Shown in pieces: positions 1 to 41,614 of a stretch of 41,614 bases of DNA. Each line of letters begins with the position of its first letter. Positions within the stretch are counted from its first letter, which is position 1. The notes beneath the pieces were generated by a model, which worked only from the letters and a program-made list of their open reading frames with translations, searched no databases and was not told where the DNA came from. Made by a program: the position numbers and the translations under genes. Origin of the DNA: an uncultured Pseudomonadota bacterium (lineage in GTDB: Bacteria > Myxococcota_A > UBA796 > SXON01); the NCBI GenBank assembly GCA_903959175.1, contig CAJBVW010000435.1, positions 1 to 41,614 on the forward strand, given 5' to 3'.

Positions 1-570
1 CACCAGCTTCATCAAGAAGCGGTCGACCTGGGCCTCGGGCAGGGGGTAGGTCCCCTCCTGCTCGATGGGGTTCTGCGTCGCCAGGACCAGGAACGGGCGC
101 GGCAGCTTCCACGTCTGGTCCGCGAGCGTGACCTGACGCTCCTGCATCGCCTCGAGGAGGGCCGATTGGACCTTCGCGGGGGCACGGTTGATCTCGTCCG
201 CTAGCAGGATGTTGGTAAAGATCGGCCCCTTGCGGGTCGAGAAGCCACCTTGCTGGGGATTGTAGATCTGGGTGCCGATCACGTCCGCCGGGAGCAGATC
301 CGGCGTGAACTGGATGCGCGAGAAGCCCGCGTGGAGGGTGTTGGCCACCGCCTTCACCGCGGTCGTCTTCGCGAGGCCCGGCACGCCCTCGAGCAACACA
401 TGCCCGTCCGCCAGAAGCGAGATGAGCAGGCGGTCGATCATGTACTTCTGGCCCACGATCACGCGGGCGACCTGCTCGCGCACCTTGGCCAAGGCATGCG
501 CCGCGTCCGCGAGATCCATCGGTGCACGCCCCGACGGCGTCCCCGCCGAAGCTTGGTCCCTCTCTTCCAT
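1..570 (-). CDS. MoxR-family AAA+ ATPase, 3' part cut by window edge
   Basis: This is a MoxR-type AAA+ ATPase, a chaperone-like family that usually works with vWA-domain partners in maturing metalloenzymes or surface proteins. The 190 visible residues hold the N-terminal part of the AAA+ core. Walker A reads GVPGLAKT (the family form with Ala-Lys-Thr), Walker B is LLADEINRA, and the sensor-1 region is [18 protein letters not shown] followed by VDRF. The ATG at 568-570 is preceded by GGAGGA four bases upstream. The gene lies 49 bp downstream of dnaJ on the same strand, so it is probably the third gene of a dnaK-dnaJ-moxR transcript. The C-terminal lid is outside the window. The family is certain; the substrate is unknown, and no vWA partner is visible. 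Confidence 0.93.
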
Positions 571-619
571 GCGCTCCTCCAGCGGAGGCCCGTCGAGGGC
601 CCGCTCCCGCCGAAACCGT

Positions 620-1735
620 CTAGCTCGTCCAGCGGTTCAGGAATTCCTTCCAGATGCTACGATCTGCAACCTTTGCTTCCTGGAACGCCGCCAGCTGGCG
701 GACCAGCTCTTCTTCCTTGGGCGACATGTTCTTCGGCACGGCGACCACGACCTGGACGTGCTGATCGCCGCGGCCACGCCCGTTGAGCGAAGGAATACCC
801 TTGTCGCGCAACGTGAAGACCTTGCCGGAAGGCGTGCCGCCTTCCACCGCGAGGCTCTCCTCCCCGTCGATCGTGGGGACGAGGATCTCGCCGCCGAGGC
901 AGGCGGTCGCATAGCTGATGGGGACCTGGCACAACACGTTGTTCCCGTCCCGCCCGAAGATCTCGTGCTCCGCCACCCGGATGGTGATGTAGAGATCGCC
1001 TGGGGGTGCGCCCGTATCCCCGGCGTCCCCCTTGCCCTGCAAGCGGAGCTGCATCCCGTCGTCGATGCCGCCGGGGATGGTCACCTTGAGCTTCTCGCTC
1101 ACGCGGGTGCGCCCGGAGCCTTCGCAGCCGCCGCACGGGTCACGGATGACCTTGCCGCGCCCGCCGCAGCTCGGGCAGGTGGTGCGGATCCGCAGGAACA
1201 TCTGGGCCTGGACGACCTCGCCCGCGCCGCGGCACGTCGCGCACACCTGGGGCTGGCTGCCCTTGGCGGCTCCGTTGCCGTCGCACTGCTGGCAGATCGC
1301 GTGCTTCGGAACCTGGATCTCCTTCTCGCAGCCCTTGGCTGCCTCGAGGAACTCGATGGTCAGCGGGTACTCGAGGTCCGGCCCCCGGCGCGGGCCCCGA
1401 CGGCGACCGCCGCCGCCGCCGCCCAGGCCGAAGAGGTCCCCGAAGATGTCGGAGAAGTGGGAGAAGATCTCTTCCTGGTTCTGGAAGCCGGTGTTGAAGC
1501 CGGCGCCACGGAGCCCGTCGTGACCGAAACGGTCGTACATCTGCCGCTTCTGGTCGTCGCCGAGGATCTCGTAGGCCTCCGCGACCTCCTTGAACCGTGC
1601 CTCGGCTTCCTTGTCGTCCGGGTTCTTGTCCGGATGGAACTTCATGGCCTGCTGCCGAAAGGCCTTCTTGATCTCATTGGCGGAAGCACCACGTGCAACG
1701 CCGAGCACTTCGTAGAAGTCGCGCTTACCCGCCAT
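620..1735 (-). CDS. dnaJ: Chaperone protein DnaJ
   Basis: DnaJ is the J-domain co-chaperone that delivers unfolded clients to DnaK and stimulates its ATPase. The protein is 371 aa, normal for the family. It has an N-terminal J domain starting [10 protein letters not shown] with the essential HPD at residues 34-36. A short Gly-rich linker follows (FGLGGGGGG, then Arg-rich). Next are four zinc-binding CxxCxG repeats ([32 protein letters not shown]) and the client-binding C-terminal domain. I chose the ATG at 1733-1735 because GGAGG lies 10 bases upstream. An in-frame TTG nine bases earlier sits directly on that ribosome site and is unlikely. The gene follows dnaK on the same strand, with a hairpin in the 59-bp gap. 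Confidence 0.97.
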
Positions 1736-1756
1736 ACAATTCAATCCTCCAGGAAA

Positions 1757-1786
1757 CGTGGGGCCGCCCTCGCGAGCGGCCCCACG
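1757..1786 (-). other. Hairpin between dnaK and dnaJ
   Basis: There is a perfect 11-bp inverted repeat (1757-1767 pairing with 1776-1786) with an 8-base loop. On the minus strand it is followed by only three T residues, so it is a poor intrinsic terminator. It is better read as a processing, stability or partial-attenuation element. Such an element could make dnaK more abundant than dnaJ. Confidence 0.55.
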
Positions 1787-1794
1787 CAGGCCGT

Positions 1795-3699
1795 TTAGGC
1801 GTCTTCGAAGTCCGCGTCGATCACGTCGTCGCTTTTCTTGCCCGCGCCCGCGGCAGCGCCGCCCGCGGCGGCCCCGCCGGCACCGGACGCGCCTTCGCCG
1901 GCACCCTGGTACATCGTCTCGGCCAGCTTGTAGCTCGCCTGCGTGAGCTTCTCGAAGGCGGCCTTGAGGCGAGCCACGTCATCGCTGTCGAGCGCCGACT
2001 TGGCCTCCACGAGAGCGCTCTCGACGATGCTCACCTGGTCGGCGGGCATCTTGTCGCGGCTCTCTCGCAGGGCCTTGTCCGTCTGGTAGACGAGGTTGTC
2101 GAGCTTGTTGCGCTCTTCGATGAGCTCGCGCTTGCCCTTGTCGGAAGACTCGTTGGCGGCCGCCTCGCGGACGAGCTTCTCGACCTCGTCCTTGGAGAGG
2201 CCCGACGACGACGTGATCGTGATCTTCTGTTCGCGATTGGTGGCCTTGTCCTTGGCCTTCACGTTCAGGATGCCGTTCGCGTCGATGTCGAAGGTGACCT
2301 CGACCTGGGGCACGCCGCGCGGGGCCGGCGTGATGCCGTCCAGGCGGAAGGTGCCCAGGAGGCGGTTGTCCTTCGCGAGGGGGCGCTCACCCTGGTACAC
2401 ATGCACGTCGACCGCCGACTGCCCGTCTGCCGCGGTGCTGAACGTCTCGCTCTTGCTGGTCGGGATCGTCGCGTTGCGGGCGATGAGGGTGGTCATCACG
2501 CCGCCGAGCGTCTCGATGCCGAGGGAGAGCGGCGTCACGTCGAGGAGGAGCATGTCGGTGACGTCGCCACCGAGCACGCCGCCCTGGACGGCCGCGCCGA
2601 GGGCCACGACCTCGTCCGGGTTGACGGAGCGGTTGGGCTCCTTCCCGAAGAGCGCCTTGACCTTCGCCTGAACGAGCGGGATGCGCGTGGAGCCGCCGAC
2701 GAGGATGACCTCGTCGATGTCGCCGGGCGCGACCTTGGCGTCGCGGAGGGCGAGGCGGCAGGGCTCGATGGTGCGATCCACGATGGGCTCGATCATCTGC
2801 TCGAAGCGAGCGCGGCTCAGCGAGCGCTCGAGGTGCTTCGGCCCGTCCTTGTCGGCGGAGAGGAAGGGCAGCGAGATCTGCGCCGACTGGCTCGAAGACA
2901 GCTCGATCTTCGCCTTCTCCGCGGCGTCCTTCAGGCGCTGGAGCACCATCTTGTCGCCCGCGACATCGATGCCGGTCTCGGTCTTGAACTCCTTGACGAG
3001 CCAATCGATGATCGCGTTGTCGATGTCGTCGCCACCGAGGTGGGTGTCGCCGTTGGTCGAGCGGACCTCGACCACGTTGTCGCCGACGTCGAGGATCGAG
3101 ATGTCGAACGTGCCGCCGCCGAAGTCGTAGACGGCGATCGTCTGGTCCTTCTTCTTCTTTCCGAAGCCGTACGCGAGCGCGGCCGCGGTCGGCTCGTTGA
3201 TGATGCGCTTCACGTCGAGGCCGGCGATGCGGCCTGCGTCCTTCGTGGCCTGACGCTGGGCGTCGTTGAAGTAGGCCGGGACGGTGATGACGGCCTCGGT
3301 GACGGTCTGGCCGAGATACTTCTCGGCGTCACGGCGAAGCTTCTGCAGGATCATCGCGGAGATCTCGGGGGGCGAGTACTCCTTGTCGTCGTTCTTGACC
3401 TTCATCAGACCGTCGCTCGCGGCCACGATCTTGTAGGGCACGCGGGACGACTCCTTCTGAGCCTCCTCCCAGCGGAGCCCCATGAACCGCTTGACCGAGT
3501 ACACGGTGCGGGTGGGGTTGATGATCGCCTGCCGGCGAGCCGAAGCCCCGACGAGGCGCTCGCCGTCCTTCGTGAAGCTCACGACGGAGGGCGTGGTGCG
3601 CGCGCCCTCCTCGTTGATGATCACGGTGGGGGAGTCGCCTTCCATGACGGCGACGACCGAGTTCGTGGTCCCGAGATCGATGCCGATGATCTTGCCCAT
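1795..3699 (-). CDS. dnaK: Chaperone protein DnaK (Hsp70)
   Basis: DnaK is the cytoplasmic Hsp70 that binds and releases unfolded polypeptides in an ATP-driven cycle with DnaJ and GrpE. The product is 634 aa. It opens [18 protein letters not shown] (phosphate-1 loop) and contains [17 protein letters not shown] and [15 protein letters not shown] (phosphate-2) in the nucleotide-binding domain. The substrate-binding domain includes [14 protein letters not shown], and the tail ends [11 protein letters not shown], close to the usual DnaK terminus. The ATG at 3697-3699 has GGAGGA six bases upstream, which decides against an in-frame upstream start. It heads the dnaK-dnaJ-moxR run. No grpE is in the window. 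Confidence 0.98.
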
Positions 3700-3799
3700 G
3701 AGCCGTCCTCCCTCTCCGAACTTACGTCTTTGCGCAAATTTATGACTTTGAACCGTTTGAATCGACGCGCACACAGCAGTACGCGTCGAACGCCCGGAG

Positions 3800-3827
3800 A
3801 TGCTAATCCCCGAGTTCGCGACGTCAA
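3800..3827 (-). promoter_or_regulatory. Sigma70-like promoter for dnaK
   Basis: Reading the minus strand, TTGACG (3822-3827) and TAGCAT (3800-3805) are separated by 16 bases. They match the -35 and -10 consensus at 5/6 and 4/6 positions. Transcription would start near 3793, giving a dnaK leader of about 94 bases. The bases preceding and including the -10 read TTAGCA, which is also the first part of a CIRCE half-site, but no matching second half exists. Confidence 0.5.
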
Positions 3828-4016
3828 GCCGACGGCGAGCCTCCGCCTGGACGCGTCGCTGGCATCGCGCAGGGGCGGGAGGCCACGACAGCCGCGCGTG
3901 GCGTCACTCCACTAGGTTCCCCCTACGCTATCGGCAAGCCCTCCCAGACCGGTCCCGACGGGACCCCACCGGCGAATCGTCGAAGGAAAAACTTGCAGCG
4001 CACGGCACGCTCCTTG

Positions 4017-4043
4017 CTTGAAGGGTTGCCCTGGGCCCCGCAT
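4017..4043 (+). promoter_or_regulatory. Heat-shock (sigma32-type) promoter for groESL
   Basis: CTTGAA at 4017-4022 is followed by 13 bases and then CCCCGCAT at 4036-4043. The classical sigma32 promoter is CTTGAA, 13-15 bases, CCCCAT-T, so this is a close match with two extra bases inside the -10. It points toward groES. Transcription would begin near 4050, leaving a leader of about 220 bases. Confidence 0.6.
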
Positions 4044-4097
4044 CTCTTTCATTGCCCTGACCCCGGTGGGTCCCCGGAAAAGCGGCGTCGGAGCGGC

Positions 4098-4149
4098 AAT
4101 GGTGCTGCGCTGGCGCCGCGCTTCTCTTTTTCGCCGCGCCGAAACCATT
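4098..4149 (+). promoter_or_regulatory. Structured hairpin in groESL leader
   Basis: An outer stem AATGGT (4098-4103) / ACCATT (4144-4149) encloses an inner GC-rich arm. In that arm GGCGCCGCG (4112-4120) pairs at 8 of 9 positions with CGCCGCGCC (4132-4140). A pyrimidine run TTCTCTTTTT lies in the loop. Lying between the putative heat-shock promoter and groES, it could act as an attenuator or temperature-sensitive fold. It does not itself contain the groES ribosome site. Confidence 0.4.
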
Positions 4150-4222
4150 GACGCGCCCGGACGCCGTGTGTACCCCTTCGCCGCACCAGGGTCCAGGCGG
4201 CCATCCGCTGACCCGCACGTCC

Positions 4223-4241
4223 GCCCCGCTCGCTGCGGGGC
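4223..4241 (+). promoter_or_regulatory. Hairpin just upstream of groES ribosome site
   Basis: A perfect 7-bp stem GCCCCGC/GCGGGGC with a TCGCT loop ends about 20 bases before the groES ribosome site (ACGGAG). It could stabilise the mRNA 5' of the coding region or influence ribosome access. Confidence 0.4.
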
Positions 4242-4273
4242 AGAACAAATCTTCCTTTCAACGGAGTTCCACC

Positions 4274-4564
4274 ATGAAGTTCCGCCCTCTGTACGACCGC
4301 GTGCTGGTCAAGCGCGTCACCTCGGAGAACAAGAGCGCCGGGGGCCTCATCATCCCCGACAGCGCCAAGGAGAAGCCGCAGGAGGCCGAGGTGATCTCGG
4401 TGGGCTCCGGGCGCATCCTCGAAGACGGCAAGGTCCGCCCCATGACCCTCCAGGTCGGCGACCGCGTGCTCTTCGGCAAGTACACCGGTGACGAGATCAA
4501 GCTCGACGGCGAGGAGCACGTCATCCTCCGCGAGGAAGACATCCTCGCCGTCCTCGAGAAGTAG
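4274..4564 (+). CDS. groES: Co-chaperonin GroES
   Basis: GroES is the heptameric lid of the GroEL folding chamber. The product is 96 aa, the standard length. It begins [15 protein letters not shown] and contains the mobile loop ([17 protein letters not shown]), then the beta-barrel core with [14 protein letters not shown] and the terminal [10 protein letters not shown]. The ATG at 4274 follows ACGGAG with seven bases between. The frame is open upstream to 4148, but that extension has no homologous character. groEL follows after 42 bp on the same strand, as is usual, and a sigma32-like promoter lies upstream. Confidence 0.97.
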
Positions 4565-6277
<1,713 letters not shown>

Positions 6278-6304
6278 GTCCAGCCTCTCGTTCGAGCCTC
6301 GCGG

Positions 6305-6341
6305 GGGCCGACGTCGAAAGGCGTCGGCCCTTCGCCGTTTT
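6305..6341 (+). terminator. Intrinsic terminator of groESL
   Basis: A perfect 9-bp stem GGGCCGACG/CGTCGGCCC (6305-6313 and 6322-6330) with an 8-base loop begins 28 bp after the groEL stop. It is followed by TTCGCCGTTTT. Confidence 0.75.
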
Positions 6342-6416
6342 GGGAGACGGCGCCGACCGTTCGAAGGGCGTGGGGACGGCGCCGCCCCCGGAGGGTCGAC
6401 GGGATAACAGCGGCGA

Positions 6417-7208
6417 ATGCCAGTGACTAGCCACACCCAGGACGGCGTCACCGTCCTCACGCTCGACCGCCCCGAGCGCCGCAACGCGCTCGACATGGAC
6501 ATGTGGCGCGGCCTCCGGAGCGCCGCGCTGGCCGCCGAGGGCGCGCGCGCCGTGATCATCCAGGGCGCCGCCGGACACTTCAGCTCGGGCCTCGATCTCA
6601 CCCCGGACAACGCCCTGTTCGCGACCGCCGCGCGCGCGATCGCCGACGGTGACGAGGGAGTAGCCCACGAGGTGATCCTGGAGCTGAAGAGCTGCGTCCA
6701 GGCCCTCGCCGACCTCGGCTGCCCCACCATCGCGGCGATCGAGGGCGCCTGCATCGGCGGCGGGCTCGAGATCGCGCTCGCGTGCGACATGCGCTTCGCC
6801 TCGAGCACCGCGAGCCTCGGGCTGCTCGAGGTCCGCATCGGCATGATCCCGGACCTCGGGGGCTGCGCGCGGCTCAGCCACCTCGTCGGCGCGGGCCGCG
6901 CGGCCGACCTCATCTGCACCGCCCGCCGGATCGACGGCGAGGAGGCCTACCGCATGGGCGTGGTCGAGCGTGTCGTCGCGTCGGGTACGGCGTTCGAGGT
7001 CGCATGTTCCGCCGCCCGGGACATCGTGGCGAACGCACCCCTGGCCGTGCAGCTCGCGCTCGGTGCGGTGCGACGCGCTGGCGACCTGGGCCTGCAGGAG
7101 GCCCTCTCCGTCGAGACCCGCGCGGGAGTGATGGCCCTGACCAGCGGCGAGCCCCGGGAGGGCGTCACGGCCTTCCTCGAGAAGCGCCCTCCCCGCTGGG
7201 ATCGCTGA
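6417..7208 (+). CDS. Enoyl-CoA hydratase/isomerase family protein
   Basis: This is a 263-aa crotonase-fold enzyme that acts on acyl-CoA thioesters, typically hydrating enoyl-CoA in fatty-acid or amino-acid breakdown. The N-terminal DRPERRNALDMDMW is the CoA-binding opening. GACIGGGLEIALACDMRF forms the oxyanion hole region. Both catalytic glutamates of rat crotonase (Glu144, Glu164, 20 residues apart) have equivalents here at Glu118 and Glu138 (the latter in GLLEVRIGMIPDLGG), which supports hydratase activity. The ATG at 6417 lies just after the groEL terminator, so it starts a new unit that continues into lnt 10 bp downstream. The exact substrate cannot be read from sequence. Confidence 0.92.
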   Translation: MPVTSHTQDGVTVLTLDRPERRNALDMDMWRGLRSAALAAEGARAVIIQGAAGHFSSGLDLTPDNALFATAARAIADGDEGVAHEVILELKSCVQALADLGCPTIAAIEGACIGGGLEIALACDMRFASSTASLGLLEVRIGMIPDLGGCARLSHLVGAGRAADLICTARRIDGEEAYRMGVVERVVASGTAFEVACSAARDIVANAPLAVQLALGAVRRAGDLGLQEALSVETRAGVMALTSGEPREGVTAFLEKRPPRWDR

Positions 7209-7218
7209 GGCGACGGGA

Positions 7219-8766
7219 ATGACATCCCTCTTCTCACGCGCCGTCGCTCCGCGCGCCCTGGCCGCGCTCGCCTCCGGGCTGATCCTCACGTTCGTCTCGC
7301 CGCCCTTCGGCCTGTCGGCGCTGCACTGGATCAGCTTCGTGCCGCTGTTCGTGGCCCTCCGGCCGGACGAGCCGCGCATGAACTTCAAGCTCGGCTACCT
7401 CACCGGGTTCTCCGGCGTCTTCTGCCTGTTCTTCTGGCTCGCCCAGACGATCACGGTGTTCTCGAACATCCCGCTCGTCCTCGCGGCCGGCATCGTGGTG
7501 CTGTTCGCCGCGGTGTGGGGCCTCCCGTACGGCCTGGTCGCGATGGCGGTGCACCCGCTGCGCCGCCGCTTCGGCGCGGGGTGGATCTTCCTGTTCCCCG
7601 CCGTGTGGGTCGGGATGGAGTACCTGCAACCCGCGCTCTTCCCGTACTACCAGGGCGTCGGGCAGTACCGGACCCCGTGGGTGTGGCAGCTCGCGAGCGT
7701 GTTCGGCGCGATGGGCGTGTCGTACCTCGTGATCCTCGTGAACGCGGCCCTCGCCTCCCTCGTGATCGCGCGCCGGGAAGGCACCCCGATCCCCTGGCCC
7801 GCGCTCGCCGCCGCCGCCGCGTTATGGTTCGCAAACCTCGGCTTCGGCGCGTGGCGCTACAACGCGGTCGAGGCCACCCTCGCCGCCGCGCCGCTCCTGC
7901 GCACCTCCGTCCTCCAGCAGAACGTCACCATGGTCACGCGCATCCAGGAGCGTGGGAACGACGTGCTCAAGTCGTGGGTCCAGCTCACCGGCCTCGTCGC
8001 GCCGGAGAAGCCCGACCTCGTCGTCTGGCCCGAGGGCTCCGTCGGCTACAACCCGAACGAAGGCAAGGCGAAGGAGATCTTCTCCCAGCTGAGCCAGCGC
8101 GGCGGCTTCGACTTCCTGATCGGCGGCGGGACCTTCGGTCACGACCCCGCGGACCCGACGCGCCGCGCGAGCTGGAACTCGGCGTACCTGTTCGACAAGT
8201 CGGGCGAGATCAGCGGACGCTACGACAAGATGGTGCCCCTGCCCTTCGGCGAGTACCTGCCGTGGCCCGTCTCCTACCTCAAGGACTACATCGAGGGCGT
8301 AGGGGACTTCCGGGCCGGCATCGAGCCCGTCGTCTTCAAGACCGGCGCGTACACCTTCACGACGCCCATCTGCTACGAGGCCATCCTCGAGTCACAGATG
8401 CGCAAGCTGATGGACGCAGACCTCTTCGTGAACATCACGAACGACGGGTGGTTCGGCAACACGTCGGCGCCCCACCAGCACGCCATGCTCGCCGCCGTCC
8501 ACGCCGTGGAGCTCGGCCGCCCCATGCTCCGCGTCGCCTACACGGGCGTGAGCATGGTCGTCGAGCCGCACGGCGCCATCCCCTTCGAGACCAAGCCCTT
8601 CCACGACGAGGCCGCCGTCGTGCCCATCCGCATGGCCAAGTTCGAGACCCCCTACCGCACCTGGGGCGGCTGGTTCCCCGCCGTCGCGAGCCTCGTCGGC
8701 GCGCTCTCCCTCCTCGCGGTCTACCTTCGACGGGCCCCTGTCACACCCACCTCGTCCGCGTCGTAG
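7219..8766 (+). CDS. lnt: Apolipoprotein N-acyltransferase
   Basis: Lnt adds the third acyl chain to the N-terminal cysteine of lipoproteins in the inner membrane, the last step of their maturation. The protein is 515 aa. Its N-terminal part has about six hydrophobic segments, beginning ALAALASGLILTFVSPP. The periplasmic nitrilase domain carries the Glu-Lys-Cys triad at Glu272 (VVWPEGS), Lys337 (GRYDKMVPLPFGEYLPW) and Cys385 (TPICYEAIL). These lie close to the E. coli positions 267/335/387. One more membrane segment closes the protein. The gene suits its surroundings, where at least five lipoprotein-type genes occur. It starts 10 bp after the crotonase gene. Confidence 0.95.
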   Translation: MTSLFSRAVAPRALAALASGLILTFVSPPFGLSALHWISFVPLFVALRPDEPRMNFKLGYLTGFSGVFCLFFWLAQTITVFSNIPLVLAAGIVVLFAAVWGLPYGLVAMAVHPLRRRFGAGWIFLFPAVWVGMEYLQPALFPYYQGVGQYRTPWVWQLASVFGAMGVSYLVILVNAALASLVIARREGTPIPWPALAAAAALWFANLGFGAWRYNAVEATLAAAPLLRTSVLQQNVTMVTRIQERGNDVLKSWVQLTGLVAPEKPDLVVWPEGSVGYNPNEGKAKEIFSQLSQRGGFDFLIGGGTFGHDPADPTRRASWNSAYLFDKSGEISGRYDKMVPLPFGEYLPWPVSYLKDYIEGVGDFRAGIEPVVFKTGAYTFTTPICYEAILESQMRKLMDADLFVNITNDGWFGNTSAPHQHAMLAAVHAVELGRPMLRVAYTGVSMVVEPHGAIPFETKPFHDEAAVVPIRMAKFETPYRTWGGWFPAVASLVGALSLLAVYLRRAPVTPTSSAS

Positions 8767-8783
8767 GTAGGTCGGAGCGCCGG

Positions 8784-9305
8784 GTGACGGACCCATCCTC
8801 CGACGAGGCCTTGATGGACCAGGTGCAACAGGGGAGCGCAGACGCCTTCGCGACCCTGTTCGGGCGCCACCGTGCCCCGCTCTACGGCTACCTCCTCCGC
8901 ATGACCCGGCGCGCCGAGGTCGCCGACGACCTCTTCCAGGAGACCTTCCTCTCCGTCCACCGTGCCCGCGCCACCTGGGTGAGCGGGGGTGGCACCTTCC
9001 GCAGCTGGCTCTACCGCATCGCGACGAACGCCGTGCGCGACGGGGGCCGGCGGACCCAGCGGCGCCCGGAGGTCTTCGGCCTCGAGGTCGAGCTGGTCTC
9101 GAACGACGCGCCCGCAGATCGGATCGCGCTCGAACGCGCCCTCGGCGCGCTCCCGGAGAACCTGCGCGACGCGTTCCTGCTCGGCACCGTGTACGGCTTC
9201 GACCACAACGAGATCGCCTCCACCCTCGAGATCTCTACCGACAACGCCCGCGCCCGCCTCTCCCGCGCCCGCTCCCGGATGCGCGAGCTCCTGGAGACGT
9301 CGTGA
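8784..9305 (+). CDS. ECF-type RNA polymerase sigma factor
   Basis: This 173-aa protein has the two-domain layout of extracytoplasmic-function sigma factors. Region 2 (AFATLFGRHRAPLYGYLLRM, then DDLFQETFLSVHRA) recognises the -10. Region 4 (ALGALPENLRDAFLLGTVYG, then FDHNEIASTLEIS and RARLSRARSRMRELL) is the helix-turn-helix that recognises the -35. The start is a GTG at 8784, with CGGAG six bases upstream; an ATG at 8813 would cut into the first helix. The stop overlaps the next gene by 4 bp (GTGA). That neighbour has one membrane segment, the usual sigma/anti-sigma pairing. The third gene of the overlapping set encodes a secreted caspase-like protein. Confidence 0.93.
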   Translation: MTDPSSDEALMDQVQQGSADAFATLFGRHRAPLYGYLLRMTRRAEVADDLFQETFLSVHRARATWVSGGGTFRSWLYRIATNAVRDGGRRTQRRPEVFGLEVELVSNDAPADRIALERALGALPENLRDAFLLGTVYGFDHNEIASTLEISTDNARARLSRARSRMRELLETS

Positions 9306-9886
9306 CAGACGCCGAGCTCGATCTGAAGCTTCAGGAGCTGGGGCCCGTCGAACCGCCCCGAGGTGTTCAGGCGCGCGTGCTCACCGCCGTCGGCGTGTCC
9401 GACGCGCGCGTCGCGGCCCTCATCGGCCCCGAACCCCTCCCCCTCCGTATGCCCCCCGCGCGTCCCCGCTGGCGCTGGCCCATCGCAGTGGCATCGGTCG
9501 CGATGGCGGCCGCCGCCCTCTACGCGGTGGTCCCCTCTCCGCCCGAACGCGCCCAGCCGGACGCGCTCGTCCCGCGCGGCTTCGGCGACATCCGCCCGAG
9601 CCTCGGCCTCCGCGTCGCCGTGCGCAGCAGCGGACAGGTCGAGCGCCTCCGCCCGGGGCAGGCCTATCAGCCTGGCGACACCTTGCTGTTCCGCGTGTCG
9701 AGCTCCGTGCCGGTTGATATCGTGTTGCGACGCGGAGACGCCGTCCTCTACCGCGGGGCCGTCCCCGCGGGGGACACCGACCTCCCCGTCGGGTACACCC
9801 TCGAGGCCGGGGAGGCCGCCGCGCCCTTCGTCGTCGAGGGGTCCGGGGCCGAGGCCCGCTTCGACATGACGGCGGTGCCGCGATGA
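9302..9886 (+). CDS. Single-pass membrane protein, probable anti-sigma factor
   Basis: The 194-aa product has a short cytoplasmic N-terminus (about residues 1-55) with no clear zinc-binding anti-sigma motif. One membrane segment follows (about 60-80, WPIAVASVAMAAAALYAVV), then a periplasmic domain rich in beta strands. That domain, with RPGQAYQPGDTLLFRVSSS and VDIVLRRGDAVLYRGAVP, resembles the DUF4384-like domains often found beside secreted caspases. It starts at GTG 9302, overlapping the sigma gene stop, and its own stop overlaps the caspase gene ATG. The anti-sigma role is inferred from this position and topology, not from a recognised domain. Confidence 0.75.
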   Translation: MTDAELDLKLQELGPVEPPRGVQARVLTAVGVSDARVAALIGPEPLPLRMPPARPRWRWPIAVASVAMAAAALYAVVPSPPERAQPDALVPRGFGDIRPSLGLRVAVRSSGQVERLRPGQAYQPGDTLLFRVSSSVPVDIVLRRGDAVLYRGAVPAGDTDLPVGYTLEAGEAAAPFVVEGSGAEARFDMTAVPR

Positions 9887-11457
9887 TCTCCCTCCTCGCA
9901 TCGATCGCGCTCGCCGGCGTCGTCTCGGTGGCGCCCGGCGCCGAGGCCGACGTGTTCGCGCCGCGGCGGGTAGCCGTGGTCATCGGCGTGCAGCAGTACA
10001 CGGACCCGGCGCTCCAGGGCCTCCGGTTCGCCACGAAGGACGCCCGCGATCTCGGGGCCGCGCTCGGCAGCCGCGACATCGGCGGCTTCGACCGGGTGAC
10101 CGTCCTCGAGGGCGCCGCCGCCACGTCGCGGGACGCGCTGCGACGCGCACTCGTCGCCGCCACGGCCGACCTCCAACGGGACGACACCTTCCTCCTCTAC
10201 CTCTCGGGCCACGGCACCCTCACGCTCGACCCGGAGTACGGCAGCCAGCTCTGGTTCCTCCCCTCGGACGCCCGGCTGGACGCCCCCGCGCAGACCGGGC
10301 TCGCCGTCACCGAGCTCGAAGAGCTGGTCAACGCCCTACCGGCGCGGCGCCGCGTGCTCATCCTCGACACCTGCCACAACGGCCGCAGCGGCTCGAAGAG
10401 CTCGCTGTCTGGCTCCACCGCGCGGCAGATCCAGGGTCTCCGCGGGGAGCCGCCGGCACCGCGGGGCGATCGCGAGGTCTCCGAGTCCGAAGCCCGCTTG
10501 TTCGCCGCCCAGTACTACCAGCCCGCGATGGAGGACCCCGACCTCCAGAACGGCGTGTACACCCACTTCCTGCTTGGCGCGCTCACCGATGCGCGCGCCA
10601 CGGCTGACCTCGATCGGGATGGTCTCGTCGATGTCTCCGAGGCGCACGAGTACGCACGCGACCGGACGATTGCCTACACCGGCGGCCTCCAGGTCCCTCG
10701 GGCCGAGTACCGCATCGTCGGCAGCGAGGAGATCTACCTCTCGGGCCGCGCGTCCGAGCGATCCGCGGCAGAGCAGGCGCTCATCTCGGCGTACGACCGC
10801 GTGCTCGACGGCGCCCGCCTGCTCGTCAACGGGATCCCGCGCGGCGCGCTGCCGGGCCTCTACGCCGTGGAGCCCGGCGCGCAGCTCATCGAGGTCCAGA
10901 CGGAGGACGGGCGCACGCTCGTGAGGGACCGCGTGCAGGTCCGCGCCGGCGCGCGCCTCCCCATCGAGGACATGGTCCGTCGCAACGACCCGACCGTCGA
11001 GCTCCTCGGCGGCGCGGCCTGGCAGGGCGGCACCGATCTGGTGCACGCGACCCATGCGAGCGCCCAGGTCGCGTGGGTCCGGCCGTTCGCCTCCCCCGCG
11101 CTCCTCCGCCCCGACCTCCACCTCACCGCCGACTACGCCGCGGGCCCCCTCGCCGACGTCCCCGGCGTGACCAGCGGCAGCGTTGCCCTCGGCGCCACGC
11201 TCGGCTTCGACCTCGGCGCGCTCTGGGTCGGCCCCGGCGCGGACCTCCGCCTCCCCTTCCGCGCGAACCGCTGGGGCGAGGCTCAGTACGCGCTCGCGGG
11301 CGCCGGGCTCCTCTCCGCGGGTGGGGGCGCCCCGCTCGGCCGGGCCGTGTCCCTCGAGGTCCGCGCCGATGCCTCCGTCGGTACGCAGCCCAGCTCGGAC
11401 GGCGTCGATCCCGTCTACGGCGTCGCGGTGCGCGCCGGGCTCCGCTTCCATCCGTAG
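9883..11457 (+). CDS. Secreted caspase-family (C14) protein with C-terminal barrel-like domain
   Basis: The 524-aa protein opens with a signal peptide (MISLLASIALAGVVSVAPGAEA). It continues with a caspase-like peptidase domain of clan CD: VAVVIGVQQYTDPALQGL, the catalytic His110 in LYLSGHGT and Cys164 in LILDTCHNG. Prokaryotic relatives cleave after basic residues or act in stress and death responses. Residues 330 onward look different, with alternating short beta strands and Gly/Ala turns (e.g. GATLGFDLGALWVGPGADL) and a final aromatic-containing strand GVAVRAGLRFHP. This suggests an outer-membrane barrel-like or periplasmic beta domain. The ATG overlaps the preceding gene by 4 bp, so the sigma/membrane protein/caspase genes form one translationally coupled set. 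The target is unknown. Confidence 0.88.
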   Translation: MISLLASIALAGVVSVAPGAEADVFAPRRVAVVIGVQQYTDPALQGLRFATKDARDLGAALGSRDIGGFDRVTVLEGAAATSRDALRRALVAATADLQRDDTFLLYLSGHGTLTLDPEYGSQLWFLPSDARLDAPAQTGLAVTELEELVNALPARRRVLILDTCHNGRSGSKSSLSGSTARQIQGLRGEPPAPRGDREVSESEARLFAAQYYQPAMEDPDLQNGVYTHFLLGALTDARATADLDRDGLVDVSEAHEYARDRTIAYTGGLQVPRAEYRIVGSEEIYLSGRASERSAAEQALISAYDRVLDGARLLVNGIPRGALPGLYAVEPGAQLIEVQTEDGRTLVRDRVQVRAGARLPIEDMVRRNDPTVELLGGAAWQGGTDLVHATHASAQVAWVRPFASPALLRPDLHLTADYAAGPLADVPGVTSGSVALGATLGFDLGALWVGPGADLRLPFRANRWGEAQYALAGAGLLSAGGGAPLGRAVSLEVRADASVGTQPSSDGVDPVYGVAVRAGLRFHP

Positions 11458-11501
11458 AACGCGGGCGCGACCACGGCGCGGGCGATGTAGACTGCCGATC
11501 G

Positions 11502-13010
11502 ATGACGGTCCTCCTCGCGCTCCTCGGCTGCTCCACCTTCGGCCCCTGGCAGGACACCGGGCCCGTGGACGAGGGCGGGGACGGCGTGCGGATCGTCGCG
11601 AGCCCAGCGATGCTCGACTTCGGCACGCTCCCCGTCGAAGACGCACCGGGCGCCGTCGCCACACTGACGCTCTACAACCTCGGCGACACCGTCGAGACCA
11701 TCACCGGCCATGACGAGCCCATCGGGAGCGACGCCTTCCACGTCGACGCCCCCGCCGTCCTCGAGCTCGGACCCGGCGAGTCCATCGAGCTGGACGTGAC
11801 CTACGCCCCGAGCACCGATCAGACGGACGCCGCCGAGCTCCTGATCGCGCCGAGCAAGGAGACGGTTCGCCTGTCCGCCGTCGCCACCGCGCCGGCTCTC
11901 ACCGTTGCGGCCAGCAACATCCCCGCCGTGGTGCTCGGTTGCAGCGGCACGGGCGGCGTAACGCTCGCGAACGAGGGCTCCGACCCCCTCGACATCTTCG
12001 ACGCGCGTGTCGAAGGCGACGAATACGCCGTGGTCGCGTTCCCCGCGCGGATCGAGCCCGGGCAGACGGCCGCGGTCACCCTCTCCTTCGCCCCGGGCGG
12101 CGGCGGAAACCGGGGGACCATCCTCGTCCTCAGCTCCAACGACCCTCTCCGCCCCGAGATGGGCGTCGCGGTCTCCGCGCTCGGCTACGAGGGTGCCGGC
12201 GTGACGGAGTCCTTCCGCTACACCCCGTCCAACCCCACGGATCTACTCTTGGTCGTCGCGACCGGCGGCTCGATGGCCACCCAGCTCGACAAGGCGATCG
12301 ACGCCCTCCCGCTCTTCACCGACGCCCTCCGCGACGCCAACATCGACTACCATGTGGCCGCGCTCTCGGGAGGGAGCACCTGCCCCTCCTCGTCCCCGGG
12401 GTGGGCCGATCGCGCCGACACCTCGCTCCAGACCGAAGGTGTGCTCGAACGCGGGTTCCTGGGCGAGTCTGGGAGCTGGGACGTGGACCTCCTCGGGCTC
12501 GCCTCCGAGGCGCTGCGGAACGCGGACACGGGCGGCTGCCTCGACGGGTTCCGTAGGCCGGAGGCCGATCTCCACGTCATCGTCGTGAGTGACGCGCCGA
12601 GCGGAGTCGACGTGACCGGGCCCGAAGGCCAGCTCGACGCCTCGATGGAGGCGCCGGCGGAGCTTCGGGTGTCGGGCCTCCTCCCGACGACCGGCACCTG
12701 CGGCTCCCCTGCCCCCGACTACGCGGCCGTCGCCGAGCGCCACAACGGCATCGTGAGCGACCTCTGCGCCCCCTCCTGGACGGACGCCTTCCTCGACTTC
12801 ACGGCGTTGCCCGAGGGGCGCGGCGCGGTGCGGTTCCCTCTCGCGGAGGCGCCGGTGCCCTCCACCATCGAGGTGCTCGCGGAGGGCGTCTCCTTCCACG
12901 CCTGGTCCTGGGACGCCGACACCAACGCGATCCTCTTCGACGGCAAGCAGGTGCCCGCGCTCGGCGCCGAGATCACCGTCGGCTACGTGCTCGCCGTCTC
13001 CTGCGACTAG
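11502..13010 (+). CDS. Lipoprotein with SPD-2/Hydin-type and vWA-like domains
   Basis: This 502-aa protein begins with a very short lipoprotein signal (MTVLLALLGCSTF, lipobox LLGC). Two Ig-like segments of the ASPM/SPD-2/Hydin choice-of-anchor D type follow. The first runs from about residue 28 (PAMLDFGTLPVEDAPG, ending before LGPGESIELDVTYAPS). The second is near 145-225 (SGTGGVTLANEGSDPLDIFD, IEPGQTAAVTLSFAPGG, VLSSNDPLRP). The C-terminal half looks like a vWA-type fold: DLLLVVATGGSMATQLDKA resembles the DxSxS opening but lacks the usual Asp. It is a predicted surface or periplasmic lipoprotein of unknown role. It lies 44 bp after the caspase gene on the same strand and may share its transcript. 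Confidence 0.85.
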   Translation: MTVLLALLGCSTFGPWQDTGPVDEGGDGVRIVASPAMLDFGTLPVEDAPGAVATLTLYNLGDTVETITGHDEPIGSDAFHVDAPAVLELGPGESIELDVTYAPSTDQTDAAELLIAPSKETVRLSAVATAPALTVAASNIPAVVLGCSGTGGVTLANEGSDPLDIFDARVEGDEYAVVAFPARIEPGQTAAVTLSFAPGGGGNRGTILVLSSNDPLRPEMGVAVSALGYEGAGVTESFRYTPSNPTDLLLVVATGGSMATQLDKAIDALPLFTDALRDANIDYHVAALSGGSTCPSSSPGWADRADTSLQTEGVLERGFLGESGSWDVDLLGLASEALRNADTGGCLDGFRRPEADLHVIVVSDAPSGVDVTGPEGQLDASMEAPAELRVSGLLPTTGTCGSPAPDYAAVAERHNGIVSDLCAPSWTDAFLDFTALPEGRGAVRFPLAEAPVPSTIEVLAEGVSFHAWSWDADTNAILFDGKQVPALGAEITVGYVLAVSCD

Positions 13011-13016
13011 GCGGGC

Positions 13017-15407
13017 TCACCTCCGACGAGGCCGGGACAACGCCGCGAAGTCGTCGAGCGTCCGCGCGACCCTGCCGAACACGCTCCCCTCCGGGTGGTC
13101 GCCCTCCGCGTCCCGTTCGCCCGCGGAGATCCCAGTCAGGAGCTCGATGCCTTCCTCCACGCGGCTGATCGCGTAGACGTGGAAGCGCCCCGCCGCGCAC
13201 GCCTCCTGGACGGCCGCGGAGAGACAGAGGTCGGGCACGTTGTGATGCGGGATCATCACTCCCTGGCGGCCCGTGAGGCCACCCAGACGGCACGCGGTGA
13301 AGAAGCCCTCGATCTTCTCGTTCACGCCGCCCACGCCCTGCACCTCCCCGAACTGGTTGACCGACCCGGTCACCGCGATGTCCTGCCGCAGCGGGACGGC
13401 GGCGAGCGCCGAGAGGAGCGCGTACACTTCGGCCGTGCTCGCACTGTCGCCGTCGATGCGGGCGTAGGACTGCTCGAAGCACATCGACGCCGTGAAGCAG
13501 AGCGGTCGCTTGCGGCCAAAGTGCTCGAGGATCACGCCCCGGAGGATCTGCACGCCCTTCTGGTGGACGCGCCCGGAGAGCCGCGCCTCGCGCTCGATGG
13601 AGACGACGCCGCCGCGCCCCACCCCGACCGTGGCGGTGATGCGCATGGGGCGGCCGAAGTCGTGCCCGCCGACATGGTAGACCACCAGCGCGTTGACCTG
13701 CCCGACGCGGCGCCCGTCCACATCCACGCGCAGCACGCCGCTCTCGAGCATCTCGATGACGCGACGCTCGGCGAGGTCGTCCCGATCCCGGCGCGCACGG
13801 AGGGCCGCCTCGACGTGGGTCCGTTCGACGAGCGCACCCGCGGCCTCGAAGGAGGCTTCGCGCAAGAGATCGACGATGCTGCCGAAGCGCGTCGTGATGC
13901 GGCCGCCACGTCCCGCGGCCCGTACCGCCCATTCGAGCACGGCGTAGACGCCCTCGCGTGAGAGATGGGACAGCTTCTCGCGGCGCACCATACGGGCGAC
14001 GAACCCCCCGTATTCCTTGAGGAGCACCGGGGAGCACGGCGCGTCCTCCTCGAACTCCGCCTTGATCTTGAAGACGCTCTGGAAGTCCGGGTCGCCGTAG
14101 AAGAGCGCGGCGTAGGTATCGAGGTCCCCGAGCAGCACCACCTTCACGTCGAGCTGCATGGAGTCGGGTCGCAGCATGGCGATGCCGGCGTTGAGGGGGC
14201 TCTCGGGGTTCTGGATGTCGACCTGCCCGAACATCAACGCGCGCTTGAGGACCCGCCAGGCGCCAGGATCCTGGAGGAGGTCCGCCGCGTTGAGGACGAG
14301 GAAGCCGCCATCGGCGTCCTGGAGCGAGCCGCCCCGGATGTTCCGGTGGTCGACCGCCGACTCCCCCTCGATGCCGCCGAAGAGGAGGGGCCAGGTCGCG
14401 TTGGGGACGACCACGATGGGCGCGTGCGGGCTGCGCGAGCCGCGGTGGATGACGTTGACGGTGCACGCGGCGAAGAGCCGGTCCTGGTCGCCGTCCTCGT
14501 CGAACCACTCGAGCGACTCCACCAGCTCCTCGTGGAGCTCGTGCAACCAGGGCCGCGCGGACGGCCACCGGCGGCCGAGGTCGGCGAGGACCTTGCGCGT
14601 CCCGAGGTCGATCGCCTCGCGCTCCGCCTCCGCAACCTTGCGCACGGTGTCCATCACCGCCTCGCGGGAGAGGTTGAGCGCCGCGGCGAGCTCACGTTCG
14701 AGCAGATCGAAGCGCCGCAGGATCTCGTGGAGCGGCTCGGAGAGCGCCATGGCGCCTGCGTGCGCGAGGACCTGGAGTTCGGCGCGAGTGTGCACGGGGG
14801 CGTCCTCACGCGAGCCGCCCGGCTCGATTTCCACACCGTTCACCCAGAGGATCACCGGCCCCCCCCCCTCGCCGAGGTCTCCGATGAGGAAACCGAGCTC
14901 GCGGGCGTGGGCTTCGAGGCGCTGGAGGGCGCCGTGGTGGGTGACCTCCGCGTCCTGAGTGCGCCGATCCCGCTTCGTCCTCACCTCGTCCGAGCGCAGG
15001 AGGCGCGGCACCTCCTCCAGGAGCGCCGCAGCCACGCGGAGCAGCTCCTTCCGGAACGCGACGCCGCGGCCTGGGGGAAACTCGAGGAGCCGGGGGCGCG
15101 CGGGCTCCTTGAAGTTCGCCACGTAGACGAGGTCCCGGGTCTTCCGTCGCCGGGGCCGGAGCTCGTCGAGGATCCGCTTGACCGTGCCGAGGCGGCCCGT
15201 CGAGAGCAGCCCGACCACGAAGACGTTGAAACCAGGGCCTTCGAGGAGCACGCCCCGCCGAAGCGCGCTCGTCGCATTCGGCTGGCCGATGATCGTCTCG
15301 ATGGAGGGCACGTCGGCGGTGCTGCGAAACTCGAGTACACCCTCCGGCACGCGCCAACCGAGCTGCCCGACATCGAGTGCGGGGATAGGCATCGGAGCAA
15401 TCTCCAC
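13017..15407 (-). CDS. Lon-family ATP-dependent protease (AAA_32 type)
   Basis: The 796-aa protein belongs to the Lon-related S16 group with an AAA_32-type ATPase part (as in bacterial LonB/YcbZ-like proteins). A degenerate P-loop region (NVFVVGLLSTGRLGT) and a Walker-B-like DADGGFLVLNAADLL occupy the N-terminal two thirds. The C-terminal protease domain has the Ser-Lys dyad at Ser655 (IDGDSAST) and Lys698 (GVNEKIEGFF). The 43-residue spacing is the same as in E. coli Lon (679/722). The start chosen is the GTG at 15405-15407, because AAGGAGG lies four bases upstream. In-frame ATGs at 15434 and 15446 have no ribosome site. The gene meets the upstream lipoprotein gene convergently with a 6-bp gap. 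Confidence 0.92.
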   Translation of the reverse strand: MEIAPMPIPALDVGQLGWRVPEGVLEFRSTADVPSIETIIGQPNATSALRRGVLLEGPGFNVFVVGLLSTGRLGTVKRILDELRPRRRKTRDLVYVANFKEPARPRLLEFPPGRGVAFRKELLRVAAALLEEVPRLLRSDEVRTKRDRRTQDAEVTHHGALQRLEAHARELGFLIGDLGEGGGPVILWVNGVEIEPGGSREDAPVHTRAELQVLAHAGAMALSEPLHEILRRFDLLERELAAALNLSREAVMDTVRKVAEAEREAIDLGTRKVLADLGRRWPSARPWLHELHEELVESLEWFDEDGDQDRLFAACTVNVIHRGSRSPHAPIVVVPNATWPLLFGGIEGESAVDHRNIRGGSLQDADGGFLVLNAADLLQDPGAWRVLKRALMFGQVDIQNPESPLNAGIAMLRPDSMQLDVKVVLLGDLDTYAALFYGDPDFQSVFKIKAEFEEDAPCSPVLLKEYGGFVARMVRREKLSHLSREGVYAVLEWAVRAAGRGGRITTRFGSIVDLLREASFEAAGALVERTHVEAALRARRDRDDLAERRVIEMLESGVLRVDVDGRRVGQVNALVVYHVGGHDFGRPMRITATVGVGRGGVVSIEREARLSGRVHQKGVQILRGVILEHFGRKRPLCFTASMCFEQSYARIDGDSASTAEVYALLSALAAVPLRQDIAVTGSVNQFGEVQGVGGVNEKIEGFFTACRLGGLTGRQGVMIPHHNVPDLCLSAAVQEACAAGRFHVYAISRVEEGIELLTGISAGERDAEGDHPEGSVFGRVARTLDDFAALSRPRRR

Positions 15408-15416
15408 GCGTCCTCC

Positions 15417-16001
15417 TTGTTCGTCACGCTTCATCGCGATCGCCATGTGCAGGTGCTCGAAAAGCCTGTCGGCATCGCCGTTGTCCCCTCGCGGGACGGC
15501 GGGCCGTCCATCGAGCGCGAAACGGGTCTGCTCGTGTGCCACCGCCTCGACCGTGAGACGAGCGGCTGCCTCGTCATGGCGCGCACGCCGGAGGGCCAGC
15601 GCGCGCTGAGCCAGGCGTTCGCCGAGGGCAGGATCCAGAAGGAGTACCTCGCCATCATCGTGGGGCACGTCCCGGCGAGCGGGGAGATCGACGTTCCGCT
15701 CGGCGAGTGGAAGCGCGGGCGCGTGCAGATCGGCACCGGGCGCGCCGCGAAGACGCGCTTCGAGGTGCGCTGGCGGACGAAGGGCCGCGCGGGGGTCCTC
15801 GTCTCGCCCCTCACCGGCCGCACCCACCAGATCCGCGCGCACTTCTCCACGTTGAACGCGCCGCTCCTCGGAGACCCCACCTACGGCGGCCCTGCGGCCG
15901 ATCGCCTCTACCTTCACGCATGGCGCGTGCGCCTCCCGTCCTTCGACGGGGAGCCGGAGACCTGGGTCACGTCCCCGATCCCGCCCGGGTTCGACGGGTG
16001 A
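15417..16001 (+). CDS. RluA-family RNA pseudouridine synthase
   Basis: This enzyme converts specific uridines in rRNA or tRNA to pseudouridine. The roughly 194-aa protein has the RluA motif HRLDRETSG with the catalytic Asp. It also has the KEYLAIIVGHV strand, the LTGRTHQIRAHF motif and LGDPTYGG. It lacks an S4 RNA-binding domain, like RluA itself. The start is uncertain: homology extends to at least LHRDRHVQVLEKPVG. The only in-frame candidate upstream of that is the TTG at 15417, which has no ribosome site and lies 9 bp from the divergent protease start. A GTG at 15447 would clip the first strand. The stop overlaps the next gene start by 4 bp (GTGA). Confidence 0.85.
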   Translation: MFVTLHRDRHVQVLEKPVGIAVVPSRDGGPSIERETGLLVCHRLDRETSGCLVMARTPEGQRALSQAFAEGRIQKEYLAIIVGHVPASGEIDVPLGEWKRGRVQIGTGRAAKTRFEVRWRTKGRAGVLVSPLTGRTHQIRAHFSTLNAPLLGDPTYGGPAADRLYLHAWRVRLPSFDGEPETWVTSPIPPGFDG

Positions 16002-17263
16002 GCAGCGGCGGCCGCCTCCTCGCGCTCCTGCTCGCCGCCGCGGTCTCCGGTTGCGCTGGCGCCTCCGGCGAGGCCGACGACGTCTGCCGAGCCGAGCGGG
16101 TGCCCGACCCGGTGGACGCCGCGACGTGGTCGCTCGGGGTGCAGGTCCCCGACGGTTCGGGCGGCACCGTGCACGCGGACGTGCGGTGGCCCGACCTCAC
16201 GGCGAACGCCGGCTCCTGGCCGATCGCGCTCGTCATCCAGGGCACCTGGAGCCCCGTCGGCACCCCCGTCGATCGCACGACCGCGCGGGTGGACCCCACC
16301 GCCGGCATCGTCTCCATCCACCTCGATCTCCCTGGGAACGGCCGTACGCCCGGCACCAATGACCGCCGCGGGGCCGGGTCCCGCGCCGCCGTCGCCGCCG
16401 TGCTCCGCTGGGCCGCGGGCGACACGGCGGACCTCGGCGGGTGCACGCTCCCCGAGCGCATCCCCGCGGCCGCGCCCGAGCGGCTCTTCGTCGTGGGCAC
16501 CTCCAACGGCGGCAACCTCGCCGTCGCGACCCTCGCGGATCCCGAGGCCGCGCTGCCGCCCGTCGCCGGCCTCGTCGCGTGGGAGACCCCCGCCGGCCCC
16601 CAGTTCACGAACGTCGAGCTCGGCGCGGAGCCCACGGTCTACACCCCGGGCACCTGCACGTACGGCGGGGCCGTCGGCATCGTGTGTGAGATGCCCGCGG
16701 ACGAGCTCGTCGCCGTCGAGTCGGACGGGGGCACGACGCTCTGCTTCGATCGCGACGGAGACGGCGCGTGCGGGGCCCCGGACGTGGTCGTCCAGGGCAC
16801 CGAGGACCTCGATACTGGCGCGATCATGCTCTCGCCTGCGCTCCGCCGCCTCGCCGCCGCGCGCGAGCTCTCGCTGCCGGGCTTCGCCTCCGAGGAGACG
16901 GCCGCCGACTGGTGGGCCGAGCGCGACGCCGCGCGGCTCGCGGGCGCGCTGGTGGCCGCCCAGCCGGAGCTGCCGATCCTCCTGCTCGCGAGCGCGACGG
17001 ACCACGTCCAGACCCTCCCCGATCACCCGCACGTCTTCGGCCTCGGCGAGGCCCTCCAGGGGGCGGGCGCCGCCTGGACCCGCCTGAACCCCGGCACCGC
17101 GTGGCTGCCGGAGCTCTCGGAAGAGAACCCTCCGAACGCGCCGCTCCGGCTCGACGATCCCACCGGCAGCCTCGTGTCGGAGGCCGCCGAGGAGCCCTTG
17201 GCGGAGCTCCTAGCAGCGGCGGTCCTCGAGTTGTCGGAGCGGCACCAGACCGGCGAGTGGTGA
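15998..17263 (+). CDS. Lipoprotein with alpha/beta-hydrolase fold
   Basis: The 421-aa product starts with a lipoprotein signal (about residues 1-19, LLALLLAAAVSGC with lipobox VSGC). The body shows an alpha/beta-hydrolase pattern. A strand (WPIALVIQG) is followed by a segment ending HLDLPGNGRTPGTNDRRG. Then comes the nucleophile elbow FVVGTSNGGNLA (a G-x-S-x-G form with Ser followed by Asn). A late LLLASATDHVQTLPDHPHVF could supply the acid and histidine. A short DRDGDGACGAPD insert looks like a calcium-binding loop. The GTG start at 15998 overlaps the pseudouridine synthase stop. It is probably an outer-membrane-anchored esterase or peptidase, substrate unknown. Confidence 0.8.
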   Translation: MSSGGRLLALLLAAAVSGCAGASGEADDVCRAERVPDPVDAATWSLGVQVPDGSGGTVHADVRWPDLTANAGSWPIALVIQGTWSPVGTPVDRTTARVDPTAGIVSIHLDLPGNGRTPGTNDRRGAGSRAAVAAVLRWAAGDTADLGGCTLPERIPAAAPERLFVVGTSNGGNLAVATLADPEAALPPVAGLVAWETPAGPQFTNVELGAEPTVYTPGTCTYGGAVGIVCEMPADELVAVESDGGTTLCFDRDGDGACGAPDVVVQGTEDLDTGAIMLSPALRRLAAARELSLPGFASEETAADWWAERDAARLAGALVAAQPELPILLLASATDHVQTLPDHPHVFGLGEALQGAGAAWTRLNPGTAWLPELSEENPPNAPLRLDDPTGSLVSEAAEEPLAELLAAAVLELSERHQTGEW

Positions 17264-17418
17264 ACCCACGCCCTGGAAACCTACGCCCCGCCTCCCCCGG
17301 GGGGAGCCCTCGCCGACGGCGGGGTCGGTGAGCACCGGGCCGAAGTACCAGCGAAAGCCAGGGAATTCCAGGCGACTCGGCGGAGCGGCAAATCCCGCGG
17401 ACGGGCCGTAGTTTCTGG
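17264..17418. other. Non-coding stretch before the small RNA unit
   Basis: No gene is seen here. The sequence holds a GC palindrome (about 17291-17306) that could be a weak terminator for the upstream hydrolase but has no T run. The small RNA promoter begins at 17419. Confidence 0.5.
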
Positions 17419-17447
17419 TTGCCGATCGGACGGCCCCGCTCTACACT
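17419..17447 (+). promoter_or_regulatory. Sigma70-like promoter of the small RNA
   Basis: TTGCCG (17419-17424) and TACACT (17442-17447) are separated by exactly 17 bases. Each matches the consensus at 4 of 6 positions. Transcription would start near 17453, directly at the outer stem of the structured RNA. Confidence 0.5.
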
Positions 17448-17452
17448 CCCTT

Positions 17453-17612
17453 CATCCTCGTGGTCGAGGAAGGGTTTCAGTCCCCCCCGGCAAACTTCCA
17501 CCCGGCAACGTCAAGCGTCTCCTCCATCTCTTGCGGTGAGGGAATGGCGGGGGGGACTCTTCTCTTCCAACGAGGCATGTGAACGGCTCCTTCGGGGGCC
17601 GTTCCTGTTTTT
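17453..17612 (+). ncRNA. Structured small RNA, 6S-like candidate
   Basis: About 160 nt between a promoter and a strong terminator fold into one long broken hairpin. CCTCGT (17456-17461) pairs with ACGAGG (17570-17575). GGAAG (17468-17472) pairs with CTTCC (17564-17568). An internal bubble follows (17473-17479 against 17558-17563). Then GTCCCCCCC (17480-17488) pairs with GGGGGGGAC (17549-17557), and an inner arm TTCCACC/GGTGAGGGAA continues. A long hairpin with an internal bubble, this size, and the CAGTCCCC sequence at the bubble edge are all features of 6S RNA, which binds the sigma70 holoenzyme. The bubble is smaller than in E. coli 6S, so another RNA class is possible. Open frames across it do not look like protein. 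Confidence 0.5.
17582..17612 (+). terminator. Intrinsic terminator with TTCG tetraloop
   Basis: AACGGCTCC (17582-17590) pairs over 9 positions (one G-T) with GGGGCCGTT (17595-17603) around a TTCG tetraloop. The sequence CCTG and five T follow. There is no T run on the other strand, so it serves rightward transcription, i.e. the small RNA rather than the leftward gene at 17630. Confidence 0.8.
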
Positions 17613-17629
17613 GCCCGCGAGGAAGGCGT

Positions 17630-18148
17630 CTACGGCGCGGCCGGAGGCGGCGATCCGCCCGGAGGCGATCCGCCCGGAGGCGATCCGCCCGGAGGCGATC
17701 CGCCCGGAGGCGATCCGCCCGGAGGCGATCCGCCCGGAGGCGATCCGCCCGGAGGCGGCGAACCCGGGCCGTTCTCCTTGCCCGTGAGCTCGCGGTGCAG
17801 GTGCGGCCGGCTCACCACGTCCCGGCAGCGCTTCTGGAGCGTCGGGTCGCTCATGCGGTCGCAGTACTTGTTCGAGTGGGGGTCCACCTGCTTGGTCACG
17901 TTGTACCAGGCGATGTCGCGCGTGAGGGGGTCGGTGATCCCCTCCTCCACGAGCGCGATCCCCGCGGCCGTGTCCGTCTTGAACACGAGCGGCGCGACCA
18001 CCAGGTAGCACTCGTCCCGCTCCGCCGCCGCGCCCATGGCGGCGCACTCCTCGGGGGTGGTCGGCACGGGGCGCGTGCACGCGTTGCCGACCAGGAGGGC
18101 CCCGAAGAGGCCGGACACGAACACGCCACGGGGAAGGGACGGAGCCAT
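17630..18148 (-). CDS. Secreted Cys-containing protein with PPGGS repeat tail
   Basis: I do not recognise this 172-aa protein. It begins with a probable signal peptide (GVFVSGLFGALLVGNAC), possibly a lipoprotein with an atypical box ending NAC. The middle has several cysteines (EECAAMG, RDECYLVV, NKYCDRM, KRCRDVV) spaced as in small disulfide-stabilised periplasmic proteins, ending near residue 125. The tail is a proline/glycine repeat, seven copies of PPGGS plus ends, encoded by a 15-bp DNA repeat. The tail is probably extended and may span the peptidoglycan. The start is the ATG at 18146-18148; an in-frame start five codons earlier would put Arg residues before the signal. Confidence 0.75.
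   Translation of the reverse strand: MAPSLPRGVFVSGLFGALLVGNACTRPVPTTPEECAAMGAAAERDECYLVVAPLVFKTDTAAGIALVEEGITDPLTRDIAWYNVTKQVDPHSNKYCDRMSDPTLQKRCRDVVSRPHLHRELTGKENGPGSPPPGGSPPGGSPPGGSPPGGSPPGGSPPGGSPPGGSPPPAAP
17652..17756 (+). repeat. Seven 15-bp tandem repeats
   Basis: The unit GATCCGCCCGGAGGC begins at 17652, 17667, 17682, 17697, 17712, 17727 and 17742 and is almost perfectly conserved. It encodes the PPGGS repeat on the minus strand. Near-identity at DNA level suggests recent expansion by slippage. Confidence 0.95.
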
Positions 18149-18228
18149 ACGCGCCCGTATCAAGGATGCGGAGCCACCGGCGCGCGGCGGCCGGATCGGC
18201 GTCCCGCGTTTGGGGTTACGACCGACGC

Positions 18229-19008
18229 ATGGACGTGGCCCATCCCGCCGTCGTCGAGCGTGCCCGCGCGCTCGTGGCCGCCCCCGACGAGGCCGACCGC
18301 CTCCTCGCGCTCTGGCTCCGACGCTTCGCCGGCGTCGCCGATCGCGGCCTGCGCCGCACCGTGCTCGCCAGCCTGCTCGACGAGATCGACGACGGCTCGC
18401 TCCTCGGCGTGCTCGACCGCATGGAGGCTCGCGCCGCCGCCGGAGACGCCGCGTGTCGCGCCCTCTCCACCGAGCTCGCGCTCACGCCCTCGGTGCTGTC
18501 CGACCTCCCCTACGACCGCGTCGCCGACCTCTACGCCGCCGCCCGCACGGCCGACCTCCCCAGGCTGGCCGCCCGCTTCCTCGGTGGGCGCGGGCAACGC
18601 GAGACGGCCCCGCGCAACCCCCACCTCGAGATCTCTGCCGGCGAGCGCACGGCCGCCGCGCGCGGCACCGACCGGCTGGTGCTCGACCGGCTCCTCCACG
18701 ACCGCGATCCGCGCGTCATCGCGGCGCTCCTCGACAACCCGCGGATCACCGAGCGGGACGTCGTGCGCGTGGGCGCGATGCGCCCCACGTCCGCGACGAT
18801 CCTCTCCAGCATCGCTGCGCACCCGCGCTGGGGGATGCGCTACCGCGTCCGGAAGACCCTCGCCTTCAACCCGGCGAGCCCCTTCCCGCTGGCGGCGTCG
18901 CTGCTCCCGACGCTGCTCCGCCAGCACCTCGTCGAGATGGCGACCTCCCACGTCCTGAGCGCGGAGCTGCGCGAAGAGGTCGCGGCCCGGCTCGGCCGCG
19001 CGCCCTGA
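18229..19008 (+). CDS. Helical-repeat protein of unknown function
   Basis: I do not recognise this 259-aa protein. It has no signal peptide or membrane segment and is rich in Ala, Leu and Arg. Its pattern of short amphipathic helices resembles HEAT or leucine-rich-variant repeats, e.g. LVLDRLLHDRDPRVIAALLD followed by NPRITERDVVRVGAMRPTSA and HPRWGMRYRVRKTLAFNP. Such proteins usually serve as binding scaffolds in the cytoplasm. The ATG at 18229 follows a divergent neighbour by 80 bp; an upstream in-frame extension to 18166 looks non-homologous. It ends 4 bp from the convergent tatA stop. Confidence 0.75.
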   Translation: MDVAHPAVVERARALVAAPDEADRLLALWLRRFAGVADRGLRRTVLASLLDEIDDGSLLGVLDRMEARAAAGDAACRALSTELALTPSVLSDLPYDRVADLYAAARTADLPRLAARFLGGRGQRETAPRNPHLEISAGERTAAARGTDRLVLDRLLHDRDPRVIAALLDNPRITERDVVRVGAMRPTSATILSSIAAHPRWGMRYRVRKTLAFNPASPFPLAASLLPTLLRQHLVEMATSHVLSAELREEVAARLGRAP

Positions 19009-19012
19009 ACCG

Positions 19013-19303
19013 TCAGGTCGTACGCGAATCCTTCTGCCCCGTCGTGGCGCGGTCCTCGGCGGGCTCGTCGTCCAGATCGTCGGCGTCGCGCGCGAGCTGC
19101 TTGCGGCGGCGAGGCGCGGGCTCGTCGCCGTCTTCCTTGGTCAGCGCGTCGGCGTCACGACCTTCGGACGCGTCCTTGAACGCCTTGAGCCCCTTTCCGG
19201 CCTGGGCGAACACCGAAGGGAGCTTGCCGGCGCCGAAAAAGATCAGGACGAGGACCAGGATCATGCCCCATTCCCACATCCCGGGCATACCAAATCCGAG
19301 CAT
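19013..19303 (-). CDS. tatA: Twin-arginine translocase subunit TatA
   Basis: TatA multimers form the protein-conducting part of the Tat system, which exports folded proteins. The 96-aa product has the N-terminal membrane helix (WEWGMILVLVLIFFGAG), the Phe-Gly-like hinge (FFGAGKLP) and an amphipathic helix (SVFAQAGKGLKAFKDASEG). An acidic and basic unstructured tail follows. The ATG at 19301-19303 has GGGAG five bases upstream. No tatB or tatC is adjacent, so it stands alone. The tail (about 50 residues, charged) is longer than the conserved part. Confidence 0.93.
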   Translation of the reverse strand: MLGFGMPGMWEWGMILVLVLIFFGAGKLPSVFAQAGKGLKAFKDASEGRDADALTKEDGDEPAPRRRKQLARDADDLDDEPAEDRATTGQKDSRTT

Positions 19304-19402
19304 TCGCGCTCCCTGCGTGCGGCCCGCATATCTCGCCGACGCCCCTTTCGCCGAGCGCACCCCCGTGGACGCCGCCCGCGACAAACCGTTACCGGAGCCC
19401 GC

Positions 19403-19852
19403 ATGACCGACCCCGATCACGTCTTCATGGAAGCCGCCCTCGAACAAGCCCGCATCGGCCTCGCGGAGGGCGGGATCCCCATCGGCTCCGCGCTCGTGAT
19501 CGACGGGCGCGTCGTCGCCGCCGGACGGAACCGCCGCGTCCAGCAGGGCAACGCCATCCTCCACGGCGAGATGGACTGCCTCCAGACGGCGGGCCGGCTC
19601 CCGGCGTCGGCCTACGCGCGCGCCACGCTCTACAGCACCCTGTCCCCGTGCGACATGTGCTCCGGCGCCGCGCTCCTCTTCAAGATCCCGAGGGTGGTGT
19701 TCGCGGAGAACCGCACCTTCCAGGGGGCGGAGTCACTGCTCCGGTCCCGCGGCGTCGAGGTGGTGAACCTCGATCTCCCCGAGGCCGCCGAGCTGATGCG
19801 CACGTTCATCGAGCGCCACCCGACGGTCTGGAACGAGGACATCGCCGTCTAG
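19403..19852 (+). CDS. Cytosine deaminase-like nucleoside deaminase (yeast FCY1 type)
   Basis: This 149-aa zinc enzyme of the cytidine-deaminase fold is close in layout to yeast cytosine deaminase. The zinc site is HGE (His54, Glu56) and PCDMC (Cys83, Cys86). Each residue sits exactly eight positions before its yeast equivalent (62, 64, 91, 94). Further yeast-like stretches are TLYSTLSPCDMCSGA and the end FIERHPTVWNEDIAV. Bacterial cytosine deaminase CodA is an unrelated amidohydrolase, so this is a less common bacterial form. Guanine or another purine cannot be excluded as substrate. It diverges from tatA and overlaps the convergent hutI by 4 bp. Confidence 0.88.
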   Translation: MTDPDHVFMEAALEQARIGLAEGGIPIGSALVIDGRVVAAGRNRRVQQGNAILHGEMDCLQTAGRLPASAYARATLYSTLSPCDMCSGAALLFKIPRVVFAENRTFQGAESLLRSRGVEVVNLDLPEAAELMRTFIERHPTVWNEDIAV

Positions 19853-21042
19853 ATCACGCGCCGCCCGCCCTTCCACACCGCGCGCGCGCGGTGCCCGCCG
19901 AGGTACTGGACGAGCACCCGCACCTCGGCCGGCTCTCCGGGTGGGGGATCGAACAGCGCGAGATCACCGAGGGCGCCGGGGCCGAGCCAGCCGCGGTCGG
20001 GCCGCCCGAGCGCGCGCGCGGCGTGGACGGTGATCCCAGCGAGCGCCTCGTGGACGGTGAGGCCCATGAGGAGGCACGCGAGCGTCGCGCAGGTCCAGAG
20101 GTCGGTGACTGGGGAAGAACCGGGGTTGAAGTCCGTCCCGATCGCCATCGGCACGCCGGCGGCGCGGAGGGCGGCGACGGGCGGCGACGGGTCCCGAAGG
20201 TAGAGCATCGCGCCGGGGAGCAGGACGGCGACCGTCCCCGCCGCGGCCATCGCCGCGATGCCGGCGGCGTCGAGGCGCTCGAGGTGGTCCGCCGACAGCG
20301 CGCCGAGCGAGGCCGCCATCGCCGCCGCGCCGGTGTACGCCACCTGTTCGGCGTGGATGCGGAGGTCGAGGCCGAGGGCCTTGCCGGCGCGGAGCACGCG
20401 TTCGGCCTCGGCGAGGGTGAAGGCGCCGCGGTCGCAGTAGACGTCGATGCCGTCGGCCAGCGGGGCGCAGCGTGCGAGCTGCTCGGTGACGACGCGGTCG
20501 ACGTAGTCGTCCGCCCCGGGCGGCCGCGCGTGCGCCCCGAGGAAGGTGGTGACGACGTCGGTCGGGCCGGCGGCGCGGCGCGCGGCGCGCAGCATCTTCG
20601 CCTCGTCCTCCGCCGTCAATCCGTACCCGCTCTTGATCTCCACGGTGGTGACGCCACGCGCCAGCATGGCGGCCAGGCGAGCGCGGGTGAGCGCGACGAG
20701 CTCGTCCTCCGACGCGGCGCGCGTGGCGGCGACGGTCGAGTGGATGCCGCCTCCCGCCTCGAGGATCGCCGTGTAGCTCTCCCCCGCGATCCGACGCTCG
20801 AAGTCGCGCGCGCGCGAGCCGGCGAAGGTGGTGTGCGTGTGCGGGTCGACCAGCCCCGGCATGCCGATCGCGCCCGCCGCGTCGTAGGACGAGGGCGCCG
20901 ACGGGGCGGACGAGGAGCGGCCGACCCACGCCACGCGCCCGCCCACGAGGTGGACCGCCGCGTCCCCCAGCACCTCGGAGCCCGTCCAGAGCTCGCGGAT
21001 GCCGTGGATCACGCACTCGCTCGCGGTAGGTTCGCTTGCCAA
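19849..21042 (-). CDS. hutI: Imidazolonepropionase
   Basis: HutI hydrolyses imidazolonepropionate to formiminoglutamate, the third step of histidine breakdown. The 397-aa amidohydrolase has the metal-binding DPHTHTTFAG (His68, His70) and EIKSGYGL. It also has the later metal and catalytic residues in RIHAEQVAY, SADHLERL and AIGTDFNPGS, and the family ending. The start is unclear: TTG at 21042 with AGCAGG upstream, or GTG at 21012, which would remove a poorly conserved leader. No hutU, hutH or hutG is in the window. The 3' end overlaps the deaminase gene by 4 bp, convergently. Confidence 0.93.
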   Translation of the reverse strand: MASEPTASECVIHGIRELWTGSEVLGDAAVHLVGGRVAWVGRSSSAPSAPSSYDAAGAIGMPGLVDPHTHTTFAGSRARDFERRIAGESYTAILEAGGGIHSTVAATRAASEDELVALTRARLAAMLARGVTTVEIKSGYGLTAEDEAKMLRAARRAAGPTDVVTTFLGAHARPPGADDYVDRVVTEQLARCAPLADGIDVYCDRGAFTLAEAERVLRAGKALGLDLRIHAEQVAYTGAAAMAASLGALSADHLERLDAAGIAAMAAAGTVAVLLPGAMLYLRDPSPPVAALRAAGVPMAIGTDFNPGSSPVTDLWTCATLACLLMGLTVHEALAGITVHAARALGRPDRGWLGPGALGDLALFDPPPGEPAEVRVLVQYLGGHRARAVWKGGRRVI

Positions 21043-21063
21043 TGGGCCTGCTTGTGTGGTAAT
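21036..21063 (+). promoter_or_regulatory. Possible promoter of the Asp/Thr-repeat lipoprotein
   Basis: TTGCCA (21036-21041), 16 bases, then GGTAAT (21058-21063) preceded by a TG. The start of transcription would be near 21070, 20 bases before the GTG. The match is moderate. Confidence 0.35.
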
Positions 21064-21089
21064 CGTGCCGGCCGCATCGCCGAGGTCAC

Positions 21090-21986
21090 GTGAAGCTTTC
21101 CCTCTATAGCGCCCTCCTTCTGGCTGCCGGCTGCTCCGGCAACTCCTACCAGCAGGACCCGCCGAAGGACGAAGTCGGCAGCGACTCCGCCGACACCGGC
21201 GAGACCGACGCCGATACGGACGCGGACACCGACTCCGACACGGACGCGGACACCGACTCCGACACCGATTCGGACACCGACACGGACACGGACACCGACA
21301 CGGACACCGAGGAGCTCTGCACGAACCGCCTCGATCCGCAGGATGCGTCCGGGTACATCCGCTACTACGACGTGACCGTGTTCGGCGCCGAAGGCACCGG
21401 CCAGCAGGAAGGCTGGGGCACCGGCTGGAGCACCAGCGGCGATCAGACCTACGTTATGTACGACGAGGTCGCCTCCTCCTCCGCCGGCTGGTCCGGCAGC
21501 GTCTACGTCGGTTGCGACGTCGGCAGCACCGCCGGCATGTACGTAGTCGAGTGGGACGTCGCGGCCGAGTCCAGCGGCACCTCGCTCGGCTCCCTCCTCG
21601 CGGCGCTCGACAGCCCCCGCAAGTACCTCCCCGCCGAGGCCGAGATCGGCACCATCGGCTCGTGGTCGTACTCGTACAGCTCGATCGTCACCTACTCGTC
21701 GTTCGACGTCACGGTTGACGTGAGCGGTGTCTACTCGGAGCTCGGGACCGAGTCCATCACGCTGTACGACGGCAGCACCTACGACGCCTACCACCTCTTC
21801 AACGAGTACACCCTCACCGCCACGGTCGCGTCGCTCGGCTACGAGCTCACCTCGTACGACGGCGAGCTCGAGCAGTGGTGGGTCGAGGGCCTCGGGCTGG
21901 TTCGTGAAGAAAATACGAACCTGAATGACGGGAGCTCCGTGATGAGCAGGGAACTCACCGGATACTCCGGTCTCACGCCCCGGTAG
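21090..21986 (+). CDS. Asp/Thr/Ser-repeat lipoprotein of unknown function
   Basis: The 298-aa product starts at GTG 21090 with a lipoprotein signal (SLYSALLLAAGC, lipobox AAGC). Residues 39-73 are a TDADTDSDTD-type stretch of alternating acidic and hydroxyl residues. It is probably an extended, calcium-binding or wall-spanning spacer typical of surface lipoproteins in these bacteria. The remaining 220 residues are rich in Ser, Tyr, Thr and Gly and predicted to be beta structure. They contain three cysteine positions at most and no recognised domain. An OmpA-domain gene follows after 14 bp on the same strand and could tether the same envelope region. Confidence 0.8.
   Translation: MKLSLYSALLLAAGCSGNSYQQDPPKDEVGSDSADTGETDADTDADTDSDTDADTDSDTDSDTDTDTDTDTDTEELCTNRLDPQDASGYIRYYDVTVFGAEGTGQQEGWGTGWSTSGDQTYVMYDEVASSSAGWSGSVYVGCDVGSTAGMYVVEWDVAAESSGTSLGSLLAALDSPRKYLPAEAEIGTIGSWSYSYSSIVTYSSFDVTVDVSGVYSELGTESITLYDGSTYDAYHLFNEYTLTATVASLGYELTSYDGELEQWWVEGLGLVREENTNLNDGSSVMSRELTGYSGLTPR
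21204..21309 (+). repeat. GAC/ACC/TCC trinucleotide-rich coding repeat
   Basis: About 106 bp of imperfect 6-bp units (GACACC, GACACG, GACTCC) encode the (T/S/A)D spacer of the lipoprotein. Synonymous third-base variation interrupts it, so the repeat is kept at protein level more than at DNA level. Confidence 0.85.
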
Positions 21987-22000
21987 GTAGGTCTACGCCC

Positions 22001-22831
22001 ATGCTGTTCTCGCTCGTCGGCTTCGCATTCGCCACGCATGTCACCACGTTCGACGTGAACGTGCGTTGGACGCCGCCGCCCTTCTCCGGCCTCGAGTCGC
22101 TCGTGGTCGACCCCGCCAAGGCCGTCGACCAGATCGAGCCCCTCAAGGGCCCGCTCCCGCCGGAGACCGAGCGGGTCGCCAACCTCGCGGTGAAGGGAGA
22201 GCGCGCGCTCGTCTTCACCAACCCGATGTCGACCTGGGCCGACCTCACGGTGAACGGGCTCCCCATCGGGATCATCGGCCCCTACGCGACCATGCGGCTG
22301 GACGGCGTGAAGAACGGCCTCTACGCCGTAGCGCTCCGCACCCCCACGCTCTTCGTCCGTACCTTCTCCGTGCGCGTCGGGCCCGCGGTGCGGGTAGCGC
22401 CGCCCATCAACGTCGTCGTCAAGCGTGACCGCTTCGACCTCTCCGACTCGATCTACTTCGAGCTGGACAGCTCGGTGATCCTCGCCGAGAGCTACGGCCT
22501 GCTCGACGCCGTCGCCAAGGCGATGACCGAGCACCCCGAGGTGCTCGTCCTGCGCGTCGAGGGCCACACCGACAGCCGCGGCGAGGCCGCCTACAACCAG
22601 ACCCTCTCCGAGGCGCGCGCCTCTGCCGTCCGCGAGTACCTGCTCAAGGGCGGCGTCTCCACCGATCGCATCGTCTCCGCCGGCTTCGGCGAGTCGCTCC
22701 CGGTGGAAGCCGCCGAGACCGAGGCCGCCTGGGACAAGAACCGGCGCGTCGAGTTCATGGTCGAAAAGCACCTGGAGGACGCGCCCGCCGCTCCCGTGCT
22801 CCCCGTCAAGAAGAAGAAGGGCGGGAAGTAG
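22001..22831 (+). CDS. OmpA-domain envelope protein
   Basis: This 276-aa protein begins with a short signal peptide (MLFSLVGFAFATHV). A beta-rich domain of about 120 residues with PEGA-like character follows (TNPMSTWADLTVNGLPIG, MRLDGVKNGLYAV). The C-terminal OmpA domain (about 145-255) binds peptidoglycan: SIYFELDSSVI, then RVEGHTDSRGEAAYNQTLSE with RASAVREYL and NRRVEF. The Asp and Arg that hold diaminopimelate are present in the DSRG and NRR motifs. The tail is Lys-rich (KKKKGGK). The gene follows the repeat lipoprotein by 14 bp and ends at a strong hairpin shared with glgC. Confidence 0.88.
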   Translation: MLFSLVGFAFATHVTTFDVNVRWTPPPFSGLESLVVDPAKAVDQIEPLKGPLPPETERVANLAVKGERALVFTNPMSTWADLTVNGLPIGIIGPYATMRLDGVKNGLYAVALRTPTLFVRTFSVRVGPAVRVAPPINVVVKRDRFDLSDSIYFELDSSVILAESYGLLDAVAKAMTEHPEVLVLRVEGHTDSRGEAAYNQTLSEARASAVREYLLKGGVSTDRIVSAGFGESLPVEAAETEAAWDKNRRVEFMVEKHLEDAPAAPVLPVKKKKGGK

Positions 22832-22860
22832 CCGCTCCGCGGGCACCCCCGCCGCACAAC

Positions 22861-22892
22861 CGAACGGCCGGGCATCGCGCCCCGGCCGTTCG
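22861..22892. terminator. Shared bidirectional hairpin between convergent genes
   Basis: A perfect 12-bp stem CGAACGGCCGGG/CCCGGCCGTTCG with an 8-base loop lies between the OmpA-domain gene and glgC, which converge. There is no T run on either side. It could still stop both transcripts. Confidence 0.65.
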
Positions 22893-22906
22893 TGCTCAGG
22901 CCCCCG

Positions 22907-24181
22907 TCAGATGACGGTGCCTTCCGGCAGCGTCGCGTCCTTCGGGATGATCACGATGCCGTCCCGCACGTACCAGCCCTCGCCGTCCTGGTCGGGGCGG
23001 TCGGGGTTCCCGCGGATGACGCAGCCCGCGCCGATGCGCGCGTTCTTGTCGAGGATCGCGCGCTCGATGACGCAGCCGCGCCCGACGCCGATGGGCTCGA
23101 CCCCGCGCTCGAGGTTGGAGGCGCGCACGTCGTCGTCCTCGTAGTAGTCGGCGCCCATCATCACGACGTCCTTGAGCCGCGCGCCCTTCTGCACGCGCGA
23201 GCGGATGCCGATCACGCAGTGCTCCAGCTCGGACCCGAACAACAGGCAGCCGTCTGAGAGAATGCTGCGGCTGACGCGGGCGTCCAGCAGCTTGCTCGCG
23301 GGGAGGAAGCGCTGCCGGGTGTAGATCGGGCCGTCGGGGTGGTGGAAGCGGAACGGGGGATCCTCGTCGGTGAGGGCGAGGTTCGCGTCGTACAACGCCT
23401 CGATCGTGCCGATGTCGCGCCAGTAGCCGCGGAACAGGTGCGCGGACACGCGGTGCTTGCCGAGCATGTCGGGGAGGATGTCCTTCCCGAAGTCCATGTA
23501 CTTCTCGTTCGCCAGCATCTCGCGGAGCGTCGAGAGGCGGAAGATGTACACGCCCATGCTGACCAGGTACTCGTCGCCGCCGATGCCCCACTTCTCGCGG
23601 AGCGCGGGCGGAGAGAGGAGACTGGAGATGTCCTCGTCGGCGCGGGGCTTCTCGCGGAAGGCGCTCACGTCGCCGCGCTCGTCGACGGAGAGGACGCCGA
23701 GGCCGGTCACGCCCGCGCGATCCACCGGAATCACGCTCACGGTCGCGTCCGCGCCGGCCGCGATGTGCCGGTCGAACATCTCCCGGTAGTTCATCCGGTA
23801 GAGGTGGTCACCCGAGAGGATGACGAGGTGCTCGACGCCCCAGGCGGTGAGCCGCCGGATCTGCTTCCGGACGGCGTCGGCCGTGCCCTGGAACCAGTCC
23901 CCGCCCTCGTCCGACTGCTCGGCCGCCAACACCTCGACCTGCCCCTGGCCGAAGATGTCGAAGTGGTAGGTGTTCGAGATGTGCGAGTTCAACGACGCCG
24001 AGTTGAACTGGGTCAGCACCGCGATGTGGCGGAAGCCCGAGTTGATGGCGTTCGAGATGGGGATGTCGATGAGCCGATACTTCCCCCCGATCGGCACGGC
24101 AGGCTTGGCGCGATGCATGGTCAACGGGTACAGCCGTTGACCTCGCCCGCCACCGAGGATGACCGTGTACACCTGCGGCAT
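22907..24181 (-). CDS. glgC: Glucose-1-phosphate adenylyltransferase
   Basis: GlgC makes ADP-glucose from ATP and glucose-1-phosphate, the committed step of glycogen synthesis. The 424-aa protein has the nucleotidyl-transferase start VYTVILGGGRGQRLYPLT. The PAVPIGGKYRLIDIP loop and ILSGDHLYRM (catalytic Asp) follow. The substrate segment is SAFREKP, and the C-terminal half is a left-handed beta helix with hexapeptide-like repeats (RIGAGCVIRG). The ATG at 24179-24181 has TGGAG five bases upstream; an in-frame start 11 codons earlier is rejected for lack of homology. No glgA, glgB or glgP is in the window. Confidence 0.96.
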   Translation of the reverse strand: MPQVYTVILGGGRGQRLYPLTMHRAKPAVPIGGKYRLIDIPISNAINSGFRHIAVLTQFNSASLNSHISNTYHFDIFGQGQVEVLAAEQSDEGGDWFQGTADAVRKQIRRLTAWGVEHLVILSGDHLYRMNYREMFDRHIAAGADATVSVIPVDRAGVTGLGVLSVDERGDVSAFREKPRADEDISSLLSPPALREKWGIGGDEYLVSMGVYIFRLSTLREMLANEKYMDFGKDILPDMLGKHRVSAHLFRGYWRDIGTIEALYDANLALTDEDPPFRFHHPDGPIYTRQRFLPASKLLDARVSRSILSDGCLLFGSELEHCVIGIRSRVQKGARLKDVVMMGADYYEDDDVRASNLERGVEPIGVGRGCVIERAILDKNARIGAGCVIRGNPDRPDQDGEGWYVRDGIVIIPKDATLPEGTVI

Positions 24182-24223
24182 GCGAACTCCAGAGGACGGA
24201 TGTTGTCCACGCATCTAACATCG

Positions 24224-25648
24224 ATGCACGCACCTCACCTCTGCATTGTCGCGGTGGCTGCCGGGTTGTTCGGGACCGGCTGCTCCACGCCGTGCGAAGG
24301 CGCGGGCTGCGGCGCGCTTTACCCCCGCGCCTCCGTCGGACTCTTCCGCGAAGCCACGCTCCGCGCGGCCGAAGTCGACGCACTCTCGCCCGACGCCGCC
24401 CTCTCCACGCGGGACGCGGACGGCTACGACTGGGCTCTCGTCGGCGCCTCGGGCGGGCTCGCCGCGGGCGTTCCGGCCGCCGACGAGGTGCGCTGGTACG
24501 ACGCCGCTGCGTTCGGCGCGGGCGGCGATCCGACGCGCACGCTCACGGGCGAGGGGGCGGGGGCGCGCTTCGGGGCCGCTGTCGCCGTCGGGCGAGGGCC
24601 CGACGGAGCCGAGCGCCTGATCGTCGGCGCGCCGGAGCGCGGAGCCGGCGCCGGGTACGCGGGGGCCGGGGCGGTGCTCCTCTACGAAGGCGTGGGCGCC
24701 ACGCTCGCAGAGGCCGACGCGCCGCGGGTGGTGCTCGGGCAGGCCGCGGAGGACCACTTCGGCGAGGGGGTCTGGGCGTGCGGCGACCTCGACGGGGACG
24801 GCACCGACGACTGGGCCGCGAGCGCCCCCTGGAGCGACGCGGGCGGCTCCTCGCTCGGCGGCAGCCTCGTCCTCGGGCTCTCTTCCGTCTCCCCGCCCGC
24901 CGGGGCCATCTCCTCCGCGGACCTCCCCGCCCTCCACGGGGACTCCAGCGGCGCCGGCTTCGGCGCGGCCGTGATCTGCGGGGCCTCACTCGACGGCGAC
25001 ACGCTCCCGGAGCTGATCGTCGGCGCGCCCCACGCCGACCCCTTCCTGCGCGAGAACGGCGGCGCGGTCACGATCCGGACCGCCCCGGTGGACGCCGGCG
25101 CGCGGCCGACCCTCACCCTCCTCGGCGACGAGGCCAGCGCGAGCTTCGGCGCGGCCCTCGCCGTTGGAGACCTCGACGGAGACGGCGTCAACGAGCTCGC
25201 CGTGGGGGCCCCCGACCTCGACTCCGGCCTGACCGCCAACGCCGCCGGGGCCGTCTACCTGTACGACGGGCAGGCCCTCGCCGCGGCGCTGACCACCGGC
25301 GTGGCGCCCGACGCCGCGGGCGTCAAGGTGCTCCGCGGCGCGTCCCCGTTCGGCCGCTTCGGCGCCGCGCTCACCCTCGCCGACCTCGACGGAGACGGCC
25401 TGGGCGACCTCGTCGTCGGTGCGCCGGGCACGCACGAGAGCGCCGCCACGCGCGCCGGCGCCGCGACCGTGTGGTGGGGCCCGCACGACGCGTGGCCCGA
25501 CACGCAGGCGAGCACCGACGCCCCGCTCACCATCGCCGCCGACCGCCAGTACCTCGAGACCGGCGGCGTGCTCGCGACGACCGACCTCGACGGCACGGGC
25601 CTCGCCCAGCTCGTGTTGCTCACGCGGGTCGCGTCCAACCTGGAATAG
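24224..25648 (+). CDS. FG-GAP repeat lipoprotein
   Basis: The 474-aa product begins with a lipoprotein signal (IVAVAAGLFGTGC, lipobox GTGC). At least five FG-GAP units follow, the repeats that build integrin-like beta propellers. Each has an FGxA strand (e.g. ARFGAAVAVG, ASFGAALAVG, GRFGAALTLA), a DLDGDG-type calcium loop and a (V/I)GAP ending. It is probably an outer-membrane or surface propeller of unknown partner. Two starts are possible: ATG 24224 (used here, gives a typical signal) and ATG 24200, which has AGAGGA three bases upstream and gives a longer leader. It diverges from glgC. Confidence 0.88.
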   Translation: MHAPHLCIVAVAAGLFGTGCSTPCEGAGCGALYPRASVGLFREATLRAAEVDALSPDAALSTRDADGYDWALVGASGGLAAGVPAADEVRWYDAAAFGAGGDPTRTLTGEGAGARFGAAVAVGRGPDGAERLIVGAPERGAGAGYAGAGAVLLYEGVGATLAEADAPRVVLGQAAEDHFGEGVWACGDLDGDGTDDWAASAPWSDAGGSSLGGSLVLGLSSVSPPAGAISSADLPALHGDSSGAGFGAAVICGASLDGDTLPELIVGAPHADPFLRENGGAVTIRTAPVDAGARPTLTLLGDEASASFGAALAVGDLDGDGVNELAVGAPDLDSGLTANAAGAVYLYDGQALAAALTTGVAPDAAGVKVLRGASPFGRFGAALTLADLDGDGLGDLVVGAPGTHESAATRAGAATVWWGPHDAWPDTQASTDAPLTIAADRQYLETGGVLATTDLDGTGLAQLVLLTRVASNLE

Positions 25649-25701
25649 GCGGGGCCAGTTGCCCGGCCGCCGGGTTAGCTCCTGCAGCCCCGGAGGCCCC
25701 C

Positions 25702-26478
25702 ATGCGGGATCACGCGCTTCGCATCGCCGTCGACGCCGCTCGAGAGGCCGGCGCGGCCATCCGCGGTCTGTACAAGGACCGCACGATCGTGAAGGAGAAA
25801 GGCGAGGACAACCCGCTCACCGAGGCGGACCTCGCGGCGGACGCCATCCTCTCCGACCGCCTCCGCGGCGCCTTCCCCGACTACGGGTGGCTCTCGGAGG
25901 AGTCGGTGGACGACCCCGCCCGCCTCGCCGCCGAGAGCGCCTGGATCGTCGACCCTCTCGACGGCACCAAGGAGTTCACGCTCGGCATCCCCGAGTTCGT
26001 CGTGAGCATCGGCCTCGTCGTCGCGGGGCGCCCGGTGCTCGGCGTCCTGTACAACCCCATCCGTGAGGAGCTCTTCGCGGGCATCGTCGGCGAAGGCGCC
26101 ACGTTCAACGGCGCCCCCTGCCGCGTGAGCGACCACGCCGGGCTCCAGGGCGCCCGCATCGTGTGCAGCCGCACCGAGGCCAAGAAGGGCTGGTTCGACA
26201 AGTACCTCGACCGCATCTCGCTCGTCCCGACGGGCTCGGTGGCCTACAAGTTCGGCCTCGTCGCCGCGGGCCAGGCCGAGGCCACCTTCACGCCCCAGCC
26301 CCGAAACGAGTGGGACATCTGCGGCGGCGTCGCGGTGGTCCTCGCCGCGGGCGGCCGGGCGACCACGCGGAGCGGAGCGGCCTACGTGTTCAACCGCGCC
26401 AACCCCCTCGTCGAGGGCGTGTGCGCCACCAACGGCAGCGTGCACGGGGACATCCTCGGGTTGATGGCCGAAGGATGA
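25702..26478 (+). CDS. Inositol-monophosphatase-family phosphatase (CysQ-like)
   Basis: This 258-aa metal-dependent phosphatase has the family motifs. NPLTEADLAAD precedes the LSEESVDD glutamates, then WIVDPLDGTKEF is the metal-binding DPLDGT and NEWDICGG the second metal site. DPLDGTKEF with Lys-Glu-Phe is usual in the 3'(2'),5'-bisphosphate nucleotidase group, which removes PAP left by sulfate activation. Inositol monophosphate or histidinol phosphate remain possible. The ATG at 25702 has CGGAGG upstream. Its stop overlaps the MFS transporter ATG by 4 bp, so the two are co-translated. Confidence 0.88.
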   Translation: MRDHALRIAVDAAREAGAAIRGLYKDRTIVKEKGEDNPLTEADLAADAILSDRLRGAFPDYGWLSEESVDDPARLAAESAWIVDPLDGTKEFTLGIPEFVVSIGLVVAGRPVLGVLYNPIREELFAGIVGEGATFNGAPCRVSDHAGLQGARIVCSRTEAKKGWFDKYLDRISLVPTGSVAYKFGLVAAGQAEATFTPQPRNEWDICGGVAVVLAAGGRATTRSGAAYVFNRANPLVEGVCATNGSVHGDILGLMAEG

Positions 26479-27641
26479 AGCCCATCCTCGTCGTGTTCCT
26501 CACGGTGGTGCTCGACCTCGTGGGCTTCGGCATCGTCATCCCGTTGCTCCCCTTCTACGCCGAGAGCTTCTCCGCGACCGCCCTGCAGGTCACCCTGCTG
26601 ATGGCCTGCTACTCGCTCGCCCAGTTCGTGGCGGCGCCGCTCTGGGGGCAGCTCTCGGATCGCGTCGGCCGGCGCCCGGTCATGCTCGTGTCCGTCGGCC
26701 TCACCGCCGTCATGCTCGCGGGCTTCGCCGCTGCCCCCAACCTCGCGTTGTTGTTCGTGTTCCGTACGCTCCACGGCATGATGACCGCCAACATCTCCAC
26801 GGCCCAGGCGTGCATGGCGGACCTCACGACGCCCGAGAACCGCGCCAAGGGCATGGGCCTCATCGGCGCGGCGTTCGGCATCGGCTTCACCCTCGGCCCC
26901 TTCCTCGGCGGCGAGCTGGCAGAGCGCTCGCTCACCCTCCCCCTCTGGATCGCGGCCGGACTGTCGGCGTTGAACTTCCTCCTCGCCCTCCGTTGGCTCC
27001 CCGAGACCCGCCACGCCGGCTCCGTGCCGTCCCGTCGCTCCATCGCCCCGGCCGCCCTCTGGTCCGCGCTGACCGCCCCGGCCATCGGGCTCTGCATCGC
27101 CCTCACCTTCGTCCAGGTGTTCAGCTTCGCCCTGATGGAGAGCACGTTCACGCTCTTCGCCGAGAGGTCCTACGCGATGCGTCCCGCGGACATCGGCCGG
27201 CTCTTCGGGCTCGTCGGCATCATCGGCGTGGTCGTGCAGGGCGGCCTCATCGGGCGGCTCGTCAAGCGCTTCGGCGAGCGCCCGCTCATCCCGATCGGGC
27301 TCACGCTGCTCTGCATCGGCATCCTCGCGCTCCCCACGGCGGCGCCGGGCGCGCCCCTCGCCCTCGTGTTCTGCCTCCTCGCGGTCGGACAGGGCCTCAC
27401 GACGCCGAGCCTCCAGTCGCTCATCTCCCGCAGCGCCGCCGCGTCGGACCAGGGCTCCGTGCTCGGCACCGCGCAGTCCATCAGCGCCCTCGCCCGCGCG
27501 ACGGGCCCGGCACTCGGCGGGGTGCTCTTCACCTCCGGCGGCCCCGCGGCCCCCTTCTACGCCGCCGGCGTGCTCCTGATCGGCGCCGTCGCCCTCGCCT
27601 TCCCGGCGACCGCCCGCGCGTCCGTCCCCATCGCGCGGTAG
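26475..27641 (+). CDS. MFS transporter, TetA/TCR-like
   Basis: The 388-aa protein has 12 predicted membrane helices. It opens ILVVFLTVVLDLVGFGIVIP with the TetA-type D-x-x-GFG pattern. The MFS motif A lies between helices 2 and 3 (GQLSDRVGRRPVM), and FGIGFTLGPFLGG in helix 5 is motif C, typical of proton-driven exporters. It probably exports a drug-like or metabolic compound, substrate unknown. It overlaps the phosphatase gene by 4 bp and ends 5 bp from the convergent patatin gene. Confidence 0.92.
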   Translation: MKPILVVFLTVVLDLVGFGIVIPLLPFYAESFSATALQVTLLMACYSLAQFVAAPLWGQLSDRVGRRPVMLVSVGLTAVMLAGFAAAPNLALLFVFRTLHGMMTANISTAQACMADLTTPENRAKGMGLIGAAFGIGFTLGPFLGGELAERSLTLPLWIAAGLSALNFLLALRWLPETRHAGSVPSRRSIAPAALWSALTAPAIGLCIALTFVQVFSFALMESTFTLFAERSYAMRPADIGRLFGLVGIIGVVVQGGLIGRLVKRFGERPLIPIGLTLLCIGILALPTAAPGAPLALVFCLLAVGQGLTTPSLQSLISRSAAASDQGSVLGTAQSISALARATGPALGGVLFTSGGPAAPFYAAGVLLIGAVALAFPATARASVPIAR

Positions 27642-27646
27642 GGTCC

Positions 27647-28999
27647 CTACACGTCCGACAGGGGCCGGAACGGCGTGCAGGTGCGCTCGATGACGGGCAT
27701 GTACGGCTCGAGCTCGTCCATCGTCCAGTTCATCGCGCGGTTCACGTCCGGGACGTCCGGCACGAGGTTCATGGGGGAGAGCGTGCGCTCCATCGCCATG
27801 TACGTGTTCGCGTAGGGGATGTTGCGCCCCACGTTCGGGCGCACGATCTGCTGGATCCCGTAGAACAGGATCGAGCGCATCCGCGGCGGGAAACAGTCCA
27901 ACGCAACGATGTAAGGGTTCCGACGACCCAGGCGGCCGGACATCGCCTCCATGAACGCGGGGCGCACCGGCACGTTGTTGACGATGCCGCCCTCCGCGAG
28001 GCGGGTGATGCCGTAGCGGGCGTAGAGCTCGTCGAGGAGCGCCTTCATGCGGCGGTCGTCGCGGAGCACGTCGTAGTGGATGAGGCCGGGGATCGCGGCG
28101 GAGAAGCCGGCGGCGTCGAGCACGTCGGCGTCGTAGGTGGCGGGGTCCGAGCCGAAGACGACCTCGCGCAGCGCGTCGGGCGTGGAGAGGAGCTCGCGGA
28201 AGATCGTCGCGATCTGCCCCACCTTCGCCAACGTGGAGACCTGGAGGCGCTCGCCGGGGCGCACGGCGTCGTCGAGGAAGTGCTCGTAGTACGAGAGATC
28301 GTGCTTGAGCGCCTCGACCCCGATGCCGGTGGTCACGACGAGGAGCGGGATCTCGAGGTCCGCGAAGGTGAGCGGGCGGCCGTCGGGCGTCTCGAAGAGC
28401 GAGCCGATCGCGCTGCGAAGGTAGAGCCGGAGGGTCGCTGGGAGCCCGTAGCGGCTCTCGATCTGGAGGACGCGAAAGACGCGCTCCCAGGAGAGGCGCT
28501 TGGCGGCGGCGACGAGCGGGGCGCCGTCGAACACGCGGCGACGCGCCCGGAACAGGCCCAGCAGCGCGCCGATCGAGGTGCCGGCGATGAGCTCGGGCTG
28601 CAGGCCGCGACGATGGAACAACGTCCAGGCGCCGGCGTAGCCGTACCCCGCGCCGCCGCCGCCGCCGCACACGACGACGAGCTGGCGGGTGGTGACCTCG
28701 GCCTCGAGGCTCTCGCGGTCGAGCGGGAAGTGCTCCAACAGGCGCCGGCGGCGGTCCCGCGTGAGCGCCACGAGCTCCGGAAGCACGCGCATCGCGCCCC
28801 ACAACGAGGGCTCGGTGATGAGGTGCGGGGTGAGCGCGTCCTTCACCTTCCAGGCGTGCGACGCCATGAAGCCCTGCACGTCGTGGTCCACGCCGGCGAC
28901 ATCGCGCACGACGAGGAGCTTCGCGAAGTTCACGACGTAGCGGATGGCCGAGAGCGCGTCGTCGTGGAGCTCGCCGGGGCGCGCCGCGGCCATGCGCAC
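27647..28999 (-). CDS. Patatin-like phospholipase family protein
   Basis: Patatins are lipid acyl hydrolases with a Ser-Asp dyad. The 450-aa protein has the oxyanion Gly-rich loop CGGGGGAGYG (about 111-120) and the nucleophile Ser142 in GTSIG. The usual DGG/DGA motif is AEGGIVNNVPV here, with Glu336 where the catalytic Asp is expected. The long C-terminal part (about 110 residues) after it has no clear domain. The start is uncertain: GTG 28999 is the first standard codon. The same frame stays open and coding-like to a stop at 29084-29086 (LLELRKPFEDLEASAV), so the true start may be a rare codon such as the CTG at 29057-29059, six bases after GGAG. It converges with the MFS gene. Confidence 0.85.
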   Translation of the reverse strand: MRMAAARPGELHDDALSAIRYVVNFAKLLVVRDVAGVDHDVQGFMASHAWKVKDALTPHLITEPSLWGAMRVLPELVALTRDRRRRLLEHFPLDRESLEAEVTTRQLVVVCGGGGGAGYGYAGAWTLFHRRGLQPELIAGTSIGALLGLFRARRRVFDGAPLVAAAKRLSWERVFRVLQIESRYGLPATLRLYLRSAIGSLFETPDGRPLTFADLEIPLLVVTTGIGVEALKHDLSYYEHFLDDAVRPGERLQVSTLAKVGQIATIFRELLSTPDALREVVFGSDPATYDADVLDAAGFSAAIPGLIHYDVLRDDRRMKALLDELYARYGITRLAEGGIVNNVPVRPAFMEAMSGRLGRRNPYIVALDCFPPRMRSILFYGIQQIVRPNVGRNIPYANTYMAMERTLSPMNLVPDVPDVNRAMNWTMDELEPYMPVIERTCTPFRPLSDV

Positions 29000-29146
29000 G
29001 GCGGACGCCTCCAGGTCCTCGAACGGCTTTCTCAGCTCCAGCAGGCGTTCAGCGTCCAGCGATCGCTCCAGGAGCCCGCCTACCTATCGGCGCGGGCCCT
29101 TCAGGACAAATGAACCCGCGGGGGCCGCGCAGCAAGGTGAGCGCCC

Positions 29147-29890
29147 TCAGGGGCAGAGGTTCTCGTTGTACTCGTGCTCGTTGTTGTCCTCGACACACTC
29201 GGAGACGGCGTCGTCCGTGGCGTCGTTCCCCTTGTCGATCTTGGCGTACACGCCGACGAGCCCCTCCGGCATCGGGTCGATCAGGGACTCGAAGGCCGCG
29301 AGCTGCATGCCGGCCCGGCGAAGGACCAGAGGCGCGTCTCGTCGGCGTAGACGGCCTCTGCGATGCCGTCGCCCTCGAAGTCGAAGACGGCCGAGCCGGT
29401 GTTGCCGGAGGAGGCGTCGTTCGTCGTCGCCTGCCAGCTCACGGAGCAGTCGGACTAGAAGACCGAGTACCGGGAGCCGGCGGCGCACGCGAGCTCGGCG
29501 TCGCCGTCGAAGTCGGCCACGGTGGGGGGCCCGCCGTAGTAGGCGCTGTCCGCGCCGGGGATGCGGTTCGTGCACAGCACGGTGCCGTCGCGGTCCTGGA
29601 GGCGCACCTGCCCGCCCATGGAGACGACGGTCTCGGCGTCGTCGGCGTCCGTGAGGGAACCCACCGCGGGCAGCATCATCACGTTGTTCGAGGTGGGGTC
29701 CTCGCGGAAGGTGTCCTTCGTCCACTCGACGATCGGCGTGAAGCTACCGACGGTCGGGCCCTCGGAGTAGCACTCGTCGTTCTGCGCGATCGCGCGCGCC
29801 GGGAAGTCGCGGGACTCGCACACCGTCGGGTTCGTGTCTTCGGGGTAGGGCTCCTCGTCGGTGTAGGTCCCGGGGCCGGGGCCCCCCAAG
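29147..29890 (-). pseudogene. Decayed FG-GAP-type surface protein gene
   Basis: The remnant reads LGGPGPGTYTDEEPYPEDT at its start, then VEWTKDTFREDPTSNNVMMLP and VADFDGDAELACAAG. An in-frame TAG at 29455-29457 follows YSVF. Reading through gives DASSGNTGSAVFDFEGDG and AEAVYADETRLW, then near 29300-29330 the frame shifts and continues AAFESLIDPMPEGLVGVYAK to VEDNNEHEYNENLCP and a stop. These stretches match the start, middle and Cys-Pro end of long FG-GAP proteins common in myxobacterial-type genomes, but several blocks between them are missing. Stop, frameshift and deletions together mark a pseudogene. No start codon with a ribosome site is visible. Confidence 0.8.
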
Positions 29891-29914
29891 TGTACAGCGG
29901 GCCTCCCGCTTCGC

Positions 29915-32458
29915 CTACGTCTCGTCGCCCTCGGATGTGACATCGGAGGGCTCCGGTTCGTCGTCCTGCTCGTCCTCCGGCCCCGCCCTGACGCCCCCGG
30001 CGAAGAACGCGGCGACCTCCTCCCACGGGCGACGCGTGCGGCGCGGCTCCCACGCGGGCGGCAACCAGTCGGCGTAGGCGTTGCGGAGGAAGCGCTGGCA
30101 CACGAGCACGACCACGCCGCGGTCGCCGGGGCCGCGCACGACGCGCCCCCCGGCTTGGACCACGCGCGTCATGCCGGGCTGGACGTAGGCGAGGGGGAAG
30201 CCCTGGTCGAACTTCTCCTCGTACCAGGCCTGGAGGAGGCGGCGCTCGAGCGTCGGCGGCGGGAGCGCGGGGCCCACGACGATCACGGCGCGGAGGGCCT
30301 CTCCGGGGAGGTCGACGCCCTCGGCGAAGAGGCCACCGAGCACGCCGAGGAGCACGCGCGGGCGCAGGGCCGTCGGATCGCGCATGCGGTCGAGGAGGCG
30401 GGTGCGCTCGGCCTCGTCCATCGCGGGGGTCTGCACGAGGAGCTCGCGGCCGGCGCCGGGGAAGTCCGCGGCGAGGAGCGCGTCGGCGATGTCGCGGAGC
30501 TGTTCGAAGCTCGCGACGAAGACCGCGGCGTTGCCGGGCACGGCGGCGACGGTGCGGACCACGATCGCGGCGACCTTCTCGCGGTCCCGGTCGCGGTGCC
30601 GGTACTCGGTGGAGACGCCGCCCACGACGAGGACGGCGCGGCGTTCGGGGGGGAACGGCGAGGGGGCCTCCACCTCTACGACGCGGTCGGGATCGATGCC
30701 GCAGCGCTCCCGGTAGAACCACGCCGGCGCCAACGTGGCGCTGATGGAGACGGTGGCGAGGGCCTCCTCGAAGCGCGGGGCGAGCACGCGCGAGGGGTCC
30801 CGGCAGGTGAGCGCGAGGCGGCCGCCGGGGAGCTCCCGCGCGGTGCCGGGCGAGAGCGTCGGGCGCGTGGACCAGAGGGCGACGGTCTCCTCGCCGGCGC
30901 GCTCGAGGGCGACGGCGAAGCGGTGCACGGCGCGCGCGAGCGCGACCCAGGGGTCCATCGGCTCGGGGGGCGCGCTCGGGAAGAGCGGGATGCTCGCTTC
31001 GGAGGGGAACAACGTCGGCGCGGGCGCGACGCGGGGGGGCCCCTGGGTGAGGGCGGCGTGGGCGAGCCCGAGGTCGTCCACGGCGTCCCGCAACGCGAGC
31101 CAGCGGCGCACGTTCGCCTCCACGACGACGGCCTCGGCGCCCCCTTCACCGGTCGAGAGGAGCGCGGCGTCGGCGATGGCCTCGGCGACCTCCTGGGCGA
31201 GGGCGCGGAAGGGGCGCCAGGTGCGGTCGTCGGGCAGGGCCGCGAGCACGTCGGCCACGAGCTTCGTGTCGATGGAGGGGGAGCCCCAGTCGGACGCGCG
31301 ATCGGGGAGCTGGTGGGCCTCCTCGACGACCACGACGTGCGGCACGTCCTCCAGGGCGGCCCGCAGGCGCATGCCCGGGTCGAGCACGTAGTTGTAGTCG
31401 CAGACGACGAGGTCGCAGCGCTCGAGCCACTCCTGCGCCAGATCGTACGGACAGAGGCTGTGCTCGGTCGCGATCGCGCCGAGCCGATCGGCGTCGGGCT
31501 GGCCGATGGCGGCGAGGGCGTCCATGGCGGCCTCGCGGCGCGCGGGCGGCGGCGCCAGGAACGGGCAGGCGCCGACGTCGCAGGGCTCCCCGCCCCGTCG
31601 GCACGCCTTCTCCCGCGCGCGCAGCGTCACGGAGCGGATCGCCGTCCCGCGCACCGCCATCTCCCTCGCGGTGCGCTCGACCATCGCCTGCTGGGTCGTC
31701 CGGGCGGTCGCCCACCACACCCTCGCGCCCGACGCCGCCGTGGCCCGGAGTGTGCCCGCGAGCACGGCGGCCGTCTTTCCGACGCCAGTGGGGGCCACGA
31801 GCAGCATGTGCTGGCCCCGGAGCACCCCCTCCTCCACGGCGTTGACGACCTCCGCCTGCCCCGGCCGCGGCGCGTCGTGGGCGAAGCGCACGGGAGTCTG
31901 GCGGCGGCGCGCCCACCACGCGAGCCGCTCCTCGCGCGCCACCACGAGCTCGGTCAGCCGCGCGAGGATCCAGGCGTCGAGCGTCGGATCGAGGGGCACC
32001 TGGACGATGCGCTCGGCGCCGTCCACGAGCGAGACGACGCGGAGGCGCCCGACCGGGTCGGGGCGGCGGGCGGCCGCGGCGAAGCCCACGTAGAAGGCGA
32101 GTTGCCGCTCCCACGCCGCGAAGCCCGGGGCGACGGCGAGGGCGTCCCCGTCGAGGAGCGTGGACTTGATCTCCTCGACCACGGTGCGCCCACCCTCCTC
32201 CGCGACGATGTCCGCGCGGCCGTGGAGCGTGCACGTCCACTCCCGCACGACGACGGAGTGCCGGAGGGTCACCTCGGACGCGACGCGGTCGGACTCGGCG
32301 CGACGGGTGGCCTGGACGTCGCGGTGGAGGTCCGCGCCCGCGCGCATCCGGGCCCGCGCGGACAACGCCATCGGCGCCCGCCCGCGGCGATCGGTGTCGA
32401 GGAGGTCGCGCACCCCGAGGTCGAGCGTTCGGGCCTCGTCGTTCCAGCGGACGGTCAT
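29915..32458 (-). CDS. DinG/XPD-type helicase with N-terminal PD-(D/E)XK nuclease-like domain
   Basis: The 847-aa protein fuses two parts. Residues 60-185 look like a PD-(D/E)XK nuclease or RecB-like fold, with HGRADIV (Asp83) and VVEEIKST (Glu96, Lys98). From about 190 it is an XPD/DinG superfamily-2 helicase. Walker A is APTGVGKT (222-229). Cysteines at 286, 293, 298 and 336 are placed like the iron-sulfur cluster of XPD, and the DEAH box reads EEAH (379-382). Motif V/VI-like segments are GLFAEGVDLPG and QAGGRVVRG. Such proteins unwind DNA in repair. The ATG overlaps the stop of the upstream Cys-cluster protein gene (ATGA), so both are co-translated. The C-terminus is acidic. Confidence 0.88.
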   Translation of the reverse strand: MTVRWNDEARTLDLGVRDLLDTDRRGRAPMALSARARMRAGADLHRDVQATRRAESDRVASEVTLRHSVVVREWTCTLHGRADIVAEEGGRTVVEEIKSTLLDGDALAVAPGFAAWERQLAFYVGFAAAARRPDPVGRLRVVSLVDGAERIVQVPLDPTLDAWILARLTELVVAREERLAWWARRRQTPVRFAHDAPRPGQAEVVNAVEEGVLRGQHMLLVAPTGVGKTAAVLAGTLRATAASGARVWWATARTTQQAMVERTAREMAVRGTAIRSVTLRAREKACRRGGEPCDVGACPFLAPPPARREAAMDALAAIGQPDADRLGAIATEHSLCPYDLAQEWLERCDLVVCDYNYVLDPGMRLRAALEDVPHVVVVEEAHQLPDRASDWGSPSIDTKLVADVLAALPDDRTWRPFRALAQEVAEAIADAALLSTGEGGAEAVVVEANVRRWLALRDAVDDLGLAHAALTQGPPRVAPAPTLFPSEASIPLFPSAPPEPMDPWVALARAVHRFAVALERAGEETVALWSTRPTLSPGTARELPGGRLALTCRDPSRVLAPRFEEALATVSISATLAPAWFYRERCGIDPDRVVEVEAPSPFPPERRAVLVVGGVSTEYRHRDRDREKVAAIVVRTVAAVPGNAAVFVASFEQLRDIADALLAADFPGAGRELLVQTPAMDEAERTRLLDRMRDPTALRPRVLLGVLGGLFAEGVDLPGEALRAVIVVGPALPPPTLERRLLQAWYEEKFDQGFPLAYVQPGMTRVVQAGGRVVRGPGDRGVVVLVCQRFLRNAYADWLPPAWEPRRTRRPWEEVAAFFAGGVRAGPEDEQDDEPEPSDVTSEGDET

Positions 32459-33075
32459 CGCGCCGCCATCCCCGTGTGCAGGTCGGTCACGACGGAGAGC
32501 CCGCGACGCGCGGAGAGCGCCTGGAGGATCTGGAGGATGATCCGCGGGGGGTCGAGGTGGGGGTTCACGCGCTCCGGGTAGGACGGGTGCGTCGGCGCGC
32601 ACCACTCCGCGGGGGTCGCCGCCACGAAGGCGCGGCACGCGAGCGGACGGAGGGCGTAGGCGCGGCACCGGCCCTCGGCGTCGAGGAGGGGGCACGGCTC
32701 GTGCCGCGCGCGCCAGCCGGCGGGATCCGTGCGGAGGACGGCGAGGGTCGCGAAGCGCGCGCGGATCGCGGGGCCGTCGGGGAGCGCGTCCACTGCACGG
32801 CCCAGGCGCTCGATCTCCACGCCGGTGACGCCGCGCGGGTTGTCGTGGCAGCACGCGGTGCAGCCGACGCGGCACGCCATCGGGTGCGCCGCGAGGACGT
32901 GCGCGAGGTAGCGATCGTAGGCCGCCAACCCCTGTTCCAGGCCCGCCTGGAGGGCGGTGTCGTCCGCGGCGGGGGCACGGAGCGCGCCCTGGAGCGCGTG
33001 GAGCATCGTCGTGAGCAACACGTTTGCTTCCGGCGAGGCAGCGGCGTCGAGCGTGAGGGTGGGCGGGGGGGGCAC
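32455..33075 (-). CDS. YkgJ-family cysteine cluster protein
   Basis: This 206-aa protein has the zinc/iron-chelating cysteine cluster of the YkgJ family: CRVGCTACCHD, then CPLLDAEGRCRAYALRPLAC and a late WCAPTHPSYP. Members are thought to bind metal, but their role is unclear. Here it is translationally coupled to a helicase that itself has iron-sulfur cysteines, which hints at cluster handling. The GTG start at 33073-33075 has no ribosome site. Its first base lies seven bases past a TATAAC -10-like box, so the message may be leaderless. Internal starts at 33021 (GTG) and 33006 (ATG) are alternatives. Confidence 0.8.
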   Translation of the reverse strand: MPPPPTLTLDAAASPEANVLLTTMLHALQGALRAPAADDTALQAGLEQGLAAYDRYLAHVLAAHPMACRVGCTACCHDNPRGVTGVEIERLGRAVDALPDGPAIRARFATLAVLRTDPAGWRARHEPCPLLDAEGRCRAYALRPLACRAFVAATPAEWCAPTHPSYPERVNPHLDPPRIILQILQALSARRGLSVVTDLHTGMAAR

Positions 33076-33081
33076 GCGTCC

Positions 33082-33087
33082 GTTATA
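33082..33087 (-). promoter_or_regulatory. -10 box for a possibly leaderless Cys-cluster/helicase message
   Basis: On the minus strand TATAAC lies six bases before the GTG start at 33075, where transcription would begin. No good -35 is seen at 15-18 bases upstream; a G run occupies the spacer. Confidence 0.35.
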
Positions 33088-33123
33088 GCGCCCCCCCTTC
33101 TCGTCACCACTAGCGGAGGACTC

Positions 33124-34614
33124 ATGCAGGCCTGGGACCAGCTCACCGCTCGCATCCACGAGCTCGACGCCCTCGGCGGCGCCATGGCGCTGCTCGACTG
33201 GGATCAGCAGACCTACCTCCCGGCCGGCGCGGGGGCGTCCCGCGGTCGCCAGAGCGCGGCGCTCGGCCGCATCTACCACGAGCGGTTCACCGCCCCCGAG
33301 GTGGGCACCTGGCTCGACGCCCTCGAGGCCTCCTCGCTCGACCGCGTGCAGACCTCCGCGGTGCGCAACGCGCGCCGCCGCTACCGCCGCGCCACCGTGC
33401 TCCCCGGCCGCCTCGTGGAAGAGCTCTCCCACGCCCGCACCGAGGGCTTCGCCGCCTGGATGAAGGCGCGCGAGGCGAACGACTTCACCCCCTACGCCGC
33501 GCCGCTCCAGCGCCTCATCGATCTGACGCGCGAGCAGGCCGAGCGCCAGGCCGCCCCCGGGCAGCACCTCTACGACGCGCTCCTCGAAGACTACGATCCG
33601 GGCTCGACGATCGGCGAACTCCGCCCGATGTTCGAACGTCTCGGGCGCGAGCTGAACACCTTCCTCGACGCCCTCGCCGGCCGCCCCCACCCCGCCGGCT
33701 TCGACGCCCTCCTCGACGTGGAGGGCCAGCGCAAGCTCTCCGAGCGCGTCCTGACGGACCTCGGCTTCGACCGCGTCCACGGCCGCCTCGACATCTCCGA
33801 GCACCCCTTCACCGTGGGCCTCGGCACGGACGACGTGCGCATCACCACGCACTTCCACGCCGACAACTTCCTCGCGGCGCTCGGCGGCACCGTGCACGAG
33901 TGCGGCCACGCGATGTACGAGCAGGGCCTCCCCGCGCAGTGGGCGGGCACCGGGCTCGACAAGGCCGCCGGGATGGGCCTCCACGAGTCCCAGTCCCGCT
34001 TCTGGGAGAACTTCATCGGGCGCTCGCCGGCCTTCGGGCGGTACCTCGCGCCGCGCATGCAGGGCATCTGGCCGACCCTCGCCGTCTCGCCCGACACGCT
34101 CTACGGGGCGATGAACAAGGTCGAGCGCTCCCTCATCCGCATCTTCGCGGACGAGGCCACGTACAACCTCCACATCATCGCCCGCTTCGAGCTCGAGGTC
34201 GGCATCCTCGAGGGCCGTCTCCAAGCGATCGACCTCCCCGCCGCCTGGGACGACGCGTACCGCCGCATCGTCGGCGTCGTCGCCCCGACCGCGAAGGACG
34301 GCGTCCTCCAGGACGTGCACTGGTCCGGCGGCGCCTTCGGGTACTTCCCCAGCTACACCATCGGCAACCTCTACGCCGCGAGCTTCGGCGCGAAGATCCA
34401 GGAGGACCTCCCCGACCTCCACGAGCGCGTCGCCCACGGAGACTTCGCAGGGATCCTCGGCTGGCTGCGCGAGCACGTCCACGCCAAGGGTCACCTGGAC
34501 GACGCGCCGGTGCTCTTCCGCGGCGTCGTGGGCGACCGCGACCCCGTCGAGGACATGGTGGCGCACCTCTGGAACCGCCACGGGACGCTGTACGGGGTCC
34601 AGCGGCCCGGGTGA
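33124..34614 (+). CDS. Carboxypeptidase Taq (M32) metallopeptidase
   Basis: The 496-aa zinc carboxypeptidase releases C-terminal residues from peptides. It has the HExxH zinc motif HECGH (His258, Glu259, His262) in GGTVHECGHAMYEQ. The third ligand region is GMGLHESQSRFWENF, with the family's ESQSR. Later conserved stretches are RFELEVGILEG and GAFGYFPSYTIGNLYAA. Its start MQAWDQLTARIHELDALGG and length (about 500) are standard for M32. The ATG at 33124 has GGAGG four bases upstream. It diverges from the Cys-cluster gene with 48 bp between and meets the Rieske oxidoreductase gene convergently with a 5-bp gap. Confidence 0.95.
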   Translation: MQAWDQLTARIHELDALGGAMALLDWDQQTYLPAGAGASRGRQSAALGRIYHERFTAPEVGTWLDALEASSLDRVQTSAVRNARRRYRRATVLPGRLVEELSHARTEGFAAWMKAREANDFTPYAAPLQRLIDLTREQAERQAAPGQHLYDALLEDYDPGSTIGELRPMFERLGRELNTFLDALAGRPHPAGFDALLDVEGQRKLSERVLTDLGFDRVHGRLDISEHPFTVGLGTDDVRITTHFHADNFLAALGGTVHECGHAMYEQGLPAQWAGTGLDKAAGMGLHESQSRFWENFIGRSPAFGRYLAPRMQGIWPTLAVSPDTLYGAMNKVERSLIRIFADEATYNLHIIARFELEVGILEGRLQAIDLPAAWDDAYRRIVGVVAPTAKDGVLQDVHWSGGAFGYFPSYTIGNLYAASFGAKIQEDLPDLHERVAHGDFAGILGWLREHVHAKGHLDDAPVLFRGVVGDRDPVEDMVAHLWNRHGTLYGVQRPG

Positions 34615-34619
34615 GCGGA

Positions 34620-36179
34620 TCACACCGGCTCGAGCGCCCTCTTCTTCTTCGGCGCGCCCGCGGGCGCCTCGACGCTGGCGAGGTCGTCGACGGCCGGCCC
34701 GTTCACCACCTTCCCGAAGCGGTCGAAGCGCGAGCCGTGGCAGGGGCACTCCCAGATGTCCTGGCTCTTGTTCCAGCCGACGACGCAGCCGAGGTGCGGG
34801 CACGTCGCGCTGCAGGCGGACACGTTCCCCTGTAGATCTTTGTAGACCGCGACTTTCTGGAGCCCGCGCCGGAGCACGGCCCCCTCTCCGGGCGGGATGC
34901 GATCGACGCCCTGGACCTCCCCCGGGAGGAGCCACTCGGCGTAGCGCGCGGCGGTGCCGAGGTTGTCCTTCGCATACGCCGCCACCGCGCCGAGTCGCAC
35001 CCGCGCGGGATCGTAGGTCCGCGTCCAGGGGCTCTTGCGCCCGCAGATGAGGTCCGTGAGCAGCATGCCGGCGATGGTGCCGTGGGTCATGCCCTGCCCC
35101 GAGTCGCCCGTCGCGACGTAGATGTTGTCGGAGTCGAGCGGGTTCCGCCCGATGAACGCGAGCCCGTCCACCGGCTCGTACACCTGCCCCGACCAGCGGT
35201 ACGGCACCTCCCCCACCGTGGGCCAGCGTGCCCGCGCCCAGCGCTCCAGGCGGTCGTACCGCGCGTCGTCGTCGTTCACGTCGCCCACCCGCACGTCCTC
35301 GCCGCCGACGAGGAGCACGTCGGTGGTGGCGGTGGGGTCGAACGCGCCCTGGAGGCGGACGTAGTGGTAGGGATCGGCGTCGTCCCAGAACAACGCCTTG
35401 GTCACGCTCCCCCGCGGCACGATGCCCCCGATGACGAAGGTGCGGAACGGAACCTGGCGGCTATGTAGGGCGAAGCGGTTGTTGATCGGGGCGTTCGTCG
35501 CGACCACCGCCGCGCGCGCCCGCACCACGGGGCCGTCCGCGCTGATGACCTCCGCCTCGTTGCCGCCGTGCACCTCCGTCACATGGGTGCCGCAGAAGAT
35601 CCGGCCGCCGAGCCGCTCGAAGGCCGCCGCGAGGCCGTTGAGGTACTTCAGAGGATGAAGCTGCGCTTGCCCCGAGAAGCGGAGGCAGGCGCCGGTGTCG
35701 AAGCCGTCGATCGGCGCGCGCGACACCATCTCGACGGACACGCCGGCGCGACGGGCGGCCGCGAGCTCGTCGCCGAGGCCCGCGGTGGTCTGGCCGGGCG
35801 GCTCGAAGAGGTAGCCGTCGACCCGGTCGAAGTCGCAGGCGATGTCCTCGTCCGCGACGATCGCCTCGATCCGCGCGATGGCGGCGCCGTGGCTCTCCGC
35901 GACCAGCCGCGTCGCATCGCGTCCATGCATGCGCTCCAGCCAGATGAAGCCGTCGTCCATCGCGTTGCAGAGGTGCGCGGTAGTGTGGTGCGTCTCCCCG
36001 CCGGCGATCCTCCCGTGGTCGAGCACGACCACGCTCCGCCCCTCTCGCGCGAGCAGATAGGCCGTGCTCATCCCCGCGATGCCGGCGCCAACCACGCACA
36101 CGTCGGCGCGGAGATCCTGCTGGAGCGGGGCGCGCGCGCCCGTCTCGCCCGTCGTGAGCCATACGATGTTCGCGCGCAT
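34620..36179 (-). CDS. FAD-dependent oxidoreductase with C-terminal Rieske domain
   Basis: The 519-aa protein joins two redox parts. Residues 1-380 are a DAO-type flavoprotein with the dinucleotide motif CVVGAGIAGMSTAYLLA and VVVLDHGRIAGGE, and a late FAD site ATGDSGQGMTHGTIAG. Residues 420-510 are a Rieske [2Fe-2S] domain with CPHLGC and CPCHGS, where both cysteine/histidine pairs are intact. Such fusions are thought to oxidise amines or related small molecules, passing electrons to the cluster; the substrate is unknown. The ATG at 36177-36179 has GGGGGA four bases upstream. An in-frame start 16 codons earlier looks non-homologous. Confidence 0.9.
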   Translation of the reverse strand: MRANIVWLTTGETGARAPLQQDLRADVCVVGAGIAGMSTAYLLAREGRSVVVLDHGRIAGGETHHTTAHLCNAMDDGFIWLERMHGRDATRLVAESHGAAIARIEAIVADEDIACDFDRVDGYLFEPPGQTTAGLGDELAAARRAGVSVEMVSRAPIDGFDTGACLRFSGQAQLHPLKYLNGLAAAFERLGGRIFCGTHVTEVHGGNEAEVISADGPVVRARAAVVATNAPINNRFALHSRQVPFRTFVIGGIVPRGSVTKALFWDDADPYHYVRLQGAFDPTATTDVLLVGGEDVRVGDVNDDDARYDRLERWARARWPTVGEVPYRWSGQVYEPVDGLAFIGRNPLDSDNIYVATGDSGQGMTHGTIAGMLLTDLICGRKSPWTRTYDPARVRLGAVAAYAKDNLGTAARYAEWLLPGEVQGVDRIPPGEGAVLRRGLQKVAVYKDLQGNVSACSATCPHLGCVVGWNKSQDIWECPCHGSRFDRFGKVVNGPAVDDLASVEAPAGAPKKKRALEPV

Positions 36180-36237
36180 CCGGTCCCCCAGAGGGAACTG
36201 GGTGCGCACGCTACCTGTCGGCATCAACCCGCGGGGG

Positions 36238-38169
36238 TCACTCCGGGTCGCAGATCCCGTCGCAGTACTGGACGACCGTGCCGGTGCGCAGGAAGGTGTC
36301 GAGCTGCTCCTGCGCGGCGAAGGTGCGGCGCGTGTCCTCGTGCGTGTCGGCGGACTCGGCCGGCGGCGTGTTCACGAACGGCACCTCGGGGGCGCCGTGC
36401 TCGTACTCGACGAGCGCCGAACCGGTGAAGCCCGAAGCCTGGGCCTCGAGCCCCCACACCTCGCGCGTGGGCGTCTCGACCAATGACGCCCCGTAGGCGC
36501 GTCCCATGACCTGAGCGCCGAGCGTGGTGACCTGGGCGTCGCCGATGGCGTCCTGGAGGAGGACCTGCTTCGGAGGCACGCCGGCGATGGGATCCTCGAT
36601 CATCTGACGGCCCCAGCCGCCGGGCTCCGCCGAGTCCCAGAGGTTCTGCAGGAGGGCCATCCAGAAGCTGATGTGCTCCTGCTTGTGGTAGATAGCCTGG
36701 AAGAGGGCGAAGAACGGGGTGAAGTCGGAGGATCGCGACAGCAGCAGGCTGTAGGGCATGCCGGGCACGCCGAGCACGCCGCGCTCGATCGTCGGGGACA
36801 TCGCGAGGTAGACGCCGCCGAGGATCCCGCCCTGCGAATTCCCGTAGTAGAGCACCTCGGAGGGGTCGACGACCGACACGGTCTCGCCGGTGGCCGGGTC
36901 CGGGAAGGAGAGCGCGGCGTCGGTCGCCATGCCGCCCTGCATCATCTGCGCGGCGCCGACGAACTCGATGAGACCCTGGTGGCCGCCCTCGGGGATGATG
37001 CCGAAGCGCCCGACCTCGGACACGAGCATGAGCATGATGGAGTCGAAGTCGTCCGACGCCATGCCGCGCCAGTTGGTGGCGAAGAGGATGTAGCCGTAGC
37101 GGTTGGCCATCTCGCCGAGGTAGCCGGAGCTGACCTCCCCCTGGTCGCCGAGCAGGCCGTGGCCGTACTGGAGGAGCTTGAGGGGGCGGGGGTCCTCGAC
37201 GGCGGTGCGCGGCACGCGGATGGTGAACGGCACCTCGGTGTCGCCGTTGTAGAACGGCATGCCGTCCTCGTCGCGGGTCAGGTAGGTGTCGGGCGCGTCG
37301 GCCTCGAGGTACAGCGGGGCAGTGAAGTGCCCGCGGATCTCGCGGTAGATGGTGTCGCTCACCTCGTCCGTCACGCTGTCGATCACGTAGGCGGGGCCGC
37401 TCTCTCCGAAGCGAGCGACCGCGTCGTCCCGCATCCACTCGGCGCGGCCGGTGATCTTCTCCTTGCTGCCGACGACGAAGTCCCAGGCGAGCTGGGTCTC
37501 CGCGCGGGCCCAGCCGGTCCCCTCGAGGGCGGCGTAGACCTCCTCGTAAGTGTCGCGGCGCCCCTCGATGTCCCAGTTGTCGGTCGCGGTGTCGTCGCGG
37601 AGGGCGGCGTAGCCCTCGGAGGCGACGATAGGCGCGCCGCTGGTATCGACGAGGTTGCGGATGCCGACCGCGTAGCGGTGGCTGTTCCGCAGCGGGACCA
37701 TCGGGCGGATGAAGAAGAACTCGGTGCCGGCGACGTGGTCGCCCGCCACGTCGAGCTCGGCGAAGTAGGGCATGCGCTCGCCCGTCTCCATGTCGACGAT
37801 GACGATGGGGGCGTCGTCCGCGAGGGAAGCGCCGATGTCGTCGTGCCCGGGGACGCCGGTCAGCGCGAGGTTCGGGAAGCGGACGAGCAAGGGGCCCATC
37901 GGCGAAAACCCGTCGAGCTCGTTCCAGAGGTCGGGCGGCGGCTGGTAGCCCTGCCAGGTCTCGGGGATCGTCGTGGCGCCGAGGTGCACGCGGTAGCCGG
38001 TGGCGCTGGTGGCGTCCGCACGGAGGTAGAAGGACGAGGGGTACGGCAGCGAGCAATAGTCGTGCGCGATCGGGTCACAGTCGGAGAATTCGCGCGGCGT
38101 GACCCCGGGGGTGCCCGAGTCGTCCGGCGGGGCGGTGCAGGCAGACAGCGCGAGCAGGAGCACGGACAT
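36238..38169 (-). CDS. Lipoprotein with alpha/beta-hydrolase fold
   Basis: The 643-aa product begins with a very short lipoprotein signal (MSVLLLALSACTAPP, lipobox LSAC) at an ATG with GGAGGG six bases upstream. The N-terminal third resembles secreted hydrolases with a beta-rich lid (e.g. LPYPSSFYLRADA). The hydrolase core includes LLQYGHGLLGDQGEV and the nucleophile elbow LYYGNSQGGILGG (G-x-S-x-G). Late segments with DAIGDAQVT could give the acid. It is a predicted surface esterase or lipase of unknown substrate. A cysteine pair ends the protein (YCDGICDPE). It diverges from the spike module. Confidence 0.8.
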   Translation of the reverse strand: MSVLLLALSACTAPPDDSGTPGVTPREFSDCDPIAHDYCSLPYPSSFYLRADATSATGYRVHLGATTIPETWQGYQPPPDLWNELDGFSPMGPLLVRFPNLALTGVPGHDDIGASLADDAPIVIVDMETGERMPYFAELDVAGDHVAGTEFFFIRPMVPLRNSHRYAVGIRNLVDTSGAPIVASEGYAALRDDTATDNWDIEGRRDTYEEVYAALEGTGWARAETQLAWDFVVGSKEKITGRAEWMRDDAVARFGESGPAYVIDSVTDEVSDTIYREIRGHFTAPLYLEADAPDTYLTRDEDGMPFYNGDTEVPFTIRVPRTAVEDPRPLKLLQYGHGLLGDQGEVSSGYLGEMANRYGYILFATNWRGMASDDFDSIMLMLVSEVGRFGIIPEGGHQGLIEFVGAAQMMQGGMATDAALSFPDPATGETVSVVDPSEVLYYGNSQGGILGGVYLAMSPTIERGVLGVPGMPYSLLLSRSSDFTPFFALFQAIYHKQEHISFWMALLQNLWDSAEPGGWGRQMIEDPIAGVPPKQVLLQDAIGDAQVTTLGAQVMGRAYGASLVETPTREVWGLEAQASGFTGSALVEYEHGAPEVPFVNTPPAESADTHEDTRRTFAAQEQLDTFLRTGTVVQYCDGICDPE

Positions 38170-38283
38170 GGAATTCCCTCCGACGCGGCGGGCTAACCCG
38201 TCGAGGTCGGGGCGACGACGGCGGAAGGTGAGCCCTTCCTGGCGAGCGCCTCCCGTGGTACTTTCGGGGCCGAGGTAGGAGCC

Positions 38284-38604
38284 ATGCCCCCACAAGGCCG
38301 CGTCGGCGACAACGCCATGAATCCCGCATGTGTCCACGGCTGTCCGGCGTGCCCACATCCGGTGACCGGGCCGGGCTCGGCAGGCTCGCCGGACGTGCTG
38401 GTAAACGGCATGATGGCGCTGCGCGTGGGCGACCCCGGCACGCACGCGGCCTGCTGCGGTCCGAACTCCTGGTCCGCCGCGAAGGGATCCGGCACCGTGT
38501 TCATCAACAACATCCCGGCGCATCGCCTTGGCGACACGACCCAGCACTGCGGCGGCGTGGGCACGCTGATCATCGGCAGCCTCAACGTGATCGTCGGCGG
38601 TTGA
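38284..38604 (+). CDS. PAAR-domain spike tip protein
   Basis: PAAR proteins cap the needle of type VI secretion and related contractile injection systems and carry zinc at the tip. This 106-aa protein is essentially one PAAR domain. It has a Gly-rich strand set, Cys/His-rich loops (VHGCPACPHP, THAACCG, RLGDTTQHCGG) and the repeated GDPGTH and IPAHRLGD turns, ending IIGSLNVIVGG. It has no effector extension. The ATG at 38284 has GAGG eight bases upstream. Its stop overlaps the next gene's TTG start. Two OB-fold hub proteins lie 0.9 kb downstream, which supports the assignment. Confidence 0.92.
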   Translation: MPPQGRVGDNAMNPACVHGCPACPHPVTGPGSAGSPDVLVNGMMALRVGDPGTHAACCGPNSWSAAKGSGTVFINNIPAHRLGDTTQHCGGVGTLIIGSLNVIVGG

Positions 38605-39413
38605 CCCCCCTCGTCTGCCCCGCCTGCCGGCACGTCGCCAACGGGGATCTGCACGTCCGCACCCTCGACGCGCACGGCGCGCTGCTCGGATGCGCCTGCG
38701 GCGCCACCTTCCCCGTGGTCGACGGCGTCCCGATCCTCTTCCGCGACGTCGACGCGTGGCTGGCCGGCGAGGGCGCCGAGGCCCTGCGACGCACCGACCT
38801 TGCCCCCGAGCTCGACGCCCGGATCACCCGCGGGATGGGCGGCGCGCAGGAGCGCAACGCCACGCTGGTGGGCGTCTTCGCGCGCTCGACCGAGGGGCCG
38901 CTCCAGGAGTGGCTCCGCGCGCGTGTGTCCGCGCTCGAGGGCGCCGTGCTCGAGATCGGGGCCGGGATGGGCGCCACGCGGCGGCCCGACGTGGTCGCGC
39001 TGGATCACAACCTCGCGCTCCTCCGCCGGCACCCGGGCTTCCGCGTCTGCGGTGACGCCGCGGATCCCCCCTTCCTCCCCGGGTCGTTCGACGCCGTCGT
39101 GCTGCCGAACCTGCTCGACGCCTGCGCGGAGCCGGGGATCGTGCTCGCCCAGGCCGACGCGCTGCTGCGGCCGGGGGGCCATCTCGTCGTGACCTGCGCC
39201 TACGCGTTCCACCCGGACGTGACCGCGCGCGCCCGCTGGTTCGACGCCGCGCAGCTCAGCGCCGCGCTCGACGGCCGCGGCGCCCTCCTGGGCTTCGAGA
39301 TCGCGCACCGTCTCGTCGAGGACGTCGACCGCATCCTCTGGCCCATCGCGCTCACCGAGCGCCTGACGCACACGCACGCGGTCCACGCCTTGATCAGCGT
39401 GAAAAGCACCTGA
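38601..39413 (+). CDS. Trm112-like zinc ribbon plus SAM methyltransferase
   Basis: The 270-aa protein starts with a Trm112-like zinc ribbon (LVCPACRHV, later LGCACGATFPVVDGVPIL). A class I SAM-dependent methyltransferase core follows, with motif I VLEIGAGMGAT, VVALDHNL, GSFDAVVLPNLLDA and LRPGGHLVVTCAYA. It uses a TTG start at 38601 that overlaps the PAAR stop (TTGA), so translation is coupled to the spike tip. The frame continues upstream as a shadow of PAAR, so 38601 is the first sensible start. Methylation of a spike or effector protein is one idea, but the target is unknown. Confidence 0.8.
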   Translation: MTPLVCPACRHVANGDLHVRTLDAHGALLGCACGATFPVVDGVPILFRDVDAWLAGEGAEALRRTDLAPELDARITRGMGGAQERNATLVGVFARSTEGPLQEWLRARVSALEGAVLEIGAGMGATRRPDVVALDHNLALLRRHPGFRVCGDAADPPFLPGSFDAVVLPNLLDACAEPGIVLAQADALLRPGGHLVVTCAYAFHPDVTARARWFDAAQLSAALDGRGALLGFEIAHRLVEDVDRILWPIALTERLTHTHAVHALISVKST

Positions 39414-39453
39414 TCGGCGCTTCGGCGGCGATACGGGCACCGCGCGACGCACG

Positions 39454-39483
39454 TTGACGGCGCCCGTGCCGCCGCCCTATACT
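39454..39483 (+). promoter_or_regulatory. Strong sigma70-type promoter of the spike hub genes
   Basis: TTGACG (39454-39459), 18 bases, TATACT (39478-39483): 5/6 in each hexamer. Transcription would start near 39490, about 17 bases before the first hub gene. Confidence 0.65.
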
Positions 39484-39506
39484 GGCCGCCACCGTTGGAG
39501 CTAGCC

Positions 39507-40163
39507 TTGCCCAAAGTGACCGACCGGCATGGACGTCCCGTTTCCGGTCAGATGCCGGGGCTCGTCGAGGGCCTGGTGACCGACAACGTGGATCCCGAGA
39601 AGCTGGGCCGCGTCCGGGTGAAGTTCCCGACGCTCCCCGACATGCCGGACAGCTGGTGGGCGCGCCTCGCGATGCCGATGGCCGGCCAGGAGCGCGGTTG
39701 GATGACGATCCCCGAGGTCGGGGACGAGGTGGTCGTGTCCTTCGTGCACGGCAGCCAGGACAACGCGATCGTGCTCGGCTCCGTCTACAACGGCGTCGAC
39801 ACGCCCCCCTACGCGAACGAGGACGGCGAGAACAACCTCCGCGTATTCCAGAGCCGCAGCGGGCACCGGCTCACCTTCGACGACACCGCCGGAAAGGAGC
39901 GCATCGAGCTCATCACCCACAATGAGGAGATCCGCCTCATCTGGGACTCGAAAGAGAAGGTGCTCTCTGTCTACTCGGGCAAGGACATCATCGTCGAGGC
40001 GGTGGAGACCGTGTCCTGGAAGTGCAAGGACTTCATCCTCGAGGCCTCGAACTCCATCTCGATGAAGGCGGGCACCACGATGGAGCTCACCTCCGGGACG
40101 AGCTGCACGGTGGACGGCGGCTCGAGCCTCGTGCTCACCGCGTCGATGACGAAGATCAACTAG
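39507..40163 (+). CDS. gp5/VgrG-type OB-fold spike hub protein 1
   Basis: The 218-aa protein matches the gp5 OB-fold part of VgrG and phage baseplate assembly protein V. It contains VTDNVDPEKLGRVRVKFPTL, MAGQERGWMTIPEVGDEVVV and IVLGSVYNG. Then comes SRSGHRLTFDDTAGKERIEL, leading into a beta helix (SWKCKDFILEASNSISMKAG). It lacks the gp27-like hub domains that VgrG has N-terminally, so another protein must provide them, as in phage and extracellular injection systems. The start is TTG at 39507, six bases after GGAG; an in-frame TTG at 39495 has no ribosome site. It stops 12 bp before a paralogue. Confidence 0.88.
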   Translation: MPKVTDRHGRPVSGQMPGLVEGLVTDNVDPEKLGRVRVKFPTLPDMPDSWWARLAMPMAGQERGWMTIPEVGDEVVVSFVHGSQDNAIVLGSVYNGVDTPPYANEDGENNLRVFQSRSGHRLTFDDTAGKERIELITHNEEIRLIWDSKEKVLSVYSGKDIIVEAVETVSWKCKDFILEASNSISMKAGTTMELTSGTSCTVDGGSSLVLTASMTKIN

Positions 40164-40175
40164 GTCGGGGGCACC

Positions 40176-41614
40176 ATGATCAACGGCCTCGTGGTCGGCA
40201 TCGTGATCGACAACGTCGATCCCGACAAGATGGGTCGGATCAAGGTGAACTACCCGGTCGACGGGGAGACGCCGCCGGACTCTACGTGGATCCGCATGCT
40301 CACGCCCATGGCGGGCAAGCTGCGCGGGCTCGTGATGATCCCCGAGGTCGGCACCGAGGTCGTGATCGGCTTCGCGTACCGGACGATGTCGCCCTACGTG
40401 ATGGGCGCCGTGTACAACGGCGCGGCGGACAAGCCGAAGCCCTACGCGAACGAGGACGGCAACGACGATCACCGGCGCTTCTGGTCTCGCAACTCGCACT
40501 GGATCGACTTCGACGACACCGAGGGCGCCGAGCGCATCGAGATCAAGGCCACGTCCGAGGGCGAGGCGATCTACCAGGAGCTGCACGCGGCGAACAAGGT
40601 CATCACCCAGAAGGTGAAGAAGGACATCATCCACGAGGCCGTGGAGACCGTCAGCTTCAAGTGCAAGGACTTCAAGGTCGACGCCGACATGTCCATCGCC
40701 ATGAGCGCGGGCCAGACCGCCGTGATGAAGGCGACGAGCGAGTGTACCGTCAAGAGCGGGATCGAGACCTTCAAGGCGGGTAAGGTCGACATCAACGGCG
40801 GCGCGCCCGGCTCCCCGAAGAGCGTGCTCACCACACCCACCCACAAGCACCCGCCGACCAAGCCGGGCGGCGGCGGGGCCGGCGGCGGCGCGAGCGGTGG
40901 TTCGGGTGGCGGTGGCGGTGGTGGCGGAGGTGGTGGCGGTGGCGGCGGTGGCGGTGGCTCCTCGGGCGGGAGCTCGGGTGGCAGTTCCGGTGGTTCGTCA
41001 GGCGGGAGCTCCGGCGGCTCGTCGGGCGGGAGCTCCGGCGGCTCGTCGGGCGGGAGCTCCGGCGGCTCGTCGGGCGGGAGCTCTGGCGGCTCGTCGGGCG
41101 GGAGCTCCGGCGGCGGCGGAAGCTCGAGCGGATCCGGCGGCGGCGCGGGCACCGGGGATTCGGTTCTCGAGGTAGCGGTCACTATCGGCGTGGAGCTCGG
41201 CGGCAGCGGCGGTAGCTCCGGCGGCGGCTCGGGTTCGGGCGGGGGCGGAAGCTCCGGCGGCGGTTCGGGCGGGGGCGGCGGCTCCGGCGGCGGCTCGGGT
41301 TCGGGCGGAAGCTCCGGTGGCGGCTCGGGTTCGGGCGGAAGCTCCGGTGGCGGTTCCGGTTCGGGCGGCGGTTCGGGTTCGGGCGGGGGCGGAAGCTCCG
41401 GCGGCGGCTCGGGTTCGGGCGGGGGCGGAAGCTCCGGTGGCGGTTCCGGTTCGGGCGGCGGTTCCGGTTCGGGCGGGGGCGGAAGCTCCGGTTCGGGCGG
41501 CGGCGGTAGCTCCGGTTCCGGCGGGGGCGGTAGCTCCGGCGGCGGCTCCGGTTCCGGCGGCGGCGGCGGTTCCGGTTCGGGCGGGGGCGGAAGCTCCGGC
41601 GGCGGCTCGGGTTC
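40176..41614 (+). CDS. gp5/VgrG-type OB-fold spike protein 2 with giant Gly/Ser tail, 3' end outside window
   Basis: The first 225 residues parallel the preceding protein: VIDNVDPDKMGRIKVNYPV, MAGKLRGLVMIPEVGTEVVI, VMGAVYNGAADKP, then WIDFDDTEGAERIEIKA and a beta helix ending VLTTPTHKHPPTKP. From about residue 229 the protein becomes almost pure Gly and Ser: a poly-Gly run, then (GGSSGGSS)n from 24-bp repeats, and GSGSGGGGS-type units to the window edge, about 250 residues. Only one other segment interrupts it, GTGDSVLEVAVTIGVELGG near residues 325-345. The ATG at 40176 has GGGGG upstream. A flexible tail of this length on a spike is unusual; a folded effector may follow outside the window. 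Confidence 0.85.
   Translation, partial: MINGLVVGIVIDNVDPDKMGRIKVNYPVDGETPPDSTWIRMLTPMAGKLRGLVMIPEVGTEVVIGFAYRTMSPYVMGAVYNGAADKPKPYANEDGNDDHRRFWSRNSHWIDFDDTEGAERIEIKATSEGEAIYQELHAANKVITQKVKKDIIHEAVETVSFKCKDFKVDADMSIAMSAGQTAVMKATSECTVKSGIETFKAGKVDINGGAPGSPKSVLTTPTHKHPPTKPGGGGAGGGASGGSGGGGGGGGGGGGGGGGGGSSGGSSGGSSGGSSGGSSGGSSGGSSGGSSGGSSGGSSGGSSGGSSGGSSGGGGSSSGSGGGAGTGDSVLEVAVTIGVELGGSGGSSGGGSGSGGGGSSGGGSGGGGGSGGGSGSGGSSGGGSGSGGSSGGGSGSGGGSGSGGGGSSGGGSGSGGGGSSGGGSGSGGGSGSGGGGSSGSGGGGSSGSGGGGSSGGGSGSGGGGGSGSGGGGSSGGGSG
40995..41114 (+). repeat. Five 24-bp tandem repeats in the Gly/Ser tail
   Basis: Units begin at 40995, 41019, 41043, 41067 and 41091, each TCGTCGGGCGGGAGCTCCGG plus CGGC with rare changes (TCA and TCT codons). 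They encode SSGGSSGG. Near-identity suggests recent duplication. Confidence 0.9.
41198..41614 (+). repeat. Imperfect Gly/Ser repeat array to window end
   Basis: Variable-length units of GGC/GGT/GGA and TCC/TCG/AGC codons, often the hexamer-like GGAAGCTCCGG followed by TCGGGTTCGGGCGG, encode GSGSGGGGSSGG blocks. The array still runs at the window edge, so assembly here deserves caution. Confidence 0.85.

Follow-up and report, generated by a model that had tools for sequence, protein, structure and literature searches.

The window, by which we mean the whole 41,614-nucleotide stretch of DNA analyzed here from an uncultured bacterium, carries three adjoining genes that encode an ECF sigma factor, a one-pass membrane protein that presumably serves as its anti-sigma factor, and a secreted caspase that appears to end in an outer-membrane β-barrel (Table 1). 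The original prediction had described three genes joined by two 4-bp overlaps, and all the open reading frames were indeed found in place; the shared bases are GTGA at the sigma/anti-sigma junction and ATGA at the anti-sigma/caspase junction. Because the gap between lnt and the sigma gene is only about 17 bp, any sigma promoter would lie within lnt or before it.

Table 1. Genes and predicted features of the locus, in window coordinates
Feature	Position	Strand	Basis
lnt, apolipoprotein N-acyltransferase	7219..8766	+	Pfam LNT_N 1.4e-26, CN_hydrolase 4.4e-20
ECF sigma factor, 173 aa	8784..9305	+	GTG start; Pfam Sigma70_r2 7.7e-17, r4_2 5e-12
Membrane anti-sigma factor (putative), 194 aa	9302..9886	+	GTG start; AF2 model pLDDT 86; NCBIfam match 1.5e-4
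Anti-sigma transmembrane helix, residues 55-75	9464..9526	+	AF2; hydropathy scan of orthologues
Candidate caspase site V90-P91-R92-G93 in juxtamembrane linker (residues 76-100)	9569..9580	+	Column entropies
Anti-sigma periplasmic β-sandwich ectodomain, residues 101-187	9602..9862	+	AF2 strands, pLDDT above 90
Secreted caspase with C-terminal outer-membrane β-barrel (predicted), 524 aa	9883..11457	+	ATG start; Pfam Peptidase_C14 8.1e-12
Caspase domain, residues 28-240	9964..10602	+	Pfam match
His110	10210-10212	+	SGHGTL
Cys164	10372-10374	+	DTCHNGR
R187-G188, candidate autoprocessing site after catalytic Cys	10441..10446	+	Invariant in 17 aligned orthologues
8-stranded outer-membrane β-barrel, residues 371-522	10993..11448	+	AF2, pLDDT about 80-96

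The identification of the first gene product as a sigma factor holds. Pfam places region 2 at residues 25-94 and region 4 at residues 115-166; the protein has these two regions only and no region 1 or 3, as in ECF sigma factors, and its score against TIGR02937 is above the cut-off of that model. Sigma factor identity within the window's family is 59-79%.

The model of the middle protein shows three cytoplasmic helices, one transmembrane helix, a flexible linker and a β-sandwich ectodomain. The one-pass topology that had been proposed is thus borne out, and one strong transmembrane segment is likewise found in the middle gene of 63 triplets. No Pfam family matched the window's protein, its weak NCBIfam anti-sigma match is below cut-off, and a Foldseek search with the model gave no PDB match at E 1e-3. 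The zinc motif H-x3-C-x2-C (zf-HC2) is absent from the window protein and from the family alignment, which places the protein outside the ZAS class. Among paralogues in the same gene slot, zf-HC2 was matched over cut-off in one (3.6e-6) and below cut-off in another (0.0021), and a regular-expression search found the zinc-finger anti-sigma motif in further ones. These motifs point to an anti-sigma role for the middle gene, the window's copy being one in which the zinc ligands appear to have been lost. The protein also has the layout of a membrane anti-sigma factor in that it adjoins a sigma gene and combines a cytoplasmic N-terminus and one transmembrane helix with an extracytoplasmic domain, and it presumably acts on the sigma factor encoded beside it.

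The outer part of this protein had been called DUF4384-like, which holds as a distant similarity and not as a family assignment. Pfam DUF4384 (PF14326) matched neither the window protein nor 16 orthologues, so a direct assignment was rejected. The similarity is transitive, via a profile (A5) made from eight paralogous ectodomains without caspase information, which matches three window-type orthologous loci as well as two loci matched by Pfam DUF4384.

The third protein belongs to peptidase family C14; the Pfam match (PF00656) is over its cut-off and the best obtained, a CHAT match being below cut-off. The predicted signal peptide can be read from the sequence as MISLLASIALAGVVSVAPGAEA/D. The catalytic dyad is intact as originally reported, and an alignment of 17 orthologues shows no variation at His110, Cys164, Asp53, Asp162 or Arg187-Gly188. 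Asp53 and Asp162 may belong to an acidic S1 pocket of the kind used for cleavage after Arg/Lys, if the metacaspase positions assumed to be equivalent are so. Comparison of PDB metacaspases with the caspase profile gave weak alignments that ended short of the Cys region, a PDB search with the single caspase sequence gave no match, and the p20 part of the AF2 model is poor. Two other assignments were tried and set aside: the EACC1-associated caspase model (NF047832) scored 103.8 bits, below its curated cut-off of 140 bits, and for a defence island PADLOC matched only its generic caspase model.

The C-terminus, earlier noted as barrel-like, is modelled as eight confident strands whose Foldseek matches are NspA (E 3e-6), OmpA, OmpX and Ail, all with probability 1.00. 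It is thus an OmpA/OmpX-type 8-strand barrel by predicted strands and structural matches, its location being a prediction, and the caspase is apparently anchored in the outer membrane. Given the signal peptide and the C-terminal position of the barrel, the topology of such barrels implies that the protease domain would be suspended in the periplasm from the outer membrane.

Relatives have conserved the triplet. A full-length caspase orthologue is present in 21 of the 22 genomes of the window's family, and each of the 19 loci on a sufficiently long contig has the three genes in the same order with both 4-bp overlaps, the start codon being placed for overlap at each junction in this count. Recurrence of order and overlaps in 19/19 loci at 53-75% caspase identity argues that the arrangement is not due to chance. 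The two outcomes that would have told against the proposal, a caspase gene without the sigma pair in most relatives and loss of catalytic residues in orthologues, did not occur; the dyad never varies. In all 24 orthologous loci whose sequence extends far enough, lnt is the gene directly upstream of the sigma gene, mostly at a distance of some 20 bp or less; this linkage and short gap suggest that lnt and the three genes probably form one transcription unit, with lnt as its likely first gene. One congener (G008) has no triplet anywhere in its genome; on its 73-kb contig the 3' ends of lnt and a LonB-like gene touch, the whole block between these two genes being gone. That all three genes were lost together suggests that the triplet is a single dispensable unit.

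The arrangement is also repeated within and beyond the window's own genome. The three catalytically intact caspases of that genome (the window's and two others, C147 and C495) are all in sigma/anti-sigma/secreted-caspase triplets; a fourth homologue, C144, has lost the catalytic Cys and has no sigma gene. When 191 genomes of the phylum were searched with the A5 profile and 70 loci were examined, the caspase was directly downstream in 66 and a sigma gene upstream in about 60. Orthologues found by a scan of named genomes come from records titled Myxococcota, Myxococcales, Deltaproteobacteria or proteobacterium; some other record titles, among them Klebsiella pneumoniae and Bifidobacterium breve, evidently belong to mislabelled MAGs. 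Beyond the close relatives, the gene order recurs at a Pseudobacteriovorax locus (L063). The host group is mostly uncultured bacteria. This wider set of triplets, the linkage to lnt and the logic of an outer-membrane anchor all go beyond the original prediction.

The linker between the transmembrane helix and the ectodomain of the anti-sigma protein contains a single strongly conserved block, V-x-[R/K]-G, within an otherwise variable and flexible stretch. Column entropies are 0.32 at V90, 0.32 at R92 and 0.00 at G93, and mostly 1 to 3 at neighbouring positions. Where R92 is replaced, the substitute is Lys (one case in the linker alignment; loci L051 and L053). The block sits where the anti-sigma model is least confident (pLDDT 63-72). 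An [R/K]G after the transmembrane helix is present in all 26 orthologues (shuffle mean 10.9) and in 28 of 37 paralogues (shuffle mean 15.7), counts that were reached in none of 500 shuffles in either case. In the A5 set the site is of the R-x-K-G type, with [R/K]G in 62 of 66 and K-A or K-S in the other four. The zinc-finger proteins of the family were considered as a control and are uninformative, since most are without a transmembrane helix and ectodomain. One exception to the rule of a downstream caspase in the A5 loci (L187) keeps an anti-sigma protein with RTKG beside its sigma gene and has a Ser/Thr kinase gene in place of the caspase gene.

The linker block resembles the [R/K]-G of the caspase's own post-cysteine loop. 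This loop is where caspase-type enzymes autoprocess. Each of the 26 orthologues has LRG, FRG or MRG there, at Cys+21 to +28, the site being L-R-G in the window type and R-x-K-G in the A5 type. Across paired caspases, 106 of 117 have [R/K]G in the post-Cys loop and 11 have none; because 13 of 22 unpaired caspases have it as well, the motif in the loop is a general one, and it is the anti-sigma motif that is informative. The P1 residue of the caspase loop is the same as that of the partner anti-sigma protein in 97 of 102 pairs. For some of the pairs this tally favoured Lys sites, and the A5 part was re-counted with a K/R-blind rule; as there are only about three caspase-residue changes on the tree, this agreement is suggestive and not independent evidence. 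Agreement of Arg at P3 between the caspase loop and the anti-sigma protein is likewise suggestive: the association has a Fisher value of 0.003, and the independent pairs (about 3.5 same and 0.1 opposite, of 6) are not significant.

Orthocaspases cleave after basic residues (PMC6426788), and in the present case the caspase would cleave the anti-sigma protein after Arg92. The original prediction that the caspase could cut its neighbour gains specific support from the basic-Gly motif conserved in the linker and its match in the caspase loop; the cleavage itself we infer.

Since the anti-sigma protein carries a conserved candidate cut site, the enzyme probably switches the sigma factor on by cutting its brake. 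We put at about even odds (a probability near 0.5) the reading of the module in which an outer-membrane-anchored caspase would be the site-1 protease that cuts the anti-sigma protein after Arg92 and so frees sigma. The one-pass anti-sigma protein would hold the sigma factor at the inner membrane while the exported caspase is tethered in the outer membrane by its 8-strand barrel, with the protease domain towards the periplasm. As the caspase would be tethered to the opposite membrane, contact, and hence cleavage, should depend on the condition of the envelope; a disturbance, for example failed barrel assembly or membranes drawn close, could let the caspase reach the anti-sigma protein. A cut after Arg92 (V-x-R/G), between the transmembrane helix and the ectodomain, would constitute the site-1 step of regulated intramembrane proteolysis, and an RseP-type site-2 protease, for which the genome has a candidate (PF02163, 3e-59), together with cytoplasmic proteases could then free the sigma factor. 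The site-2 step and the inducing signal we infer; the lnt linkage would fit outer-membrane biogenesis as the process monitored, and the signal itself is a guess. More tentatively, with chances that we judge to be a little short of even, the same scheme may describe a widespread system in which outer-membrane-anchored caspases are dedicated site-1 proteases of co-encoded anti-sigma proteins, the linker site (V-x-[R/K]-G or R-x-K-G) resembles the enzyme's own autoprocessing loop, and the output is transcription instead of cell death.

The caspase might instead be an output of the sigma factor, as an envelope protease or quality-control effector produced when needed, with ordinary DegS-like site-1 proteases cutting the anti-sigma protein and co-transcription accounting for the gene order. 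Targets of sigma factors often share an operon with their sigma gene, and a sigma gene with an RTKG anti-sigma gene and no adjacent caspase gene, as at L187, fits this reading as well. On the other hand, the basic-Gly site conserved in the linker is of a kind cut by orthocaspases, and the ectodomain family occurs almost solely beside caspases (66/70), which argues for direct contact between the two proteins. We consider the output reading somewhat unlikely.

A further reading, unlikely in our estimation, takes the V-x-R/K-G motif to be the structural start of the ectodomain, with no relation to proteolysis. In each of the two families the motif is near the first strand; it is kept at L187 where no caspase gene is adjacent, and can be set against no good control set of homologous ectodomains without caspases, as none exists. 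Against this, its spacing from the first strand is not constant between the families, the model has low confidence in the linker, and Arg is exchanged for Lys, another basic residue, at L051 and L053.

It is distinctly improbable that the linker or the ectodomain is a pseudosubstrate inhibitor or receptor, in which an uncut R/K-G would fill the active site and tether the caspase until a signal separates the two, much as outer-membrane transducers do in cell-surface signalling. The resemblance between the motifs fits binding as well as cutting, and outer-membrane barrel proteins are known to protect anti-sigma factors by direct contact (PMC11637429); but flexible linkers such as the one that holds this site are typical places for cuts, and an Arg-Gly lying exposed in the active site of a working protease should itself be cleaved. 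An envelope-stress death switch, as first suggested, in which the caspase, on being freed, would break down envelope proteins and kill the cell while sigma control sets the timing, is very improbable: caspase homologues are often discussed in connection with cell death (PMC3501461) and the block is dispensable, having been lost cleanly in one congener, but nothing in it points to such a switch, as it has no toxin, pore or nuclease partner, is stably and vertically conserved beside lnt, and has no defence-system context beyond the generic caspase model in PADLOC.

Direct cleavage by the caspase is our preferred reading. The role of bacterial caspases outside defence and cyanobacteria is largely open, and here location, a single substrate and a cut site are all predicted, so that the role of the enzyme can be tested directly with purified proteins. 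A full-text literature search for caspases or orthocaspases in combination with ECF sigma factors, anti-sigma factors or regulated intramembrane proteolysis found the module undescribed, an earlier mention in the main ECF classification being possible; by this search, the module appears to be an unreported form of protease-controlled ECF signalling.

Several known systems share parts of it. In the EACC2-caspase/TRADD-N/ECF sigma/DUF1822 neighbourhoods of PMC8195603 a caspase gene adjoins an ECF sigma gene; their accessory EACC2, DUF1822 and TRADD-N were not seen at this locus, and the excerpted description of those systems includes neither a one-pass anti-sigma protein nor an outer-membrane anchor. 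Bacterial orthocaspases and metacaspases of family C14 (PMC6426788, PMC3501461) have the same p20 domain, His-Cys dyad, D-x-C and post-Cys basic-Gly, whereas the signal peptide, outer-membrane barrel and dedicated sigma/anti-sigma partners set the present protein apart; sigma factors are listed with the domains that occur in metacaspase operons (PMC3501461). ECF54-type contexts (PMC8999054) have protease genes (CHAT, subtilase, carboxypeptidase) in a conserved ECF sigma context, with a mechanism proposed there that operates without an anti-sigma factor, unlike the arrangement here.

The nearest mechanistic precedent is Csx29/Csx30/CASP-sigma, in which the CHAT protease Csx29 cleaves Csx30, and Csx30 in turn inhibits an ECF sigma factor (PMC10028731). 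The likeness to this type III-E CRISPR system (Craspase/CASP) is that a caspase-like protease cuts, or in our case would cut, an ECF sigma inhibitor. Craspase differs in being cytoplasmic and RNA-triggered, in having a CHAT and not a C14 p20 domain, and in acting on soluble Csx30 with no membrane or outer-membrane barrel. Membership in the Craspase group was rejected: the protease is best matched by C14, and no Cas7-11 effector, Csx30 or Csx31 was found among the neighbours examined.

In cell-surface signalling (FecA/FecR/FecI), an outer-membrane barrel protein likewise signals via an inner-membrane anti-sigma factor to an ECF sigma factor, but the barrel here would be an 8-strand one that bears a protease domain, in place of a TonB-dependent receptor and its signalling plug. 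The RseA/DegS/RseP sigma-E and RsiV-type pathways of regulated intramembrane proteolysis share with the module a one-pass anti-sigma factor with a cytoplasmic part that binds sigma (putatively so in our case) and a periplasmic domain, expected site-1/site-2 proteolysis, and a link to envelope biogenesis. They differ in that the candidate site-1 protease here is a co-encoded caspase with a predicted outer-membrane anchor, where those pathways use a DegS-type serine protease or a signal peptidase. If this is correct, caspases would be a further class of enzymes that initiate sigma-factor signalling, next to DegS-type proteases and signal peptidases, and would do so in a module that recurs many times across the Myxococcota.

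The sigma/anti-sigma/caspase block was lost as one unit in a congener (G008): it is absent from contig G008:C169 (loci L083 and L075), and lnt and the LonB-like gene adjoin there, their 3' ends overlapping where the block would stand. The LonB-like gene also lies 3' of the block in many orthologous loci. The lipoprotein-like gene had a counterpart in one congener (L033) and in none of the other loci compared.

Genes downstream of the window caspase, and a further caspase-like gene of the same genome (G000)
Feature	Position	Strand	Remarks
Lipoprotein-like gene (LLGC)	11502-13010		HYDIN/ASH Ig-like domain; just 3' of caspase gene
LonB-like ATP-dependent protease gene	13017-15917	-	Convergent with block
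Secreted caspase-like protein	G000:C144 (L069), 4593-5711		Catalytic Cys lost (VTDAAHEG)

The window's own genome carries two more sigma/anti-sigma/secreted-caspase triplets, on C147 (L003/L070) and C495 (L068); one of the two has a zinc-motif anti-sigma, and in one the caspase C-terminus is an outer-membrane-type terminal strand, LTLGVGYRF. The C144 caspase-like protein, encoded with no sigma gene in its vicinity, has counterparts of about 360-380 aa in many relatives.

A sigma/anti-sigma/caspase triplet is also present in a Pseudobacteriovorax record (L063), with K-S replacing [R/K]-G in caspase loop and anti-sigma linker alike. At L187 (G118:C116), the sigma gene and a zinc-finger anti-sigma with R-T-K-G are followed by a Ser/Thr protein kinase in the third slot, where other triplets have the caspase, possibly a swap of kinase for caspase as partner.
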